Source of the DNA: Pseudomonas fragi
Lineage (GTDB): Bacteria; Pseudomonadota; Gammaproteobacteria; Pseudomonadales; Pseudomonadaceae
Reading direction: 5' to 3'
DNA: 64,000 nt
Assembly (NCBI RefSeq): GCF_900105835.1
Contig: NZ_LT629783.1
Location: 5,008,205-5,072,204 of the forward strand
Below the pieces are notes generated by a model. That model ran no database searches. It had not been told where the DNA came from and saw only the letters and a list, made by a program, of their open reading frames with translations. A program made the position numbers and the translations under genes. The stretch's first letter is position 1. Every line of letters starts with the position of its first letter. This document shows positions 1 to 64,000 of the stretch, one piece after another.

Positions 1-1
1 G

Positions 2-904
2 GAGCGCAACAAGGGCCCGTTGGGCAATGAAGAGATGGCGCGGTTGTTCCGCGAGATCATGTCTTCGTGCCTGGCGCTGGAGCAGCCGCTGAAAGTGGCT
101 TATCTGGGCCCGGAAGGCACCTTTACCCAGGCGGCGGCCATGAAGCACTTTGGCCATGCGGTCATCAGCAAGCCTATGGCTGCGATTGACGAAGTGTTCC
201 GTGAAGTGGCTGCCGGTGCGGTGAATTTTGGCGTGGTGCCGGTGGAAAACTCCACCGAAGGCGCAGTCAACCACACCCTCGACAGCTTCCTTGAGCATGA
301 CATGGTGATTTGCGGCGAAGTTGAGCTGCGCATCCACCATCACCTGCTGGTCGGCGAAAACACCAAGACAGACAGCATCAGCCGCATCTACTCCCACGCC
401 CAGTCGCTGGCCCAGTGCCGCAAATGGCTGGATGCGCATTACCCGAATGTCGAGCGCATTGCGGTGTCGAGTAATGCCGAAGCGGCCAAGCGGGTCAAGG
501 GTGAGTGGAACTCTGCCGCCATTGCCGGTGATATGGCTGCGGGCCTGTATGGTCTGACGCGCCTGGCCGAAAAAATCGAAGACCGCCCGGATAACTCCAC
601 GCGGTTCTTGATGATTGGCAGCCAGGAAGTGCCGCCAACTGGCGATGACAAAACTTCGATCATTGTGTCGATGAGTAACCGTCCGGGCGCCCTGCATGAG
701 CTGCTGGTGCCGTTCCATGAAAACGGGATCGATCTGACGCGCATTGAGACGCGTCCTTCGCGTAGCGGTAAATGGACCTATGTGTTTTTCATCGACTTTG
801 CTGGCCATCACCGCGACCCGTTGGTCAAAAGTGTCCTTGAGCAGATCAGTCAAGAAGCCGTAGCGCTTAAAGTATTGGGTTCCTACCCGAAAGCGGTTCT
901 CTGA
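2..904 (+). CDS. pheA: PheA P-protein, prephenate dehydratase part (5' truncated by window)
   Basis: The frame is open from base 2, so the gene begins upstream and only the last ~300 residues are visible. In this family (bifunctional chorismate mutase/prephenate dehydratase) the N-terminal mutase domain would be the missing part. The visible protein opens with the end of the mutase helix, then the dehydratase start (VAYLGPEGTF), the conserved NSTRFL motif and a C-terminal ACT regulatory domain with GALHELL and the ETRP element that binds phenylalanine. It converts chorismate to phenylpyruvate in phenylalanine synthesis and is expected to be feedback-inhibited by Phe. It is followed after 11 bp by hisC, consistent with a co-transcribed aromatic operon. 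Confidence 0.95.
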   Translation, partial: ERNKGPLGNEEMARLFREIMSSCLALEQPLKVAYLGPEGTFTQAAAMKHFGHAVISKPMAAIDEVFREVAAGAVNFGVVPVENSTEGAVNHTLDSFLEHDMVICGEVELRIHHHLLVGENTKTDSISRIYSHAQSLAQCRKWLDAHYPNVERIAVSSNAEAAKRVKGEWNSAAIAGDMAAGLYGLTRLAEKIEDRPDNSTRFLMIGSQEVPPTGDDKTSIIVSMSNRPGALHELLVPFHENGIDLTRIETRPSRSGKWTYVFFIDFAGHHRDPLVKSVLEQISQEAVALKVLGSYPKAVL

Positions 905-915
905 GGCGATAAAAC

Positions 916-2028
916 ATGAGCGGTGATTTCCTCGCCCTGGCGCAGCCGGGCGTGCAACAACTTTCGCCTTATGTCCCGGGCAAGCCTGTGGACGAACTGG
1001 CGCGTGAGCTGGATCTGGATCCGGCGACCATCGTCAAGCTGGCCAGCAATGAAAACCCTTTGGGTGCCAGCCCCAAGGCGCTGGAAGCCATTCGTGCCGA
1101 GCTGGCCGAATTGACGCGTTACCCGGATGGCAATGGTTTTGCCTTGAAAAGCCTGTTGGCCGGGCAGTGCGGTGTTGAGCTAGACCAGGTCACCCTGGGT
1201 AATGGCTCCAACGACATCCTGGAGCTGGTGGCGCGTGCCTACCTGGCGCCTGGCCTGAATGCAGTGTTCAGTGAGCATGCATTTGCCGTGTATCCGATCG
1301 TGACCCAGGCGGCAGGTGCCCAGGCCCGCGTCGTGCCGGCCAGGGATTGGGGGCATGACCTGCCTGCCATGCTTGCTGCCATAGATGCTGATACCCGGGT
1401 GGTCTTTATTGCCAACCCGAACAACCCGACCGGCACCTGGTTTGGCGTCGATGCACTGAACGAATTTTTGCAGGACGTGCCCGAGCATGTGCTCGTGGTG
1501 CTGGACGAAGCCTATATCGAGTACGCAGAGGGCGGTGATCTGCCTGATGGCCTGGAGTTCCTGTCGGCTTATCCAAACCTGCTGGTTTCCCGTACCTTCT
1601 CCAAGGCCTATGGCCTGGCTGCGTTGCGCGTGGGTTATGGGCTGTCGACGGCGGTGGTGGCCGATGTGCTCAACCGGGTCCGCCAGCCATTCAACGTCAA
1701 CAGCCTGGCGCTGGCAGCGGCTTGTGCGGCCCTGCAGGATACCGATTACCTGGCGCAAAGCCGTCGCCTGAACGAAGCCGGCATGCAGCAGCTGCAGGAT
1801 GGTTTTCGTCAGTTGGGCCTGGGCTGGATTCCGTCCCGGGGCAACTTTATCGCGGTGGATCTCGGTCAGGTGGCGGCTCCCGTCTATCAGGGGCTGCTGC
1901 GCGAAGGTGTGATCGTGCGCCCGGTGGCCAACTACGGCATGCCCAACCATTTGCGTATCACAATTGGTTTGCCGGCGGAAAACACCCGTCTGCTTGAGGC
2001 GCTGTCCAAGGTTCTTGCCCGTGGTTGA
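916..2028 (+). CDS. hisC: Histidinol-phosphate / aromatic aminotransferase HisC
   Basis: A 370-aa class I/II PLP aminotransferase. The SNENPLG N-terminal motif, the NPNNPTGT segment and the SRTFSKAYGLAALR segment with the PLP lysine are all present. The family converts histidinol-phosphate/imidazole-acetol phosphate and often accepts aromatic substrates. Its position between pheA and tyrA-aroA suggests it serves as the aromatic (phenylpyruvate/hydroxyphenylpyruvate or prephenate) transaminase; this is inference from context. A second hisC in the histidine operon would be expected elsewhere. The stop lies 4 bp before the proposed ATG of the next gene. Confidence 0.93.
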   Translation: MSGDFLALAQPGVQQLSPYVPGKPVDELARELDLDPATIVKLASNENPLGASPKALEAIRAELAELTRYPDGNGFALKSLLAGQCGVELDQVTLGNGSNDILELVARAYLAPGLNAVFSEHAFAVYPIVTQAAGAQARVVPARDWGHDLPAMLAAIDADTRVVFIANPNNPTGTWFGVDALNEFLQDVPEHVLVVLDEAYIEYAEGGDLPDGLEFLSAYPNLLVSRTFSKAYGLAALRVGYGLSTAVVADVLNRVRQPFNVNSLALAAACAALQDTDYLAQSRRLNEAGMQQLQDGFRQLGLGWIPSRGNFIAVDLGQVAAPVYQGLLREGVIVRPVANYGMPNHLRITIGLPAENTRLLEALSKVLARG

Positions 2029-2032
2029 TGTA

Positions 2033-4264
2033 ATGTCTGTGCAATCTGTAAAGCCTGTAATAGGGCGTCTGGTCGTGGTCGGGCTGGGCCTGATTGGTGG
2101 CTCCTTCGCCAAAGGTCTGCGTGAAAGCGGTTTGTGTGCCGAGGTGGTCGGGGTCGATCTCGACCCTCAGTCCTGTGCCCTGGCTGTGGAGCTGGGGGTT
2201 GTCGACCGCTGTGAAGCGGACCTGGCGACCGCCTGTGTGGGGGCTGATGTGATCCAGTTGGCCGTGCCGATCCTGGCCATGGAAAAAATGCTCGGCCTTC
2301 TGGCGGGCATGGACCTTGGCCGGGCGGTGCTGACGGATGTAGGCAGTGCCAAGGGTAATGTCGTGCGCGCTGCGGCACAGGCTTTTGGTGGCATGCCGCC
2401 GCGTTTCGTGCCCGGCCATCCGATTGCCGGGTCCGAGCAAAGTGGCGTCGAAGCCTCGAATGCCAGCCTGTTCCAGCGCCACAAGGTGATCTTGACCCCT
2501 GTGGCCCAGACCGATGCCGATGCGTTGGCCCTGGTCGATACGATGTGGCGCGCCCTGGGTGCGGACGTCGAACATATGCAGGTCGAGCGACATGACGAGG
2601 TGCTGGCGGCAACCAGCCATTTGCCTCATTTGCTGGCCTTCGGGCTGGTGGATTCTCTTGCCAAGCGCAACGAGAATCTGGATATCTTCCGTTACGCAGC
2701 GGGTGGCTTCCGTGATTTCACAAGAATCGCCGGCAGCGACCCGGTAATGTGGCATGACATTTTTCTCGCGAACCGCGAGGCAGTGCTGCGCACATTGGAT
2801 ACATTTCGCAGTGATCTCGACGCCTTGCGCGACGCGGTCGATGCAGGGGATGGGCATCAATTGCTGGGCGTCTTTACGCGCGCCCGGGTTGCCCGCGAGC
2901 ATTTCAGTAAAATCCTGGCCCGCCGGGCATATGTGGACGCTATGAATTCCAACGATCTGATTTTTTTGGCAAATCCTGGTGGTCAAGTAACTGGCCGGAT
3001 CCGCGTACCAGGCGACAAATCCATTTCCCACCGCTCGATCATGCTCGGCTCATTGGCTGAAGGCACGACCGAGGTGGAAGGTTTCCTTGAGGGTGAAGAT
3101 GCCCTGGCCACGCTGCAGGCGTTCCGTGACATGGGCGTGGTGATTGAAGGCCCGCATCATGGTCGCGTGACCATTCATGGTGTCGGCCTGCACGGCTTGA
3201 AAGCGCCGCCGGGCCCGATCTACCTGGGTAACTCGGGCACCTCCATGCGCCTGTTGTCCGGCCTGCTGGCCGCGCAGAATTTCGATACCACCCTGACCGG
3301 CGATGCATCCCTGACCAAGCGTCCGATGAATCGTGTGGCCAACCCGTTGCGCGAAATGGGTGCCGTGATTGAAACCGCTGCCGAAGGTCGTCCACCGATG
3401 ACCATTCGCGGCGGTCATGCGCTCAAGGGCATGGACTACACCTTGCCGATGGCCAGTGCCCAGGTTAAATCCTGCCTGTTGCTGGCAGGGCTGTATGCTG
3501 AAGGCAAGACTTCGGTCACCGAGCCAGCGCCAACCCGCGACCATACCGAGCGCATGCTGCAAGGCTTCGGCTACCCGGTTACGGTTAATGGTCCTACGGC
3601 TTCGGTTGAATCGGGCCACAAGCTGACAGCGACCCATATTGAAGTGCCGGGGGATATTTCCTCTTCGGCGTTCTTCCTGGTTGCCGCCTCCATTGCTGAA
3701 GGCTCGGACCTGCTGCTTGAGCATGTCGGTATCAATCCGACCCGTACTGGCGTTATCGATATCCTGCGCCTGATGGGGGCTGACATCACGCTTGAGAACC
3801 AGCGCGAAGTGGGCGGCGAGCCGGTGGCTGACTTGCGCGTACGCGCAGCTAAACTCAAGGGTATCGAGATTCCTGAAGAGCTGGTGCCGTTGGCAATCGA
3901 CGAATTCCCGGTCCTGTTCGTGGCCGCCGCTGTCGCCGAGGGTCGCACGATCCTACGCGGTGCAGAGGAGTTGCGGGTCAAGGAATCCGACCGCATTCAG
4001 GTAATGGCAGATGGCTTGCTGAGCCTGGGTGTGAAGTGCGAGCCAACCCCGGATGGCATCATTATTGAGGGTGGTTCCATCGGCGGTGGTGAGGTTCATG
4101 GGCATGGCGACCACCGTATCGCGATGGCCTTCAGTGTGGCTTCGTTGCGCGCAACCGCTCCAATCCGTATCCATGATTGCGCCAACGTTGCGACTTCGTT
4201 CCCCAACTTCCTTGCCCTGTGCAAGCAAGTGGGCATGCGTGTAGCTCAAGAGGCAAACTCGTGA
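2033..4264 (+). CDS. tyrA-aroA: Fused prephenate dehydrogenase (TyrA) and EPSP synthase (AroA)
   Basis: A 743-aa two-domain protein. Residues ~1-300 are TyrA: the NAD-binding [15 protein letters not shown] loop and the PGHPIAGSE substrate motif. From about residue 304 comes Aro[10 protein letters not shown] near its start, GNSGTSMRL, and the C-terminal [15 protein letters not shown] region. TyrA makes 4-hydroxyphenylpyruvate for tyrosine; AroA makes 5-enolpyruvylshikimate-3-phosphate in the shikimate pathway. The fusion is characteristic of pseudomonads. The frame is open upstream inside hisC, but ATG 2033 is chosen because it precedes the Rossmann fold by ~15 residues. The stop overlaps the cmk start (TGATG), implying translational coupling. 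Confidence 0.94.
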
Positions 4265-4950
4265 TGGTTTCGGCACCGGTTATCACCATCGACGGCCCGA
4301 GCGGTTCAGGCAAAGGCACGGTTGCTGGCATCCTGGCCAAGCGCCTGGGGTGGAATTTGCTCGACTCCGGTGCTCTGTACCGCCTGTTGGCATTTGCCGC
4401 AGGTAATCACGGCGTTGCTCTGGATAACGAGGCGTTGCTGGAAAAACTGGCGGCGCATCTTGATGTTCAGTTCATCGGCGCGACGGACGGTAAGCCAGCA
4501 CGGATCATTCTGGAAGGTGATGACGTGACCCACGCCATCCGCAGCGAGACCGTAGCGGCTGGAGCCTCGAAAGTCGCGGCTTTGCCGGCTGTTCGCGATG
4601 CATTGCTGCAGCGTCAGCGTGCCTTTCTGGAGTTTCCGGGCCTGGTTGCAGATGGTCGGGACATGGGTACGGTGGTGTTTCCTGACGCGCCATTGAAGGT
4701 TTTTCTGACCGCCAGCGCCGAGGAGCGGGCCCGTCGCCGTTACTTGCAGTTGAAGGCCAAGGGCGATGATGTTAGTCTCTCGGGTCTGCTAGATGAGATT
4801 CGTGCCCGCGACGAGCGTGACACGCAGCGTGCAATAGCCCCGCTCAAACCGGCGGCTGATGCCATACAGCTGGACTCCACGGAGTTGTCAATCGAGCAGG
4901 TGCTGGAACGCATCATGAGTGAAATCGCACTTCGCGATATCGCTGGATGA
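4264..4950 (+). CDS. cmk: Cytidylate kinase
   Basis: A 228-aa CMP/dCMP kinase. The P-loop GPSGSGKG lies at residues ~10-17, followed by the SGALYR acceptor-site motif and the [13 protein letters not shown] loop near residue 125. It phosphorylates CMP and dCMP for pyrimidine nucleotide recycling in the cytoplasm. ATG 4264 shares bases with the TGA of aroA and has AGAGG about 10 bp upstream, which rules out the longer frame inside aroA. The cmk-rpsA order is conserved in gammaproteobacteria. Confidence 0.95.
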
Positions 4951-4958
4951 CCAAGAAA

Positions 4959-5000
4959 GCGTGCAGGAGACCAGAAATAGTCCTGCATGCCTTCTTTTAT
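4959..5000 (+). terminator. Hairpin after cmk, possible terminator or attenuator
   Basis: Bases 4959-4968 (GCGTGCAGGA) pair with 4981-4990 (TCCTGCATGC), one G-U, with a 12-nt loop, followed by CTTCTTTTA. The T-run is imperfect, so read-through into rpsA is possible. Confidence 0.45.
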
Positions 5001-5073
5001 ATGAACGTAACCCACATTGTCTGGAATGTGGCAGATGGGCGTATTCCTTCGCCCTTGATCAACAGGAATTAAA

Positions 5074-6768
5074 ATGAGCGAAAGCTTTGCAGAACTCTTT
5101 GAAGAAAGCCTAAAAACCCTGAATCTTCAGGCTGGCTCGATCATCACCGCTATCATCGTTGATATCGATTACCAAGCTGGTTGGGTTACCGTTCACGCTG
5201 GTTTGAAGTCGGAAGGCCTCATCCCGCTGGAGCAGTTCCACAACGACGCTGGCGAACTGAACATCAACATCGGTGATGAAGTTCACGTTGCGCTGGACGC
5301 GGTCGAAGACGGCTTTGGCGAAACCAAACTGTCCCGTGAAAAAGCCAAGCGCGCTGAATGCTGGATCGTTCTGGAAGCAGCCTTCGCAGCAGAAGAAGTG
5401 GTCAAGGGCGTTATCAACGGTAAGGTTAAAGGCGGCTTCACTGTCGACGTTAACGGCATCCGTGCGTTCCTGCCAGGTTCTCTGGTTGACGTTCGTCCAG
5501 TGCGCGATACTACGCACCTGGAAGGCAAAGAGCTGGAATTCAAGGTCATCAAGCTGGACCAGAAGCGCAACAACGTTGTTGTTTCGCGTCGCAGCGTGCT
5601 TGAAGCAGAGAACTCCGCCGAGCGTGAAGCTCTGCTGGAATCGCTGCAAGAAGGTCAGCAAGTTAAAGGTATCGTTAAAAACCTCACGGATTACGGCGCA
5701 TTCGTCGATCTGGGTGGCGTTGACGGCCTGCTGCACATCACTGACATGGCTTGGAAGCGTATCAAGCATCCTTCCGAAATCGTCAACGTTGGCGACGAGA
5801 TCGATGTCAAGGTTCTGAAATACGATCGCGAACGCAACCGTGTTTCCCTGGGCCTGAAGCAACTGGGTGAAGATCCATGGGTTGCTATCAAAGCTCGTTA
5901 CCCAGAAAGCACTCGCGTTACCGCGCGTGTAACCAACCTGACTGACTACGGCTGCTTCGCAGAGCTGGAAGAAGGCGTTGAAGGTCTGGTACACGTTTCG
6001 GAAATGGACTGGACCAACAAAAACATCCACCCTTCGAAAGTCGTACAAGTCGGCGACGAAGTGGAAGTTATGGTTCTGGACATCGACGAAGAGCGTCGTC
6101 GTATCTCCCTGGGCATCAAGCAGTGCAAATCTAACCCATGGGAAGATTTCTCTGGCCAGTTCAACAAGGGCGATAAAATCTCCGGCACCATCAAGTCGAT
6201 CACCGATTTCGGTATCTTCATTGGTCTGGACGGCGGCATCGACGGCCTGGTTCACCTGTCCGACATCTCCTGGAACGAAGTGGGCGAAGAAGCCGTACGT
6301 CGTTTCAAGAAGGGCGACGAGCTGGACACCGTTATCCTGTCTGTTGACCCAGAGCGTGAGCGCATCTCCCTGGGTATCAAGCAGCTGGAAAGCGATCCGT
6401 TCTCCGAGTACGTTCAAGAGAACGACAAAGGCGCAATCGTTAAGGGCATCGTGAAAGAAGTTGACGCTAAAGGCGCCATCATCACTCTGGCCAACGATAT
6501 CGAAGCGACTCTGAAAGCCTCCGAAATCAGCCGTGACCGCGTTGAAGACGCGCGCAACGTTCTGAAAGAAGGCGAAGAAGTAGAAGCCAAGATCATCAGC
6601 GTTGATCGCAAGAGCCGCGTAATCCAACTCTCCATCAAGTCGAAAGATGATGCTGAAGAGAAAGAAGCAATCCAGAGCCTGCGCGACAAGCCAGCTACCT
6701 CTGACATTGCTGCTGGTCCGACCACTTTGGGCGACCTGCTGCGTGCACAAATGGAAAAACAGAACTAA
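5074..6768 (+). CDS. rpsA: 30S ribosomal protein S1
   Basis: A 564-aa protein with six S1 RNA-binding repeats, each showing the G-x-V-x-(D/N)-x-(T/D)[14 protein letters not shown] pattern and ending in a ...[12 protein letters not shown] strand (about residues 20-90, 105-170, 190-260, 275-345, 360-435, 450-520). Length matches the family. It binds mRNA on the 30S subunit and helps initiation at weak or structured leaders. SD-like AGGA lies just upstream of ATG 5074. The codon choice is more uniform than in neighbours, as expected for a highly expressed gene. A strong terminator follows. Confidence 0.98.
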
Positions 6769-6786
6769 GTTCTGATTGACCATAGA

Positions 6787-6814
6787 AAAAGGGCGACTTA
6801 GGTCGCCCTTTTTT
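6787..6814 (+). terminator. Rho-independent terminator of rpsA
   Basis: Stem GGGCGAC (6791-6797) / GTCGCCC (6802-6808) with loop TTAG, extended by A4/T4 pairing and a T6 run. It lies 18 bp after the rpsA stop. Confidence 0.9.
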
Positions 6815-7097
6815 GTGCCTGCGATTTGAGTATGAGGTTATCAAGCTCTTGTAAAAGCGTGCGTGTGGCTCGTTCTGGAGTTGGCTGTGGGTGAGGGCGG
6901 GCGCTGACGCTGCGTAGCCTGTGCGCTGCCTGGGGTGGTATGGGCCTGATGGCTGTGGTTGTTTATGGTGGGGCCGGTTATTTGCAGTGCTTATGCGGCT
7001 TGTGAAGATAAGTCAATCCCTGGGCTGTTCAAATTCTTTCGATCATGCTAAAACCTTGGGAGCGCTGATCTAGCTGCTTGAAAAAGAAGGGAAAAAT
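6815..7097. other. Intergenic region rpsA-ihfB
   Basis: About 280 bp with no convincing reading frame and no repeat recognised. It presumably carries the ihfB promoter. The 50 bp before ihfB are A/T-richer than the rest and end in the SD-like AGAAGGGAAAAAT. Confidence 0.6.
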
Positions 7098-7394
7098 ATG
7101 ACGAAGTCGGAGTTGATCGAACGAATTGTCACCCATCAAGGGCTACTCTCATCCAAGGATGTGGAGTTGGCCATCAAGACCATGCTTGAACAAATGTCTC
7201 AATGCCTCGCGACCGGGGATCGTATCGAAATCCGTGGTTTTGGCAGCTTCTCCCTGCATTACCGCGCCCCTCGTGTAGGCCGCAACCCCAAGACAGGCCA
7301 GTCGGTCAGCCTGGATGGCAAATTTGTGCCTCATTTCAAACCGGGCAAAGAGCTGCGAGACCGGGTGAACGAGGATGAGGAAGACGACATTTAA
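7098..7394 (+). CDS. ihfB: Integration host factor subunit beta
   Basis: A 98-aa DNA-bending protein of the HU/IHF family: [10 protein letters not shown] start, beta-arm signature [19 protein letters not shown] and the FKPGKELR region near the C terminus. It pairs with IHF-alpha, bends DNA at specific sites, and acts in transcription, recombination and nucleoid structure. The acidic C-terminal tail (EDEEDD) is common in pseudomonad IhfB. SD AAGGGA precedes the ATG. LapA follows after 23 bp. Confidence 0.97.
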
Positions 7395-7417
7395 CCTTCA
7401 GGGAACAGGAGTTGCCG

Positions 7418-7669
7418 ATGCGTAACGTCAAACGAGCAGTGCTGGCGGTGTTTTCTCTGCTGATCATGTTCGGGGTCGTGATTTTCACCCTCGAAAACCA
7501 GCAGCCCACGGCGCTGATGTTTTTGGGTTGGCGCTCCCCTGAACTGCCGCAATCGTTTTTCTTTATTGGCGCCTTGCTGGTGGGAATGGCGGTTGGGCCG
7601 TTAATGGGCTTTATTGCTTACCAGCGCAAGGCGAGCAGGCTCAAGCGCCGACTGCAGGCTCAGGTATAA
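7418..7669 (+). CDS. lapA: LapA-family (DUF1049) small inner-membrane protein
   Basis: An 83-aa protein with two hydrophobic segments (residues ~5-25 and ~43-65) and a short basic tail (RKASRLKRRL). This fits lipopolysaccharide assembly protein A domain proteins, which in E. coli work with LapB to control LPS synthesis through LpxC turnover. ATG 7418 is preferred over the in-frame TTG 7412 because CAGGAG lies at proper spacing. Placement between ihfB and wzz is typical of Pseudomonas. The exact role here is inferred from family. Confidence 0.8.
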   Translation: MRNVKRAVLAVFSLLIMFGVVIFTLENQQPTALMFLGWRSPELPQSFFFIGALLVGMAVGPLMGFIAYQRKASRLKRRLQAQV

Positions 7670-7928
7670 GACTGCCCGAAGTGGGGCAGGAAGGCTGCCA
7701 CCTTCCGGTCAATCAGGTGCTTTGATTGGGAAATGTCCTACAGGCCTGGTGGGTTGTATTGTTTGGTAATGTTGGCAGAATGCGCTCTGTTCTCGATTGC
7801 CAGAAATTTTTATGCTTCGTCAGGTCTACAGTGATGGTTAACCTGATTGTCAAAGCCACGATAACTCTCGTACTTAAAAATTTCTGCATGACGAGCCCGC
7901 AGTTTCTTAATGAAGGCAGGCCTTGTTT

Positions 7929-9281
7929 GTGAGTAGCAATACACCCGCTCCGGTTGGTCCGTTGCCTAATGAGGTGGATTTGTTTGCCTTGTTTCAGGCT
8001 GTGTGGCAGCAAAAAATAATCGTCATTGCCACGACCTTGCTCTGTGCTCTGATTGCCATGGGCTATGCATTTCTGGTCACGCCTGAATATCAGGTTGGCA
8101 CCTTGCTGCGCCCCGCAGCGATCAATGAGCTGGATGCCCTCAATCGCTCGGGTGTCTATACCCTGCCTCCCAGTGAAGCCTTGTTGAAGGTTGGCTCAGC
8201 CCTTGAGTCTTATGACACCCGACTGGGCTTCTTCAAAAGCCACCAGGCCTTGTTCAATCAATTCAAACAACCCGGGCGCACACTTGAGCAAAGCTTCGAG
8301 GAGTTCGATCGCAGTTCGCTGAAACTCAAACTGCCTGATTCCCAGAAACCGGGTTCCCTGGGTGCCTTCATAGGGCTTGAACTGAACTATCCGCAAGGGG
8401 TTGATGGCGTACAAATTCTCAATGGCTTTGTAAATTACGCCATTGCCGCCGAGCGCGAGCAAATTGCCGCAGACCTTAAGGTTATCGTCACTAATCGGCT
8501 GGCTGAGCTCAAGGGCAAGCTCGACGCAGCGCGTGCCAGTTATGAAACCGATAAAGACGTACGGATCGCGATCTTGCTGGAGGCTGATAACCTCAAGCGC
8601 GCGCAGTTGCAAGACGAGGTCAAGGCGCTTCGCCAGCAGCTCAAGACCGGACGCCAGGATCGAATGGCGCAGCTGGATGAAGCTATCGGCATCGCCAGGG
8701 CATTGGGCATTAGCAAGCCGACAACTCCTTCAAACCTGGGAGACACGGCGCATCCTGGCGAAACGAGTGTGATGCGCACCGAAATCAACAACCAGCAGAT
8801 ACCCCTGTATTTCATGGGTGTAGAGGCACTTGGTGCCGAACGTGCGGTCTTGCAGCAGCGCAAGACGGATGATTTTACCGCCGAACGCATTGCCGAGATT
8901 GCGCGTGAGCTGCAGTTGTTGCAGAGCAACCGTGAAGTCGAGGTGCTCAAGCAGCGTCAAAACGAAGACCTGTTCTTGAGTGGGGTCGAGCCCTTGCGCG
9001 CTGAAATCGTGCGTCTCGGTGGCGTAGCCAATCTCGATATCAGTAATTTGAAGCTGGTTTCTGTTGATCGTGAGGCGGTGGAGCCTCTTGGCCCGATCAA
9101 GCCCAAGAGGGTCTTGATTGTGCTGTTTGCCGGGGTGCTTGGTGCGCTGGCAGGCATACTTATTGTTCTGTTAAAGCACTTTGTGGTGTTGCGTCGAGCG
9201 CAATCAAGCAACCCGGTGCCTGCGGGAGTTTTGACTGGTTTGGCAAGCAGTGCAAAAGTCCTGCAGAAAGATTCCCGCTAA
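7929..9281 (+). CDS. wzz: O-antigen chain-length determinant Wzz
   Basis: A ~450-aa polysaccharide co-polymerase: cytoplasmic N terminus with EVDLFALFQAVWQQK, a first membrane segment at ~residues 30-50, a long periplasmic coiled-coil-rich region, and a second membrane segment near residue 395 with PKRVLIVLFAGVLGALAG. Wzz oligomers set the modal O-polysaccharide length made by Wzy. GTG 7929 is chosen because AAGGCAGG lies 8 bp upstream. The in-frame TTG 7923 has no such spacing. It stands at the head of the O-antigen locus. Confidence 0.88.
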   Translation: MSSNTPAPVGPLPNEVDLFALFQAVWQQKIIVIATTLLCALIAMGYAFLVTPEYQVGTLLRPAAINELDALNRSGVYTLPPSEALLKVGSALESYDTRLGFFKSHQALFNQFKQPGRTLEQSFEEFDRSSLKLKLPDSQKPGSLGAFIGLELNYPQGVDGVQILNGFVNYAIAAEREQIAADLKVIVTNRLAELKGKLDAARASYETDKDVRIAILLEADNLKRAQLQDEVKALRQQLKTGRQDRMAQLDEAIGIARALGISKPTTPSNLGDTAHPGETSVMRTEINNQQIPLYFMGVEALGAERAVLQQRKTDDFTAERIAEIARELQLLQSNREVEVLKQRQNEDLFLSGVEPLRAEIVRLGGVANLDISNLKLVSVDREAVEPLGPIKPKRVLIVLFAGVLGALAGILIVLLKHFVVLRRAQSSNPVPAGVLTGLASSAKVLQKDSR

Positions 9282-9315
9282 TTCCTCCCTTGTTGCCTGG
9301 GCTGAGGCCCTCTTC

Positions 9316-9542
9316 ATGGAGTTGTATCAGCTTGCATATGTCATGTACCACGAGGCTGTTAGCCGCGACTCGGGTACGAGTGCCAATTATCAGCAGATGC
9401 AGGATCAGTTGGGGCTTGATATCACTTCTTTGTCTTTGGTACATGGCGAAATAGTGGCAAAACGGTCTCAAAAAAAAAGCCGTTGGGCTTGTATCAATCA
9501 CTCAAAGAGGCTGTCGATGTACTGGCCCCTACAAACGGATGA
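9316..9542 (+). CDS. Unrecognised small ORF with an apparent -1 frameshift at an A9 run
   Basis: The frame from ATG 9316 (GAGG ~8 bp upstream) reads as plausible protein up to a run of nine A at 9470-9478, then becomes low-complexity and unlike coding. Shifting -1 at the run restores a natural-looking end (KPLGLYQSLKEAVDVLAPTNG) that stops at 9542, giving ~75 aa. The alternatives are a degraded gene, a slippage-dependent gene, or chance. I recognise no family. It lies between wzz and rfaH in a 365-bp interval that holds no other gene. Confidence 0.3.
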
Positions 9543-9646
9543 TGCGCTGCGGTTAAATATCACGGCCAGGCAAGAACCAACTACTTGCCATTGGCACATA
9601 CACTGCACAATGGTAAAACACAGAAGAACCTATTAATGAATTCCCC

Positions 9647-10174
9647 ATGTCCATAACAAGTAGCACTGTCACTCAGGAACCCGCTGAATCCAGAACCGGA
9701 GACTGGTATCTGGTGCAGTGCAAGCCCAGACAAGACGAGCGCGCCGAGGAAAACCTCTTGCGCCAGGGCTATGAATGCTCACGCCCGGCCTGTCGCCGCG
9801 AGCGGCTGCTGCGCGGGCAGCGGCAATACGTTCAAGAGTCCTTGTTTCCGGGGTATCTGTTTATCCATATGCCGCAAGGCGCCAATTGGGCTCCTTTGCG
9901 CTCCACACGTGGTGTGGCACGGGTTGTCGCCTTTGGTGGGCGTCCGCTTGCCGTCAGCTGCGAACTGGTTTCCCAACTGCAGAATCGTGCAGAGACTCAC
10001 ATCATTACCACGTTTAACCCGGGTGACAAAGTCACCATCCTCGATCAAGGCTTTGCAGGTATTGAGTCCATTTTCATGTCGATGGACGGCGAAGAACGGG
10101 TGATCTTGCTTATCAATTTAATGAACCGCCAGCAACAGATCAGTTTGCCGATGGCGAGTATTGCCAACCGCTAA
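9647..10174 (+). CDS. rfaH: Transcription antiterminator RfaH (NusG paralogue)
   Basis: A 175-aa NGN-KOW protein. The N-terminal domain shows WYLVQCKPRQDERAEENL and ESLFPGYLFIHM, the latter typical of RfaH/NusG; the C-terminal part is a short KOW region (FNPGDKVTILDQGFAGIE). RfaH is recruited to RNA polymerase paused at ops elements and suppresses termination and polarity in long surface-polysaccharide operons. A perfect ops-like site lies 70 bp past its stop, in the leader of the sugar operon that begins with rmlA, so its target is apparently the adjacent cluster. A 13-residue N-terminal extension precedes the NGN fold. Confidence 0.9.
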   Translation: MSITSSTVTQEPAESRTGDWYLVQCKPRQDERAEENLLRQGYECSRPACRRERLLRGQRQYVQESLFPGYLFIHMPQGANWAPLRSTRGVARVVAFGGRPLAVSCELVSQLQNRAETHIITTFNPGDKVTILDQGFAGIESIFMSMDGEERVILLINLMNRQQQISLPMASIANR

Positions 10175-10243
10175 CCGGAACTCTGGCGCTGCCGAGTCAA
10201 TCAACACATAACGCGTTCTCAGGGAATTGACGATGAATCCTGG

Positions 10244-10255
10244 GGCGGTAGCGTG
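10244..10255 (+). promoter_or_regulatory. ops element (RfaH recruitment site)
   Basis: GGCGGTAGCGTG matches the E. coli ops pausing/RfaH-loading sequence exactly. It is on the coding strand, 80 bp before the rmlA start and 70 bp after rfaH, in a non-coding leader, which is where an operon polarity suppressor would load. Confidence 0.88.
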
Positions 10256-10334
10256 TTTTATCAAAAAAAGAGTTTAGTGAGCGTCTGCCGGTACGGCGGG
10301 TGCTGCGCCGAATAGTTAAGGAAGTGCTTGAAAC

Positions 10335-11222
10335 ATGACCACCGTAAAACGTAAAGGCATTATCCTCGCCGGCGGTTCGGGCACGCGCTTGCATCCGCTG
10401 ACATTGGGTGTGTCCAAGCAGATGTTGCCGATCTACGACAAGCCCATGATCTTTTACCCGTTGTCAGTGTTGATGCTGGCTGGCATGCGTGAAATTCTGA
10501 TCATCTCGACGCCTGAAGATTTGCCGTGCTTCAAAAAGCTGCTGGGTGATGGCAGTCAGTACGGTATTGAGCTGAGCTACGCCGAACAGCCCAGCCCCGA
10601 TGGATTGGCGCAGGCCTTTATCATTGGCGAAGCGTTTATAGGCCAGGACCCGGTCTGTTTGATCCTGGGTGACAATATTTTTTATGGGCAGCACTTCTCG
10701 GATAATTTGCGATCGGCAATGTCCCGTGAGTCTGGCGCCACGGTATTTGGTTACCATGTATCGGACCCGGAGCGTTTTGGTGTTGTTGAATTTGATAGCA
10801 CAGGGCGTGCGTTAAGTATTGAAGAGAAACCGGAGAAGCCAAAGTCTAATTATGTCGTGACAGGCTTGTACTTTTACGACAACCAGGTGGTTGAAATAGC
10901 CAAAACAATTCAGCCGTCCCCCCGGGGCGAGCTTGAAATTACCGATATCAACCGTGCGTATCTAACGCGTAAAAACCTGGATGTTGAAATACTCGGGCGC
11001 GGGTTCGCATGGCTGGATACCGGTACCCACGAATCACTGCTTGAAGCCAGTCACTTTGTACGAACGATCGAACAACGTCAGGGATTGAAAATCGCTTGTT
11101 TGGAAGAAATTGCTTTCAACAGTGGCTGGATTACGCCTGAGCAGTTAACGGATCAGGCACAAAAATTGAAAAAAACGGGGTATGGCCAGTACCTTCAAGG
11201 GCTCTTGAAGGAGGTTGAGTAG
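10335..11222 (+). CDS. rmlA: Glucose-1-phosphate thymidylyltransferase
   Basis: A 295-aa nucleotidyltransferase: [16 protein letters not shown] at residues ~8-23, GDNIFYG (metal/nucleotide site), and FGVVEFD. It makes dTDP-glucose from dTTP and Glc-1-P, the first step to dTDP-6-deoxy sugars. It is the first gene behind the ops element, and rmlC follows after 2 bp. The rmlB and rmlD genes normally paired with it are not in this window, so they must be elsewhere or the pathway diverts. Confidence 0.93.
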
Positions 11223-11224
11223 TC

Positions 11225-11776
11225 ATGAAAATTACCCGCACAGAAATTCCCGATGTACTGATTATTGAACCCGCGGTGTTCAGTGACAGCCGTGGCTGGT
11301 TTATGGAGAGCTTTAATGAAAAACTGTTCAATAGTGAGTTCGAAAGGTTAGGGTTGCGTGCCCCGGGTCCTTTTGTGCAAGACAATCAATCCAGCTCCAG
11401 GAAGGGGGTATTGAGGGGGCTGCATTATCAGATGGCCCCCCATGCCCAGGGCAAGCTTGTAAGAGTTGTGCAGGGTTCAGTATTCGATGTTGCCGTTGAT
11501 ATTCGCAAAGACTCGGCGACCTATCTCAAATGGGTCGGTGTTGAGTTGAGCAGCAACAACAGAAAAATGCTGTGGATACCTGAAGGCTTTGCACATGGCT
11601 TTTTGGCCTTGGAGGATGACACCCTCTTATTATATAAAACCACTGATTACTATCAGCCAGGTGCCGAGCGTTCACTGCGTTGGGATGATGTTGCATTTAA
11701 CATAGATTGGCCTGCAGTAGGGCAGATGATTATCAGTCCAAAAGATGAGGCAGCGCCTGAGTATTGTCCACAGTAG
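11225..11776 (+). CDS. rmlC: dTDP-4-dehydrorhamnose 3,5-epimerase
   Basis: A 183-aa cupin-fold epimerase: VFSDSRGWFMESFNE near the N terminus, QDNQSSSRKGVLRGLHYQ with the catalytic His, and WIPEGFAHGFL. The family epimerises C3 and C5 of dTDP-4-keto-6-deoxyglucose on the way to dTDP-L-rhamnose. It directly follows rmlA and precedes the flippase gene by 145 bp. Full family length and all landmarks make function likely, although the partner reductase RmlD is absent here. Confidence 0.92.
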   Translation: MKITRTEIPDVLIIEPAVFSDSRGWFMESFNEKLFNSEFERLGLRAPGPFVQDNQSSSRKGVLRGLHYQMAPHAQGKLVRVVQGSVFDVAVDIRKDSATYLKWVGVELSSNNRKMLWIPEGFAHGFLALEDDTLLLYKTTDYYQPGAERSLRWDDVAFNIDWPAVGQMIISPKDEAAPEYCPQ

Positions 11777-11921
11777 AGATTGATCAGCCGTGAGTGCGGC
11801 TCCATAGGCAGGCTTTAAGTCAGTGTTTAAAGTGTGCTTTAAGTGTAGCGTGCGACTCAAACAATAATAGGCGAGCGTCTCCACGATTGCGCAAGTCGGG
11901 CTCTGTGATTTGAAATGTTGA

Positions 11922-13184
11922 GTGGGGATTCCTTTGGCAAAGCTGAGAGCGGGTATTCATTTTGCGTCAGCAACGCTCGTCAAGACTGTCGCTGGATTGA
12001 TTGTTATAAAGCTCCTCGCGATGAAGCTTGGGCCTGATGGCTTTGGTCAGTTAGGCCAACTAATGACGCTCGTTGCAATCACCAGCATGTTTGCGGGCGG
12101 AGGTGTAGCCAACGGCCTTATCAAGGCACTGGCGAAAACGCCGGTGACCACAACTGAAGGGGCGTCGTGGTTTTCAACAGCCTTCACAATTGCCACCCTC
12201 TTTGCACTGTTGGTCGCCATCGGGCTTTCTGTGTTTTCAGGGGTTTTGGTGGATCGGTTAATGCTGGGCGGGCTCGCTTTCTTAGTGGGTTTGTTGGCGA
12301 TAAGTCAGACGATTGTTGGGTATGGGAGTCTTGCGCAGTCGGAGGCCAGCAGTCGTGGGGAAACCAGTTTTTATGCCAAGGCCAATATCATTGGAACGGT
12401 GATTGGTTTGGCGGTGCTTTTTGTCGCGGTCTCCTATTTTGGGTTTGCAGGTGCCGCGTATTCAATAGTTGTTATGCCTTCGCTTGTAGGGCTCGTCGCC
12501 CTTGTGCTCATGTTTAAACGGGTCGATATATTCCGGCATGTAAAGTTTTCCCTTGAGGCACACAAGGCAAAGTGGCTGCTGTCATTCTCCATGATTACAC
12601 TGGTTGGGGCGCTTTCAATACCGCTCGCGCAAATCATTATTCGCGACGTCATGGCGCAACGTCTTGGGTGGTCGCAAGTGGGGTTGTGGCAAGGGGTTGT
12701 AAAATTATCCGATGTGTATATGCAGTTTGTTGGGGTTGTTCTTGCAAACTATGCTTTGCCGCGCTGTGCCGCTGCGAAAACCGACAGGGCATCAGGTGCT
12801 GAGTTAGCCAACATTATGTGTTGGCTGCTTGCAACGCTGACGCTGGGGTTTTTTGTACTTTATTTTATGAAAGAAATGATCATTCAGTTGGTGTTTTCAG
12901 ATGCCTTTATGGGGATGTCTGATTACTTCATTCCGCAGATGATCGGCGATATATTCAGAACTATTGCAGCCGGGATTTCGTTCGCGCTGATGGCGCGTGG
13001 AATAGTCAAAATTTCGATGGTCTTTGAATTGCTGCAGGGTATAGTCCTGGTGCTCGTTTTTTATGCCCTCATCGACCGTTTTGCAGGTATGGCGCCAGTG
13101 TATGCTCATTTGACTACGTATGGTTTTCTGGCGGTTGTAATGTCTGTCATTTATTGGCTTAAATTCAGAAGAGTGGTCAAGTGA
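11922..13184 (+). CDS. wzx: O-antigen flippase Wzx
   Basis: A 420-aa polytopic membrane protein with about 12 hydrophobic segments and the N-terminal amphipathic ASATLVKTVAGLIVIKLLA region typical of the MOP/PST exporter superfamily; overall it resembles WzxE-type lipid-III flippases. It should move undecaprenyl-PP-linked repeat units to the periplasm. The start is uncertain: GTG 11922 is given, but TTG 11934 behind GTGGGG is also possible. The stop overlaps the next gene by 4 bp (GTGA). G+C here is clearly lower than in the flanking housekeeping genes, as usual for O-antigen loci. Confidence 0.85.
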   Translation: MGIPLAKLRAGIHFASATLVKTVAGLIVIKLLAMKLGPDGFGQLGQLMTLVAITSMFAGGGVANGLIKALAKTPVTTTEGASWFSTAFTIATLFALLVAIGLSVFSGVLVDRLMLGGLAFLVGLLAISQTIVGYGSLAQSEASSRGETSFYAKANIIGTVIGLAVLFVAVSYFGFAGAAYSIVVMPSLVGLVALVLMFKRVDIFRHVKFSLEAHKAKWLLSFSMITLVGALSIPLAQIIIRDVMAQRLGWSQVGLWQGVVKLSDVYMQFVGVVLANYALPRCAAAKTDRASGAELANIMCWLLATLTLGFFVLYFMKEMIIQLVFSDAFMGMSDYFIPQMIGDIFRTIAAGISFALMARGIVKISMVFELLQGIVLVLVFYALIDRFAGMAPVYAHLTTYGFLAVVMSVIYWLKFRRVVK

Positions 13185-14395
13185 ATATTTTATTGTTGTG
13201 CACGAAGTTTTCTATGGATGAAAATGATCCTTGGCTCACCAATGAACTGGCAGGGTCATTGCAACGTGCAGGCAATAGAGTCACTGTGCTTTGTCTCGAC
13301 TGGGCTGGAAAGCTTGGCAGTGAGAAAAGTGCTTTTTTTACTACGTCGGCCGGCACGCAAGTCTATGTCGAGAAGCCAGTCTCCGTGTTCCGTCGTTTTT
13401 CGCTACTGTCCAAGCTCTTTAAATGGGCTGGATCTTCTTGCGTGGCTTCACTGCGGGTTGCAAGGCTGGAGAGAGAAAATAACTATGATTTGGTTATTTG
13501 CTTTTCTCCCTTGGTAACCATGGGCCTTCCTGCTGCCTGGCTGGCGGGAGTGAAAAAGAAAAACTCGCTCCTTATTCAATGGGACTTTTTTCCTTATCAT
13601 CAACGGCAGATTGGCATGATGTCGCCCGGGGTGGTTTTTAATATCGCCAGGAAAGTAGAAGGCTACTTGATTAGTCGCTTTAAATATATTGGTTGTCTGT
13701 CACCCGCCAATATTGCCTATTTGCAATCGCATTACCCGATCCGTCGTGAACAGCATGTGTTTACCCTGCCTATCTGGGGGGAGGGTAGCGCTTTGCCTAA
13801 GAGCGATGTTTCCTTGGTGCGCGAAAAGTATGCACTTCCCGAAGACAAGGCCATTATTGTCTTTGGTGGGCAGCTGGTGCATGGGCGTGGGATAGAAGAT
13901 ATTTTGGCCGTTGCCCATCTGGCCAAGCAGCAGTCTCTCCCTGTCGTGTTTTTGATCATCGGTAGTGGGTCGTTAGAATCCCTTGTGGATGATTATATTT
14001 GTGCGGGGCATGCGAACGTTATTCGCTTCGCGCATGTTCCACGCCAAGAGTATCTCGAAATAATTGCTGCTTGTGATTTGGCTCTGGTATGCACCGTCAG
14101 GGATGTCGATGTGCCGAGCTATCCGTCTAAAACGATCGATTACTTGAGAGTGGGTCTCCCCATAGTCGCTTCAGTTGAAAAAACAACGGACTATGGAGAA
14201 CACATTGCACAGTTGGGAGTGGGGGTTTATACCGAAGCGGGTAACCCTGAAGCGCTCCTTGGTGTCATTGACAATCTACTGAAAAATCCGGATCTACTGG
14301 GCGCGATGAAGGCGCAGGGCCCCACCTGTTTTAAAGAGTATTTTGAAGTCGATCGCGTTGTCTCAAAACTTTTAAACGTTGTTGCAGTACATTAA
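13181..14395 (+). CDS. Glycosyltransferase family 4
   Basis: A 404-aa GT-B fold protein. The N-terminal half has the acceptor-side region (MNILLLCTKF...), and the C-terminal half has IVFGGQLVHGRGIEDIL, VFLIIGSGSLE and the CTVRDVDVPSYPSKTIDYLRVGLPIVAS segment, which corresponds to the E-x7-E-type nucleotide-sugar site, with the first acidic position not obvious. It presumably adds one sugar of the repeat unit at the cytoplasmic face; donor and acceptor cannot be read from sequence. It starts at GTG inside the wzx stop and is translationally coupled to it. Confidence 0.8.
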   Translation: MNILLLCTKFSMDENDPWLTNELAGSLQRAGNRVTVLCLDWAGKLGSEKSAFFTTSAGTQVYVEKPVSVFRRFSLLSKLFKWAGSSCVASLRVARLERENNYDLVICFSPLVTMGLPAAWLAGVKKKNSLLIQWDFFPYHQRQIGMMSPGVVFNIARKVEGYLISRFKYIGCLSPANIAYLQSHYPIRREQHVFTLPIWGEGSALPKSDVSLVREKYALPEDKAIIVFGGQLVHGRGIEDILAVAHLAKQQSLPVVFLIIGSGSLESLVDDYICAGHANVIRFAHVPRQEYLEIIAACDLALVCTVRDVDVPSYPSKTIDYLRVGLPIVASVEKTTDYGEHIAQLGVGVYTEAGNPEALLGVIDNLLKNPDLLGAMKAQGPTCFKEYFEVDRVVSKLLNVVAVH

Positions 14396-14414
14396 TTGGC
14401 TTATTAGGTGCTGA

Positions 14415-15710
14415 ATGCAGAATAAATTTGGAGCGTTTCAGTACCTGCCTTTATTCTGCGCCGGGGGCTATTTGTGCTTGACCGTGGCCCTTTTTTTCTG
14501 GGGGGCATTTCACTGGCCTGTGGACAACGGCGGTCTATTGGCACTGTTTTTGGGTATCACTTTATTTGGCATCGGCTTGGGTTTTTTTATCGGTGTCGTA
14601 AAGCAAGGGGCAGGCAACGAGTTAAGGTCCTGGAGGACTTTTTATCGTATCGGTGCCGTCGCCAGCACGGCATTGGTTTTTCCGGCAACTTGGGTATACA
14701 CAGGTAAATGGCCTTGGGAAATTTTCAGTGTATTGGGCGATCAGGGACTTGCTTACCGTGAAATGCTGATGGCGCTTGAGGCCGATGAATCAGGAGTCAG
14801 GGGCTATCTGGCCATTGTGCGAGCTGTTTTAGCCCCTTTTGTATTTTGCGTTGTTCCCTTCGCAATCTTGAAGTGGAAAGAACTCAACAAATTGGATGTG
14901 CTGCTGCTGATTTGTCATGTCCTCGCCATTCTGGTCTTTTCGTTTATGCGTGGAACAGATCGTGAAACGGGAGACTTGCTGGTCTATGTAATTATGGTGT
15001 CAACGGTTGTCATTGCCCGACTGACTGTCAGGGATGGTCGTTTTCCATTTAAGTTGTCTCGAATTATTGTGATCTCGCTCTTTCTGGGCGCTGTTTTCTT
15101 TTTTACCTTTTCGCTATTTATCGAGCGCAAGGAATCAAGGATGGGAGGGGCTGAAAGCTTTTGTATTGCACAGGGGGTCGTATGTTCAGAGCGTGACCCT
15201 AGAGAGGCAGAGCTGTTCAAAGGCAGCGCATTTGCTTTCGAAATGCTTACCGCCTATGTGTCCCAAGGCTATTTTGGACTTTCCTTAGGGCTTAAGGAGG
15301 AATTTACATCGACCTATGGGTTAGGTCACTCGTCATTCATCATGAGCATGTACACAAAATTTTTTGACGATTCAATGTACAAAAGAAGTTATCTGTACAA
15401 GATCAGTCAGGCGGGTTGGGATGACAAGGCCCAGTGGTCGACAATTTTTGCGTGGATTGCCAGCGACGTCAGCTTCCCGGCAGTCCCCCTATTGATGGTT
15501 GTCTTTGGGTTCTTGTGGGGAAGTTCCTGGCGGAGCGCTGTTGTGTATGGCAGTGATACGGGGGCTTTGATTTTTCTGTTTATGTCCCTGGCTGTTTTTT
15601 ATATGCCCGCTAACAACCAGTTGACACAAACCCTGGATTCATACTTTGCGTTTGTGTTCTGGCTTTTTATGTGGTTGTGCAATTCCAGGAATAAAGACAG
15701 CAACAGTTAA
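14415..15710 (+). CDS. wzy: O-antigen polymerase Wzy (predicted)
   Basis: A 431-aa protein made almost wholly of hydrophobic segments (about 10-12) with a larger polar loop around residues ~235-340, the usual Wzy layout. Sequence conservation in Wzy is poor, so the call rests on topology and on position between wzx/glycosyltransferase and sugar-synthesis genes. It is the only candidate polymerase in the locus. It should join repeat units in the periplasm, with length controlled by the upstream Wzz. Confidence 0.7.
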   Translation: MQNKFGAFQYLPLFCAGGYLCLTVALFFWGAFHWPVDNGGLLALFLGITLFGIGLGFFIGVVKQGAGNELRSWRTFYRIGAVASTALVFPATWVYTGKWPWEIFSVLGDQGLAYREMLMALEADESGVRGYLAIVRAVLAPFVFCVVPFAILKWKELNKLDVLLLICHVLAILVFSFMRGTDRETGDLLVYVIMVSTVVIARLTVRDGRFPFKLSRIIVISLFLGAVFFFTFSLFIERKESRMGGAESFCIAQGVVCSERDPREAELFKGSAFAFEMLTAYVSQGYFGLSLGLKEEFTSTYGLGHSSFIMSMYTKFFDDSMYKRSYLYKISQAGWDDKAQWSTIFAWIASDVSFPAVPLLMVVFGFLWGSSWRSAVVYGSDTGALIFLFMSLAVFYMPANNQLTQTLDSYFAFVFWLFMWLCNSRNKDSNS

Positions 15711-15737
15711 CTGTGTTTTTGAGCGAGTGAGGTTTTC

Positions 15738-16766
15738 ATGTTTAAAGATAAAACGCTTCTGATTACCGGTGGCACAGGTTCTTTTGGTAATGCAGTGCTT
15801 AAAAGGTTCCTGTCTACCGATATCAAAGAAATCCGAATTTTTAGCCGTGATGAAAAAAAGCAAGATGACATGCGTAAGCGTTTTGCCAGTGATAAGCTAA
15901 AGTTTTATATTGGCGATGTGCGTGACTATCAAAGCATTTTGAATGCAACCCGCGGTGTTGATTTTATTTTTCATGCTGCCGCGCTCAAGCAAGTTCCATC
16001 GTGTGAGTTTCACCCGATGGAGGCTGTCAAGACCAACGTGTTGGGTACCGATAATGTTCTTGAAGCGGCGATTCAAAACAATATCAAGCGTGTCATTTGC
16101 CTGAGCACTGATAAAGCTGTGTACCCTATCAATGCAATGGGCATTTCCAAGGCGATGATGGAAAAGGTCATGGTCGCCAAATCACGTGCAGGCAACTCAA
16201 CGGTCATTTGTGCGACCCGTTATGGCAACGTCATGGCTTCCCGTGGTTCGGTCATTCCGTTGTTCATTGATCAGATTCGGGCAGGCAAGTCGCTGTCGAT
16301 CACCGACCCGAACATGACGCGTTTTATGATGACGCTGGCCGATGCGGTCGACCTCGTTTTGTATGCCTTTGAACATGGCAACAATGGCGATATTTTCGTG
16401 CAAAAGGCGCCGGCGGCTACGGTCGATGTCCTGGCCCGTGCGCTAACGGACTTGGTAGGCAAGCCCCAACACCCGATTCAGGTTATCGGTACTCGCCACG
16501 GTGAAAAGTTGTACGAGGCCTTATTGAGTCGTGAAGAAATGGCCTGCGCAGAGGATATGGGCGATTACTTCCGGGTTTTGCCAGATCTTCGTGACCTGAA
16601 CTACAGCAAATTTGTTGAGCAGGGCGAAGAGAAAATTTCTCAGACAGAAGACTACAACTCGCATAACACCGAGCGTCTCGACGTTGAAGGCATGAAGCGC
16701 TTGCTACTCAAACTGGATTTTATGCGTGCGATCCAGCGCGGCGAATTTGCAACGCCTGAGGAGTGA
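15738..16766 (+). CDS. wbjB: UDP-GlcNAc 4,6-dehydratase/5-epimerase (WbjB/CapE type)
   Basis: A 342-aa extended SDR enzyme: LLITGGTGSFGNAVLKRF Rossmann loop at residues ~7-24, SRDEKKQ, and STDKAVYPINAMGISKAMMEK, where the catalytic Tyr is replaced by Met (M...K). That substitution is a hallmark of the FlaA1/CapE/WbjB dehydratases. It makes the 4-keto-6-deoxy intermediate for UDP-L-FucNAc. It is followed, with start/stop overlap in sequence, by wbjC and then wbjD, the complete three-enzyme set. Confidence 0.92.
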   Translation: MFKDKTLLITGGTGSFGNAVLKRFLSTDIKEIRIFSRDEKKQDDMRKRFASDKLKFYIGDVRDYQSILNATRGVDFIFHAAALKQVPSCEFHPMEAVKTNVLGTDNVLEAAIQNNIKRVICLSTDKAVYPINAMGISKAMMEKVMVAKSRAGNSTVICATRYGNVMASRGSVIPLFIDQIRAGKSLSITDPNMTRFMMTLADAVDLVLYAFEHGNNGDIFVQKAPAATVDVLARALTDLVGKPQHPIQVIGTRHGEKLYEALLSREEMACAEDMGDYFRVLPDLRDLNYSKFVEQGEEKISQTEDYNSHNTERLDVEGMKRLLLKLDFMRAIQRGEFATPEE

Positions 16767-16768
16767 CC

Positions 16769-17887
16769 ATGAAGGTTCTGATTACGGGTGCAAATGGATT
16801 TGTTGGAAAAAATCTTGCCGTACATTTGAAAGAGCGCAAAGACATTGAAGTGCTTTGTGCTTTTCGCGACGATGACCCAGCGTCCCTGATTACAAAGGTC
16901 GCTCAGGTTGATTTTATTTTTCATCTTGCCGGGGTCAATCGCCCCAAAGATGTAGAAGAGTTTAAAGCCGGCAACACTGACTTGACCCAGCAGTTGGCAG
17001 ACGCGATTGTTGCCAGTGGCCGGAAAATCCCGTTGGTCTACACGTCTTCCACTCAGGCGGCACAGGACAACGCTTACGGTTTGAGCAAGCTTGGGGCTGA
17101 AGACGTTCTGACCCGCCTGGCAGCGACTCACGGCAGCAATGTGTATTTATTCCGCCTGCCGAATGTTTTTGGCAAGTGGGCGCGACCGAACTATAACTCC
17201 GCTGTCGCGACGTTCTGCCATAACATTGCTCGGGGTTTGCCGATACAGATCAATGACCCTTGCGCGCAGATTACCCTGGTTTATATTGATGATGTGGTCA
17301 GGCATTTTGTGGCGTTAATGGATGGCCTGAAGCCAGACGCGTCGTTTGTGACGGTGGAACCGCAGTACGAGATCACCGTAGGCGATTTGTCCAAAACGCT
17401 GCACGCTTTCCGTGAGAGCCGCAATACGCTGATTACGGAGCCTGTCGGTAAAGGCTTGATTCGCGCGCTGTATTCCACTTACCTGAGTTATTTGCCGCCA
17501 GAAAGCTTTACCTACGAGGTACCGAAGTATGGTGACCCTCGTGGTGTATTTGTCGAAATGCTCAAGACCCCCGATGCGGGGCAGTTCTCGTACTTTACAG
17601 CGCACCCCGGGATCACCCGTGGCGGCCACTATCACCACACCAAAACGGAAAAGTTTTTAGTGATCCGCGGTGAGGCCAGTTTCAAGTTCAGGCACATCGT
17701 GACGGGTGAGTTTTATGAACTCCACACAAGTGGAGAACAACCCGTTATTGTTGAGACGGTGCCTGGCTGGACCCACGACGTTACCAATATCGGCCAAGAA
17801 GAAATGATTGTCATGCTGTGGGCAAATGAAATATTTGATCGAGCACATCCTGATACATACGCATTGGCCGTCGGTGATCACGCTTAA
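16769..17887 (+). CDS. wbjC: Bifunctional reductase/epimerase for UDP-L-FucNAc (WbjC/CapF type)
   Basis: A 372-aa protein with an N-terminal SDR reductase domain (VLITGANGFVGKNLA; STQAAQDNAYGLSKLGAED active-site region) and a C-terminal cupin domain from about residue 240 (PGITRGGHYHHTKTEKF, metal-binding histidines). This two-domain layout is that of CapF, which epimerises at C3 and reduces C4. ATG 16769 is preferred to GTG 16763 because GAGGAG stands about 6 bp before it. It acts between WbjB and WbjD. Confidence 0.92.
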   Translation: MKVLITGANGFVGKNLAVHLKERKDIEVLCAFRDDDPASLITKVAQVDFIFHLAGVNRPKDVEEFKAGNTDLTQQLADAIVASGRKIPLVYTSSTQAAQDNAYGLSKLGAEDVLTRLAATHGSNVYLFRLPNVFGKWARPNYNSAVATFCHNIARGLPIQINDPCAQITLVYIDDVVRHFVALMDGLKPDASFVTVEPQYEITVGDLSKTLHAFRESRNTLITEPVGKGLIRALYSTYLSYLPPESFTYEVPKYGDPRGVFVEMLKTPDAGQFSYFTAHPGITRGGHYHHTKTEKFLVIRGEASFKFRHIVTGEFYELHTSGEQPVIVETVPGWTHDVTNIGQEEMIVMLWANEIFDRAHPDTYALAVGDHA

Positions 17888-17910
17888 GCTGCTTGGAGTA
17901 GAGACTTGTT

Positions 17911-19041
17911 ATGAAAAAATTGAAAGTTGTTACTGTTGTCGGCACCCGACCGGAAATCATTCGTTTGTCTCGCGTCATGGCAGCACTGGACGAGCACTGT
18001 GACCATATTCTGGTACACACCGGTCAAAATTATGACTACGAATTGAATCAGATATTCTTTGATGATCTGGAGATTCGTAAACCGGATCATTTTTTAAACG
18101 CGGCGGGTGCCAGCGGAGCGGAAACGATCGGTAATGTCATTATCGCCGTAGACCGTGTGCTTGCAGAGATCGAGCCTCACGCGCTGTTGGTCCTGGGCGA
18201 TACCAATAGCTGTATGGCTGTTATTCCTGCCAAACGTCGCAAGATTCCTACGTTCCATATGGAAGCTGGTAATCGTTGTTTTGATATGCGCGTCCCTGAG
18301 GAGATCAATCGTCGTATTGTCGACCACACGGCGGACATCAACCTGACCTACAGCACCATTGCACGTGACTATCTGCTGCGAGAAGGCCTCTCTCCGGATA
18401 TGGTCATCAAAACCGGCAGTCCGATGTTCGAAGTGCTCAATCATTATCGTCCAGGTATTGATGCTTCTGATGTGCTTGAGCGCCTGGGGCTTGAAGCGGG
18501 CAAGTTTTTTGTTGTGAGCGCCCATCGTGAAGAAAACATTGATTCTGACAAGAACTTCCTGAAGCTGGTTGATGTGTTGAACGCAGTTGCCGAGCATTAT
18601 GGTTATCCGGTGATTGTCTCCACTCATCCGCGCACCCAAAAGCGTGTCGATGCCATGGGCGTGACATTCCACGAACAGGTGCGTTTGCTCAAACCGCTGG
18701 GTTTCAAAGACTACAACAAGCTACAGCTTGACGCCAAGGCGGCACTCTCCGACAGCGGTACCATTAATGAAGAGTCGTCGATCCTTAACTTCGCGGCCTT
18801 GAACTTGCGTGAAGCCCATGAACGCCCGGAAGGTATGGAAGAAGCCGCTGTGATGATGGTGGGCCTGGAGGTTGAGCGGGTGATGCAGGCTTTGGCATTG
18901 CTGGAGAGCCAGAAACGTGGTGCAAACCGCTCGTTTCGTCTGGTAGAGGACTACAGCATGCCAAATGTCTCCGACAAAATTGTTCGCATCATTCACAGCT
19001 ATCGCGACTACGTCATGCGTGTGGTCTGGAAAAGGTATTAA
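17911..19041 (+). CDS. wbjD: UDP-HexNAc 2-epimerase (WbjD/CapG type)
   Basis: A 376-aa non-hydrolysing UDP-GlcNAc 2-epimerase fold: VVGTRPEIIRLSRVM, HTGQNYDYELNQIFF, GDTNSCM, HMEAGNRC, VSAHREENID and SDSGTINEESSIL. In this neighbourhood it should perform the last step, 2-epimerisation to UDP-N-acetyl-L-fucosamine, after WbjB and WbjC. A WecB role (ManNAc) is the alternative but fits the context less well. A glycosyltransferase gene follows after 4 bp. Confidence 0.9.
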   Translation: MKKLKVVTVVGTRPEIIRLSRVMAALDEHCDHILVHTGQNYDYELNQIFFDDLEIRKPDHFLNAAGASGAETIGNVIIAVDRVLAEIEPHALLVLGDTNSCMAVIPAKRRKIPTFHMEAGNRCFDMRVPEEINRRIVDHTADINLTYSTIARDYLLREGLSPDMVIKTGSPMFEVLNHYRPGIDASDVLERLGLEAGKFFVVSAHREENIDSDKNFLKLVDVLNAVAEHYGYPVIVSTHPRTQKRVDAMGVTFHEQVRLLKPLGFKDYNKLQLDAKAALSDSGTINEESSILNFAALNLREAHERPEGMEEAAVMMVGLEVERVMQALALLESQKRGANRSFRLVEDYSMPNVSDKIVRIIHSYRDYVMRVVWKRY

Positions 19042-19045
19042 GTAA

Positions 19046-20266
19046 ATGGCAGTCCGTATTTTACTGATGACTCAATGGTTTGACCCAGAGCCAACATTCA
19101 AGGGGCTGGTCTTCGCTCGTGAGTTAGTGAAACAGGGCTTTGAAGTCGAGGTGGTTACGGGCTTTCCAAATTATCCAGGCGGCAAGATCTATCCTGGATT
19201 TAAACAGAGGCTGATACAGCGAGAATTAATTGATGGTGTAAATGTCACGCGTGTTCCGCTTTATCCTAGTCATGGGCAAAGTGGTATTGGGCGTGTTATC
19301 AATTATGTGAGTTTTGCGGCATCCAGTCTTTTTTATGGTTTGTTTTTCGCCAAGCGACCTGACGTTATCTATGCGTATCACCCGCCTCTGACAGTAGGCA
19401 TAGCCGCTTCGTTTATACGTTTATTTCGTCGTGTACCGGTGGTGTATGATATTCAGGATATGTGGCCGGATACGTTGAAAGCAACCGGCATGTTTTCCAA
19501 CGAAAAACTGCTAAGCATTGTGTCTCGCGTCTGTGATTGGGTATACCGCCGGGTCGACAGGCTGGTTGTGCTGTCGCCAGGGTTCAAAGCCATTTTGATT
19601 GAACGTGGTGTGCCGGAAGCGAAAATTGAAATTATTTACAACTGGTGTGCTGAAGATCATCTGACTGCGGGTTCGGGCCCCGCTTTTTCTTTTTCCAATG
19701 CTTCTAAATTTCACATCCTGTTTGCCGGGAATATGGGCAAGGCCCAGGCGTTGGATTCTGTGTTGGAAGCTGCCGAAATTTTGCAGTCGCGGGGCAGCTC
19801 TGCCGAGTTTATCTTTCTCGGGGGAGGGGTTGAAGTTGACCGGCTCAAGAACTTGGCTGCCCAGAATTCGTTGGCCAATGTTGCTTTCTTGCCTGCTGTG
19901 CCGATGACGGAGGTAGGCCGTTATCTCCAGGCCGCGGATGCCTTGTTGGTTCACCTTAAAAAAGATCCACTGTTTGCCATTACGATTCCTTCCAAGACGC
20001 AAGCTTACATGGCGGTGGGTAAACCTTTGTTGATGGCGGTTGAAGGCGATGCTGCCGACTTGGTCAAGCAAAGCGGTTGTGGTCTGGTTGTGGAGCCCGA
20101 GAATGCAGCGTCTCTTGTGTCGGCAGTGGAGGTGCTTCTGGCGGCCAAAGATGAAGAGCGTGCCTTGATGGCTGATAAGGGGCGTGAGTTTTATCAGAGC
20201 CATTTATCCCTTCAACAGGGCGGGGTGAAATTCGCGAGGATATTTAACCAGTTGGCGAAAAAGTAA
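19046..20266 (+). CDS. WbuB-like glycosyltransferase, probable L-FucNAc transferase
   Basis: A 406-aa GT4-type transferase opening with ILLMTQWFDPEPTFKG and with VEVVTGFPNYPGGKIYPGF, both typical of the WbuB/WbjE group. The C-terminal half carries FAGNMGKAQALDSVLEA and the IPSKTQAYMAVGKPLLMAVEG nucleotide-sugar loop. Family members transfer L-FucNAc, and the gene lies directly behind the UDP-FucNAc genes and before the initiating transferase. So it probably adds FucNAc to the first lipid-linked sugar; specificity is inference. Confidence 0.82.
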   Translation: MAVRILLMTQWFDPEPTFKGLVFARELVKQGFEVEVVTGFPNYPGGKIYPGFKQRLIQRELIDGVNVTRVPLYPSHGQSGIGRVINYVSFAASSLFYGLFFAKRPDVIYAYHPPLTVGIAASFIRLFRRVPVVYDIQDMWPDTLKATGMFSNEKLLSIVSRVCDWVYRRVDRLVVLSPGFKAILIERGVPEAKIEIIYNWCAEDHLTAGSGPAFSFSNASKFHILFAGNMGKAQALDSVLEAAEILQSRGSSAEFIFLGGGVEVDRLKNLAAQNSLANVAFLPAVPMTEVGRYLQAADALLVHLKKDPLFAITIPSKTQAYMAVGKPLLMAVEGDAADLVKQSGCGLVVEPENAASLVSAVEVLLAAKDEERALMADKGREFYQSHLSLQQGGVKFARIFNQLAKK

Positions 20267-20322
20267 TTTTTTCTCGATTATCAAACCATAGCCGAAGGTT
20301 GGGCGTGGTGCGGGTGAGGTTT

Positions 20323-21549
20323 ATGCTCAAACGTCTTTTTGACATTGTTGTATCTTTTGTTGCACTGGTTGTGTTGTCCCCGGTTGTTCTTTTTGTGGCC
20401 TGGAAAGTTAGAAAACACTTGGGCTCGCCGGTTATTTTTCGGCAAGTGCGTCCAGGTCTGTATGGCAAACCATTTGAGATGCTTAAATTCAGAAGCATGC
20501 GTGATGCCCTGGATAAGGCAGGTAACCCACTCCCTGATAATCAACGAATGACAGGGTTCGGCAGCTTTTTACGCTCCAGCAGCCTGGACGAATTGCCTGG
20601 CCTCTGGAATGTATTGAAAGGTGAGATGAGTCTGGTTGGCCCCCGGCCATTGTTGATGGAGTATTTGCCGCTCTACAGTGCTGAACAATCACGTCGTCAT
20701 GATGTAAAACCGGGAATCACAGGCTGGGCACAAGTCAATGGTCGTAATGCAATCAGTTGGGAACAGAAGTTTCAGTACGATATTTGGTATGTTGACCATC
20801 AGTCATTTTGGCTGGACCTGAAGATCCTTGCCCTGACTGTGAAGAAAGTTTTTGTTCGTGAAGGGATAAGTGCTGAGGGTGAGGTCACCATGCCAAGGTT
20901 TCTGGGTGATGCGCCAACACGCAAGCTCGCTATTCTGGGGGCGGGTGGGCACGCAAAGGTGGTTGCCGACACTGCTGAATGCTGTGGCTGGAAGAATATA
21001 GAGATTTTTGATGACAGTTGGCCCTCGGTTTGCCTCACAGGCGATTGGTCAGTTGTGGGTGATACGCAGGTACTACTGTCGCGTTTGCAGGAGTTTTCTG
21101 GCGTGGTAGTTGCGATCGGCAATAATGAAGTCCGGACTGCAAAGATTGAATTATTGATCCGCCACGGTGGGCCTCTTGTAACCCTGATCCACCCTTCAGC
21201 GACGATCAGTCGATACGCCAAGCTCGGGGCTGGGGTAGTAGCTTTTGCAGGGGTTGTTGTGAATGCCGGAGTTACGATTGGCGATGGAGCCATTTTGAAT
21301 ACGGGTTGCAGTATTGATCACGATTGTATTTTGGATGTTTGTGTACATGTCAGTCCAGGCGCAAGGATAGCTGGGGCCGTACGTATTGGCCGGTTGAGTT
21401 GGGTCGGGATTGGTGCCAGCGTCAGGCAAACAATCAATATTGGCGCGCATGTCACAGTGGGTGCCGGCGCTGCCGTGGTTAACGATATTGCTGATGGTGT
21501 GACAGTTGTCGGTGTACCCGCTAAAGTCCTGCCTGGCCATAAATTTTAG
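20323..21549 (+). CDS. PglC-PglD-type fusion: initiating sugar-phosphate transferase plus sugar N-acetyltransferase
   Basis: A 408-aa two-domain protein. Residues 1-~195 are a small phosphoglycosyltransferase: membrane-entering N terminus (KRLFDIVVSFVAL), SPVIFRQVRPG, LKFRSM, SSLDELPGLWNVLKGEMSLVGPRP with the Asp-Glu pair, and WAQVNGRN. Residues ~205-408 are a PglD-like acetyltransferase: LAILGAGGHAKVVADT nucleotide domain, then left-handed beta-helix hexapeptides with SIDHDC (catalytic His) and VVGVPAKVLPG. The domain order matches Neisseria PglB. The product would be undecaprenyl-PP-diNAcBac. ATG 20323 is chosen (GGGTGAGG 4 bp before) over GTG 20299. Confidence 0.87.
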   Translation: MLKRLFDIVVSFVALVVLSPVVLFVAWKVRKHLGSPVIFRQVRPGLYGKPFEMLKFRSMRDALDKAGNPLPDNQRMTGFGSFLRSSSLDELPGLWNVLKGEMSLVGPRPLLMEYLPLYSAEQSRRHDVKPGITGWAQVNGRNAISWEQKFQYDIWYVDHQSFWLDLKILALTVKKVFVREGISAEGEVTMPRFLGDAPTRKLAILGAGGHAKVVADTAECCGWKNIEIFDDSWPSVCLTGDWSVVGDTQVLLSRLQEFSGVVVAIGNNEVRTAKIELLIRHGGPLVTLIHPSATISRYAKLGAGVVAFAGVVVNAGVTIGDGAILNTGCSIDHDCILDVCVHVSPGARIAGAVRIGRLSWVGIGASVRQTINIGAHVTVGAGAAVVNDIADGVTVVGVPAKVLPGHKF

Positions 21550-21630
21550 AAGTGCTTTTCACCGCTGTTTATGACATCCCGGACGTGCGCGGGTTGACGT
21601 TTGCAACATTCAAATCAAGAGAACTGAATT

Positions 21631-22809
21631 GTGCTGAATACTCCATTTTCTCCCTGGCCCTCTTTCACTGAAGAAGAAGCCAATGCTGCACGCGATGTCA
21701 TCTTGTCGAACAAGGTCAATTACTGGACTGGCCAGGAAACGCGCTCGTTCGAGAAAGAATTTGCCGCATGGTCAGGTACCGAATATGCCGTAGCTCTGGC
21801 CAATGGCACAGTGGCGCTGGACTTGGCATTGAAAGCACTTGGCATTGGTGCCGGGGATGAAGTGATTGTTACGTCACGCACCTTTCTGGCGTCTGTCTCC
21901 AGTATTGTCAATGCGGGTGCGATCCCGGTTTTCGCCGATGTCGATCTTGATTCGCAGAATTTCACGGCAGACACCATCCGGTCGGTTTTGACCCCCCGCA
22001 CCAAGGCACTGATCTGTGTTCACCTGGCAGGCTGGCCCTGTGACATGGACCCGATCATGGCCCTGGCCAATGAACATGGCCTGAAAGTGATCGAGGATTG
22101 CGCCCAGGCTCACGGCGCTTATTACAAAGGTCGTCCGGTCGGCTCCATTGGTCATATCGGCGCCTGGTCGTTCTGCCAGGACAAGATCATGACCACTGGC
22201 GGTGAAGGCGGCATGGTCACCACCAATGATCGCCAGCTATGGGCAGACATGTGGGCTTACAAGGATCATGGCAAAAGCTGGGAAGCGGTTTACGAGCGTG
22301 AACACGCACCTGGTTTTCGCTGGCTGCATGAAAGCTTCGGGACCAACTGGCGGATGCTTGAAGTGCAGGCGGTGATCGGCCGGATTCAGCTGCGTCGCAT
22401 GCAGGACTGGCATCGTGCGCGTCTCGACAATGCCCTGGCCATCTGGACTGCTGCCCGGCTACTGCCTGCGCTACGTGTTCCCGACTTGCCAGACGATGAA
22501 GTTCATGCAGCCTACAAGTGCTATGTTTTTGTTCGCCCGCAATGCCTGAAGCCGGATTGGTCCCGCGATCGCATTCTCAATGAGATTATCGCCCGGGGCG
22601 TGCCAGCTTTCTCTGGCTCTTGTTCCGAGGTCTATCTGGAGAAGGCGTTCGACAACACCGACTGGCGCCCGGCGCAACGTCTGGCCAATGCCAGGGAGCT
22701 GGGGGAGACGAGTATGATGTTTATGGTTCACCCAACCTTGACCGGTGAAGAGATCGGCTTGACCTGCAGGGTGATCAGTGATGTTGTTCAGCAAGCCTCG
22801 TTGCCGTGA
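21631..22809 (+). CDS. DegT/DnrJ/EryC1 sugar aminotransferase (PglE-like)
   Basis: A 392-aa PLP enzyme of the sugar aminotransferase family: ALANGTVALDLALKALGIGAGDEVIV, EDCAQAHGAYYKG, and WSFCQDKIMTTGGEGGM containing the internal-aldimine lysine. Lying between the PglC-PglD fusion and the WbpM/PglF-like dehydratase, it most likely aminates C4 of UDP-4-keto-6-deoxy-GlcNAc to give the substrate for the acetyltransferase domain upstream. The GTG start has GAGAACTGAATT before it. Other 4- or 3-amino sugars remain possible. Confidence 0.86.
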   Translation: MLNTPFSPWPSFTEEEANAARDVILSNKVNYWTGQETRSFEKEFAAWSGTEYAVALANGTVALDLALKALGIGAGDEVIVTSRTFLASVSSIVNAGAIPVFADVDLDSQNFTADTIRSVLTPRTKALICVHLAGWPCDMDPIMALANEHGLKVIEDCAQAHGAYYKGRPVGSIGHIGAWSFCQDKIMTTGGEGGMVTTNDRQLWADMWAYKDHGKSWEAVYEREHAPGFRWLHESFGTNWRMLEVQAVIGRIQLRRMQDWHRARLDNALAIWTAARLLPALRVPDLPDDEVHAAYKCYVFVRPQCLKPDWSRDRILNEIIARGVPAFSGSCSEVYLEKAFDNTDWRPAQRLANARELGETSMMFMVHPTLTGEEIGLTCRVISDVVQQASLP

Positions 22810-22894
22810 GGTGTAACCTTGCGGCAAAGGGAAGGGGCATGGCTGTTGCAGTGCGTTGATGGTTTTTTAGGGCAGTAAAGGTGTTCAGGGGTTT

Positions 22895-24892
22895 ATGGAT
22901 AAAATTCGAGCGTATTTACTCAACCTTTCGCGGCGACAAAAACGCGTTATACAGGTCAGCACCGATGTAGTGCTCGTCTGGATAGCGCTGTGGCTTGCCT
23001 TCGTTGTGCGCCTGGGGATTGACGAAATGGTCAATCCTTTCAAGGTACACTTCTGGCTGTTTGTCGTTGCCCCGGTTGTCGCCATCCCTTTTTTTATCCG
23101 TTTCGGCATGTACCGCGCCGTCATGCGTTATTTCGGCAACGATGCGCTGATTGCCATCATCAAGGCGGTCAGTCTGTCGTCGCTGGTCCTGGCCGTGGTG
23201 ATGTATTGGTACAGCACCCCTGAAAATGCCGTGCCGCGCTCGATAATCTTCAACTACTGGTGGCTGAGCCTGATCCTGCTTGGTGGCTTGCGCCTGGCCA
23301 TGCGTCAATACTTCCTTGGCGACTGGTTTGCGGCTGTCCAGCATGTACCGTTTACCAATCGCGATGACGGCCTGCCGCGGGTGGCCATCTACGGGGCCGG
23401 TGCCGCAGGCAACCAACTGGTAGCCGCCTTGCGCATGGGGCGCGCCATGCGGCCCGTTGCGTTTATCGACGATGATGAAAGTATTGCAGATCGCATCATC
23501 TCTGGCTTGCAGGTTTACAAGCCTGAACATATTCAGCAAATGATCGAACGCACGGGCGCCCAGGAGCTGCTGCTGGCCGTCCCTTCTTCGTCCAGGGCCC
23601 GTCGCCGCGAGATTCTGGGCTTGCTCGAGGGGTTCCCTCTGCATGTGCGCAGTGTTCCCGGTTTTATGGATCTGGCCAGTGGCCGGGTCAAGGTTGACGA
23701 TATCCAGGAAGTGGATATTGCCGATTTGCTGGGCCGCGACCCGGTACCTGCGCAAGGCGAGCTGCAGGAGCGTTGCATCAAGGGTCAGTGTGTCATGGTC
23801 ACAGGGGCTGGCGGCTCGATCGGTTCGGAGTTGTGCCGGCAGATCCTGGCGTTGAAGCCAACCACGCTGCTGCTGTTCGAGCACAGCGAGTTCAACCTGT
23901 ACAGCATTTTTGGCGAGCTGGAGCGCCGGGTCAGCCTGGAATCGCTGTCGGTGAAAGTACTGCCGATCCTGGGTTCTGTGCGTTACCCGCACAAGTTGCT
24001 GGATGTGATGAAGACCTGGCATGTCGATACGGTGTATCACGCTGCAGCCTATAAACATGTGCCAATGGTTGAGCACAATATTGCCGAAGGTGTACTGAAC
24101 AACGTTATCGGTACGCTAAACACCGCTCAGGCGGCCCTGCAGTCGGGTGTATCGAACTTCGTTTTGATCTCCACTGACAAGGCTGTGCGCCCGACTAATG
24201 TGATGGGCAGTACCAAGCGCCTTGCCGAAATGACCCTGCAAGCACTCAGTCGTGAAGTGGCGCCTGTGCTGTTCGGTGATTCGGCCAATGTGTCACGGGT
24301 GAATAAAACCCGTTTTACTATGGTGCGTTTTGGCAATGTGCTGGGCTCTTCCGGGTCGGTGATCCCGCTGTTTCACAAGCAGATCAAGGCCGGCGGCCCG
24401 CTGACCGTGACTCACCCGAAGATTACCCGCTACTTCATGACTATCCCGGAAGCCGCTCAACTGGTGATTCAGGCCGGTTCAATGGGGCAGGGGGGGGATG
24501 TATTTGTTCTTGATATGGGTGAGCCGGTGCGCATTGTCGAACTGGCCGAGAAAATGATCCATCTGTCTGGCTTTAGCGTGCGCTCGGACAAAAATCTGCA
24601 TGGTGATATTGAGATCGAGTTCACCGGCTTGCGCCCTGGCGAAAAGCTTTACGAAGAGTTGCTGATTGGCGACAACGTAGTCGCGACCCGACACCCCATG
24701 ATCATGTGTGCCAACGAGGACATGTTGCCTTGGGATGAACTCAAGCAGCGATTGTCGCAATTGCTTGAAGCGGTTGATCAGGATGACTATGTGCGCGTGC
24801 GCCAGTTGTTGCGTGAGACGGTCAGCGGTTATGCCCCCGAGGGTGAGATTGTTGACTGGATTCACCAGCAGCGCCGTGTCGAGCCATCCTGA
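22895..24892 (+). CDS. wbpM: Membrane UDP-GlcNAc 4,6-dehydratase (WbpM/PglF type)
   Basis: A 665-aa protein: about four membrane segments in the first ~150 residues, a first Rossmann-like domain (VAIYGAGAAGNQLV), then the catalytic SDR domain with VMVTGAGGSIGSELCRQIL and STDKAVRPTNVMGSTKR, where Met replaces the usual Tyr. WbpM homologues make UDP-4-keto-6-deoxy-GlcNAc for QuiNAc/FucNAc/bacillosamine. It closes the O-antigen locus, as wbpM does in other pseudomonads. Together with the PglE-like and PglD-like proteins it completes a predicted UDP-diNAcBac pathway. Confidence 0.93.
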   Translation: MDKIRAYLLNLSRRQKRVIQVSTDVVLVWIALWLAFVVRLGIDEMVNPFKVHFWLFVVAPVVAIPFFIRFGMYRAVMRYFGNDALIAIIKAVSLSSLVLAVVMYWYSTPENAVPRSIIFNYWWLSLILLGGLRLAMRQYFLGDWFAAVQHVPFTNRDDGLPRVAIYGAGAAGNQLVAALRMGRAMRPVAFIDDDESIADRIISGLQVYKPEHIQQMIERTGAQELLLAVPSSSRARRREILGLLEGFPLHVRSVPGFMDLASGRVKVDDIQEVDIADLLGRDPVPAQGELQERCIKGQCVMVTGAGGSIGSELCRQILALKPTTLLLFEHSEFNLYSIFGELERRVSLESLSVKVLPILGSVRYPHKLLDVMKTWHVDTVYHAAAYKHVPMVEHNIAEGVLNNVIGTLNTAQAALQSGVSNFVLISTDKAVRPTNVMGSTKRLAEMTLQALSREVAPVLFGDSANVSRVNKTRFTMVRFGNVLGSSGSVIPLFHKQIKAGGPLTVTHPKITRYFMTIPEAAQLVIQAGSMGQGGDVFVLDMGEPVRIVELAEKMIHLSGFSVRSDKNLHGDIEIEFTGLRPGEKLYEELLIGDNVVATRHPMIMCANEDMLPWDELKQRLSQLLEAVDQDDYVRVRQLLRETVSGYAPEGEIVDWIHQQRRVEPS

Positions 24893-25002
24893 TTACATAC
24901 CCTGCAATGCTCTGGTTTTTGACACTCTTTAACCATCGCCTAAGTTTGAAATACAGCTCAGGAAAGCTGTTTTCAACTTAACGATGTTATGGAGTGTCAA
25001 TT

Positions 25003-25332
25003 ATGCGTACCGCTTTTCTCTCTTCGATGTTTTTTGCCCTGATGGTGGGCATTACCGGTGTGGCCCATGCCACGCCGGCGGCAGGTGCTGTTGAGCCGGT
25101 GGTTGCTATGCAAGCAATGTCGGATGCCAAGGTGGTAACGATAAACATCAACACCGCAGATGAGGCGACCCTGCAGCGTGAACTCTCTGGCGTAGGCCCT
25201 GTTAAAGCCCGGGCGATCGTGGCTTACCGCGAAGCCAATGGTGACTTTGTTTCAATCGATGAGTTGCTTGAGGTCAAAGGCATAGGCAAGGTTATTTTCG
25301 ACAGAAATCGCGACAAACTTGCGGTCAACTGA
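25003..25332 (+). CDS. ComEA-like helix-hairpin-helix DNA-binding protein, exported
   Basis: A 109-aa protein with a signal peptide (hydrophobic residues ~5-22, AHA-T cleavage region) and one helix-hairpin-helix domain of ComEA type (ININTADEATLQRELSGVGPVKARAIVAYRE...ELLEVKGIGKVIF). Family members bind double-stranded DNA in the periplasm, for uptake in competent bacteria; in Pseudomonas these short proteins sit after wbpM, and their role is not firmly known. ATG 25003 is chosen over GTG 24994 because TATGGAG is 8 bp before it. Confidence 0.88.
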   Translation: MRTAFLSSMFFALMVGITGVAHATPAAGAVEPVVAMQAMSDAKVVTININTADEATLQRELSGVGPVKARAIVAYREANGDFVSIDELLEVKGIGKVIFDRNRDKLAVN

Positions 25333-25351
25333 ACGCCGGGCTACTGAACGG

Positions 25352-25378
25352 AAAAAGCCAGTCAATGACTGGCTTTTT
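25352..25378 (+). terminator. Rho-independent terminator after the ComEA-like gene
   Basis: AAAAAGCCAGT (25352-25362) pairs with ACTGGCTTTTT (25368-25378), loop CAATG, ending in a T-run. The A-rich 5' arm lets it work in both directions, so it also serves the convergent TetR gene. Confidence 0.9.
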
Positions 25379-25397
25379 TGTGGCTGGCTGTAAGCGT

Positions 25398-25961
25398 TCA
25401 GGCAGGTGGGACAGACTGCTTCAAGGCACTGCGTGTGACGTCGAAAATCTTGTGTTTCAGCGCGTCACTCTCTGCACCGCGGGCGAGAACCAATGCGCCG
25501 ACCAGGGTGGCGAAGATCACGATGCTCTTGTCTTCGCTGTCAGCCCCTTGCAGGGTGGCTTGTATCTGTTTGAGCCTGGCGTCGATAACATGGTCGGTGG
25601 TAGCACTGGCCTGGCCCTGCTGGGCCATCTCCACGGACATGGTCGGCAACGGGCAGCCTTCATGGGGTGAGGTCAGGTGCCATTCAGACAAGTAAGCATC
25701 GATAAAGGCATGCAGCGGCTGGGGCTGGCTGAAGAGTTCGGCGCAGATACCGTCAACCTGGCTGGCGGCGTGCTGCAAGGCTTTTTCTACCAGATCGTTT
25801 TTGGATGAAAAGTGGGCATAGAACCCCCCGTGAGTAAGGCCCAGTGATTTCATCAGGGGCTGCAGGCCTGTTGCACCAATACCGTCTCGTCGAAAGAGTC
25901 CGGATGCTTCTCTGACGATGCGCTGATGGGTTTGGGCTTTATGATCGTGTGAGTAGCGCAT
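25398..25961 (-). CDS. TetR/AcrR family transcriptional regulator
   Basis: A 187-aa regulator. The N-terminal HTH (IVREASGLFRRDGIGATGLQPLMKSLGLTHGGFYAHFSSK region, residues ~14-55) is clear; the C-terminal ligand domain has the GCPLPTMSVEMA segment seen in TetR_C groups that sense organic electrophiles. The frame continues 58 codons upstream, but that part is not like the family. ATG 25961 gives normal length. The target is unknown: the upstream DUF2897-like gene faces the same way, and no oxidoreductase is directly beside it. Confidence 0.85.
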   Translation of the reverse strand: MRYSHDHKAQTHQRIVREASGLFRRDGIGATGLQPLMKSLGLTHGGFYAHFSSKNDLVEKALQHAASQVDGICAELFSQPQPLHAFIDAYLSEWHLTSPHEGCPLPTMSVEMAQQGQASATTDHVIDARLKQIQATLQGADSEDKSIVIFATLVGALVLARGAESDALKHKIFDVTRSALKQSVPPA

Positions 25962-26097
25962 GGCAGGTGTCTCTTTATGCAATGGACCATCATAGCGTCG
26001 ACTTTCAAGCAGATGCAGTGGTAAATCGTGCAACTGCTTGTAGGTTTTTCCCACTGATGCTGATTCCTTGAAATGCAGGCCCTGACCGTTTATCTGG

Positions 26098-26265
26098 TTA
26101 CCCGTCCTTTGATTCTTTGGCGTCCATTTCGGCATTGCGTTCGGCTACGCGTTTGCGTTGCTCATCGGTCAGTTCAACTTTGTTGGCGGTGTCACGCAGG
26201 GTCATCAGGGCGCCGAGGATGGCACCAATGGCGACGACGATAATTAACCAGGCATACCAAGGCAT
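26098..26265 (-). CDS. DUF2897-like 55-aa membrane-anchored protein
   Basis: A short gene reading MPWYAWLIIVVAIGAILG..., one membrane segment at residues 3-22, then a charged cytoplasmic tail (ELTDEQRKRVAERNAEMDAKE). This matches the small DUF2897 proteins of pseudomonads as I recall them; function unknown. The start has GGAGAACACTCT upstream (SD GGAG). It is oriented like the TetR gene 136 bp further on. Confidence 0.8.
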   Translation of the reverse strand: MPWYAWLIIVVAIGAILGALMTLRDTANKVELTDEQRKRVAERNAEMDAKESKDG

Positions 26266-26492
26266 AGAGTGTTCTCCGTGTTTAATGCCGTACAGGGCTG
26301 GGTTGCAGTGTGCGGCGATTTATCCTGTTAAGTGAGTAAGTGTTCGATGCTTTCAGTGTAGGCCGGTTATTCGCGCGTGTGCGGGATAACCTTGGTTATG
26401 ACTAAAAACGTGAATTTGCGATCATCGGGTGCCGGTCAGCGGCTGGTTCCGCTACAATGCGCGCCGATTTCGACCAGCCTGAGAACCCGCTA

Positions 26493-27191
26493 ATGTCCGA
26501 CTGCCAGACTCCTATTATCGTCGCCCTGGATTTCCCAACGCGTGACGCCGCATTGAAACTGGCTGATCAATTGGACCCCAAGCTGTGCCGCGTCAAGGTG
26601 GGCAAAGAGCTGTTCACCAGCTGTGCTTCGGAAATTGTCGGCACTTTGCGTGACAAGGGTTTTGAAGTGTTCCTGGACCTGAAGTTCCACGATATCCCCA
26701 ATACCACGGCAATGGCGGTCAAGGCCGCTGCCGAAATGGGCGTATGGATGGTGAACGTTCACTGTTCCGGCGGCTTGCGCATGATGGCCGCTTGCCGTGA
26801 AGTGCTCGACAAGCGTACCGGCCCGCAGCCGTTGTTGATTGGCGTGACCGTGCTGACCAGCATGGAGCGCGAAGACCTGGCCGGTATCGGTCTGGATATC
26901 GAGCCTCAGGAGCAGGTGCTGCGCCTGGCAGCCTTGGCCGAAAAGGCCGGAATGGACGGCCTGGTGTGTTCGGCTCTGGAAGCGCAAGCGCTGAAAGCTG
27001 CGCACCCGAGCCTGCAGTTGGTGACGCCGGGGATTCGTCCTGCGGGCAGTGCGCAGGATGATCAACGCCGTATCCTGACCCCTCGCCAGGCACTGGATGC
27101 CGGTTCTGACTATCTGGTGATCGGTCGCCCGATCAGTCAGGCAGCCGACCCTGCCAAGGCACTCGCTGCTGTGGTCGCTGAACTGGCTTAA
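26493..27191 (+). CDS. pyrF: Orotidine 5'-phosphate decarboxylase
   Basis: A 232-aa TIM-barrel enzyme: IIVALDF near the start, the catalytic [10 protein letters not shown] motif at residues ~60-70, and TPGIRP toward the C terminus. It decarboxylates OMP to UMP, the last step of de novo pyrimidine synthesis. ATG 26493 is chosen over the upstream in-frame start; the protein then begins directly before the first strand. It stands alone and is followed by a REP element. Confidence 0.96.
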
Positions 27192-27218
27192 GGCTGTTTA
27201 CGAACGGTCTGATGCTGG

Positions 27219-27260
27219 GGGAGCGGGCTTGCGCCTGTATCGCGAGCAAGCCCGCTCCCA
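27219..27260. repeat. REP pair (short) between pyrF and convergent oxidoreductase gene
   Basis: GGGAGCGGGCTTGC (27219-27232) and its inverse GCAAGCCCGCTCCC (27246-27259) frame a 13-bp loop. This is the common fluorescens-group REP sequence. It lies between two convergent genes and may act as a shared terminator. Confidence 0.85.
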
Positions 27261-27275
27261 CCTTTATGTGGCGTG

Positions 27276-28280
27276 TCAGACCTTCAACACCAGCTTGCCG
27301 TGATTTTCCCCGCTGAACAGCTTCGCCAGGCTCTCCGGGAAGCTTTCCAGGTCTTCAACAATATGCTCCTTGCTTTTCAACTGGCCCTTGAGCAGCCAGC
27401 CCGCCATCTCCTGCCCGGCCGCGGCATAGCGATCGGCGTAGTCCATCACCACAAAGCCTTCCATACGCGCGCGATTGACCAGCAGTGACAAGTAGTTGGC
27501 CGGGCCTTTCACGGCTTCCTTGTTGTTGTACTGGCTGATGGCGCCGCAGATGATGACCCGCGCCTTGAAATTCAGGCGGCTGAGGACTGCATCGAGAATA
27601 TCGCCGCCCACATTGTCGAAAAACACATCAACGCCTTTAGGGCATTCGCGTTTGAGGCCTGCGAGTACATCTTCGCTCTTGTAGTCGATGGTGCCGTCGA
27701 AGCCAAACTCCTCGACCAGTCGCGCGCATTTTTCCTCGCCACCGGCGATGCCCACTACGCGGCAGCCCTTCAACTTGGCAATTTGCCCGGCAATGCTGCC
27801 AACAGCCCCCGCTGCGCCGGAGATCACCACGGTGTCTCCTGCTTTGGGTGCGCCGACATCCAGCAATGCGAAGTAGGCGGTCATGCCGGTCATGCCCAGT
27901 GCGGACAAATACACCGGCAGCGGTACCAGTTTCGGGTCGACCTTGTAGAAACCCCGTGGTTCGCCTGTGAAGTAATCCTGCACGCCCAGGGCACCGTTGA
28001 CGTAATCCCCGACGGCAAAGCCCGGGTGTGCCGAGGCGATGACCTTGCCCACACCGAGGGCGCGCATCACATCGCCCAGCGCAACCGGCGGTATATAGGA
28101 CTTGCCCTCGTTCATCCAGCCACGCATGGCCGGGTCAAGGGACAGGTATTCGTTTTTGACCAGGATCTGCCCCTTCTCGGGCTGTACCACGGGCACTCGC
28201 TGGAAGGTGAAGGTGTCGCGGGTTGCTGCACCGACTGGACGTTTGGAGAGCAGGAATTGGCGGTTTGTCTGGTCAGTCAT
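27276..28280 (-). CDS. NADP-dependent medium-chain oxidoreductase (CurA-like)
   Basis: A 334-aa MDR-superfamily enzyme without structural-zinc cysteines: N-terminal substrate half with EYLSLDPAMRGWM, then the NADP-binding VISGAAGAVGSIAGQIAKLKG and GIAGGEEKC. This group (leukotriene B4 12-hydroxydehydrogenase/curcumin reductase type) reduces alpha,beta-unsaturated ketones and aldehydes. The natural substrate here is not evident. It is divergent from the SDR gene at 28476 across a 195-bp intergenic region. Confidence 0.88.
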   Translation of the reverse strand: MTDQTNRQFLLSKRPVGAATRDTFTFQRVPVVQPEKGQILVKNEYLSLDPAMRGWMNEGKSYIPPVALGDVMRALGVGKVIASAHPGFAVGDYVNGALGVQDYFTGEPRGFYKVDPKLVPLPVYLSALGMTGMTAYFALLDVGAPKAGDTVVISGAAGAVGSIAGQIAKLKGCRVVGIAGGEEKCARLVEEFGFDGTIDYKSEDVLAGLKRECPKGVDVFFDNVGGDILDAVLSRLNFKARVIICGAISQYNNKEAVKGPANYLSLLVNRARMEGFVVMDYADRYAAAGQEMAGWLLKGQLKSKEHIVEDLESFPESLAKLFSGENHGKLVLKV

Positions 28281-28475
28281 TGCTATAACTCATTGGAGAT
28301 TGATCACTGTTGATAGACCTTCTCAAGCCACAGGGCAAGTGAATGCGCGTTTACGAATAGGTTTTTATCAGTGGCGGTGATGGTGGTAGGCAGGCTTTTA
28401 TCACTCGGATAAATAAGCGGATGACCGTGCCTGAATGTTTCGGGGCACCGATGCACTCTGCTGAGGATTACACCA

Positions 28476-29237
28476 ATGGGCATGACGTTTACCGGGCAAG
28501 TGGCTGTGGTAACGGGCGCCGGAGCAGGCATAGGCCGGGCCACGGCCCTGGCGTTTGCCGCCGAAGGCCTGAAAGTGGTGGTGGCTGATCGGGATGTGGC
28601 AGGCGGCGAAGATACTGTGGCTCGGATAAAGGCGGCGGGTGGCAGTGCGGTTTTCGCGAGCTGCGATGTCACTGTCGAAGCTCAGGTCAAAAATCTGATG
28701 GAAAAGGTGATCAGCACCTACGGTCGCCTGGACTATGCCTTTAACAATGCCGGGATCGAGATCGAGCAAGGTCGCCTGGCCGACGGCACCCTGGACGAGT
28801 TCGACGCGATCATGGGGGTGAACGTCAAGGGGGTGTGGTTGTGCATGAAATATCAGTTGCCATTGATGCTGGCCCAGGGCGGCGGGGCGATCGTCAATAC
28901 CGCCTCGGTGGCCGGGCTGGGCGCTGCACCGAAAATGAGCATCTACTCGGCGTCCAAGCATGCTGTGATCGGGCTGACCAAATCAGCGGCTATCGAGTAT
29001 GCGAAAAAGCATATTCGGGTTAACGCCGTGTGCCCCGGGGTGATCGATACGGATATGTTCCGCCGCGCTTATGAGGCCGACCCGCGCAAGGCCGAGTTCG
29101 CCGCCGCCATGCACCCGGTGGGCCGTATCGGTAAAGTCGAAGAGGTGGCCAGCGCCGTGCTGTATCTGTGCTCGGACGGCGCGGCCTTTACCACCGGCCA
29201 TGCGCTGGCAGTGGATGGTGGGGCACTGGCGATCTGA
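28476..29237 (+). CDS. SDR family oxidoreductase
   Basis: A 253-aa classical short-chain dehydrogenase: VTGAGAGIGRA cofactor loop, NNAG, catalytic Ser region, YSASK (Tyr-x3-Lys), and ending AVDGGALAI. Substrate cannot be read from sequence; the closest general role is 3-oxoacyl/alcohol dehydrogenase-like. ATG 28476 has TGAGGA ~10 bp before it. It converges with the BenE-like gene, with only 4 bp between the stops. Confidence 0.85.
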   Translation: MGMTFTGQVAVVTGAGAGIGRATALAFAAEGLKVVVADRDVAGGEDTVARIKAAGGSAVFASCDVTVEAQVKNLMEKVISTYGRLDYAFNNAGIEIEQGRLADGTLDEFDAIMGVNVKGVWLCMKYQLPLMLAQGGGAIVNTASVAGLGAAPKMSIYSASKHAVIGLTKSAAIEYAKKHIRVNAVCPGVIDTDMFRRAYEADPRKAEFAAAMHPVGRIGKVEEVASAVLYLCSDGAAFTTGHALAVDGGALAI

Positions 29238-29241
29238 TCGC

Positions 29242-30432
29242 TCAGCGTACCTTGACGTTCAGGATCATCAAGGTCAGCACACCCGCGACAATGCCCCAGA
29301 ATGCCGAGCCGATTGAAAACAGGGTCATGCCCGATGCCGTGACCATAAAGGTGACCAAGGCCGCTTCACGCTCCCTGGCTTCGCCCATGGCAATGCTCAG
29401 GCCGTTCATGATCGAACCGAACAGTGCCAGGGCGGCAATCGACAGCACCAGTTCCTTGGGCAGTGAGGCGAACAGGGCGGCCAGGGTGGCGCCAAATATG
29501 CCGGCAATGCCATAGAAAATCCCGCACCACACGGCTGCGGTATAGCGTTTTTTCGGGTCTTCGTGGGCATGGGGGCCGGTGCAGATGGCGGCACTGATCG
29601 CCGCCAGGTTGATGCCGTGGGAGCCGAAAGGTGCCAGCAGCAAGGAGGCCACGCCGGTGGTGGTGATCAGTGGCGAGGCCGGTACGTCATAGCCATCAGC
29701 CCGCAGCACGGCGATGCCCGGCATGTTTTGCGAGGTCATGGCCACCACGAACAGCGGGATGCCGATGCTGATGGTCGCGGCCAGCGAGAATGATGGCGTG
29801 GTCCATACCGGTACGGCCACTTCAAGGGCAAAACCGCTGAAGTCCAGCAGCCCGAGCATGCCCGAGAGCAGGGTGCCGATCAGCAGCGCCGCCAGCACGG
29901 CGTAGCGCGGCGACAAGCGCTTGACGATCAGGTAGGTAAAAAACATGCCGATCACCAGGCCGGTGCGGTGTTGCGCGGCGACGAAGATTTCGCTGCCGAT
30001 CTTGAACAGGATGCCCGCCAGCAACGCGGCGGCCAGGGATGAGGGGATGCGCTTGACCAGGCGCTCAAAACTGCCGGTGATGCCACAGATGATCACCAGT
30101 ACCGCGCAGGTGATATAGGCCCCGATGGCTTCACCGTAACTGACACCGCCCAGGCTGGTGATCAACAGCGCCGCCCCCGGGGTGGACCAGGCGATGGTGA
30201 TCGGTGTGCGATAACGCAAAGACAAGCCTATGCTGCAAACAGCCATGCCGATCGACAGTGCCCAGATCCACGATGAAATCTGCCCGCTGGTAAGTCCCGC
30301 TGCCTGCCCCGCCTGAAACATCAGGACCAGGGAGCTGGTGTAGCCGGTCATCATGGCGATAAAGCCTGCGACCACCGCCGAGGGCGAGGTGTCTGCCAGT
30401 GGATGCAAGCGCGGCTGCGGGGTGTCGGTCAT
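29242..30432 (-). CDS. benE: BenE-family benzoate/H+ symporter-like transporter
   Basis: A 396-aa protein with about 11-12 hydrophobic segments and BenE landmarks (GFIAMMTGYTSSLVLMFQAG, TIAWSTPGAAL, FVVAMTSQNMPGIAVLRA, FGSHGINLAAI). The family imports benzoate, but no benzoate genes are nearby. The neighbours (GntR regulator, guaD, xdh) would equally fit an uncharacterised aromatic or purine-like substrate. The start at 30432 is taken over a 15-codon longer frame because it matches the family N terminus. Confidence 0.85.
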   Translation of the reverse strand: MTDTPQPRLHPLADTSPSAVVAGFIAMMTGYTSSLVLMFQAGQAAGLTSGQISSWIWALSIGMAVCSIGLSLRYRTPITIAWSTPGAALLITSLGGVSYGEAIGAYITCAVLVIICGITGSFERLVKRIPSSLAAALLAGILFKIGSEIFVAAQHRTGLVIGMFFTYLIVKRLSPRYAVLAALLIGTLLSGMLGLLDFSGFALEVAVPVWTTPSFSLAATISIGIPLFVVAMTSQNMPGIAVLRADGYDVPASPLITTTGVASLLLAPFGSHGINLAAISAAICTGPHAHEDPKKRYTAAVWCGIFYGIAGIFGATLAALFASLPKELVLSIAALALFGSIMNGLSIAMGEAREREAALVTFMVTASGMTLFSIGSAFWGIVAGVLTLMILNVKVR

Positions 30433-30555
30433 GGAACGGTCTTCCTTGTGTGCTATAGGAGTTCGGACAGGCGACAAGCCTAAACGTAAAGGTTGTATTC
30501 AGTTGCAATACAGCAGGGTTCGTAAACGACCGTACAGTCGTACTGGCACTGTGCT

Positions 30556-30565
30556 TTGTGTACAA
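30556..30565. promoter_or_regulatory. Candidate GntR/FCD operator in the benE-gntR divergent region
   Basis: TTGTGTACAA is a near-perfect palindrome of the TTGT-N2-ACAA type bound by many FCD-domain GntR regulators. It lies 94 bp before the GntR start at 30660 and 124 bp before benE, and overlaps a TACAAT -10-like box, so binding could repress. Confidence 0.4.
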
Positions 30566-30659
30566 TGCGTCCTGTTTTTTGCATTAATTTCTGGTCGGCG
30601 ACACCCGTTTACGTACTAACGTAACCCCTTCATCGCCGCCGCTTCCCACACGAGTGCCC

Positions 30660-31427
30660 ATGAACGAACAGTTGCAGCCTCTCAAGAAACAACCCCGCGC
30701 TGGCAAGGCCGGCCGCAGTGGAACCCAGGACGATATCGTCTACGCGCATATTTTCGAGGCGATCCTTGAACAGCGTCTGGCGCCTGGCACCAAGTTGAGT
30801 GAAGAGGCTCTGGGCGAAATCTTTGGCGTGAGCCGCACCATTATCCGTCGCGCCTTGTCGCGTCTGGCCCATGAAGGGGTTGTTTTGCTGCGCCCCAATC
30901 GCGGTGCAGTGGTGGCGAGCCCGAGCGTGGATGAAGCGCGCCAGGTGTTTCTGGCCCGGCGACTGGTTGAAAAGGCGATTACCGAACTGGCGGTGGTGCA
31001 TGCCACGGCAGATGACCTGGCGCAATTGCGCAAGATGGTGCAGGACGAGCGCGACAGTTTTTCGCGGGGCGATCGCGGTGCCGGGATTCGCCTGTCGGGC
31101 GAGTTTCACCTGAAGCTGGCCGAAGCGGCCAAGAATGCTCCGCTGATCAGCTTTCAGCGCAGTCTGGTGTCACAAACGTCGTTGATTATTGCCCAGTACG
31201 AGAGCGGTAACCGCTCGCACTGTTCGTATGACGAACACATGCAGCTGATTGATGCCATTGAAGCCCGGGATGCCGATCAGGCCGTGCACCTGATGATGCA
31301 CCATATGGATCATATCGACAGCAAGCTCAACCTCGACGAAGAAAGCGCCTCGGATGACTTGCACGCAGTGTTTTCGCACTTGCTGCAAACCAAGGGCAAA
31401 AGCCCCCGGCCTGCTGCCAAGCTTTAA
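30660..31427 (+). CDS. GntR family regulator (FCD/FadR subfamily)
   Basis: A 255-aa protein: winged HTH at residues ~25-90 (LSEEALGEIFGVSRTIIRRALSRL) and a C-terminal all-helical FCD domain (residues ~95-235) with the metal-ligand pattern seen as EFHLKLAEAAKN and YDEHMQLIDAI. The ligand is unknown. It is divergent from benE and upstream of the guaD-xdh genes, which face it, so control of the transporter or purine catabolism is a reasonable guess. ATG 30660 is chosen over GTG 30654. Confidence 0.87.
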   Translation: MNEQLQPLKKQPRAGKAGRSGTQDDIVYAHIFEAILEQRLAPGTKLSEEALGEIFGVSRTIIRRALSRLAHEGVVLLRPNRGAVVASPSVDEARQVFLARRLVEKAITELAVVHATADDLAQLRKMVQDERDSFSRGDRGAGIRLSGEFHLKLAEAAKNAPLISFQRSLVSQTSLIIAQYESGNRSHCSYDEHMQLIDAIEARDADQAVHLMMHHMDHIDSKLNLDEESASDDLHAVFSHLLQTKGKSPRPAAKL

Positions 31428-31442
31428 GCCTCGGCTGCTCTT

Positions 31443-31527
31443 GTGGGAGCGGGCTTGCCCGCGATGCAGGCGACGCGGTGCTTTAGTTAAACCGCGCCGA
31501 TACCCTCGCGAGCAAGCCCGCTCCCAC
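31443..31527. repeat. REP pair (REPIN-like)
   Basis: GTGGGAGCGGGCTTGC (31443-31458) and its inverse (31512-31527) bracket a variable middle. It lies between the convergent gntR and guaD genes. Confidence 0.88.
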
Positions 31528-31538
31528 CAGGGTGATTA

Positions 31539-32837
31539 TCAGCGTTGATGTACCAGATTACCTGCTGCGTAGGTTTGCTGCACGGTGCGGTCGTCGCCCA
31601 GGGTCATCAATACAAACAGCGTTTCGGCGATGTTTTTTGACTGCTTCAGGCGATAGCTCATCAGCGGCGTAGCGTTGTAGTCCAGCACCAGGAAATCAGC
31701 GTCGCTGCCCGGTTGCAGATTGCCGATCTTGTCTTCCAGGCGCAGTGCCCGCGCCCCGCCCAGCGTAGCCAGATACAACGACTTGAACGGATTGAGGCGT
31801 GCGCCCTGCAGCTGCATGACCTTGTAGGCTTCGTTCAGGGTGTTGAGCAGCGAGAAGCTGGTGCCCGCGCCAACATCCGTGCCCAGGCCAACATTGAGTT
31901 TGTGTTTCTCGGCCATCGGCAGGTTGAACAAACCGCTGCCCAAAAACAGGTTGGAAGTAGGGCAGAACGCCACTGCCGAACCGGTCTCGGCCAGCCGTGC
32001 ACATTCCTCGTCACACAGATGCACACCGTGGGCAAATACCGAGCGTTCGCCCAGCAACTGGTAGTGGTCGTACACGTCCAGATAACCCTTGCGCTCCGGG
32101 AACAGCGACTTCACCCACTCGATTTCCTGCAGGTTCTCGCTGATATGGGTGTGCAGATACACATCCGGGTATTCGCCCAGCAGCTTGCCCGCCAGGGTCA
32201 GTTGCTCCGAGGTGCTGGTCGGCGCGAAGCGCGGGGTGACGGCATAGTGCAGGCGGCCCTTGCCATGCCAGCGTTCGATCAGCGCCTTGCTCTCGCTGTA
32301 GCCGGTTTCGGCGGTGTCGGTCAGATAGTCCGGGGCGTTGCGGTCCATCATCACCTTGCCGGCGATCAGGCGCAGGTCCAGACGCTGTGCGGCCTCAAAC
32401 AGGGCATCCACCGATTGCGGGTGTACGCTGCCGAACACCAGGGCCGTGGTGGTGCCATTGCGTAGCAGTTCCTTGAGGAAAACATCGGCCACTTCGTCAG
32501 CATGGGCCTTGTCGGCGAACTGGTTTTCGCATGGGAAGGTGTAGGTGTTGAGCCAATCAAGCAACTGCTCGCCGTAGGCACCGATCATCCCGGTTTGCGG
32601 GAAGTGGATATGGGTATCGATAAAGCCGGGGGTGATCAGTGCATCCTTGTACTCGGTGACTGCAATGTCGGCGCTCAGTGTGCCAAGCAGTTCGCTGGCC
32701 GGCCCCACGGCTTTGATCCGGCCGTTGTCGACCACCAGCAAGCCGTCTTCAAAATATTCGTAGGAGGCCTCGATCCCGACTTCGGCAGGGTCGGCGATGC
32801 TGTGCAAAATGGCGGCGCGATAGGCTTTACAGGTCAT
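31539..32837 (-). CDS. guaD: Guanine deaminase
   Basis: A 432-aa amidohydrolase: PGFIDTHIHFPQTGMIG (zinc ligands and guanine site) at residues ~70-86, HTHISEN, FAHGVHL and GLGTDVGAG (metal Asp). It deaminates guanine to xanthine, the substrate of the adjacent xanthine dehydrogenase. It is the last gene of the leftward xdhA-xdhB-xdhC-guaD set, 8 bp after xdhC, so all four are probably one transcript. Confidence 0.95.
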   Translation of the reverse strand: MTCKAYRAAILHSIADPAEVGIEASYEYFEDGLLVVDNGRIKAVGPASELLGTLSADIAVTEYKDALITPGFIDTHIHFPQTGMIGAYGEQLLDWLNTYTFPCENQFADKAHADEVADVFLKELLRNGTTTALVFGSVHPQSVDALFEAAQRLDLRLIAGKVMMDRNAPDYLTDTAETGYSESKALIERWHGKGRLHYAVTPRFAPTSTSEQLTLAGKLLGEYPDVYLHTHISENLQEIEWVKSLFPERKGYLDVYDHYQLLGERSVFAHGVHLCDEECARLAETGSAVAFCPTSNLFLGSGLFNLPMAEKHKLNVGLGTDVGAGTSFSLLNTLNEAYKVMQLQGARLNPFKSLYLATLGGARALRLEDKIGNLQPGSDADFLVLDYNATPLMSYRLKQSKNIAETLFVLMTLGDDRTVQQTYAAGNLVHQR

Positions 32838-32845
32838 GGCAATTC

Positions 32846-33703
32846 TCAGTGTGTGGCATGGCTGCGTCGTGAAGATGGCAGCAATTGTTTAATGGATTCA
32901 GATGACGCGCTGTCGGCGCTCGCAGTGTGCTGGCCGAAATGGGTGTTGTAGGTGGCGATGATTTCGCCGGCGATGGAAATCGCGATTTCAACAGGCAGTT
33001 TGCCTTTGACTTCGCTCAGGCCCATCGGGCAGCGCATGCGCTGCAAAGGTGAGGCAGCGATACCGCGCTCACGCAAGCGATGCTCAAACTTCACGCGCTT
33101 GGTTTTGGAACCAATCAAGCCGAAGTAGGTAAAGTCGTTGCGTTTAAGCAGGGCAGCGCTGAGTTCCAGGTCCAGGGCGTGATTATGCGTCATGACGATG
33201 CAGTAGCAACCCGCTGGCAGTGCATCGACCTCGTCAACTGGCTCATCGGTGACGATTTTTTCCACGCCCGGGGGCATGACTGACGGGAATTCCTGCTCCC
33301 GAGAGTCGATCCAGCGCACCCGGCAGGGCAGACTGGCGAGCAGGGGTACCAGAGCCCGGGCCACATGGCCGGCGCCAAACACCGCAATCTGTGCCTGCAC
33401 CTTGCCCATGGGTTCGAACAGCAGCACGGCCACCCCTCCGCAACACTGGCCAAGGCTGGCGCCGAGGCTGAAACGTTGTAGATGGGTATCGTGCTTGCCG
33501 CTGTCGAGCATCTGGCGGGCAATTTCCATTGCCTTGTACTCCAGATGACCGCCACCGATGGTATCGAAGATTTTATCAGCGCAAATCACCATCTTTGAAC
33601 CGGCATTGCGCGGGGTAGAGCCTTGCTCTTCGATGATTGTCACCAGCACGCAAGGTTCGCCTTGCTGCTGCAGCTCGGCCAGGGCGCTGATCCAGTTATT
33701 CAT
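32846..33703 (-). CDS. xdhC: Xanthine dehydrogenase accessory protein XdhC
   Basis: A 285-aa protein with the XdhC/CoxI N-terminal domain (VLVTIIEEQGSTPRNAGSKM) and a Rossmann-like C-terminal domain (IAVFGAGHVARALVPLLA; YFGLIGSKTKR). XdhC binds the sulfurated molybdenum cofactor and hands it to XdhB. The frame is open 55 codons upstream inside xdhB, but ATG 33703 gives the family length and overlaps the xdhB end by 8 bp, a sign of coupling. Confidence 0.93.
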   Translation of the reverse strand: MNNWISALAELQQQGEPCVLVTIIEEQGSTPRNAGSKMVICADKIFDTIGGGHLEYKAMEIARQMLDSGKHDTHLQRFSLGASLGQCCGGVAVLLFEPMGKVQAQIAVFGAGHVARALVPLLASLPCRVRWIDSREQEFPSVMPPGVEKIVTDEPVDEVDALPAGCYCIVMTHNHALDLELSAALLKRNDFTYFGLIGSKTKRVKFEHRLRERGIAASPLQRMRCPMGLSEVKGKLPVEIAISIAGEIIATYNTHFGQHTASADSASSESIKQLLPSSRRSHATH

Positions 33704-36071
33704 GCTGATCTCCCGACAGGCTTTTGCGCATTTGCTCACACCCCCACAGCACCCGCTCCGGGGTGGCCGGGGCATCAATCGCAGGTTGCACGCGATAGTC
33801 GGCCAGGCTTGCCACGGCGTCCTTGAGCGCGCACCAGGCGGCGATGCCGAGCATAAATGGCGGCTCACCGACAGCCTTGGAGTGGAACACGGTGTCTTCG
33901 GGGTTCTTGCGGTTTTCTACCAGGGTGACGCGCAAATCCAGCGGCATGTCTGCCACCGCCGGGATCTTGTAGCTGGCCGGGCCGTTGGTCATCAGCTTGC
34001 CCTTGGCGTTCCACACCAGTTCTTCCATGGTCAGCCAGCCCGCGCCCTGGATATAGCCGCCTTCGATCTGGCCGATATCAATGGCCGGGTTCAGCGAAGC
34101 ACCAACATCGTGGAGGATGTCGGTACGCAACATCTTGTATTCGCCGGTCAGGGTGTCGACGATGACCTCGGCGCAGGCGGCGCCAAAGGCAAAGTAGTAG
34201 AACGGTCGGCCGCGTGCCTGGCTGCGGTCATAGAAAATTTTCGGGGTTTTGTAGTACCCGGTGCTTGAGAGCGACACCTGGCCGAAGTAGGCCTGCTGGA
34301 TCAGGCTTTCAAAACTGATGATCTGCTCGCCAATGCGCACCTGGCCGTTGTGAAAGATCACCGCCTGTTCGTCGACCTGATACTTGCCGGCTGCAAACTC
34401 GATCAGCCGCTGCTTGATGGTTTCGGCTGCGTTTTGCGCGGCCTTGCCATTGAGATCGGCGCCACTGGACGCTGCTGTAGGCGAGGTGTTGGGCACTTTG
34501 TCAGTATTGGTGGCGGTGATCTGCACACGGCTGATATCCACCTGGAACACCTCGGCCACTACCTGCGCGACCTTGATATTCAAGCCCTGGCCCATCTCGG
34601 TGCCACCGTGGTTGAGGTGGATGCTGCCATCGGTGTAGATGTGGATCAGCGCACCGGCCTGGTTGAGAAAGCTGGCGGTAAAGGAAATGCCGAACTTGAC
34701 CGGGGTCAGCGCCAGGCCTTTTTTCAGGATCGGGCTGGCGGCATTGAACGCCTTGATCGCTTCGCGGCGTTCGGCGTACTGACTGCTGGCCTCCAGGTCG
34801 GCGGTCATTTCTTCCAGCAGGTTGTGTTCCACGGTCTGGTAGTAGTGGGTCACGTTGCGTTCGGTCTTGCCATAGTAGTTGGCCTTGCGCACGGCCAGCG
34901 GATCGAGGCCCAGGTGGCGGGCGATGCGGTCCATGACTTCTTCGATGGCGACCATCCCTTGCGGGCCGCCGAAACCGCGGTAGGCGGTGTTTGACGCCGT
35001 GTTGGTTTTACAGCGATAGCCATTGATCGTTGCATCGCCCAGGTAGTAGGCGTTGTCGGCATGGAACATGGCGCGGTCGACGATGGAGTTGGACAAGTCC
35101 GGTGAGCAGCCGCAGTTGCCCGCCAGGTCCAGCACGATGCCCTGCAAGCGGCCGCTGGCGTCGAAACCGACGTCATATTCGATATAAAACGGGTGGCGCT
35201 TGCCGGTCATCAGCATGTCTTCGGCCCGTGGCAGGCGCATCTTCGTCGGTTGCCCGGTAAGGCGTGCCACCACGGCGCACAGGCAGGCGGGGCTGGCGGC
35301 CTGGGTCTCCTTGCCGCCAAAGCCACCGCCCATGCGGCGCATGTCGACGACAATCTTGTTCATCGACACATCCAGTACCTCGGCCACCAGCTTCTGCACT
35401 TCGGTGGGGTTTTGCGTGGAGCAGTACACGATCATCCCGCCATCTTCGGTGGGCATGACCGATGAAATCTGGGTTTCGAGGTAGAAATGCTCCTGCCCGC
35501 CGATATGCAGGTTACCTTGCAGGCGATGTTCGGCCTCGGCCAGTGCGGTGCTTGAGTCGCCGCGTTGATGGGTGTGGGTGTCGAGCACAAAGTGTTTTTG
35601 GCGCAGGGCCTGCACCACGTCCAGCACGGGTTCCAGATCTTCGTATTCGATAATGGCGGCCATTGCCGCCCTGCGTGCTGTGTCCAGGTTGCTGGCAGCC
35701 ACAGCCAGGACCGGCTGGCCGACAAACTCCACCTTGTCGATGGCCAGCAGCGGGTCGCCGGGCAACAACGGGCCGATGTCCTTGAGGCCGGGGATATCTT
35801 CGTGGGTGATGACCAGGCGCACGCCTTCGAAGGCGTAGCAGGGCGTGGTGTCGACACGCAGGATTCTGGCGTGGGCACGGTCGGACAGGCGTGCGAAAAG
35901 GTGTAGCTGGTTGGGGAATTCCAGCCGGTCATCGATGTACTGCGCTTCTCCGCTGACATGCTTTTCGGCGCTGTCATGCTTGACGCTGCGACCTACGCCG
36001 GTTTTCAAATCCTGCTGGAAGAGGGCGGTCAGCTCGGCCTGGGTCGGGGCAACCTTGTGATGGTTAGACAT
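33696..36071 (-). CDS. xdhB: Xanthine dehydrogenase molybdenum-binding subunit
   Basis: A 791-aa large subunit: VGRSVKHDSAEKHVSGEAQYIDD at the start, QEHFYLETQ, MRRMGGGFGGKETQ (Moco contact), AYRGFGGPQG, and near the C terminus AVGEPPFMLG with the catalytic glutamate. It hydroxylates hypoxanthine and xanthine to urate, passing electrons to XdhA. It overlaps both neighbours by 8 bp. Confidence 0.96.
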   Translation of the reverse strand: MSNHHKVAPTQAELTALFQQDLKTGVGRSVKHDSAEKHVSGEAQYIDDRLEFPNQLHLFARLSDRAHARILRVDTTPCYAFEGVRLVITHEDIPGLKDIGPLLPGDPLLAIDKVEFVGQPVLAVAASNLDTARRAAMAAIIEYEDLEPVLDVVQALRQKHFVLDTHTHQRGDSSTALAEAEHRLQGNLHIGGQEHFYLETQISSVMPTEDGGMIVYCSTQNPTEVQKLVAEVLDVSMNKIVVDMRRMGGGFGGKETQAASPACLCAVVARLTGQPTKMRLPRAEDMLMTGKRHPFYIEYDVGFDASGRLQGIVLDLAGNCGCSPDLSNSIVDRAMFHADNAYYLGDATINGYRCKTNTASNTAYRGFGGPQGMVAIEEVMDRIARHLGLDPLAVRKANYYGKTERNVTHYYQTVEHNLLEEMTADLEASSQYAERREAIKAFNAASPILKKGLALTPVKFGISFTASFLNQAGALIHIYTDGSIHLNHGGTEMGQGLNIKVAQVVAEVFQVDISRVQITATNTDKVPNTSPTAASSGADLNGKAAQNAAETIKQRLIEFAAGKYQVDEQAVIFHNGQVRIGEQIISFESLIQQAYFGQVSLSSTGYYKTPKIFYDRSQARGRPFYYFAFGAACAEVIVDTLTGEYKMLRTDILHDVGASLNPAIDIGQIEGGYIQGAGWLTMEELVWNAKGKLMTNGPASYKIPAVADMPLDLRVTLVENRKNPEDTVFHSKAVGEPPFMLGIAAWCALKDAVASLADYRVQPAIDAPATPERVLWGCEQMRKSLSGDQHE

Positions 36072-37521
36072 AAGCTGTTACCCGCGTCTCGAGATGTGGC
36101 GTTTGCTGTTCGATAAAGTATTTGCGCAGCAGGTTTTGTGCACTCAGCAGGCGGTATTCCTTGCTGGCGCGAAAGTCCGAGAGCGGGGTGAAGTCGTTTG
36201 CCAGTGCAGCGCAGGCCCGTTCGATGCTGGCGCTGTTCCAGTCGGCGCCGAGCAATGCTGCTTCGCAGGCGGCGGCGCGTTTGGCGATGGCCGCCATGCC
36301 GCCGAATGCCACGCGGACCCCGGTCACCACGCCATTGTCGATGTGCAGGTTGAATGCTGCGCAAACGGCGCTGATGTCGTCGTCCAGGCGCTTGGAAATT
36401 TTGTAGGCGCGAAATGTCTGGCTGGGATCGGCACGGGGAATGATGATCTTTTCGATAAATTCACCCTCCTGGCGCGCGGTAACCCGGTAATCAATGAAGT
36501 AGTCTTCAATGGCCAGCGTGCGGCGGGTTTGGCCCTTGCGCAGCAACAGCTGCGCGCCGAGGGCAATCAGCAGCGGGGGTGAGTCGCCAATCGGCGAGGC
36601 GTTGCCGATATTGCCGCCCAGGGTGCCTTGATTGCGGATTTGCAGTGAGGCAAAACGCTGCAGCAGTTCGCCAAAGTCCGGGTGCTCGGTATTGAGCGTG
36701 GCATAGGCATCAGTCAGGGAAACGGCGGCGCCGATTTCAATGCGATCGGCGAAGTGCTCGATGCGCTTCATCTCGGCCACGTTGCCGACGTAGATCATCA
36801 CCGGCAACGGGCGATGAAACTGGGTGACCTCCAGTGCCAGGTCGGTACCGCCTGCCAGCAGCCGGGCCTGGGGCTGGGACTCGTAGAGTTCGGCCAGGTC
36901 GCTGACGGTCAAGGGCAGCAGGCAGCGTTTATCGCCGCTGTTGAGTTCGCCGGTCTGGCTTGGGGTGATTGCCTTGAGCTGGGCGATGGTTGCGCTGTGC
37001 CGGGCATCGAACTGATCCGGTTGCTGCCCGGCGCATGCCTGTTCGGCAGCCGCCAGTATGGGCCGGTAGCCCGTGCAGCGACAGAGGTTGCCGGCAAGTG
37101 CCTCGTGGGCTTGATGGCCATCAGCCTGGCCGCTGCTGTTTTTTTGCAGGGCGAACAGCGACATCACAAAACCCGGGGTGCAAAAGCCGCACTGTGAGCC
37201 GTGGCAGTCGACCATCGCCCGCTGCACGCTGTGCAGTTGGCCCTGGTGTTTCAAGTCCTCGACGCTGATCAGTTGTTTGCCGTGCAGTGCCGAGACAAAG
37301 GTCAGGCACGAATTCAGGCTGCGATAGCGCAGCCGCTCAAGGCCCTGGTCGTCCGTGTGCAGTTCGCCGACCACCACGGTGCAGGCGCCGCAGTCACCGC
37401 TGGCGCAGCCTTCTTTGGTGCCGGGTTTGTGCAAGTGCTCGCGCAAATAGTTGAGCACGGTCAGGTTGGGGTCCAGCGTGTGCTCGGTGCGCAGCGTCTG
37501 GTTGAGTAGGAACTGGATCAC
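36064..37521 (-). CDS. xdhA: Xanthine dehydrogenase small subunit (2Fe-2S and FAD)
   Basis: A 485-aa subunit. The ferredoxin-type cluster motif is CASGDCGAC, the second 2Fe-2S domain has CGFCTPG and CRCTGY, and the FAD domain begins with RLLAGGTDLALEV and includes GGNIGNASPIGDSPP. The start is GTG 37521 (VIQFLLNQTLR), with a GGC/AGG-poor SD; the frame extends 31 codons upstream but that part contains no domain. It is the promoter-proximal gene of the purine set; a 16-bp palindrome lies 60 bp upstream. Confidence 0.95.
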   Translation of the reverse strand: MIQFLLNQTLRTEHTLDPNLTVLNYLREHLHKPGTKEGCASGDCGACTVVVGELHTDDQGLERLRYRSLNSCLTFVSALHGKQLISVEDLKHQGQLHSVQRAMVDCHGSQCGFCTPGFVMSLFALQKNSSGQADGHQAHEALAGNLCRCTGYRPILAAAEQACAGQQPDQFDARHSATIAQLKAITPSQTGELNSGDKRCLLPLTVSDLAELYESQPQARLLAGGTDLALEVTQFHRPLPVMIYVGNVAEMKRIEHFADRIEIGAAVSLTDAYATLNTEHPDFGELLQRFASLQIRNQGTLGGNIGNASPIGDSPPLLIALGAQLLLRKGQTRRTLAIEDYFIDYRVTARQEGEFIEKIIIPRADPSQTFRAYKISKRLDDDISAVCAAFNLHIDNGVVTGVRVAFGGMAAIAKRAAACEAALLGADWNSASIERACAALANDFTPLSDFRASKEYRLLSAQNLLRKYFIEQQTPHLETRVTAYV

Positions 37522-37580
37522 GGAAGGCCTCGCATAATCATTATTGTTGTAACGCGGGATGAGTAGAAATCTAGCTAAAG

Positions 37581-37596
37581 TTGACCTGCGGGTCAA
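37581..37596. promoter_or_regulatory. Candidate operator between xdhA and gntR
   Basis: TTGACCTGCGGGTCAA is a perfect inverted repeat (6-4-6), 60 bp upstream of the xdhA start and 150 bp upstream of the divergent GntR gene. Position and symmetry fit a dimeric regulator; the GntR protein encoded beside it is the obvious candidate. Confidence 0.55.
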
Positions 37597-37745
37597 GAAA
37601 TAGAGCTCGCTCATCCCTGTGATTGATATCCGGGGGATTTATTTGCTTATTTCGTGCCATATTCGGCCTCCGGGGCTCTGCGCGAGCGCCCACCAAGTGC
37701 GTTACACTTCGCCCCTGCACTGATAAAAGATTTTGAAGGTAAAAC

Positions 37746-38405
37746 ATGACGTTCAAGGCGCCGGACAGCCTCGCCGAGCAAATCGCTCACCACCTCGCCG
37801 AACGCATCATTCGTGGCGAACTAAAGCCTGGGGAACGCATTCAGGAACAGAAAGTGACGCTGGCGCTCAATGTCAGTCGTGGCTCTGTGCGCGAAGCCTT
37901 GCTGATCCTGGAGCGGCGACATCTGATCGCCATCCTCCCGCGCCGCGGTGCCCATGTGACCGAGCTCACGGCGCACAAGGTGCAAAGCCTGTGCACGCTG
38001 ATGAGCGAGATGTACATCCTGCTCGGCAATGCGGTTGCCCAACGCTGGGCGGTGCCGGCTGACCTGGGGCCATTCCTGCAGATTCAGCAGCGTCTGGCTG
38101 CCAGCTACGAGCGCCAGGACATCAGCGCCTTTGTTGAAGACAGCTTCAATGTGATGCGTGCGGCGTACCCGTTCGCGGACAACCCGTACCTGCAGGAAAC
38201 CGTCGAGAACCTGCACCCGGCCATGAGCCGTGCCTATTACCTGGCACTGGATCAGCGCAAGGCCGAGATGAGCGAATTTCTGGCCTTGTTTGCGCAGTTG
38301 CTCGAAGCCGTGCTGGCGCGTGACCTGGTGCAGATTCGCGTGGTGCTGAGCAGCTATGCCCAGCGCAGTTGTGCCCTGGTGCTGTCTGCCTTGACGGTTG
38401 CCTGA
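37746..38405 (+). CDS. GntR family regulator, divergent from xdhABC
   Basis: A 219-aa FCD-type GntR regulator: HTH at residues ~10-70 (LALNVSRGSVREALLILERRHLI, RRGAHVTELT) and an all-helical C-terminal domain. It probably senses a purine or a related metabolite and controls the xdh operon, since it is transcribed away from it across a 224-bp region with a palindrome. It ends 2 bp before the smc GTG. Confidence 0.87.
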   Translation: MTFKAPDSLAEQIAHHLAERIIRGELKPGERIQEQKVTLALNVSRGSVREALLILERRHLIAILPRRGAHVTELTAHKVQSLCTLMSEMYILLGNAVAQRWAVPADLGPFLQIQQRLAASYERQDISAFVEDSFNVMRAAYPFADNPYLQETVENLHPAMSRAYYLALDQRKAEMSEFLALFAQLLEAVLARDLVQIRVVLSSYAQRSCALVLSALTVA

Positions 38406-38407
38406 GC

Positions 38408-41400
38408 GTGCGCCTGACGTGCATCAAGCTGGCCGGCTTCAAGTCTTTCGTTGACCCGACAACCGTTACCTTCCCGAGCAATATGGCGGCGGTGGTCGGC
38501 CCCAACGGTTGTGGCAAGTCCAACATCATCGATGCCGTGCGCTGGGTCATGGGCGAAAGCTCGGCCAAAAACCTGCGCGGCGAGTCGATGACCGACGTCA
38601 TCTTCAACGGTTCAACCACGCGCAAGCCGGTAAGCCAGGCCAGCATCGAGCTGGTGTTCGACAACTCCGACGGTACCCTGCTGGGCGAGTATGCGGCCTA
38701 CGCCGAGATCTCCATTCGCCGCAAGGTAACCCGCGACAGCCAGACCACTTATTACCTCAACGGCACCAAATGCCGGCGTCGTGACATTACCGATATCTTC
38801 CTCGGTACGGGCCTGGGGCCGCGCAGCTACTCGATCATCGAGCAGGGCATGATCTCCAAGCTGATCGAGTCCAAGCCCGAAGACCTGCGCAATTTTATCG
38901 AAGAAGCAGCCGGCATCTCCAAGTACAAGGAGCGCCGTCGCGAGACCGAAAACCGCATTCGCCGTACCCACGAGAACCTCGCCCGCCTGACTGACCTGCG
39001 CGACGAGCTGGGCCGCCAGCTGGAACGCTTGCACCGCCAGGCACAGGCTGCCGAGAAGTACCAGGAATACAAGGGCCAGGAGCGTCAGCTCAAGGCCCAG
39101 CTGTCGGCCCTGCGCTGGCAGGCCCTGAATGAGCAGGTGGGCCAGCGTGAAGCGGTCATTGGCAACCAGGAAGTCAGCTTCGAAGCCCTGGTGGCCGAGC
39201 AGCGCAATGCCGATGCCAGCATCGAACGCCTGCGTGACGGGCACCATGATCTGTCAGAGCGCTTCAATCTGGTGCAAGGGCGCTTCTATTCGGTGGGGGG
39301 CGATATTGCCCGCGTCGAGCAGAGCATTCAGCATGGCCAGCAACGTTTGCGCCAGTTGCAGGATGACCTGCGCGAAGCTGAACGCTCGCGCCTGGAGACC
39401 GAGTCTCACCTGGGGCATGACCGCACCCTGCTGGCGACCCTGGGTGAAGAGCTGCACATGCTTGAGCCCGAGCAGGAGCTCACCAGCGCCGCCGCCGAAG
39501 AGGCCGCCGCCACGCTGGAAGTGGCCGAACAGACCATGCACGGCTGGCAAGAGCAGTGGGACAGCTTCAACCTGCGCTCGGCCGAGCCGCAGCGCCAGTC
39601 CGAAGTGCTGCAAGCGCGCATCCAGCAGCTGGAAACCAGCATGGAACGTGTGGCGGAGCGCCAGCGCCGCTTGGCTGAAGAGCGCGCCTTGCTGGCAGCG
39701 GACCCTGAAGACGCGGCGATTCTTGAACTGAGTGAGCAACTGGCCACCAGCGAGCTGACCCACGAAGAATTGCAGGCCAGTGAAGAACAACTGGTGGAGC
39801 GGCTAGAGCAAGTGCGGCATGACTTGCAACAGGCCACGCAGAATCAGCAGCAGGCGCAAGGTGATTTGCAGCGGCTGAACGGTCGCCTGGCCTCGCTTGA
39901 GGCCCTGCAGCAGGCGGCCCTCGATCCGGGCACCGGCACCAGTGAGTGGTTGCGCGATCAGCAGTTGGCCGAGCAACCGCGGCTGGCCGAAGGCTTGCGG
40001 GTTGAGCCGGGCTGGGAACTGGCGGTCGAGACCGTGCTGGGGGCCGACTTGCAGGCCGTGCTGGTTGAGGATTTTGCCCGGCTGGATCTGGCCGGCTTTG
40101 CCCAGGGCGATTTGCGCCTGGTCAGTGGCGCAGGGCCGGTCTCCCGTTTGGCGGGCAGCCTGCTCGACAAGGTAGACACCGATTTTGATCTGGCGCCGTG
40201 GCTGGCTCAGGTCAGGCCGGTCGAGTCCCTTGAGCAGGCGCTGGCGCTGCGCGCGCAATTGGTCGATGGCCAGAGCCTGATCAGCCGTGATGGTTATTGG
40301 GTGGGGCGTAATTTCCTGCGGGTGCGCCGTGCCAGCGAAGCCGAAAGTGGCGTTTTGGCCCGGGGCCAGGAAATTCAGCGTCGGGGGCTTGAGCGCGAAG
40401 AGCGCGAAGCCACTCTCGCGACCCTTGAAGAACAGCTGCAAAGCCTGCGTGAGCAGCAGTTGGTGCAAGAGGACTCTCGTGAGCAGGTTCGCCGTCGCTT
40501 GCAGGACGAAGCACGCCAGCAGGGTGAGATAAAGGCCAAGCTATCTGCGAGCAAAGCCAAAGTCGAGCAATTGACCCTGCGCCGTCGTCGTCTGGACGAA
40601 GAGCTGGCCGAGCTGGCTGAGCAGCGCGCGCTTGAGCACGAGCAAGTGGGCGAAGCGCGCCTGCAGTTGCAGGAAGCCCTTGATGCAATGGCCACCGACA
40701 CCGAACAGCGCGAATTGTTGCTGGCGCGGCGTGACAGCCTGCGCGAGCAGCTCGACCGGGTGCGCCAGGATGCCCGTCAGCACAAGGATCACGCGCACCA
40801 GTTGGCGGTTCGACTGGGTTCGCTCAAGGCGCAGCATGACTCCACCCGTCAGGCCCTTGAACGTCTGCAAATGCAGTCCGAGCGTCTGGCTGAAAAGCGC
40901 GAACAGCTCAACCTCAATCTGGAGGAGGGTGAAGCGCCTCTGGAAGAGCTGCGCCTGAAACTTGAAGAGTTGCTCGACAAGCGCCTGAGCGTGGATGAAG
41001 AACTCAAGATTGCCCAGACCGCCCTCGAAGACGCCGACCGTGAATTGCGTGACGCTGAAAAGCGCCGCAACCAGGCTGAGCAACAGTCGCAGCTGATTCG
41101 TGGCCAGCTGGAGCAGCAGCGCATGGAGTGGCAAGCCCTGAGCGTGCGACGTACGGCGTTACAGGATCAGTTGCTGGCAGATGGCTATGACTTGCACGGG
41201 GTGCTCGCCACGCTTGATGCCGAGGTCAATGAACAGCAGGCCGAAGAAGAACTGGAACGTATTGCTGCACGCATTCAGCGTTTGGGTGCGATCAACCTCG
41301 CGGCCATCGATGAGTACCAGCAGCAATCGGAGCGCAAGCGCTACCTCGATGCCCAGGATGCCGATCTGGTCGAAGCACTCGACACCCTCGAAAACGTCAT

Positions 41401-41896
41401 CCGCAAGATCGACAAAGAGACCCGCAGTCGCTTTAAAGACACCTTTGATCAGATAAATGGTGGATTACAGGCACTTTTCCCAAAAGTTTTCGGTGGCGGC
41501 AGCGCTTATTTGGAACTGACGGGCGAAGATTTACTCGATACAGGGGTGACAATCATGGCGCGCCCGCCGGGCAAGAAAAACAGCACGATCCATTTGCTGT
41601 CCGGTGGCGAGAAAGCCTTGACTGCCCTGGCCCTGGTTTTTGCCATTTTCAAGCTCAACCCGGCGCCGTTTTGCATGCTCGATGAGGTTGATGCACCGCT
41701 CGATGATGCCAACGTAGGCCGCTATGCACGCCTGGTCAAAGAGATGTCACAGACGGTGCAATTCATCTACATCACCCACAACAAAATCGCCATGGAAATG
41801 GCCGATCAGTTGATGGGGGTGACGATGCATGAGCCCGGCTGTTCGCGTCTGGTAGCGGTTGATGTTGAGGAGGCAATGGCAATGGTCGATGCTTGA
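38408..41896 (+). CDS. smc: Chromosome segregation protein SMC
   Basis: A 1162-aa SMC ATPase: N-terminal FKSFVDPTTVTF and Walker A GPNGCGKSN at ~residues 32-40, a long coiled coil, a hinge in the middle (~residues 510-650), a second coiled coil, and a C-terminal head with LSGGEKALTALALVFAIF and Walker B FCMLDEVDAPLDDANV. It organises and separates sister chromosomes with ScpA/ScpB. The start is GTG 38408; an upstream ATG in frame lies inside gntR and is less likely. Confidence 0.96.
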   Translation: MRLTCIKLAGFKSFVDPTTVTFPSNMAAVVGPNGCGKSNIIDAVRWVMGESSAKNLRGESMTDVIFNGSTTRKPVSQASIELVFDNSDGTLLGEYAAYAEISIRRKVTRDSQTTYYLNGTKCRRRDITDIFLGTGLGPRSYSIIEQGMISKLIESKPEDLRNFIEEAAGISKYKERRRETENRIRRTHENLARLTDLRDELGRQLERLHRQAQAAEKYQEYKGQERQLKAQLSALRWQALNEQVGQREAVIGNQEVSFEALVAEQRNADASIERLRDGHHDLSERFNLVQGRFYSVGGDIARVEQSIQHGQQRLRQLQDDLREAERSRLETESHLGHDRTLLATLGEELHMLEPEQELTSAAAEEAAATLEVAEQTMHGWQEQWDSFNLRSAEPQRQSEVLQARIQQLETSMERVAERQRRLAEERALLAADPEDAAILELSEQLATSELTHEELQASEEQLVERLEQVRHDLQQATQNQQQAQGDLQRLNGRLASLEALQQAALDPGTGTSEWLRDQQLAEQPRLAEGLRVEPGWELAVETVLGADLQAVLVEDFARLDLAGFAQGDLRLVSGAGPVSRLAGSLLDKVDTDFDLAPWLAQVRPVESLEQALALRAQLVDGQSLISRDGYWVGRNFLRVRRASEAESGVLARGQEIQRRGLEREEREATLATLEEQLQSLREQQLVQEDSREQVRRRLQDEARQQGEIKAKLSASKAKVEQLTLRRRRLDEELAELAEQRALEHEQVGEARLQLQEALDAMATDTEQRELLLARRDSLREQLDRVRQDARQHKDHAHQLAVRLGSLKAQHDSTRQALERLQMQSERLAEKREQLNLNLEEGEAPLEELRLKLEELLDKRLSVDEELKIAQTALEDADRELRDAEKRRNQAEQQSQLIRGQLEQQRMEWQALSVRRTALQDQLLADGYDLHGVLATLDAEVNEQQAEEELERIAARIQRLGAINLAAIDEYQQQSERKRYLDAQDADLVEALDTLENVIRKIDKETRSRFKDTFDQINGGLQALFPKVFGGGSAYLELTGEDLLDTGVTIMARPPGKKNSTIHLLSGGEKALTALALVFAIFKLNPAPFCMLDEVDAPLDDANVGRYARLVKEMSQTVQFIYITHNKIAMEMADQLMGVTMHEPGCSRLVAVDVEEAMAMVDA

Positions 41897-42154
41897 GCTA
41901 TAAGCATGTAGGACGATTTTTTTCTTCTTGTAAGAAATTTATCTGCGATTTGATCGATACGACGTGAAGGTCAAAGGCTACATGGGCCTAACTCAATGCG
42001 ACAGACGGTGTAAAGTTATCTTTGGTCGTGTTAATTTAATGTCTAATTTTTTTGTACGTGGGTAAAACGCCATTCAGAACATAGAGTTGGCGCCACGTTT
42101 TAAAGGGCTTTAGGCTCTTCTTCATAGAATCATTTTTTAGGGGCAAGGGATTAC

Positions 42155-43039
42155 ATGGAAATCGGTCTGCGCGAATGGCTGATAGTCATCGGCATAGTGG
42201 TAATCGCCGGTATTCTTTTTGATGGCTGGCGCCGCATGCGTGGTGGCAAAGGCAAGCTCAAGTTCCGGCTTGATCGCAGTTTTTCCAACGCCCCGGACGA
42301 CGAGCACAGCCCTGAGTTGCTGGGCCCGGCACGGGTTCTGGATACGCCCACCCATAAAGAGCCGCAGCTGGACGAGCATGACTTGCCATCGGTCAGCATG
42401 CCTGCGCGGGACAAAGGCGCCAAGCGCGGCAAGCGTGGCGGTGAGCCGAGCCAGGGTGACCTGAACCTTGATCTGGAACTGGATGAAGGCCCGAGCATCA
42501 GTGCCCGTGATGATGATCATGTCGCGCCGGTCAAACCTGCGCGCGGCCGTGCCAAACCGAGTGTGGCGGAAGTTGAAGTCAAGGAGCCTGCTGCTGCGCA
42601 GCCAGCGGCCGAAGAAGTGCTGGTGATCAGCGTGATCAGCCGTGACCCGGCGGGTTTCAAGGGCCCTGCACTGTTGCAGAACATTCTGGAAAGCGGTCTG
42701 CGTTTTGGCGAAATGGATATTTTCCATCGCCATGAAAGCATGGCCGGTAATGGCGAAGTGCTGTTTTCGATGGCCAACGCAGTCAAGCCGGGTGTTTTCG
42801 ATCTGGATGATATCGACCTGTTCAGCACGCCGGCTGTCAGCTTTTTCCTTGGTTTGCCGGGACCGCGTCATCCCAAGCAGGCTTTTGATGTGATGGTTGC
42901 CGCTGCACGCAAGCTGTCCCAGGAACTCAATGGCGAGCTCAAGGACGACCAGCGCAGTGTTCTGACGGCCCAGACCATCGAGCATTACCGCCAGCGCATC
43001 GTTGAATTCGAGCGCCGTGCCCTGACTCAAAAACGCTGA
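42155..43039 (+). CDS. zipA: Cell division protein ZipA
   Basis: A 294-aa protein: N-terminal membrane anchor (residues ~5-22, [20 protein letters not shown]), a charged Pro/Asp-rich linker, and a C-terminal FtsZ-binding domain from ~residue 150 ([23 protein letters not shown]). It tethers FtsZ to the inner membrane. SD AAGGGA precedes the ATG. The smc-zipA-ligA order is the usual Pseudomonas arrangement. Confidence 0.95.
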
Positions 43040-43093
43040 ACATGTGGGGGCCGGCTTGCCTGCTCCCCCCGCATGCACCATGAATACTACAAG

Positions 43094-43115
43094 GAGCAGC
43101 CTCGGCTGCTCTTTT
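43094..43115 (+). terminator. Terminator-like hairpin between zipA and ligA
   Basis: GAGCAGCC (43094-43101) pairs with GGCTGCTC (43104-43111), with T4 after it. It lies 55 bp past zipA and just before ligA. A single REP-like unit (GGGGGCCGGCTTGCC...) precedes it at 43044-43071. Confidence 0.65.
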
Positions 43116-43124
43116 GCTTTGTGA

Positions 43125-45497
<2,373 letters not shown>

Positions 45498-45502
45498 TGG
45501 CA

Positions 45503-45587
45503 GTAGGGGCGGGCTTGCTCGCGATGCAGGCGACGCGGTGTCTCAGTTGACCCGCGCAGAAGCCATCGCGGGCAAGCCGGCTCCCAC
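45503..45587. repeat. REP pair after ligA
   Basis: GGGGCGGGCTTGCTCGCGATGC and the inverse ending GGCAAGCCGGCTCCCAC frame ~45 bp. It has diverged from the other copies (GGGGCGGG, GCCGGC). Confidence 0.8.
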
Positions 45588-45674
45588 AAACGAGCTGTGC
45601 CGGGTTGTGAGGCGGTGTTTCAACCCGAATCCAAGTGCTTGAGCCCATTCATTTTTTTATTCTTGTCACAGCGG

Positions 45675-45702
45675 TTGTAAGTTTTTCTCAGACAGGTACA
45701 AT
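45675..45702 (+). promoter_or_regulatory. Sigma70 promoter of ffs
   Basis: TTGTAA (45675-45680), 16-bp spacer, TACAAT (45697-45702). Predicted transcription start is near 45709, about 25 nt before the mature RNA 5' end; a short leader removed by RNase P is normal for 4.5S RNA. Confidence 0.7.
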
Positions 45703-45734
45703 GGCGCCGTTCGCTGCTAGGCGGATGTTGTTAT

Positions 45735-45847
45735 GGTGACCCTATCGGTCCCCCCGCAACGATTACCCGTGAACCTGGTCAGATCCGGAAGGAAGCAGCC
45801 ACAGCGGGAACATTGTGTGCCGGGGTGTGGCTGGTGGGGTTGCCTCC
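45735..45847 (+). ncRNA. ffs: 4.5S / small SRP RNA (intact copy)
   Basis: The Ffh-binding core with GGTCAGATCCGGAAGGAAGC and AGCCACAGCGGG matches bacterial SRP RNA. The 5' end GGTGACCC pairs with GGGTTGCC at the 3' end, closing a single long hairpin of ~113 nt. It guides membrane-protein translation with Ffh and FtsY. The 3' 78 bp are repeated at 55044-55121: the RNA gene is the insertion site of the adjacent element. The copy here keeps the full 5' arm and promoter, so it is the functional one. Confidence 0.95.
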
Positions 45848-45850
45848 ATT
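45773..45850 (+). repeat. attL: 78-bp direct repeat, left end of island
   Basis: Identical to 55044-55121, from ACCTGGTCAG to TTGCCTCCATT. It contains the 3' two-thirds of ffs, so integration restored the RNA. Confidence 0.92.
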
Positions 45851-45857
45851 CTTTAAG

Positions 45858-45875
45858 TCCTTGATTCTACAAGGA
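45858..45875 (+). terminator. Hairpin just after intact ffs
   Basis: TCCTTG (45858-45863) and CAAGGA (45870-45875) with loop ATTCTA, followed by TTCTCG. It may replace the native ffs terminator that insertion moved to 55124-55147. Confidence 0.4.
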
Positions 45876-45896
45876 TTCTCGCGTCAAAAATCTCGA

Positions 45897-45927
45897 AGTG
45901 TGACAGCGTTTAGTGACACCTAAGTGG
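45897..45927. promoter_or_regulatory. Candidate integrase arm-type sites, left end
   Basis: AGTGTGACA (45897-45905) and GTGACACCTAAGTGG (45913-45927). Both words recur near the right end (54880-54913), ~50 bp inside the left repeat. Confidence 0.5.
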
Positions 45928-46226
45928 TGCACTGTGCTGACGATCTTACCTTGATCATTTTTCTTTCGCCATCAAAGCCATCTAGGTTGCATTGCCATTG
46001 CCGAAACTCACCTTCAAGCCTCGAAGGCCGAAATTTCTGTGAGTTTTCGTTTCTGAATTGTTCTTTGCGCGGGATGTATTCCATTGCCCTCATTTCCGGT
46101 AGACGCGGAGATGGCACTTTGATAGCTTGGCTCGCTTGGTTAATTTCCGGTGCGTAAGCTAGCGCTTCATAAAGCTTGCATTCCCTTTCCCTTTCCCTTT
46201 CCCTGTCTCGCAAGGAGCGATACTCA
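45928..46226. other. Island left region without a confident gene; CCCTTT microsatellite
   Basis: Frames on both strands are open (plus 45924-46157; minus 45920-46213) but neither has a recognisable product or SD. The minus one has a protein-like composition and could be a truncated gene. At 46182-46204 the unit CCCTTT is repeated about four times just before the ParA SD; length change there would alter spacing of any promoter upstream. Confidence 0.45.
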
Positions 46227-47276
46227 TTGGCTCTTCAAATATCGTTGTTCAACCACAAGGGTGGCGTAAGCAAGACCACTACCGCATTCAACTTGGGCTG
46301 GATGCTGGCTCAAAAAGGTAAGAAGGTGTTGTTGGCCGACTGCGATCCGCAGTGCAATCTCACGGGAATGGTGCTTGGTTTCAAGGGTAGCGATGACTTC
46401 GCTCAAATATATAACTCGGGCGGAGTAAGAAATATTCGAGACGGGTTAGCGCCAGCATTCGAATCCAGACCTGCGCCAATTCTGCCGGTACAATGTGAAG
46501 CTATCAGCGGTCAGGAAAACTTGCATCTGATCCCTGGTCACATCGGACTAGCGGAGTATGAAGTTACCTTGGGGATTGCTCAAGAGTTATCGGGGTCTCT
46601 TGTTACTCTTCAAAATCTTCCTGGCTCGTTTAGTCATCTTTTCCAGTTAACTGCAAAAGAGTACGATTGTGACTACATCATTGTAGACATGAGTCCGAGT
46701 TTGGGGCCGATTAATCAAAACTTGCTGATGACTAGCGACTTCTTCTTGGTTCCAATGAGTCCTGATTATTTTTCGGTCATGGCCACTGACTCATTGGCAA
46801 AAGTGCTTCCAAAGTGGAAGGCCTGGGCTAATGCCGCCCACTCTAATCCGGTTTTGCAGAACGCGACTTATCCCTTTCCAGTAGTAGAAACTCAGTTCCT
46901 CGGCACTGTAATACAGAAGTACCGTGTTCGTGAAGGAACAACTGCTTCTGCGGCCTTCCAGAAATGGATTGATGAAATTGAGTTAGGCGTGAAAACAAAG
47001 CTAGTGCCGGCGCTGGACGCCTGTGGAATGATGATGGCGCCGGAAGCTTACAGCTCAATTGGTGTCGAACCGGGAGAGCCACTTCTCCAGATGTCTGATT
47101 TCAATGGTTTAATTGCTCTGTCGCAGAAACACAAAGTTCCAGTCTATGCGTTGAGTGATGAGCAGTTGGAGCAAACGGGTATCGTGCTGGAGCGAACGAA
47201 GAAGTCGATGGAAAAGTTTGGGGCTCTATTCTCGGAGGCGGCGGACCGAATTATCGCGCTGACCGACTATGCTTAA
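46227..47276 (+). CDS. ParA/MinD-like P-loop ATPase
   Basis: A 349-aa protein with the deviant Walker A KGGVSKTTT at residues 11-19, the ADCDPQCN switch (37-44) and Walker B YIIVD (150-154). Family members are membrane- or DNA-positioning ATPases, most often for plasmid partition. No ParB homologue or parS is visible. Instead the stop overlaps by 8 bp a HEPN-type gene, suggesting one functional unit. The start is TTG 46227, chosen because AAGGAGCG lies 7 bp before it; the longer frame runs into the CCCTTT repeat. The C-terminal ~120 residues (from MMMAPEAY) are unlike short ParAs and may bind the partner. Confidence 0.85.
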   Translation: MALQISLFNHKGGVSKTTTAFNLGWMLAQKGKKVLLADCDPQCNLTGMVLGFKGSDDFAQIYNSGGVRNIRDGLAPAFESRPAPILPVQCEAISGQENLHLIPGHIGLAEYEVTLGIAQELSGSLVTLQNLPGSFSHLFQLTAKEYDCDYIIVDMSPSLGPINQNLLMTSDFFLVPMSPDYFSVMATDSLAKVLPKWKAWANAAHSNPVLQNATYPFPVVETQFLGTVIQKYRVREGTTASAAFQKWIDEIELGVKTKLVPALDACGMMMAPEAYSSIGVEPGEPLLQMSDFNGLIALSQKHKVPVYALSDEQLEQTGIVLERTKKSMEKFGALFSEAADRIIALTDYA

Positions 47277-47868
47277 GGCTTTGGAGGCGGCTCGTGAAAG
47301 CCTCCTTAGGGTTGAGCACTTAGGTGGTCTCTACAGTGCTTTACAATCATTGACAACTTCAGCTATAGATTCGAGTGACTTGCTTCGCGCTCAAGTGGTG
47401 TTGGCAGTGAGTGCGCTAGATTTTTATATACATGAAGTCACAGTCATGGGGATGTTGGAGGTTATGAAGGGTGAGCGCGCTTCAACTCCTGCATTCGATA
47501 AGAGCCGTGTTTCAGTTGGTGCAATGCTTGGTGGGATGCAGACGCAAACATATGATTGGTTTGAGGCTGATGTGCGGGAGCGGCATAGTTTTCTGTCGTT
47601 TCAGCAACCAGATAAAATTGCCGATGCGATTCGGCTATTCTCTGGTGTGAAATTATGGGAGTCAGTTGCTGCCATAGTCGGAGATAATGATGTAAAGGAC
47701 AGGCTTAGATTGATTGTGGATAGGAGAAACAAGATTGCTCACGAGGCTGACATATCGCCAAGTTATCCGGGGGAGCGATGGCCAATCACGCAGTCTGATG
47801 TCGCAGAGATTACTTTGTTCATTAGAGGTATTGTCGAGGCTATACACGTAAGTGTGGCTTCAAAATAA
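47269..47868 (+). CDS. HEPN-type protein, likely RNase toxin-like partner of ParA
   Basis: A 199-aa all-helical protein. The early helix AQVVLAVSALDFYIHEV and the late motif RNKIAHEAD (R153-x4-H158) fit the HEPN superfamily, whose R-x4-6-H residues form an RNase site in many toxins and defence effectors; it looks closest to the RiboL-PSP-HEPN group, from memory. It starts within the last 8 bp of the ParA gene, so expression is coupled. A non-catalytic HEPN role remains possible. No antitoxin of known type is adjacent. Confidence 0.72.
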   Translation: MLKALEAARESLLRVEHLGGLYSALQSLTTSAIDSSDLLRAQVVLAVSALDFYIHEVTVMGMLEVMKGERASTPAFDKSRVSVGAMLGGMQTQTYDWFEADVRERHSFLSFQQPDKIADAIRLFSGVKLWESVAAIVGDNDVKDRLRLIVDRRNKIAHEADISPSYPGERWPITQSDVAEITLFIRGIVEAIHVSVASK

Positions 47869-48237
47869 TCATGCGGATGTGCTCGGGCTGTATTGTGCCC
47901 GAGTTGTCCTGTGCGCAAAGGCGGTGAGGTGAATAGACCATACACCACTTTTCCAAATCGGAACCAATGTCTAAATTATTTCCGGTGTAAGGGGGGGAGG
48001 CGGGTCCATGCCTATAAATTCGGTAGGGATAGGGGCAAGTCTTAACCCCTTGTCCGGAATACCCAATGGCCCTGTGCAAGCTTTCTAGAAATCCGGTACT
48101 AGCACTCGGTTGCATCATCAGGGATCGATCAATATCCATTGTTTCAACGGCTACAGGGCTGTGTAGGCGACGTTCTCTGTCTGCCCCTCACTACCCCACT
48201 GCATGAGGAGGAGCGCCTTCGATTGAAGCAAGGAGGC
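47869..48237. other. Intergenic region between HEPN gene and recombinase gene
   Basis: It contains a hairpin CTCGGGC (47882-47888) / GCCCGAG (47897-47903), followed by TTGTCC, a weak terminator candidate for the ParA-HEPN pair. No convincing gene: minus-strand frames through 47840-48139 have no SD and unlikely composition. A G-rich tract (GGGGGGGAGGCGGG) lies at 47991-48004. Confidence 0.5.
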
Positions 48238-48861
48238 TTACACTGATGTTTCTCGCTTGATCCTGTACACCGTTGCAACGCCACACTCAGCCAGTTTGGC
48301 AATTTCATCAGCAGACATCTTTGGATGTTTCTGCATCAGTGACTTGACCTTTTCCCACTTGGCGGCGTTCCTGCCTTTGCCTGCTGGCTTCCATTCAGGA
48401 TCAGCAGCCTTCTTATTCTCCAACCCTTGCTTGATGCGCTCCACACGCTTCTCTTGATCCAGTCGTGCCATGGTTGCCATCAGGTCGATCAGCATGTTGT
48501 TGATCACGTCCATGATTTGCCCGGTGATTCCTTTCGCTTCAACCAGCATGTGACTCGTGGGTAAATCTGCAACAACAAGACGCAACCCCTTAGCCTTGAT
48601 GGTGGCCTTGAGAGTGTCCCAGTCAGCTTGTGAAAGGCGACTCAAGCGGTCAACAGACTCAACCAACAGCACGTCACCACTCTCAGCAGTATCGAGCAAG
48701 GAAAGCAGCTCAGGGCGGTTGAGCTTGGTTCCGCTGATGTTCTCGGCGTACACGCCAGTAATGGTCAGCCCCTTCTCAATAGCGAATGCCTCAAGGGCCA
48801 CCTTGGCACGGTTGGCGTCCTGATCTTTGGTGGAGGCTCTGAGGTAAAGGTGGGCGTTCAT
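48238..48861 (-). CDS. Serine recombinase (resolvase/invertase family)
   Basis: A 207-aa protein: catalytic domain with YLRAST (Ser10), VYAENISGTKLNRPELLSLL, GDVLLVESVDRLSR, and a C-terminal HTH (MSADEIAKLAECGVATVYRIKRE). Family: Tn3/Hin-type small serine recombinases that resolve or invert DNA at paired sites. ATG 48861 with AAAGGA is chosen over GTG 48864. Inverted repeats just upstream (48876-48945) could be its site or operator. No transposase gene accompanies it. Confidence 0.9.
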   Translation of the reverse strand: MNAHLYLRASTKDQDANRAKVALEAFAIEKGLTITGVYAENISGTKLNRPELLSLLDTAESGDVLLVESVDRLSRLSQADWDTLKATIKAKGLRLVVADLPTSHMLVEAKGITGQIMDVINNMLIDLMATMARLDQEKRVERIKQGLENKKAADPEWKPAGKGRNAAKWEKVKSLMQKHPKMSADEIAKLAECGVATVYRIKRETSV

Positions 48862-48875
48862 CACTGATTTCCTTT

Positions 48876-48945
48876 TATCTATCCGATCGATAGATAAATG
48901 ATAATCCTATCGAATAGCCTTGCACAATAGCTATCTGATAGTTAT
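48876..48945. promoter_or_regulatory. TATC/GATA inverted-repeat cluster upstream of the serine recombinase
   Basis: A perfect inverted repeat TATCTATC-5-GATAGATA (48876-48896) is followed by CCTATCGAATAG and an imperfect one ATAGCTATCTGATAGTTAT (48927-48945). Several half-sites upstream of a recombinase gene resemble a res site or autoregulatory operator. Confidence 0.5.
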
Positions 48946-49120
48946 TTGCCACCGTGTATCGCACTACCATTTAGGTAGAGTACTTTGATAGTGGGGGATT
49001 GCTGGCTCGGGTTGGCTTGCTGGCGCTTGCGATGCTCGCCAGTCCAGTAGCTGGATGGTGGGCGGAGGAGGTGTGGGGAGGGGCTGTAAGGGAGGTCTGT
49101 AGGGGAGGTGTAGCAAAGGC

Positions 49121-49399
49121 TAAGGAGCTCTTCGCTTATTGCTCACTCTGAAAAGCAACGTCAAAGGCTGCCTACACTGATGACTGATCAGGATGAGCTT
49201 GAGAGGATTGTCTGTGATGCGGGGGGGGGGGGTGTGTACGGGGATGACGGCAAAAGCATCAGGAGCTTTTCGCTTATCGCTCATTGTCTGAAGAGCAGCA
49301 GCAAAAAGGCTGCCGGACACTAAGGATGATCGGTTTATCTATGAATGGGGGTGTAATGCAGGATCTGCTGTAGTGCAGGTCAGTGTGTAGTGCAGGTCA
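49121..49399. repeat. Imperfect direct repeats and G12 tract, non-coding
   Basis: Two ~65-70-bp related blocks (about 49127-49192 and 49260-49330) share GGAGCTYTTCGCTTATYGCTCA, AARGGCTGCC and ACACT. Between them is a run of 12 G (49221-49232). Further on, TGTAGTGCAGGTCA occurs twice (49369-49382 and 49386-49399). No gene of note covers them. The rest of 48946-49805 shows no recognised feature except the small frame at 49420. Confidence 0.6.
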
Positions 49400-49419
49400 C
49401 TCAGGATCTACCCGGTATC

Positions 49420-49575
49420 TCAGTTGGGATCAACTTGGCCCTTGTTCAGAGCTGCCCAGCGTTTCGTCCCTTTGCTTCCAATGAGCTTGGTCAGGTTGTG
49501 CGGTCTCTGCTTCTCGATTGATCGAGCGCTCTTTACCAGTTTCCAAGGTGGCAGTAATTGATCACTGACATTCAT
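49420..49575 (-). CDS. Possible 51-aa protein, unrecognised
   Basis: Frame from ATG 49575 with basic, protein-like composition (WKLVKSARSIEKQRPHNLTKL, RWAALNKGQ). SD is weak (AACGAG). The frame is open a further ~17 codons upstream with no standard start, so it could also be the end of a broken gene. Confidence 0.3.
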   Translation of the reverse strand: MNVSDQLLPPWKLVKSARSIEKQRPHNLTKLIGSKGTKRWAALNKGQVDPN

Positions 49576-49805
49576 CTCGTTAGGGAAGGGTCTGTCTGAT
49601 ACGGAGGAGCTGGAGCCCAGTAAAAATCAGTGTTTGAGGCGCTTCTGCGTGAAATGTGAGGTGTTAGCTGGGTCGTTGCTCACCTGCTTTCAGCCCTGCT
49701 TACGGTAAGTACTTGCGTATGGGTGGCTTCTGGGTCGGCTAGGGCACAGGCAGTTATGTTGAGGCTCTGGCACCAGCAGATGTGCGGGGCCTATGATGGG
49801 TCGGT

Positions 49806-50426
49806 ATGGTCAAGGGCTTGCTAAGGGTAACTACAGCGGAAGTGCTCGGCGACCGTTATGTAGTAAATGGTGTAGTAGAGCGTGATTACAACGGTATGAG
49901 CTTCAAGTTCCGTGAGGATGGGTACTTCAACATGACCCATGCAGCAAAGCATTTTGGCAAGCACCTTCCACACTTCTGGAACCACTCAGAAACCCCCGGA
50001 TATCTTGAAGCGCTTCGCGGTGCAGTTTGTAGCAGTGCGGCTCCCGTACCCCTAGAGCTTGTAGAGATTATCCCCGGCAATCGGTACGTTGCAGGTCGTG
50101 GAACATGGGCTCACCCGAAGGTGGCTGTCTTCTTTGCTCGCTGGTTGGATGTCAAGTTTGCAGTGTTCTGCGACATGGTGATTGATGACTTGATTGGCGG
50201 TCATGCCACCATCACTGTGGTCAACCCTGAGAAGGCTGTGGCACATACTCTGCCTCAGACATATCTTGAGTCGTTGCAACGCCTGATCGTTGCTGTACAG
50301 GCTCAGGAGAAGCTCCAGCTCCAGATTGAGATTAAGGAGTGTATAGACCGCTCCCTTGTTGTTGCAGTTTTGGCTGCAAACTATCTATCACCTTGGATTT
50401 ATCTGGCGCCACACCGTACCAGTTAG
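49806..50426 (+). CDS. KilA-N domain protein
   Basis: A 206-aa protein with the KilA-N DNA-binding fold at residues ~30-105: FREDGYFNMTHAAKHFGKHLPHFW, ETPGYLEAL, RGTWAHPKVAVFFARWLDVKFAVFCDMVID. These domains are common in phage and phage-satellite regulators or anti-repressors. A second, C-terminal domain often found is absent: the protein ends ~40 residues after a short helix. It has no obvious SD. It converges on the 51012 gene across the hairpin-rich stretch. Confidence 0.82.
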   Translation: MVKGLLRVTTAEVLGDRYVVNGVVERDYNGMSFKFREDGYFNMTHAAKHFGKHLPHFWNHSETPGYLEALRGAVCSSAAPVPLELVEIIPGNRYVAGRGTWAHPKVAVFFARWLDVKFAVFCDMVIDDLIGGHATITVVNPEKAVAHTLPQTYLESLQRLIVAVQAQEKLQLQIEIKECIDRSLVVAVLAANYLSPWIYLAPHRTS

Positions 50427-50469
50427 TGATCGACACAAAACGAAAGAGATTTTGGTTCTTGACTCCACT

Positions 50470-50985
50470 ATGTGTGCTTCACACATGACCTGCCTACACT
50501 GAGAGTCAAGTCAAGGGCTTAAAGTCTTTCTGTCCTGTATCGACAGGTTGACTCTAACAGTGAAGGGCTCAAGGGCTGTGTTGGTTTTTCTTACGTCAAG
50601 GTCTACGTCAAGGGCAAGCTTTCTGTGGCTTCCACAGAGCATACTATTACCTTGTTACCTCAAGGTGACTGATTCCTATCCTTTGCGTATGCAAAGAATG
50701 TAGTAAGGCTCTTGATCTTGGAGAGAGGGTATAACACCCTCAAGGCTCTTGACTTGTTTGTCAGTGTAGGCTGTTTCCTGTGGGTGCCCACAGAATATAG
50801 TCAAGATCAAAGGCGAGAAGCTTTTCGTTTTGTATTGACTCTTTATTGGTCTTAGGGGGTGTCAGTTGTTCTGTGTTGGTGGTGAGCTTGCTCGCCTACA
50901 CAGGTTATATACCTCAGGGCTGTACATCCTGTGGTTCCCACAGGGCCCTACGTTCGCTTCGCTCTCTTATATAGTCCCGGACTAT
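50470..50985. repeat. Array of ~10 short hairpins between convergent genes
   Basis: Perfect or near-perfect stem-loops: ATGTGTG/CACACAT 50470-50486; CCTGT/ACAGG 50534-50547; CTGTGG/CCACAG 50623-50637; ACCTTG/CAAGGT 50649-50666; CTTTGC/GCAAAG 50681-50696; GAGGGT/ACCCTC 50725-50741; CTGTGGG/CCCACAG 50778-50793; GGTGAGC/GCTCGCC 50881-50896; CCTGTGG/CCACAGG 50928-50944; ATAGTC/GACTAT 50971-50985; imperfect CGAGAAGC/TTTTCG 50814-50827. Three share the CTGTGG core. TCAAGG recurs about six times before 50745, and AAGGCTCTTGA twice (50705, 50742). Loops are 2-6 nt. No gene. Confidence 0.85.
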
Positions 50986-51011
50986 CTCGGTAGTCCTCGT
51001 AGTGCCTGCGG

Positions 51012-51710
51012 TTAGGCAGCGCGAGCCCTTTGGGAATCTGTGTAAGTACTGGTGCAATTGTCAATGCAATCGATCTCAGTTTTTAGCACCTCACACACAC
51101 GTGGATTGTGTTCTAGGTACATCATCATCCCATCCAGAGCAAGGCGGGCGCACTGTGCAATCAATGCAACTTGAGACTTGCCTAGGCCGGTGAGGCTCTT
51201 TACAGACGCAGTGCTGATGAGTGGCATCTTCACGGTAGCGTACACATGATCGGGACTCACATTGAGCTTTCCCTTGTTCGCTTTGGCGATGGTATAGCAG
51301 GCACCCATGACGTAATCTTCCACCCAGCTCTGTGGGGGCAAGTCGTAAAGGTCGTGCTCAGGTGGCGTATCGGCAAGAACAATCAGACGATGAATAGGAT
51401 TACTCATTACCTTCGGCGGTCGTGTTGTTCGCTTAATGGGCTCCAGGTTGCTTGGAAGCTCTTGAGAAACATTAGGTGAGTCGTTCGCGGCAGTCAGGAG
51501 TTGCAGTGCATCTTGGGTTTGCTCAGGGGTTAGGGGGCGTTGTGGGGCGCTATGTACTGTCTTTGGTTTTGGCTCTTTGACTGGGTCTGTCGGAGCCAAG
51601 AACTCTGACCCAAAGTACTGCCCGATGATCTCACCAGTATCAGTGTTGATGCAAAAGTCACCGATGCGGCGGGTGCTGATATTGAAGTCGTGAATAGCAT
51701 TGAAAATCAT
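51012..51710 (-). CDS. Unrecognised island protein, 232 aa
   Basis: A clear gene with SD AAGGAG 8 bp before ATG 51710. The N terminus (~residues 1-35) has a small folded look (INTDTGEIIGQYFG), then a Pro/Gln-rich linker (~40-100), then a helical C-terminal half (VEDYVMGACYTIAKANKGKL..., LTGLGKSQVALIAQCARLALDGMMMYL). I cannot assign a family. It is the last of the leftward run, possibly a phage-satellite replication or regulation protein; that is a guess from position only. Confidence 0.75.
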   Translation of the reverse strand: MIFNAIHDFNISTRRIGDFCINTDTGEIIGQYFGSEFLAPTDPVKEPKPKTVHSAPQRPLTPEQTQDALQLLTAANDSPNVSQELPSNLEPIKRTTRPPKVMSNPIHRLIVLADTPPEHDLYDLPPQSWVEDYVMGACYTIAKANKGKLNVSPDHVYATVKMPLISTASVKSLTGLGKSQVALIAQCARLALDGMMMYLEHNPRVCEVLKTEIDCIDNCTSTYTDSQRARAA

Positions 51711-51789
51711 GGATGGATCTCCTTTCCGGGTTCAGTTCATAGGCAATCCTCTCGGGTTCTGCCGGTTGGTTTTGGTAAATCGCGGACAC

Positions 51790-51843
51790 AAAAAAACCTC
51801 CAACTTGCAAGGCACTGTTTGAGCAGTGGTCGCGGGGGAGGCT
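51790..51843 (-). terminator. Structured terminator of the leftward gene group
   Basis: On the minus strand CCTCC (from 51841) pairs with GGAGG (51801-51797), followed by T7 (51796-51790); inside sits a second stem CACTG/CAGTG (51828-51824, 51817-51813). Placed after the 51961 gene. Confidence 0.7.
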
Positions 51844-51960
51844 TCAGATGTCTGTACGCATTTTGATGCGAGGGCGGATCATACTGCTGCTCTAATGATA
51901 ATGCAACTGATTATTGATGCCGTTGGAGAGCTTTCCGCATGGCTTGAGGGGTGTCCTGAT

Positions 51961-52443
51961 CTATTCAGGGATCTGGAGTGGGGTGAAAGTTGCTGCCACT
52001 TGTGCCTGTAGCTCTGCCAACAACTTCGCTTGAGCTTGTTCAGCCTTCTTGGCTGCCTTCAGCTCTTCAGCCTGAAGTAGCTGGGCCAGCAGCAAGTCTT
52101 TGTAGCGAACATGCTCGGCTTCCAGGAACTCTACATACTCAGCCTTAACATCAACCTCAAGCTGGGCGAGGTCGGAGTCCTGATGAGTCTGCGACTTAAT
52201 CAAGTGGCAGTTGAAGTTGATGGGCCCAAAGTTCAGTGGATACGGGCTCAAGGCATAACCTTGATTTAGCTTGTCAGCCACCATCTGGAGGAACTCTCTG
52301 TCTATATCGGATCGAACGACGATACAATTTTTCGGAGAATTGCTGTACTTGTGTTTGGCTTCTGCTACCAGTTGGGTGAGCTGGTTTGGATCGTACTTAG
52401 GTGCTGTACCTTGAATTGTAATCTTGTGCTGGTTTGCCATCAT
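51961..52443 (-). CDS. Unrecognised island protein, 160 aa, coiled-coil C terminus
   Basis: An N-terminal ~85 residues of mixed composition (TAPKYDPNQLTQLVAEAKHKY; INFNCHLIKSQTH), then a Lys/Ala/Glu-rich helix (residues ~95-150, LQAEELKAAKKAEQAQAKLLAELQAQV) that should form a coiled coil. The start overlaps the stop of the 59-aa gene upstream by 4 bp; SD AAGGAG precedes it. MM at the start: either Met is possible. No family recognised. Confidence 0.75.
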   Translation of the reverse strand: MMANQHKITIQGTAPKYDPNQLTQLVAEAKHKYSNSPKNCIVVRSDIDREFLQMVADKLNQGYALSPYPLNFGPINFNCHLIKSQTHQDSDLAQLEVDVKAEYVEFLEAEHVRYKDLLLAQLLQAEELKAAKKAEQAQAKLLAELQAQVAATFTPLQIPE

Positions 52444-52619
52444 GCTTGCTCCTTGTTAGTTCTCATTTTAGTCAATACTCGTTGCAGTGTTGTCGTACGA
52501 TACTCATCAGGTGTTGGTGTCTTCTTTATCGCAGTGCGAGTTACTGGTGCCTGTCTTTGAGTGGTCTGTCTATGTTTGTTTTGCTCGACGGCCCATGCCA
52601 TGCGTTCTTGAAAGTTCAT
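52440..52619 (-). CDS. 59-aa basic protein, unrecognised
   Basis: Reads MNFQERMAWAVEQNKHRQ... and ends ...RVLTKMRTNKEQA. SD GAAGGA lies ~10 bp upstream. The TGA stop overlaps the next gene's ATG by 4 bp, which supports its being real and coupled. Strongly basic and Thr/Gln-rich, perhaps nucleic-acid binding. Confidence 0.7.
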   Translation of the reverse strand: MNFQERMAWAVEQNKHRQTTQRQAPVTRTAIKKTPTPDEYRTTTLQRVLTKMRTNKEQA

Positions 52620-52649
52620 ATTTTGTTTTCCTTCTGTTGGTGGTGTATA

Positions 52650-52663
52650 GGCTGACGTCAGCC
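52650..52663. promoter_or_regulatory. 14-bp perfect palindrome GGCTGACGTCAGCC
   Basis: It lies 31 bp upstream of the 59-aa gene (minus strand) just behind a TATACA -10-like box, which fits an operator for a dimeric repressor. Confidence 0.5.
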
Positions 52664-52728
52664 AAAAAGTGCGATATTGATGGCTCTATCTCAGGCCTCT
52701 CGGGTCGATGGGAGTGCGACCCTGTACC

Positions 52729-52980
52729 CTAGCTAGGGATCAGCGTTTTTTTATCGTTTCGGATCAATGAATCAAGGAAGCTATGGGAGACTTTCGCCAG
52801 CTCACCAATATCTACCAAGAGGCCCTTGGCTCGCGCCTTGGTTGCTAGCTTGAAGTACTTCGATAAAGTAAGTTCGCCAGCCTTGATGAAGAGTGTCTTG
52901 GTATTCTTAGTTGGTTCTGCTGGTGCTGTGACAGTTCCTTTGATCAAGTTGCTTTGTTTGTCGATAACGATGAAGTTCAT
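52729..52980 (-). CDS. Unrecognised island protein, 83 aa
   Basis: A basic small protein (MNFIVIDKQSNLIKG..., FKLATKARAKGLLVDIGELAKVSHSFLDSL) with two or three likely helices. Start codon overlaps the stop of the zinc-finger gene (ATGA, 4 bp), so the two are coupled. A palindrome CCCTAGCTAGGG covers its stop codon. Confidence 0.7.
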   Translation of the reverse strand: MNFIVIDKQSNLIKGTVTAPAEPTKNTKTLFIKAGELTLSKYFKLATKARAKGLLVDIGELAKVSHSFLDSLIRNDKKTLIPS

Positions 52981-53228
52981 GGATGCACGCAGCCGGAGGC
53001 ACTCGTTGCTCTGTTGATGATCAGTTGATTGATCAATAGGTTGAGGTTGTCAGCTTGCCTCTTGAGGATGTCGAACTGCGAGATTGTCAGCTTCAATTTC
53101 ACAGAGATTGTTGGTGTCTGCAATTGTCGCCATGTCTTACTTCGACAAGCGTGACTACAGTGGCGAGCGTTACCATACTTGTTGGCAAGCGAGATACCGC
53201 ACTGCTTGCAATTGTGAATATTGGGCAT
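52977..53228 (-). CDS. Small zinc-finger protein, 83 aa
   Basis: Cys7-x2-Cys10-x13-Cys24-x3-Cys28 forms a zinc-ribbon-like knuckle (CKQCG...HCSHAC) at the N terminus, followed by a helical tail (KLTISQFDILKRQADNLNLLIN). ATG 53228 is chosen over an upstream frame because AAGGAGG lies 8 bp before it. It could bind DNA or RNA. First gene of the leftward group, preceded by a terminator-like hairpin and a strong promoter. Confidence 0.75.
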   Translation of the reverse strand: MPNIHNCKQCGISLANKYGNARHCSHACRSKTWRQLQTPTISVKLKLTISQFDILKRQADNLNLLINQLIINRATSASGCVHP

Positions 53229-53288
53229 AGGGATGTCCTCCTTTGGATAGGTGATTGTTTGACTTGCGACTAGGTTTTCTTGCAAGCG

Positions 53289-53320
53289 AAAAAAAAGCCC
53301 ACAGATTTAGGCGGGCTTTT
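53289..53320 (-). terminator. Rho-independent terminator in the leader of the leftward gene group
   Basis: Minus strand: AAAAGCCC (53320-53313) / GGGCTTTT (53300-53293), then T run to 53289; loop of 12 nt. It lies between the promoter at 53377-53405 and the first gene (53228), and also past the integrase stop, so it may end integrase transcription or attenuate the leftward operon. Confidence 0.8.
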
Positions 53321-53376
53321 CAAGATGGATAGAGAGTGGGGTAACACTGAAAGTGAAGTTATCTCTACTTACCTTA

Positions 53377-53405
53377 ATACTATCAAGGCGATCTCGATAT
53401 GTCAA
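53377..53405 (-). promoter_or_regulatory. Sigma70 promoter reading leftward
   Basis: Minus strand TTGACA (53405-53400), 17-bp spacer, TAGTAT (53382-53377). A near-consensus promoter; start expected near 53370, 140 nt before the zinc-finger gene. The rest of 53406-53580 shows no feature. Confidence 0.7.
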
Positions 53406-53580
53406 TACATATCTGCAAACCAAAGTCAATAAATATTTTTGGCTTCTTCGCGCGGCAGACATCAGAAGCCCGTTAGCGGTGCGCTATCGGTCCAGTGGTC
53501 GGGGTGAGAGTTACTGATCTCTGTCGCAGTCTTATGATGGGTCGAGTACCCCCATGTCTTCGGTGCCATGCAACAATTTC

Positions 53581-54879
53581 TTAGTCAGATTTGATGTGTT
53601 CAAGAGCTTCCTGCATTGCTTTCAAGGGTGTCCTGCTGCCATAAACGCCAAAAGTGACGGCACTGTCTTCATGCCCAACGATTCTTTTGATCAGCGAGTC
53701 TTGTACGCCAGCATCCCTTAAGTCATCGATGAGCGTGTGCCGGAAGCTGTGGAATGTCTTCTTGCTGTCATCAATGCCGCGCTTAGCCTTGTACCTCCCA
53801 AACCACTTGGATGGGGCATGCCCCAGCTTTCCCCTTACAGGTTCAAGTTCAGGGAACAATCTATGGCCTCCACTGGCTCTGGCTGACTCAACATGCCGCA
53901 GTAACCCCAACCCAACCAGAAGCGGGTGTACTGGCAGCATGCGTCGGCTGCTTGCATTCTTCAGCTTTTGACCTTCGCTGCTGTCATCTATGCGGATGCA
54001 GAGAATCCCTTGCTGTTCAACAAAGTCATCGACTCGTAGCTGACACAACTCCTCTAGTCTTGCGCCGGTGTAGCGGCCCAGCAATGGTATCCAGTAGCGC
54101 CAAGGATGTTTGCGAGCTTCAGTTTTGAGTGCATCCAGATCGAGAAGGGTGGTTAGGTCATGTTGTTCAAATGACAAGCGAGCTTCCTTTGCAGAGCCGG
54201 TCATCATCTTGAGTCCGGTCAAGGGATTGTCTTGGATGTACCCGTTAGTTTTGCACCAGTTCATAAATGCTGAGAGTTTGCGCAGTCGGTTGTTCACCGT
54301 AACCGCTGTGACGGTCTTGTAGGTGCTACCAGACTCAACCACCTGTAGCAGCGTCTTGCCTTTGAACTCAGGTCGTAGTCCGAAGTATTGGGGGCAACGG
54401 CTCAAGCGATCTTTAAGCAGGCGTGCTTGATTCGCATCAAATGCAGCAATAGGCATATCGCCCATCAACTCAAATAAGTCTCGCAGTGAGCGTTCCACTT
54501 CGTGAGTGCTTACTTCTCGCCATGTGCCTCCGCGTTTACCTTCCTCGACGTATCGCTTGGATAAGGTACCAAGGGTAGGACTGTCGATGACTTGCTTGGG
54601 TGAAATGGCTGAGGGGCTCCGTACGACAGATCGAATTGCTGGCGCTGGCGTTGCGTCTCGCCACCCGACACACAGTGTACGGAGCGTCTGAAGGTCTGCT
54701 AGGGGGTGTTCAAGCAAGTGGCTGTGGATTCGTTGGGCTAAGGAGGAAGCAAGAAAAGTTGCAGGTTGACGAGACCTGAGATTCAGACTCAGACGTAAAG
54801 TGTTACACCTTGGGAAAAGGTGCTTCGGAAGCCTGAGGTTCAGGTAGTAGAAGGCTCCGCGACGTATCAGGTAGGCCAT
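53581..54879 (-). CDS. int: Tyrosine recombinase/integrase of the island
   Basis: A 432-aa phage-type integrase: N-terminal arm-binding region, SAM-like core-binding domain (~residues 100-225), catalytic domain with Arg274 (YTGARLEELCQL), His377-x2-Arg380 (HSFRH), His403 (GHED) and Tyr413 (FGVYG). All catalytic residues are present, so the enzyme is probably active. It lies next to attR, its 5' end 165 bp from the repeat. ATG 54879 is chosen over GTG 54888; neither has a good SD. No excisionase was recognised, though a small basic protein of the leftward group could serve. Confidence 0.92.
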   Translation of the reverse strand: MAYLIRRGAFYYLNLRLPKHLFPRCNTLRLSLNLRSRQPATFLASSLAQRIHSHLLEHPLADLQTLRTLCVGWRDATPAPAIRSVVRSPSAISPKQVIDSPTLGTLSKRYVEEGKRGGTWREVSTHEVERSLRDLFELMGDMPIAAFDANQARLLKDRLSRCPQYFGLRPEFKGKTLLQVVESGSTYKTVTAVTVNNRLRKLSAFMNWCKTNGYIQDNPLTGLKMMTGSAKEARLSFEQHDLTTLLDLDALKTEARKHPWRYWIPLLGRYTGARLEELCQLRVDDFVEQQGILCIRIDDSSEGQKLKNASSRRMLPVHPLLVGLGLLRHVESARASGGHRLFPELEPVRGKLGHAPSKWFGRYKAKRGIDDSKKTFHSFRHTLIDDLRDAGVQDSLIKRIVGHEDSAVTFGVYGSRTPLKAMQEALEHIKSD

Positions 54880-54913
54880 GTGTGACACCCGTGTGTTACA
54901 GCTAAGTGTGACA
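54880..54913. promoter_or_regulatory. Candidate integrase arm-type sites, right end
   Basis: GTGTGACACC (54880-54889), GTGTGTTACA (54891-54900) and CTAAGTGTGACA (54902-54913): three copies of a GTGTGAC-type word, also found at the left end. Confidence 0.5.
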
Positions 54914-55013
54914 ATGCTGGCTACACCCCAGATTTATGACTGCCCGTGCCGTGTGTCGGTACGTGTGATTGGAAGTGACCTCAAAACCCTGAAACCCTTA
55001 CCCCTTGTGGGCT

Positions 55014-55121
55014 GCAACGATTACCCGAGCATGCTTGCATGCCACCTGGTCAGATCCGGAAGGAAGCAGCCACAGCGGGAACATTGTGTGCCGGGGTGTG
55101 GCTGGTGGGGTTGCCTCCATT
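55014..55121 (+). pseudogene. Truncated/altered ffs remnant with attR
   Basis: GCAACGATTACCCG (55014-55027) matches intact ffs, then 16 nt (55028-55043, with GCATGC-TT-GCATGC) replace TGA of the intact copy, then the 78-bp repeat (55044-55121) continues to the native end. The 5' closing arm is missing, so it cannot form the full SRP hairpin. Most likely attP-derived sequence joined to the original ffs 3' end. Its promoter was not found. Confidence 0.85.
55044..55121 (+). repeat. attR: 78-bp direct repeat, right end of island
   Basis: Identical to 45773-45850. Confidence 0.92.
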
Positions 55122-55123
55122 TT

Positions 55124-55147
55124 AAAACCCGCAATTGTGCCGGGTTT
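55124..55147 (+). terminator. Native ffs terminator, now separated from the intact gene
   Basis: AAAACCCG (55124-55131) pairs with CGGGTTT (55141-55147), loop CAATTGTGC. It directly follows the 3' end of the ffs remnant. The remaining ~190 bp before dnaX show no feature beyond presumably its promoter. Confidence 0.65.
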
Positions 55148-55335
55148 GAGTCAAAATCCAACTCTCTTCTCAAAAAGCCCTTGTCGACGTTCAAAAGAAC
55201 GGGCGATGTGTTCTTGTGCGCGGGTAAAACCCTCTCTGCACCGGCTGCAAGCAGTTAAACGTGCGCATCGGATGCAATTTCGGCCTTGCTCCGCTAGCAT
55301 TAGCCCCCTCCGCTTTTCAGACGCGACGGTTATCA

Positions 55336-57387
55336 ATGAGTTATCAGGTTCTTGCACGTAAATGGCGTCCGCGCTCGTTCCGCGAAATGGTCGGCCAGAC
55401 CCATGTGCTCAAGGCTCTGATCAATGCCCTGGACAGTCAGCGCCTGCACCACGCCTACCTTTTTACCGGTACCCGTGGCGTGGGCAAGACCACCATTGCG
55501 CGGATCATCGCCAAATGCCTGAACTGTGAGACAGGTATCACCTCAACGCCGTGCGGTGAGTGCTCGGTGTGCCGTGAAATCGACGAGGGCCGCTTTGTCG
55601 ACCTGATCGAGATCGACGCCGCCAGCCGCACCAAGGTCGAGGACACCCGTGAGCTGCTCGACAACGTGCAGTACGCACCGAGTCGCGGGCGCTTCAAGGT
55701 CTACTTGATCGACGAAGTGCACATGCTCTCCAGCCATTCGTTCAATGCGCTGCTCAAGACCCTTGAAGAACCGCCGCCCTACGTCAAGTTCATCCTCGCG
55801 ACCACCGATCCGCAGAAATTGCCGGCCACGATCCTGTCGCGTTGCCTGCAGTTTTCGCTGAAAAACATGACACCGGAGCGTGTGGTCGAGCATTTGAGCC
55901 ATGTGCTCAGTGTCGAGAACGTGCCGTTCGAAGACGACGCGCTGTGGCTGCTGGGCCGCGCTGCCGACGGTTCTATGCGCGATGCCATGAGCCTCACCGA
56001 CCAGGCGATTGCCTTCGGCGAAGGCAAGGTACTGGCAGGTGATGTGCGGGCGATGCTTGGCACGCTGGATCACGGTCAGGTGTTCGACCTGCTGCACGCC
56101 TTGATCGAAGGTGATGCCAAGGCCATGCTTGAGGCCGTGCGCCATCTGGCCGAGCAGGGCCCGGACTGGAATGGCGTGCTGTCGGAGATCCTCAACGTCT
56201 TCCATCGCGTGGCCATTGCCCAGGCGCTGCCGGACGGTGTCGACAACGGTCATGGCGACCGCGACCGCGTGCTGGCCCTGGCTCAGGCGCTGCCTGCCGA
56301 AGATGTGCAGTTTTATTACCAGATGGGCCTGATTGGCCGGCGCGACTTGCCGCTGGCGCCAGACCCGCGTGGTGGCTTTGAGATGGTCCTGCTGCGAATG
56401 CTGGCGTTCCGCCCGGCAGATACCGGCAACGCGCCGAGTCAACCGCTAAAGCCAGTGGGGATCAGCCAGGCCACAGTTGATTCCGCCCAAGCCGTGGCGG
56501 GTACGACCCCTGTTGCGCCAGCCGTTGCCGCGCCGGCAGCGGTTGTTGCGCAACCCGTTGTACCAGTGGTCGAGGTGGTTGCCGAGCCTGTGCAGGCGCC
56601 CAAGGCCCCGCCAGCGCCCGAAAAGGACTTGCCCTGGAACGCGCCATCCGCCCCTGTGGTCGAAGTCGAGGCAGCGCCCGAGTCGGTGCTGGATACCGTT
56701 GGCGAGCCGCCTGAGTTGCCGCCGATGCCGATGCCAACGCCGGACAGCGTGGTGCCGGATGCGCCAGAGTGGATCGCAGCAGCGATTCCCGAGCCGACCG
56801 CCGAGCAGGTGGATGCAGCGGTGTCGGGTATGGATCGCGACGACGAGCCGCCGCTGGACGAAGACTATATCGAGCCGGACATGGATTCGGCGGCCTACAG
56901 CTACCTGGATGAGCTGGCCAGTGAGCACGCCGCCGAACCTGCTCCTGAGCCCGAGCCTCTGCCTGCAGCCATGCCGGCGACCGGCCTGGCCCTTGAATGG
57001 CTGGAGATGTTCCCCAAATTACCGGTGTCGGGCATGACTGCCAGCATTGGTGCCAACTGCACCCTGATTGCCGTTGACGGTGATGACTGGTTGTTGCATC
57101 TGGATCCGGCTCACAGTGCGTTGTTCAACCTGACCCAGCAGCGCCGGCTCAACGATGCACTGAACCAGTTCACTCAGCGTACACTCAAAGTCACCATCGA
57201 GCTGGTCAAGCCGGAGCAGGAAACCCCGGCCCAGGCGGCTTCGCGTTTTCGTGCAGAGCGTCAGCGCCTGGCTGAAGAGTCGATTTATGCCGACCCGCTG
57301 GTGCAGCAGATGGTTGAGCAGTTCGGTGCGGTCGTGCGCGAAGATACGATTCAACCTGTAGAGGTTGCGCAGGCTCAAGCGTCGTAA
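55336..57387 (+). CDS. dnaX: DNA polymerase III subunit gamma/tau
   Basis: A 683-aa clamp-loader ATPase: Walker A GTRGVGKTT at ~residues 44-52, zinc-binding CLNCETGITSTPCGECSVC, Walker B LIDEVHML, SRC sensor (ILSRCLQF), domain III to ~360, then a Pro/Ala/Val-rich linker (~370-560) and a conserved C-terminal tau domain. The E. coli frameshift site A6G was not seen. ATG 55336 is chosen (MSYQVLARKWRP); the frame runs 25 codons further upstream. Confidence 0.96.
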   Translation: MSYQVLARKWRPRSFREMVGQTHVLKALINALDSQRLHHAYLFTGTRGVGKTTIARIIAKCLNCETGITSTPCGECSVCREIDEGRFVDLIEIDAASRTKVEDTRELLDNVQYAPSRGRFKVYLIDEVHMLSSHSFNALLKTLEEPPPYVKFILATTDPQKLPATILSRCLQFSLKNMTPERVVEHLSHVLSVENVPFEDDALWLLGRAADGSMRDAMSLTDQAIAFGEGKVLAGDVRAMLGTLDHGQVFDLLHALIEGDAKAMLEAVRHLAEQGPDWNGVLSEILNVFHRVAIAQALPDGVDNGHGDRDRVLALAQALPAEDVQFYYQMGLIGRRDLPLAPDPRGGFEMVLLRMLAFRPADTGNAPSQPLKPVGISQATVDSAQAVAGTTPVAPAVAAPAAVVAQPVVPVVEVVAEPVQAPKAPPAPEKDLPWNAPSAPVVEVEAAPESVLDTVGEPPELPPMPMPTPDSVVPDAPEWIAAAIPEPTAEQVDAAVSGMDRDDEPPLDEDYIEPDMDSAAYSYLDELASEHAAEPAPEPEPLPAAMPATGLALEWLEMFPKLPVSGMTASIGANCTLIAVDGDDWLLHLDPAHSALFNLTQQRRLNDALNQFTQRTLKVTIELVKPEQETPAQAASRFRAERQRLAEESIYADPLVQQMVEQFGAVVREDTIQPVEVAQAQAS

Positions 57388-57464
57388 CGCCAGAGCATTA
57401 ACTTACAGCCCGCAGTCGTTTTGATTGCGGGAGCATTGTCCAAATAACGTTTGAGGTGATTCCC

Positions 57465-57803
57465 ATGATGAAAGGTGGCATGGCCGGCCTGATGAAGCAG
57501 GCGCAGCAGATGCAGGAAAAAATGGCCAAGATGCAGGAAGAACTGGCCAATGCTGAAGTCACCGGCAAGGCGGGTGGCGATATGGTCACTGTGGTCATGA
57601 CCGGCCGTCATGACGTCAAGCGGGTGAGCATTGACCCGACGTTGCTGGAAGGCGTGAGCGAAGACGACCGCGAAGTGCTGGAAGACCTGTTCGCCGCAGC
57701 GGTGAACGACGCCGTGCGCAAGATCGAAGCCAACAGCCAGGACAAAATGTCTGGCGTGACCGCCGGCATGCAACTGCCGCCGGGCATGAAGCTGCCGTTC
57801 TAA
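57465..57803 (+). CDS. ybaB: YbaB/EbfC nucleoid-associated protein
   Basis: A 112-aa protein with the [24 protein letters not shown] core and the C-terminal PPGMKLPF ending typical of YbaB. It binds DNA as a dimer and is always found between dnaX and recR. ATG 57465 (MMKGG) is chosen over GTG 57456; TGAGG lies 8 bp before it. Confidence 0.95.
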
Positions 57804-57813
57804 GGCGCTCGAC

Positions 57814-57843
57814 AATGCCAGGCCATGAGCCTGGCATTTTTTT
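57814..57843 (+). terminator. Rho-independent terminator after ybaB
   Basis: AATGCCAGGC (57814-57823) pairs with GCCTGGCATT (57829-57838), followed by T7. It separates ybaB from recR. Confidence 0.92.
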
Positions 57844-57921
57844 GCCTGTTCTACGGGTATTTGACGCTGGCCCACACCGCGGGTATAAACCGCGTCTCGT
57901 TGTTTTGTCGGACCTTTCCCT

Positions 57922-58524
57922 ATGAGCTTTAGCCCCCTGATTCGCCAACTGATCGATGCCTTGCGGACCCTGCCGGGCGTAGGTCAAAAGACCGCGCAGC
58001 GCATGGCTCTGCAATTGCTGGAGCGTGATCGCAGTGGCGGCTCGCGTCTGGCCCTGGCCCTGACCCAGGCAATGGAAGGCGTGGGGCACTGCCGTCTGTG
58101 CAGGACCCTTACCGAAGATGATCTGTGCCCGCAGTGTGCCGACGTGCGTCGGGATGACACCTTGCTGTGCGTGGTCGAGGGGCCGATGGATGTGTATGCC
58201 GTCGAGCAGACCGGTTATCGCGGCCGTTACTTTGTGCTCAAGGGCCACTTGTCACCGCTGGATGGCCTGGGGCCGGAGGCGATTGGCATTCCGCAATTGA
58301 TGGCGCGTATTGCCGAGCAGGGCACGTTTGCGGAGGTGATCCTGGCGACCAACCCTACGGTCGAGGGTGAAGCCACTGCGCATTACATTGCCCAGTTGCT
58401 GAGCAACAAAGGCCTGATTGCGTCGCGTATTGCCCATGGCGTGCCGTTGGGTGGAGAGCTGGAACTGGTGGACGGTGGCACGCTGGCCCATTCGTTCTCG
58501 GGGCGTCGACCGATTACGCTCTGA
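57922..58524 (+). CDS. recR: Recombination protein RecR
   Basis: A 200-aa protein: N-terminal HhH ([17 protein letters not shown]), C4 zinc finger ([16 protein letters not shown]), Toprim domain ([18 protein letters not shown]) and Walker-like C terminus. With RecF/RecO it loads RecA at gaps. Its own SD is not strong. Followed at once by the REP tandem array. Confidence 0.97.
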
Positions 58525-58550
58525 CTGCGATTGCCGGGAGGGGGGCTCCT

Positions 58551-59153
58551 GTGGGCTGGCTTGCCTGCGATGCAGACGGCGCGGACTGGCAGGTACACCG
58601 CAGCGATGCCATCGCGAGCAAGCCCGCTCCCACAAAGGGGCCTGGCAAGCCGCGAATTCAGTTAGCCATGCATTACCTGTGGGAGCTGGCTTGCCTGCGA
58701 TGCAGGCGGCGCGGACTGGCAGGTACACCGCAGCGATGCCATCGCGAGCAAGCCCGCTCCCACAAAGGGGCCTGGCAAGCCGCGAATTCAGTTAGCCATG
58801 CATTACCTGTGGGAGCTGGCTTGCCTGCGATGCAGGCGGCGCGGACTGGCAGGTACACCGCAGCGGTGCCATCGCGAGCAAGCCCGCTCCCACAAAGGGG
58901 CCTGGCAAGCCGCGAATTCAGTTAGCCATGCATTACCTGTGGGAGCTGGCTTGCCTGCGATGCAGACGGCGCGGACTGGCAGGTACACCGCAGCGATGCC
59001 ATCGCGAGCAAGCCCGCTCCCACAAAGGGGCCTGGCAAGCCGCGAATTCAGTTAGCCATGCATTACCTGTGGGAGCTGGCTTGCCTGCGATGCAGGCGGC
59101 GCGGACTGGCAGGTACACCGCAGCGGTGCCATCGCGAGCAAGCCCGCTCCCAC
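58551..59153. repeat. Five-copy 130-bp tandem array of REP pairs
   Basis: Copies at 58551-58633, 58679-58763, 58809-58893, 58939-59023 and 59069-59153. Each is GTGGGAGCTGGCTTGC...GCAAGCCCGCTCCCAC; four identical spacers (AAAGGGGCCTGGCAAGCC... ending GCATTACCT) follow copies 1-4, giving an exact 130-bp period. Copy 1 lacks two bases in its left arm. Variants CAGACGG/CAGGCGG and GCGATGCC/GCGGTGCC divide the copies as A, B, C, A, C. It lies between recR and the convergent apt gene. Frames across it are artefacts. Confidence 0.95.
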
Positions 59154-59168
59154 AAGGGGGCTTTCAGT

Positions 59169-59714
59169 TTATTCGGTCAACGAAAATTCCGTCAGGCAAA
59201 AAGTCGGCACGCCCAAATCCTGCAGGCGCTGCGAACCGCCCAGCTCGGGCAGGTCGATGATGGCTGCTGCTTCAAACACCTGCGCACCCATGCGTCGCAC
59301 CAGGTTGGCTGCCGCAATCAGCGTGCCGCCTGTAGCAATCAAGTCATCGACGATCAGCAACGAGTCGCCTTCACACAGGCTGTCGGCGTGAACTTCCAGA
59401 AACGCTTCGCCATATTCCGTCTGATAGCCTTCGGCCAATACGTCAGCGGGCAATTTGCCTTGTTTGCGAAACAGGATCAGCGGTTTGTTGAGCTGGTGGG
59501 CCAGTACCGAGCCGATCAGGAAGCCGCGGGCATCCATGGCGCCGATATGGCTGAAGTCAGCCTCGACGTAGCGCTCGATAAAACGGTCGGCAATCACGCG
59601 CATGGCACGGGGCGACTGGTACAGCGGAGTGATGTCACGAAAGATGACGCCCGGCTTGGGGAAATCAACAACCGGGCGGATCAGGGTTTTGAGGCAAAAA
59701 TCGTCGGAGACCAT
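59169..59714 (-). CDS. apt: Adenine phosphoribosyltransferase
   Basis: A 181-aa PRTase: [16 protein letters not shown] near the start, [11 protein letters not shown], and the PRPP loop [17 protein letters not shown]. It salvages adenine to AMP. Full family length. The array of REP pairs ends 15 bp past its stop. Confidence 0.96.
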
Positions 59715-59767
59715 ATCGGGCTGTCCTGGGGAGCATTAAGCGCGCCAGTATAACCCGTCAAGCCGTC

Positions 59768-60502
59768 TCAGACCTCCAGCGAACCACCGGCCAGGGCGCA
59801 CAGCTTGATCGGGTCAAGAATATGCACTTCTTTGCCTTCGGCAGTAATCAGCTGGTTTTCCTGCAGGCGGGTGAATACGCGGGACACGGTTTCTACGGCC
59901 AGGCCCAGGTAGTTGCCGATTTCGTTGCGCGACATGCTCAGGCGGAACTGATTGGCCGAGAAACCGCGAGCACGGAAACGTGCTGACAGGTTGACCAGAA
60001 AGGTGGCGATACGCTCGTCAGCGGTTTTTTTCGACAGCAGCAGCATCATTTGCTGATCGTCACGGATCTCGCGGCTCATCACCCGCATCAGTTGGCGACG
60101 CAGCTGTGGCAGTTGCACCGAGAGTTCATCGAGACGCTCAAAAGGAATTTCGCACACCGGCGTGGTTTCCAGGGCCTGGGCCGATACCGGGTAGGTTTCA
60201 GTGTCCATGCCGGAGAGGCCGACCAGTTCGCTGGGCAGGTGGAAGCCGGTAATTTGCTCCTCACCGTTGTCGCTCAGGCTGAAGGTTTTCAGTGCGCCAG
60301 AGCGTACGGCGTAAACCGAGCCAAAGGTGTCGCCCTGGCGGAACAGGAATTCGCCTTTTTTCAGTGGGCGGCCGCGCTTGACGATTTCTTCCAGCGCATC
60401 CATGTCTTCCAGGTTCAACGAAAGTGGCAAGCAGAGAGGGGCCAGACTGCAATCCTTGCACTGTGCCTGAGTGTGAGCGCGCACTTTTACTGGCTCGGAC
60501 AT
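59768..60502 (-). CDS. anr: Anr (FNR-type oxygen-sensing regulator)
   Basis: A 244-aa CRP/FNR regulator: 4Fe-4S ligands Cys15, Cys18, Cys24 ([10 protein letters not shown]) and Cys117 (PVCEIPF), cyclic-nucleotide-like beta barrel, dimer helix, and HTH at the C terminus ([24 protein letters not shown]). In pseudomonads Anr switches on low-oxygen genes by binding TTGAT-N4-ATCAA. Such a site stands upstream of the neighbouring hemN. Confidence 0.96.
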
Positions 60503-60622
60503 TTCTTAAATCCTTGTAGGAAAACACACATAAGATGCAAGGGTACCCCAGCGTGGGGGGGGTAGGCCAGCCGCACCACGCCAGTGCACTCATCTCATGC
60601 TGTAGAGGCCGTGTTTGAGGCC

Positions 60623-62005
60623 TCAAATCACCCGCGAATAGCGCTGGCGGGTTTGCTGCTCAAGGTAGGCGTCGAACACCATGCACACCGAGCGCACCAG
60701 TAGCCGCCCGGCAGGCAGCACGGTCAATTGCTCGTCGTCCAGGGTGATCAGCCCGTCCGCGGCCATGGTCTTGAGCGTAGGCCACTGCGGGGCGAAATAG
60801 CCTCGAAAATCGATATTGAACGCCTGCTCGATGTGCGCGAACGGTACATGCAGATTGCAGATGATCTGCTGGATGACTTCGCGGCGGATACGATCGTCCT
60901 GATTGCACAGCAGGCCGCGGCTGGTGGCGAGCTGATCGCTGGCCAGGGTGCGCTGGTAGCTCGCCAGGTCGCTGTCGTTCTGGCAGTACAGGTCGCCGAT
61001 CTGGCTGATGGCCGAGACGCCCAGCCCGATCAGGTCGCAATGGCCGTGGGTGGTGTAGCCCTGGAAGTTGCGTTGCAGGGTTGATTCTTCCTGGGCGATG
61101 GCCAGTTCATCGTCGGGCAGGGCGAAGTGGTCCATGCCGATATAGCGATAGCCGGCGCCGGTCAGTTGCTCGATGGTGCGCTCCAGCATCTGCAGTTTGG
61201 CGGCAGGTGAGGGCAGGTCGCTGGTGTTGATGCGGCGCTGCGGCATAAAGCGTTCAGGCAAGTGCGCGTAGTTGAACACCGACAGGCGATCGGGCTGCAG
61301 GCTGATCACTTCCTCGACGGTGCGGGCAAAGGCTTCGGGCGTCTGCTTGGGCAGGCCGTAGATCAGGTCGATATTGATCGAGCGAAATTGCAGGGTGCGC
61401 GCGGCATCGATCACGGCCCGGGTCTCTTCCAGGCTTTGCAAGCGATTGACCGCCCGCTGCACGTCTGGGTCAAGGTCTTGCAGGCCGATGCTGACACGGT
61501 TGAAGCCCAGTTCACGCAACAGGCCCATGGTCGACCAGTCGGCTTCCCGCGGGTCTATTTCGATACCGTAGTCACCTGAATCGTCGTCCAGTAAATTGAA
61601 TTGCTGACGCAGCTTGGCCATCAGTTGACGCAATTCGTCGTGGCTGAGAAACGTCGGGGTACCGCCGCCAAAGTGCAATTGCTCGACCTTCTGTTTGGGG
61701 TCGAGGTGGCAGGCGATCATCTGGATTTCTTGCTCGAGTTTTTGCAGGTAGGGCTGGGCCCGGCCACGGTCCTTGGTGATGACCTTGTTGCAGGCGCAGT
61801 AGTAGCAAATGTTCGCGCAAAACGGCACATGTACATACAACGACAGCGGGCGCAGCGCCTTGCGGCTCTCGCGCAGGGCGTGGAGCAGGTCGAACGGGCT
61901 GACCTGGTTGTTGAACTGCATGGCTGTCGGGTATGAGGTGTAACGCGGTCCGGCCAGGTCGTAGCGGCGGATCAATTCTGGGTCCCAACGAATGGCGTCG
62001 AGCAT
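60623..62005 (-). CDS. hemN: Oxygen-independent coproporphyrinogen III oxidase
   Basis: A 460-aa radical-SAM enzyme: YTSYPTAMQF start region, cluster motif CANICYYCAC (C-x3-C-x2-C), LHFGGGTPTFL, and GYTTHG. It converts coproporphyrinogen III to protoporphyrinogen IX without O2, for haem in low oxygen. An Anr box is 65 bp upstream and anr lies next in the same direction. Confidence 0.96.
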   Translation of the reverse strand: MLDAIRWDPELIRRYDLAGPRYTSYPTAMQFNNQVSPFDLLHALRESRKALRPLSLYVHVPFCANICYYCACNKVITKDRGRAQPYLQKLEQEIQMIACHLDPKQKVEQLHFGGGTPTFLSHDELRQLMAKLRQQFNLLDDDSGDYGIEIDPREADWSTMGLLRELGFNRVSIGLQDLDPDVQRAVNRLQSLEETRAVIDAARTLQFRSINIDLIYGLPKQTPEAFARTVEEVISLQPDRLSVFNYAHLPERFMPQRRINTSDLPSPAAKLQMLERTIEQLTGAGYRYIGMDHFALPDDELAIAQEESTLQRNFQGYTTHGHCDLIGLGVSAISQIGDLYCQNDSDLASYQRTLASDQLATSRGLLCNQDDRIRREVIQQIICNLHVPFAHIEQAFNIDFRGYFAPQWPTLKTMAADGLITLDDEQLTVLPAGRLLVRSVCMVFDAYLEQQTRQRYSRVI

Positions 62006-62069
62006 GCGGGCATTCCCCTGGGATGGCTGGCAATGCTCAGGAGTCTAGGGGGTGGGGCGTTGTAGCATC

Positions 62070-62083
62070 TTGATTTGCATCAA
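62070..62083 (-). promoter_or_regulatory. Anr/FNR box upstream of hemN
   Basis: TTGATTTGCATCAA is the full TTGAT-N4-ATCAA consensus, 65 bp before the hemN start. A position near -41 of a hemN promoter would suit activation by Anr. Confidence 0.88.
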
Positions 62084-62106
62084 CGGCTGTGATTGGCAAG
62101 GTTTCT

Positions 62107-62191
62107 GTGGGAGCGGGCTTGCTCGCGATACCAGCGACGCGGACTGCCAGAAAAATCGCAGTGATGCCATCGCGAGCAAGCCCGCTCCCAC
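62107..62191. repeat. REP pair between hemN and the TauE-like gene
   Basis: GTGGGAGCGGGCTTGC at 62107 and its inverse ending at 62191. Confidence 0.9.
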
Positions 62192-62200
62192 AGGGGTTGT

Positions 62201-62884
62201 CTAGTGTCCCATCAGCCAGTGCTGGTGCGGGCCGGGCAGGGTCCAGATGCCGAAGAGGATCACCAGCAGGCCGCCAGCCATGCGCACGCTGCGTTTGCGC
62301 AGCAGCGCAGTGACCCGTTCGGCGGCCAGGCCGGTGGCCAGCAAGACGGGCCAGGTGCCTAAACCAAATGCCAGCATCAGTAAGGCACTGTCGATTGCGC
62401 TGCCCTGGCTGGCCGACCAGATCAACGTGCTGTACACCAGCCCGCAGGGCAGCCAGCCCCACAGTGCGCCCAGCAGCAGGGCGCGGGGCAGGCTGGATAC
62501 CGGCAGCAAGCGGGTGGCCACGGGCTGGATATGCCGCCACAGGCCACGGCCCAGGCTTTCGATGCGGGTCAGGCCGCTCCACCAGCCAGCCAGGTACAGG
62601 CCCATGCAAATCAGCAACAGGCCGGCGAGGATGCGCATAAACATGGCCGCTGGACTGTTGGCCACCGCCCAGCCTGCCAGCCCCAGCAGTAAACCTGCCG
62701 TGGCATAGCTGAGAATTCGCCCAAGGTTGTAGGCCAACAGCAGCCTGAAGCGTCGGCTGCGTTGTTCCTTGGGGATGGCCAGGGTCAGCGCGCCCATCAG
62801 GCCGCCGCACATGCCCAGGCAGTGGCCGCCGCCGAGCAGGCCCAGGATCACGGCCGAGACGAGCAGGGGCGCAAGTTCAAGCAT
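62201..62884 (-). CDS. TauE/SafE-family membrane protein of the cco neighbourhood
   Basis: A 227-aa polytopic protein (about six segments) with GLLGGGHCLGMCGGLMGAL at residues ~15-33 and LLLGALWGWLPCGLVYSTL near 135. The two CGG/PCG motifs recur in the CcoS-linked SafE proteins that accompany cbb3 oxidase assembly genes and may move copper or sulfur compounds. The start overlaps the ccoS end by 8 bp. Confidence 0.85.
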   Translation of the reverse strand: MLELAPLLVSAVILGLLGGGHCLGMCGGLMGALTLAIPKEQRSRRFRLLLAYNLGRILSYATAGLLLGLAGWAVANSPAAMFMRILAGLLLICMGLYLAGWWSGLTRIESLGRGLWRHIQPVATRLLPVSSLPRALLLGALWGWLPCGLVYSTLIWSASQGSAIDSALLMLAFGLGTWPVLLATGLAAERVTALLRKRSVRMAGGLLVILFGIWTLPGPHQHWLMGH

Positions 62885-63107
62885 GGGGTGGCGACTTGCT
62901 GTCGGTGTCGGAGGCCGATTCCGGGTGCAGGTTTTTGGCTTCTTCGACGGCGGCGGTGTGCTGCGGGTCCTGATCGTCGAACAGGATGCTGTGGGCCGGG
63001 CTGTCCAGGTCGTCGTACTGGCCGCTGTCGACCGCCCAGAAGAAGATGAAAATGCAGATGGCGACAATCAGCAATGCCGCCGGAATCATGATGTAAAGCG
63101 CTGGCAT
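62877..63107 (-). CDS. ccoS: cbb3 oxidase assembly protein CcoS
   Basis: A 76-aa protein: MPALYIMIPAALLIVAICIFIFFWAVDSGQYDDL... one membrane segment, then the YDDLDSPAHSILFDD signature of CcoS. It helps insert copper and haem into the cbb3 oxidase. The frame runs 69 codons further upstream into ccoI, but only ATG 63107 gives the family N terminus. It follows ccoI with a 20-bp gap. Confidence 0.92.
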   Translation of the reverse strand: MPALYIMIPAALLIVAICIFIFFWAVDSGQYDDLDSPAHSILFDDQDPQHTAAVEEAKNLHPESASDTDSKSPPHA

Positions 63108-63127
63108 AAGGGCTCCAGGCGACCGGT

Positions 63128-64000
63128 TCAGGCCGGTAGCGGGCGGTTGTGAGGCATGGCGCGAGTATGCGCCACCGCGGGCATGCGCGTCAGGCGCAAG
63201 GCGTTGAGCACCACGGTCAATGAGCTGAGCGACATGCCGATGGCGGCCCAGATCGGGGTGATCCAGCCCAGCGCGGCAAATGGCAGCATCAGGCCATTGT
63301 AGAGGCCGGCCCACAACAGGTTTTCGATGATCACCCGCCGGGTGCGGCGTGCCAGGCTGAAGGCCTGCACCAGCGCATCGAGGCGGTTGGACAGCAGCAC
63401 CGCATCGGCACTGGTTTTTGCCAGGTCCGTGGCCGAACCCATGGCCACGCTGATATCGGCAGCGGCCAGTACCGGCACATCGTTGACGCCGTCCCCCAGC
63501 ATCAGCACCTTGCGCCCCTGGGCGTGCAACTGCTGCAAGACCTGCAGCTTGTCATCCGGGCGCAAGCCACCCTGCGCTTCATCTATTCCCAGTTCGGCGG
63601 CCACGCTGGCGACCATCGGCGAACTATCCCCCGAGAGCAGCAATGTGTGCCAGCCGCGGGCCTTGCACGCCGCCAGCAATGCCGGGGCGTCGTCGCGCAG
63701 GCGGTCATCCAGGACAAACCAGGCCAACACGCCGTTAGTGTCACCCAGCAGCAGCCATTGGCCGGGCTCATCCGGCATGTCCGGGGCCTGGCACTGGCTC
63801 AGCGCGCAGACAAAACCCGGCTGGCCAATGCGCAAGCGCTGTTCGCCGACCCGCCCTTCAAGGCCCAGCCCCGGCGTGCTGTGCACTTCCTCGGCCGCTT
63901 GCGGGGCACGGCCAAAGGCGCGGGCAATGGGGTGTTCGGAGCGATTTTCGAGGGCGGCGGCCAGGGCCAGGCACTGGTCGCTGTCCAAGTCGCGCAAGGG
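63128..64000 (-). CDS. ccoI: Copper-exporting P-type ATPase CcoI (5' part outside window)
   Basis: Only the C-terminal ~290 residues are seen. They show the ATP-binding domain (SEHPIARAFG), the LLLSGDSSPMV motif (TGDN-type), MLGDGVNDVPVLAAADISVAMG hinge motif and two final membrane segments. CcoI loads copper for the cbb3 oxidase CuB centre. The frame is open to the window edge. Confidence 0.9.
   Translation of the reverse strand, partial: PLRDLDSDQCLALAAALENRSEHPIARAFGRAPQAAEEVHSTPGLGLEGRVGEQRLRIGQPGFVCALSQCQAPDMPDEPGQWLLLGDTNGVLAWFVLDDRLRDDAPALLAACKARGWHTLLLSGDSSPMVASVAAELGIDEAQGGLRPDDKLQVLQQLHAQGRKVLMLGDGVNDVPVLAAADISVAMGSATDLAKTSADAVLLSNRLDALVQAFSLARRTRRVIIENLLWAGLYNGLMLPFAALGWITPIWAAIGMSLSSLTVVLNALRLTRMPAVAHTRAMPHNRPLPA

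What the first reader, a model, noticed from the sequence alone, without database searches (positions are those of the whole stretch)
46227..47868. ParA-like ATPase overlapping a HEPN-type gene: candidate uncharacterised defence or toxin-type pair
The two genes overlap by 8 bp, start from a TTG with a perfect SD, and sit at one end of a mobile island with no ParB or parS in view. HEPN proteins with R-x4-H (here R153/H158) are RNases in many toxin-antitoxin and abortive-infection systems. A ParA ATPase as partner would be an unusual regulator or sensor. This pair is the best candidate in the window for an undescribed system.
Basis: partly seen in the sequence, partly recalled or inferred. Interest (0 to 1): 0.75.

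Follow-up and report, generated by a model that had tools for sequence, protein, structure and literature searches.

The report
ParA-gated HEPN RNase two-gene module
Two overlapping bacterial genes, a ParA-type switch ATPase and a probable RNA-cutting HEPN toxin, form a pair that recurs in many bacteria and phages; relatives of the switch also sit in front of quite different toxic enzymes, which suggests a reusable trigger for shutting a cell down.

Summary
In detail: a TTG-started ParA ATPase gene (46227-47276) overlaps by 8 bp a HEPN gene (47269-47868) with R153-x4-H158, at one end of a 9.27-kb integrative element bounded by a 78-bp repeat of the 4.5S RNA gene. The pair is not strain-specific: among the best 80 of 329 genome relatives of the HEPN protein, a ParA ORF lies directly upstream in 76; Pf1 phage, Burkholderia plasmids and cyanobacteria carry it too. 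The HEPN motif is kept in 97 of 97 pairs, the ParA P-loop in 91. A ParA/Soj-HEPN toxin-antitoxin was predicted in 2013 (PMC3710099), so 'undescribed' is only partly right. New here: relatives of this ParA stand, in the same order, before other effectors: SIR2 (30 loci, near-copies included), RelA/SpoT-like synthetases (10) and a putative cyclase (2). Solo relatives in two P22-like phages lie behind the CI repressor. Best reading: ParA is a regulator or sensor of exchangeable toxic effectors, here a HEPN RNase, for abortive infection or element maintenance. No activity, trigger or defence effect has been shown.

The parts
46227..47276 (+). ParA/Soj-like deviant-Walker ATPase, 349 aa, TTG start; KGGVSKT P-loop, about 100 residues longer than Soj
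47269..47868 (+). HEPN-domain protein, 199 aa, predicted RNase toxin/effector; R153-x4-H158 plus invariant R40, D51, H55, R152, N154, I156, E159, D161
   Evidence: (91 sequences); phrog_13503 E 6.5e-34
47269..47276 (+). 8-bp overlap of the two frames; no SD-like motif before the HEPN start, so translation is probably coupled (inferred)
   Evidence: with longest-ORF starts the overlap is 17 bp in 41 and 8 bp in 14 of 76 genome loci
46212..46217 (+). Shine-Dalgarno AAGGAG of the ParA gene (9-nt spacer to TTG); AAGGAG and TTG are also present in L015 and L029
45743..45839 (+). 4.5S (small SRP) RNA gene, complete copy at the ligA-side end of the element (integration target)
   Evidence: Rfam RF00169, 75.8 bits
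45773..45850 (+). left att repeat (78 bp)
   Evidence: 100% identical to 55044-55121
55044..55121 (+). right att repeat (78 bp, part of a 4.5S RNA gene) on the dnaX side
   Evidence: no second RF00169 hit at the gathering score
53581..54888 (-). tyrosine integrase of the element
   Evidence: Pfam Phage_integrase E 1.8e-11
48238..48864 (-). serine recombinase (resolvase/invertase family), neighbour, not shown to belong to the pair
   Evidence: Pfam Resolvase E 2.6e-25

Best explanation
A two-gene regulator-effector module. SHOWN from sequence: ParA is encoded first and has an intact deviant Walker motif and a predicted ParA fold; HEPN follows in an overlapping frame without a visible ribosome site of its own; its catalytic motif does not vary in the pairs collected; the pair recurs across phyla; and relatives of this ParA occupy the same place before unrelated toxic enzymes (SIR2, RelA/SpoT-like). 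INFERRED: ParA and HEPN are made in step and form a complex in which ParA, perhaps in one nucleotide state, keeps the HEPN RNase silent. A signal of phage infection or of loss of the element, plausibly sensed through ParA's ATP- and DNA-dependent switch, frees or activates HEPN, which cuts RNA and stops growth. The outcome would be abortive infection or superinfection exclusion, with maintenance of the mobile element as a by-product.
For: Adjacent ParA ORF in 76 of the best 80 of 329 genome loci; of the other 4, L036 and L070 have 0 and 207 bases upstream, L068 has a ParA in two parts about 2.4 kb apart, the last part adjoining HEPN, and L038 has none. ParA and HEPN distances correlate, Mantel r 0.72, n 79, largest of 999 shuffles 0.23. 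R-x4-H in 97 of 97 pairs. Relatives of the ParA stand before SIR2 in 3, RelA/SpoT-like in 2, cyclase-like in 1 and HEPN in 4 of 30 loci from a Pseudomonadota sample, and before SIR2 in 24, RelA/SpoT-like in 8 and HEPN in 1 of 76 loci from searches seeded with SIR2-linked ParAs; 4 more come from plasmid records (L198, L199, L202 SIR2; L203 cyclase-like). The SIR2 proteins scanned resemble ThsA and DSR-type NADases. ParA trees: HEPN-linked rows one clade (SH-aLRT 99 and 98), SIR2-linked one clade (100). Solo phage relatives lie behind a CI-like repressor in SE1 and ST160 and in 10 of 26 non-redundant solo viral loci, the position of lysogen-expressed exclusion genes such as lambda rex (recalled).
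Against: No experiment. The neighbourhood test for defence genes was inconclusive. Six of 97 paired ParAs lack KGGxxKT, among them a cyanobacterial clade with FNYEF...SQT (L075, L084, L092), so ATP switching cannot be needed everywhere. HEPN relatives exist without this ParA: 19 of 36 viral loci, L010, L011 and L190; in the HEPN tree the ParA-less rows need 2 changes and lie among ParA-linked ones. Many ParA relatives have no recognised effector: 20 of 30, 35 of 76 (18 none, 17 other; 8 more at contig ends), and 26 non-redundant viral loci. PF18735 as a whole is not ParA-linked: 1 of 24 places in 150 genomes, the window's own, within the flanks held.
Confidence: 0.6

Rival explanations
1. Pure addiction module: a type II toxin-antitoxin pair whose only role is to keep the integrative element, phage or plasmid in the cell; ParA is a complex-forming antitoxin and no infection signal is sensed.
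For: The pair sits on an integrative element, on Pf1 and WX-TY phages and on Burkholderia plasmids; upstream partner before toxin as in type II pairs, the 2013 proposal. ParAs without a P-loop still stand before an intact HEPN motif.
Against: Copies also occur on contigs titled chromosome or several Mb long (L016, L025, L041, L056, L089); the ParA family is found with different effectors and, solo, behind repressors of temperate phages, which fits sensing better than addiction. The antitoxin would be larger and better conserved (mean column identity 57% for 11 ParAs, 43% for 13 HEPNs) than its toxin.
Confidence: 0.22
2. A small partition or positioning system in which the HEPN protein replaces ParB as the ATPase-activating partner; RNA cleavage is not involved.
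Against: No ParB or parS in view; an integrated 9.3-kb element needs no partition; SIR2 and RelA/SpoT partners make no sense as ParB; HEPN catalytic residues invariant.
Confidence: 0.05
3. A lysogeny or expression regulator of mobile elements: ParA-HEPN controls the element's own genes, with HEPN cutting a specific element transcript.
For: Pf1 Orf317 and SE1 gp23 are annotated as putative regulatory proteins; position beside att or near the CI repressor.
Against: No shared element backbone seen: of the 7 other ORFs of the element only the resolvase had a match, one (L194), in the fetched loci, whose flanks are short; copies on chromosomes in several phyla.
Confidence: 0.13

Closest known systems
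ParA/Soj + HEPN (MAE_18760 family) predicted toxin-antitoxin dyad, Anantharaman et al. 2013 (PMC3710099, passages seen)
   Same: Same gene order, same two superfamilies, HEPN with an active motif; very likely the same or an overlapping family
   Different: Prediction only, called 'less common'. Our HEPN matches Pfam RiboL-PSP rather than the MAE_28990/MAE_18760 model; no SIR2 or RelA/SpoT partner of ParA in the passages seen
HEPN-MNT (HepT-MntA) toxin-antitoxin
   Same: Upstream nucleotide-handling partner, downstream HEPN RNase; among the closest solved folds
   Different: Partner is a ParA ATPase, not a nucleotidyltransferase; no tyrosine two residues after the motif histidine (R-N-K-I-A-H-E-A-D), so tyrosine AMPylation at that place is not possible (motif recalled)
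PrrC/RloC, HEPN anticodon nucleases gated by an NTPase (as described in PMC3710099)
   Same: An NTPase controls a HEPN nuclease
   Different: Those are single proteins with ABC-type ATPases; here two proteins and a ParA-type ATPase
MinD/ParA-like domains in NTP-dependent conflict systems (eLife 2020, PMC7159879, passages seen)
   Same: ParA-like domain in a conflict system
   Different: There it is listed among effector domains and predicted inactive; here most copies keep the P-loop and stand beside the effector gene
Partition ParA (Soj, McdA) and DIP2308 (3pg5)
   Same: Fold, deviant Walker A
   Different: No ParB/parS here; extra conserved region; toxic-enzyme partners
Orphan 'ParA-like' gp23 of Salmonella phages SE1 and ST160; Pf1 Orf317
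   Same: Same ParA family, 35-40% identical
   Different: SE1/ST160 copy has no effector gene beside it; the Pf1 copy has the HEPN partner, left unannotated in AY324828

Membership tests
HEPN superfamily RNase | R-x4-6-H catalytic motif | tested here: met
   R153-x4-H158; 97 of 97 pairs, invariant in 91 aligned
HEPN superfamily RNase | four-helix HEPN fold | tested here: met
HEPN superfamily RNase | RNase activity | not testable with these tools
   needs bench work
ParA/Soj ATPase | deviant Walker A KGGxxKT and ParA fold | tested here: met
ParABS partition system | ParB partner and parS sites | tested here: not met
   no ParB-type domain among 9 ORFs of the element; no parS match at up to 3 mismatches (consensus recalled)
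ParA/Soj-HEPN dyad of 2013 (MAE_18760 family) | ParA gene directly 5' of HEPN gene | tested here: met
ParA/Soj-HEPN dyad of 2013 (MAE_18760 family) | HEPN belongs to the MAE_18760 family | tested here: inconclusive
ParA/Soj-HEPN dyad of 2013 (MAE_18760 family) | toxin-antitoxin behaviour | not testable with these tools
   predicted only, also in 2013
HEPN-MNT | MNT nucleotidyltransferase partner and R-x4-H-x-Y tyrosine | tested here: not met
   partner is ParA; H158 is followed by E-A-D; motif recalled
defence systems listed in PADLOC-DB 2.0.0 | match to a system model | tested here: not met
   HEPN: none at E up to 1; ParA: only short P-loop matches to two PDC-M28B models

The most novel reading that the evidence does not exclude
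A family of ParA-gated immune systems: one ParA-type ATPase acts as a common sensor/switch that has recruited several unrelated effectors (HEPN RNase, SIR2 NADase, RelA/SpoT-type nucleotide synthetase, perhaps a cyclase), spread by phages, plasmids and integrative elements; solo ParAs near the repressor of temperate phages are either exclusion genes in their own right or decoys that disarm the host's paired systems.
Probability: 0.45. Interest if true: 0.85.

Novelty: new variant of a known kind. Interest (0 to 1): 0.62.

Why it matters
ParA/MinD ATPases are known as positioners of DNA and cargo. Their use as a gate for toxic enzymes would be a new way to sense trouble in bacterial immunity, and the exchangeable effectors make it directly testable: the same gate should control an RNase in one pair and an NADase in another. 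It would also suggest a function for a gene carried by Pf1-type, P22-like and other temperate phages, where records call it a 'ParA-like partition protein' or 'putative regulatory protein'.

Tried and rejected
Considered and rejected: partition system (no ParB or parS); HEPN-MNT membership (no tyrosine, no MNT); chance overlap of ORFs (pN far below pS); strain-specific curiosity. The longer ORF start at 46176 was rejected: it runs through a CCCTTT repeat, and relatives begin just before FNHKGG.

Led nowhere or inconclusive: defence-gene enrichment. Among 106 neighbours of the pair in 18 loci, 65 PADLOC families matched at 1e-15 (type I RM, MADS, PifA among the 25 shown); among 109 control proteins from 18 stretches about 43 kb or more away on the same contigs, 32 families did (DpdF, PsyrT, Cas12f among the 25 shown). 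These count families, not proteins or loci, and both sets hold defence genes. Foldseek of the HEPN model. The putative cyclase of L161 has no Pfam match and no meaningful match to solved structures: its label rests on my reading of FLDVLGFS and FSDSI motifs and is weak; L203 was labelled by likeness to it. The promoter scan found no site before the pair. Literature: 10 searches; of the papers listed I looked at passages of six (PMC3710099, PMC6813254, PMC11341870, PMC7159879, PMC2701414, PMC5512222), the rest only as listings. Among these only the 2013 paper describes the dyad; later work may be missed, as the library is open-access only.

Limits: the 76-of-80 figure concerns the best 80 of 329 relatives. 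The 97 pairs include copies of the same phage. The sample was drawn with SIR2-linked ParAs, so its SIR2 share is high by construction; only 5 of the 10 effectors found were named by Pfam (3 SIR2, 2 RelA/SpoT) and two SIR2 by record annotation, the 32 by profiles built from those seeds; near-copies are counted. 'Solo' means no effector that I recognised. Trees are quick ones (SH-aLRT only), so the order of effector gains is not settled. In one search start codons were chosen near the ParA stop; one search gives the overlaps without that choice.

Full report
OBSERVATION. The ParA frame runs from a TTG at 46227 to 47276 (349 aa), the HEPN frame from an ATG at 47269 to 47868 (199 aa), overlapping by 8 bp. 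AAGGAG lies 9 nt before the TTG, and no SD-like motif was found just before the HEPN start, so translational coupling is likely (inference). AAGGAG and TTG are also present in two Pseudomonas relatives, L015 and L029. ParA matches Pfam AAA_31 (6.5e-31) and phrog_164, 'ParA-like partition protein' (3.1e-45); HEPN matches Pfam HEPN_RiboL-PSP (1.2e-9) and phrog_13503, unknown function (6.5e-34). Against L015 and L016 amino-acid-changing differences are far rarer than silent ones in both genes, silent sites being saturated.

THE ELEMENT. A perfect 78-bp repeat at 45773-45850 and 55044-55121 bounds a 9.27-kb element. The left copy lies largely in a complete 4.5S RNA gene (RF00169, 45743-45839), so the element is inserted in ffs between ligA (my reading of the ORF) and dnaX (Pfam). 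It carries an integrase at the right end, a serine recombinase, a KilA-N protein and four ORFs of 83-232 aa without a Pfam family over its cut-off. The pair is the leftmost cargo, next to att. In L015 and L029 the pair lies next to what looks like the 3' end of a tRNA gene instead (my reading). Of the seven other ORFs of the element only the resolvase matched anything in the fetched loci, once, in L194 (flanks are short); the pair looks like cargo, not part of a conserved backbone.

HOW WIDESPREAD. Same-genus genomes: HEPN relatives in 6 of 398, the own genome included; 4 of the 6 have the ParA next to it, L010 and L011 do not. Pseudomonadota sample: HEPN profile hits in 5 of 398 genomes, 4 of them with ParA adjacent. 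Contig scan of one genome per species: 329 relatives, best 80 kept, by record title from Pseudomonadota, Cyanobacteria, Planctomycetes, Poribacteria, Chloroflexi, Acidobacteria, Bacteroidota, Bacillota and others. A ParA ORF lies directly upstream in 76 of 80; in 71 both genes are full length. The other four: L036 and L070 have 0 and 207 bases upstream, L068 has a ParA in two parts about 2.4 kb apart, L038 has none. With longest-ORF starts the overlap is 17 bp in 41 and 8 bp in 14 of the 76. Viral contigs: 17 of 36 have the ParA. Named carriers: phages Pf1 and WX-TY and Burkholderia glumae plasmids; in Pf1 the HEPN frame is not annotated. The wider Pfam family PF18735 is not ParA-linked: of 24 places in 150 genomes only the window's has this ParA within the flanks held. 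So this is a subfamily; in the HEPN tree the ParA-less rows need two changes and lie among the ParA-linked ones.

CONSERVATION. In 91 aligned HEPNs the invariant residues are R40, D51, H55, R152, R153, N154, I156, H158, E159 and D161. R-x4-H is present in 97 of 97 paired loci; KGGxxKT in 91 of 97, the exceptions being L072, L075, L081, L084, L090 and L092 (copies of the same phage are counted apart). Of these, L075, L084 and L092 form a clade with a clearly destroyed P-loop. HEPN and ParA distance matrices correlate (r 0.72, n 79, largest of 999 shuffles 0.23).

EXCHANGEABLE EFFECTORS. A search of 398 Pseudomonadota genomes with the ParA profile (30 genomes at E up to 1e-30) gave 30 loci; the next gene is HEPN in 4, SIR2-like in 3, RelA/SpoT-like in 2, cyclase-like in 1, and nothing I recognised in 20. 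Pfam names SIR2_2 for L175, L181, L185 (best 8.9e-28) and RelA_SpoT for L163, L183 (best 2.7e-14); L161 is unmatched and cyclase-like only by motif. The SIR2 proteins resemble ThsA, LmuA and DSR-type proteins in PADLOC, and L175 resembles ThsA and DSR2 among solved structures. Plasmid records add SIR2 in L198, L199 and L202 and a cyclase-like gene in L203: on a Salmonella plasmid ParA-SIR2 follows a DNA methyltransferase gene, on a Spirosoma plasmid a helicase gene. Searches seeded with the SIR2-linked ParAs gave 76 further ParA loci: SIR2 24, RelA/SpoT-like 8, HEPN 1, other 17, none 18, contig edge 8 (loci; one locus without a ParA hit dropped; near-copies included; SIR2 share high by construction). 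In 18 of these 32 SIR2 and RelA/SpoT loci the frames overlap by 4 bp. In the ParA trees HEPN-linked rows form one clade (79 rows, SH-aLRT 99; 35 thinned rows, 98), SIR2 one clade (100, both), cyclase-like one (100 and 99), RelA/SpoT two places. Reading: one ParA family recruited effectors several times and kept each for a long time.

SOLO ParAs. On the IncX1 plasmid looked at, a solo ParA lies beside a separate ParA/ParG pair, so it is probably not that plasmid's partition ATPase. In P22-like phages SE1 and ST160 a solo ParA (35% identical to the window's) lies behind the CI-like repressor and a DUF3024 gene. Of 26 non-redundant solo viral loci, 10 have a relative of that CI protein within 2.5 kb upstream on the same strand and 16 do not. 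Repressor and regulator families head the PHROGs tally of 93 proteins: 91 of the 116 neighbours listed plus two SE1 controls. Genes in that slot are typically made in the lysogen and often exclude other phages (lambda rex; recalled).

MECHANISM AND LITERATURE. Anantharaman et al. 2013 (PMC3710099; passages seen) described a HEPN (MAE_18760 family) + ParA/Soj dyad and proposed HEPN as toxin and ParA as antitoxin, by conformational change or phosphorylation. The pair here is the same or an overlapping dyad; formal membership in MAE_18760 is unresolved. The searches listed no later paper that I could recognise as describing it; most listed papers were not opened. Roux et al. 2019 (PMC6813254, passages) reports toxin-antitoxin pairs in inoviruses and the Pf KKP paper (PMC11341870, passages) a Pf defence module; neither text holds the word HEPN. 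My additions: the pair's extent, the invariant catalytic set, the absence of the tyrosine used by HEPN-MNT, lineages without a P-loop, and the exchange of effectors. These favour ParA as a common regulator or sensor over ParA as a partition ATPase. That P-loop-less ParAs persist argues for control by binding as much as by ATP turnover. Defence, toxicity, RNase activity and the trigger are untested.

VERDICT. I file it as a new variant of a known kind (regulator-effector modules), with the ParA-gated exchangeable-effector family as the bold reading.

Noticed in passing
window 45743-45850 and 55044-55121: A 9.27-kb element is inserted in the 4.5S (SRP) RNA gene with a 78-bp direct repeat; to my knowledge (recalled) a less usual target than tRNA genes.
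   Followed up: partly
L010, L011, L109-L111, L115, L117-L119: A related HEPN gene without ParA sits directly downstream of one gene that I read as a prophage integrase, in same-genus genomes and viral contigs (seen for a part of these loci); a solo HEPN cargo worth a look of its own.
   Followed up: no
L075, L084, L092 (Crocosphaera): ParA partners with a destroyed P-loop (FNYEF..SQT) next to HEPN proteins with an intact R-x4-H motif.
   Followed up: partly
L194 (IncX1 plasmid NZ_CP103537) and L200 (Aeromonas plasmid): Orphan 354-aa ParA-like ATPases without an effector gene behind them; in L194 beside the plasmid's own ParA/ParG.
   Followed up: partly
L311, L312 (phages SE1, ST160): 'ParA-like partition protein' lies behind CI and DUF3024 in the immunity region of P22-like phages, a rex-like position.
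   Followed up: partly
L068: ParA of a Dehalococcoidia MAG is in two parts about 2.4 kb apart while the HEPN frame stays open.
   Followed up: no
L106: A HEPN relative lies between genes that I read as type I restriction-modification genes.
   Followed up: no
window 45503-45560: A repeat of up to about 58 bp behind ligA matches 15 other places in the own genome (REP-like).
   Followed up: no
window 46180-46205: Short CCCTTT tandem repeat just upstream of the ParA ribosome site; it creates a false longer ParA start at 46176.
   Followed up: no
window 52977-53285: Small ORF with a weak match to phage HNH endonucleases (PHROGs, E 1.6e-4).
   Followed up: no
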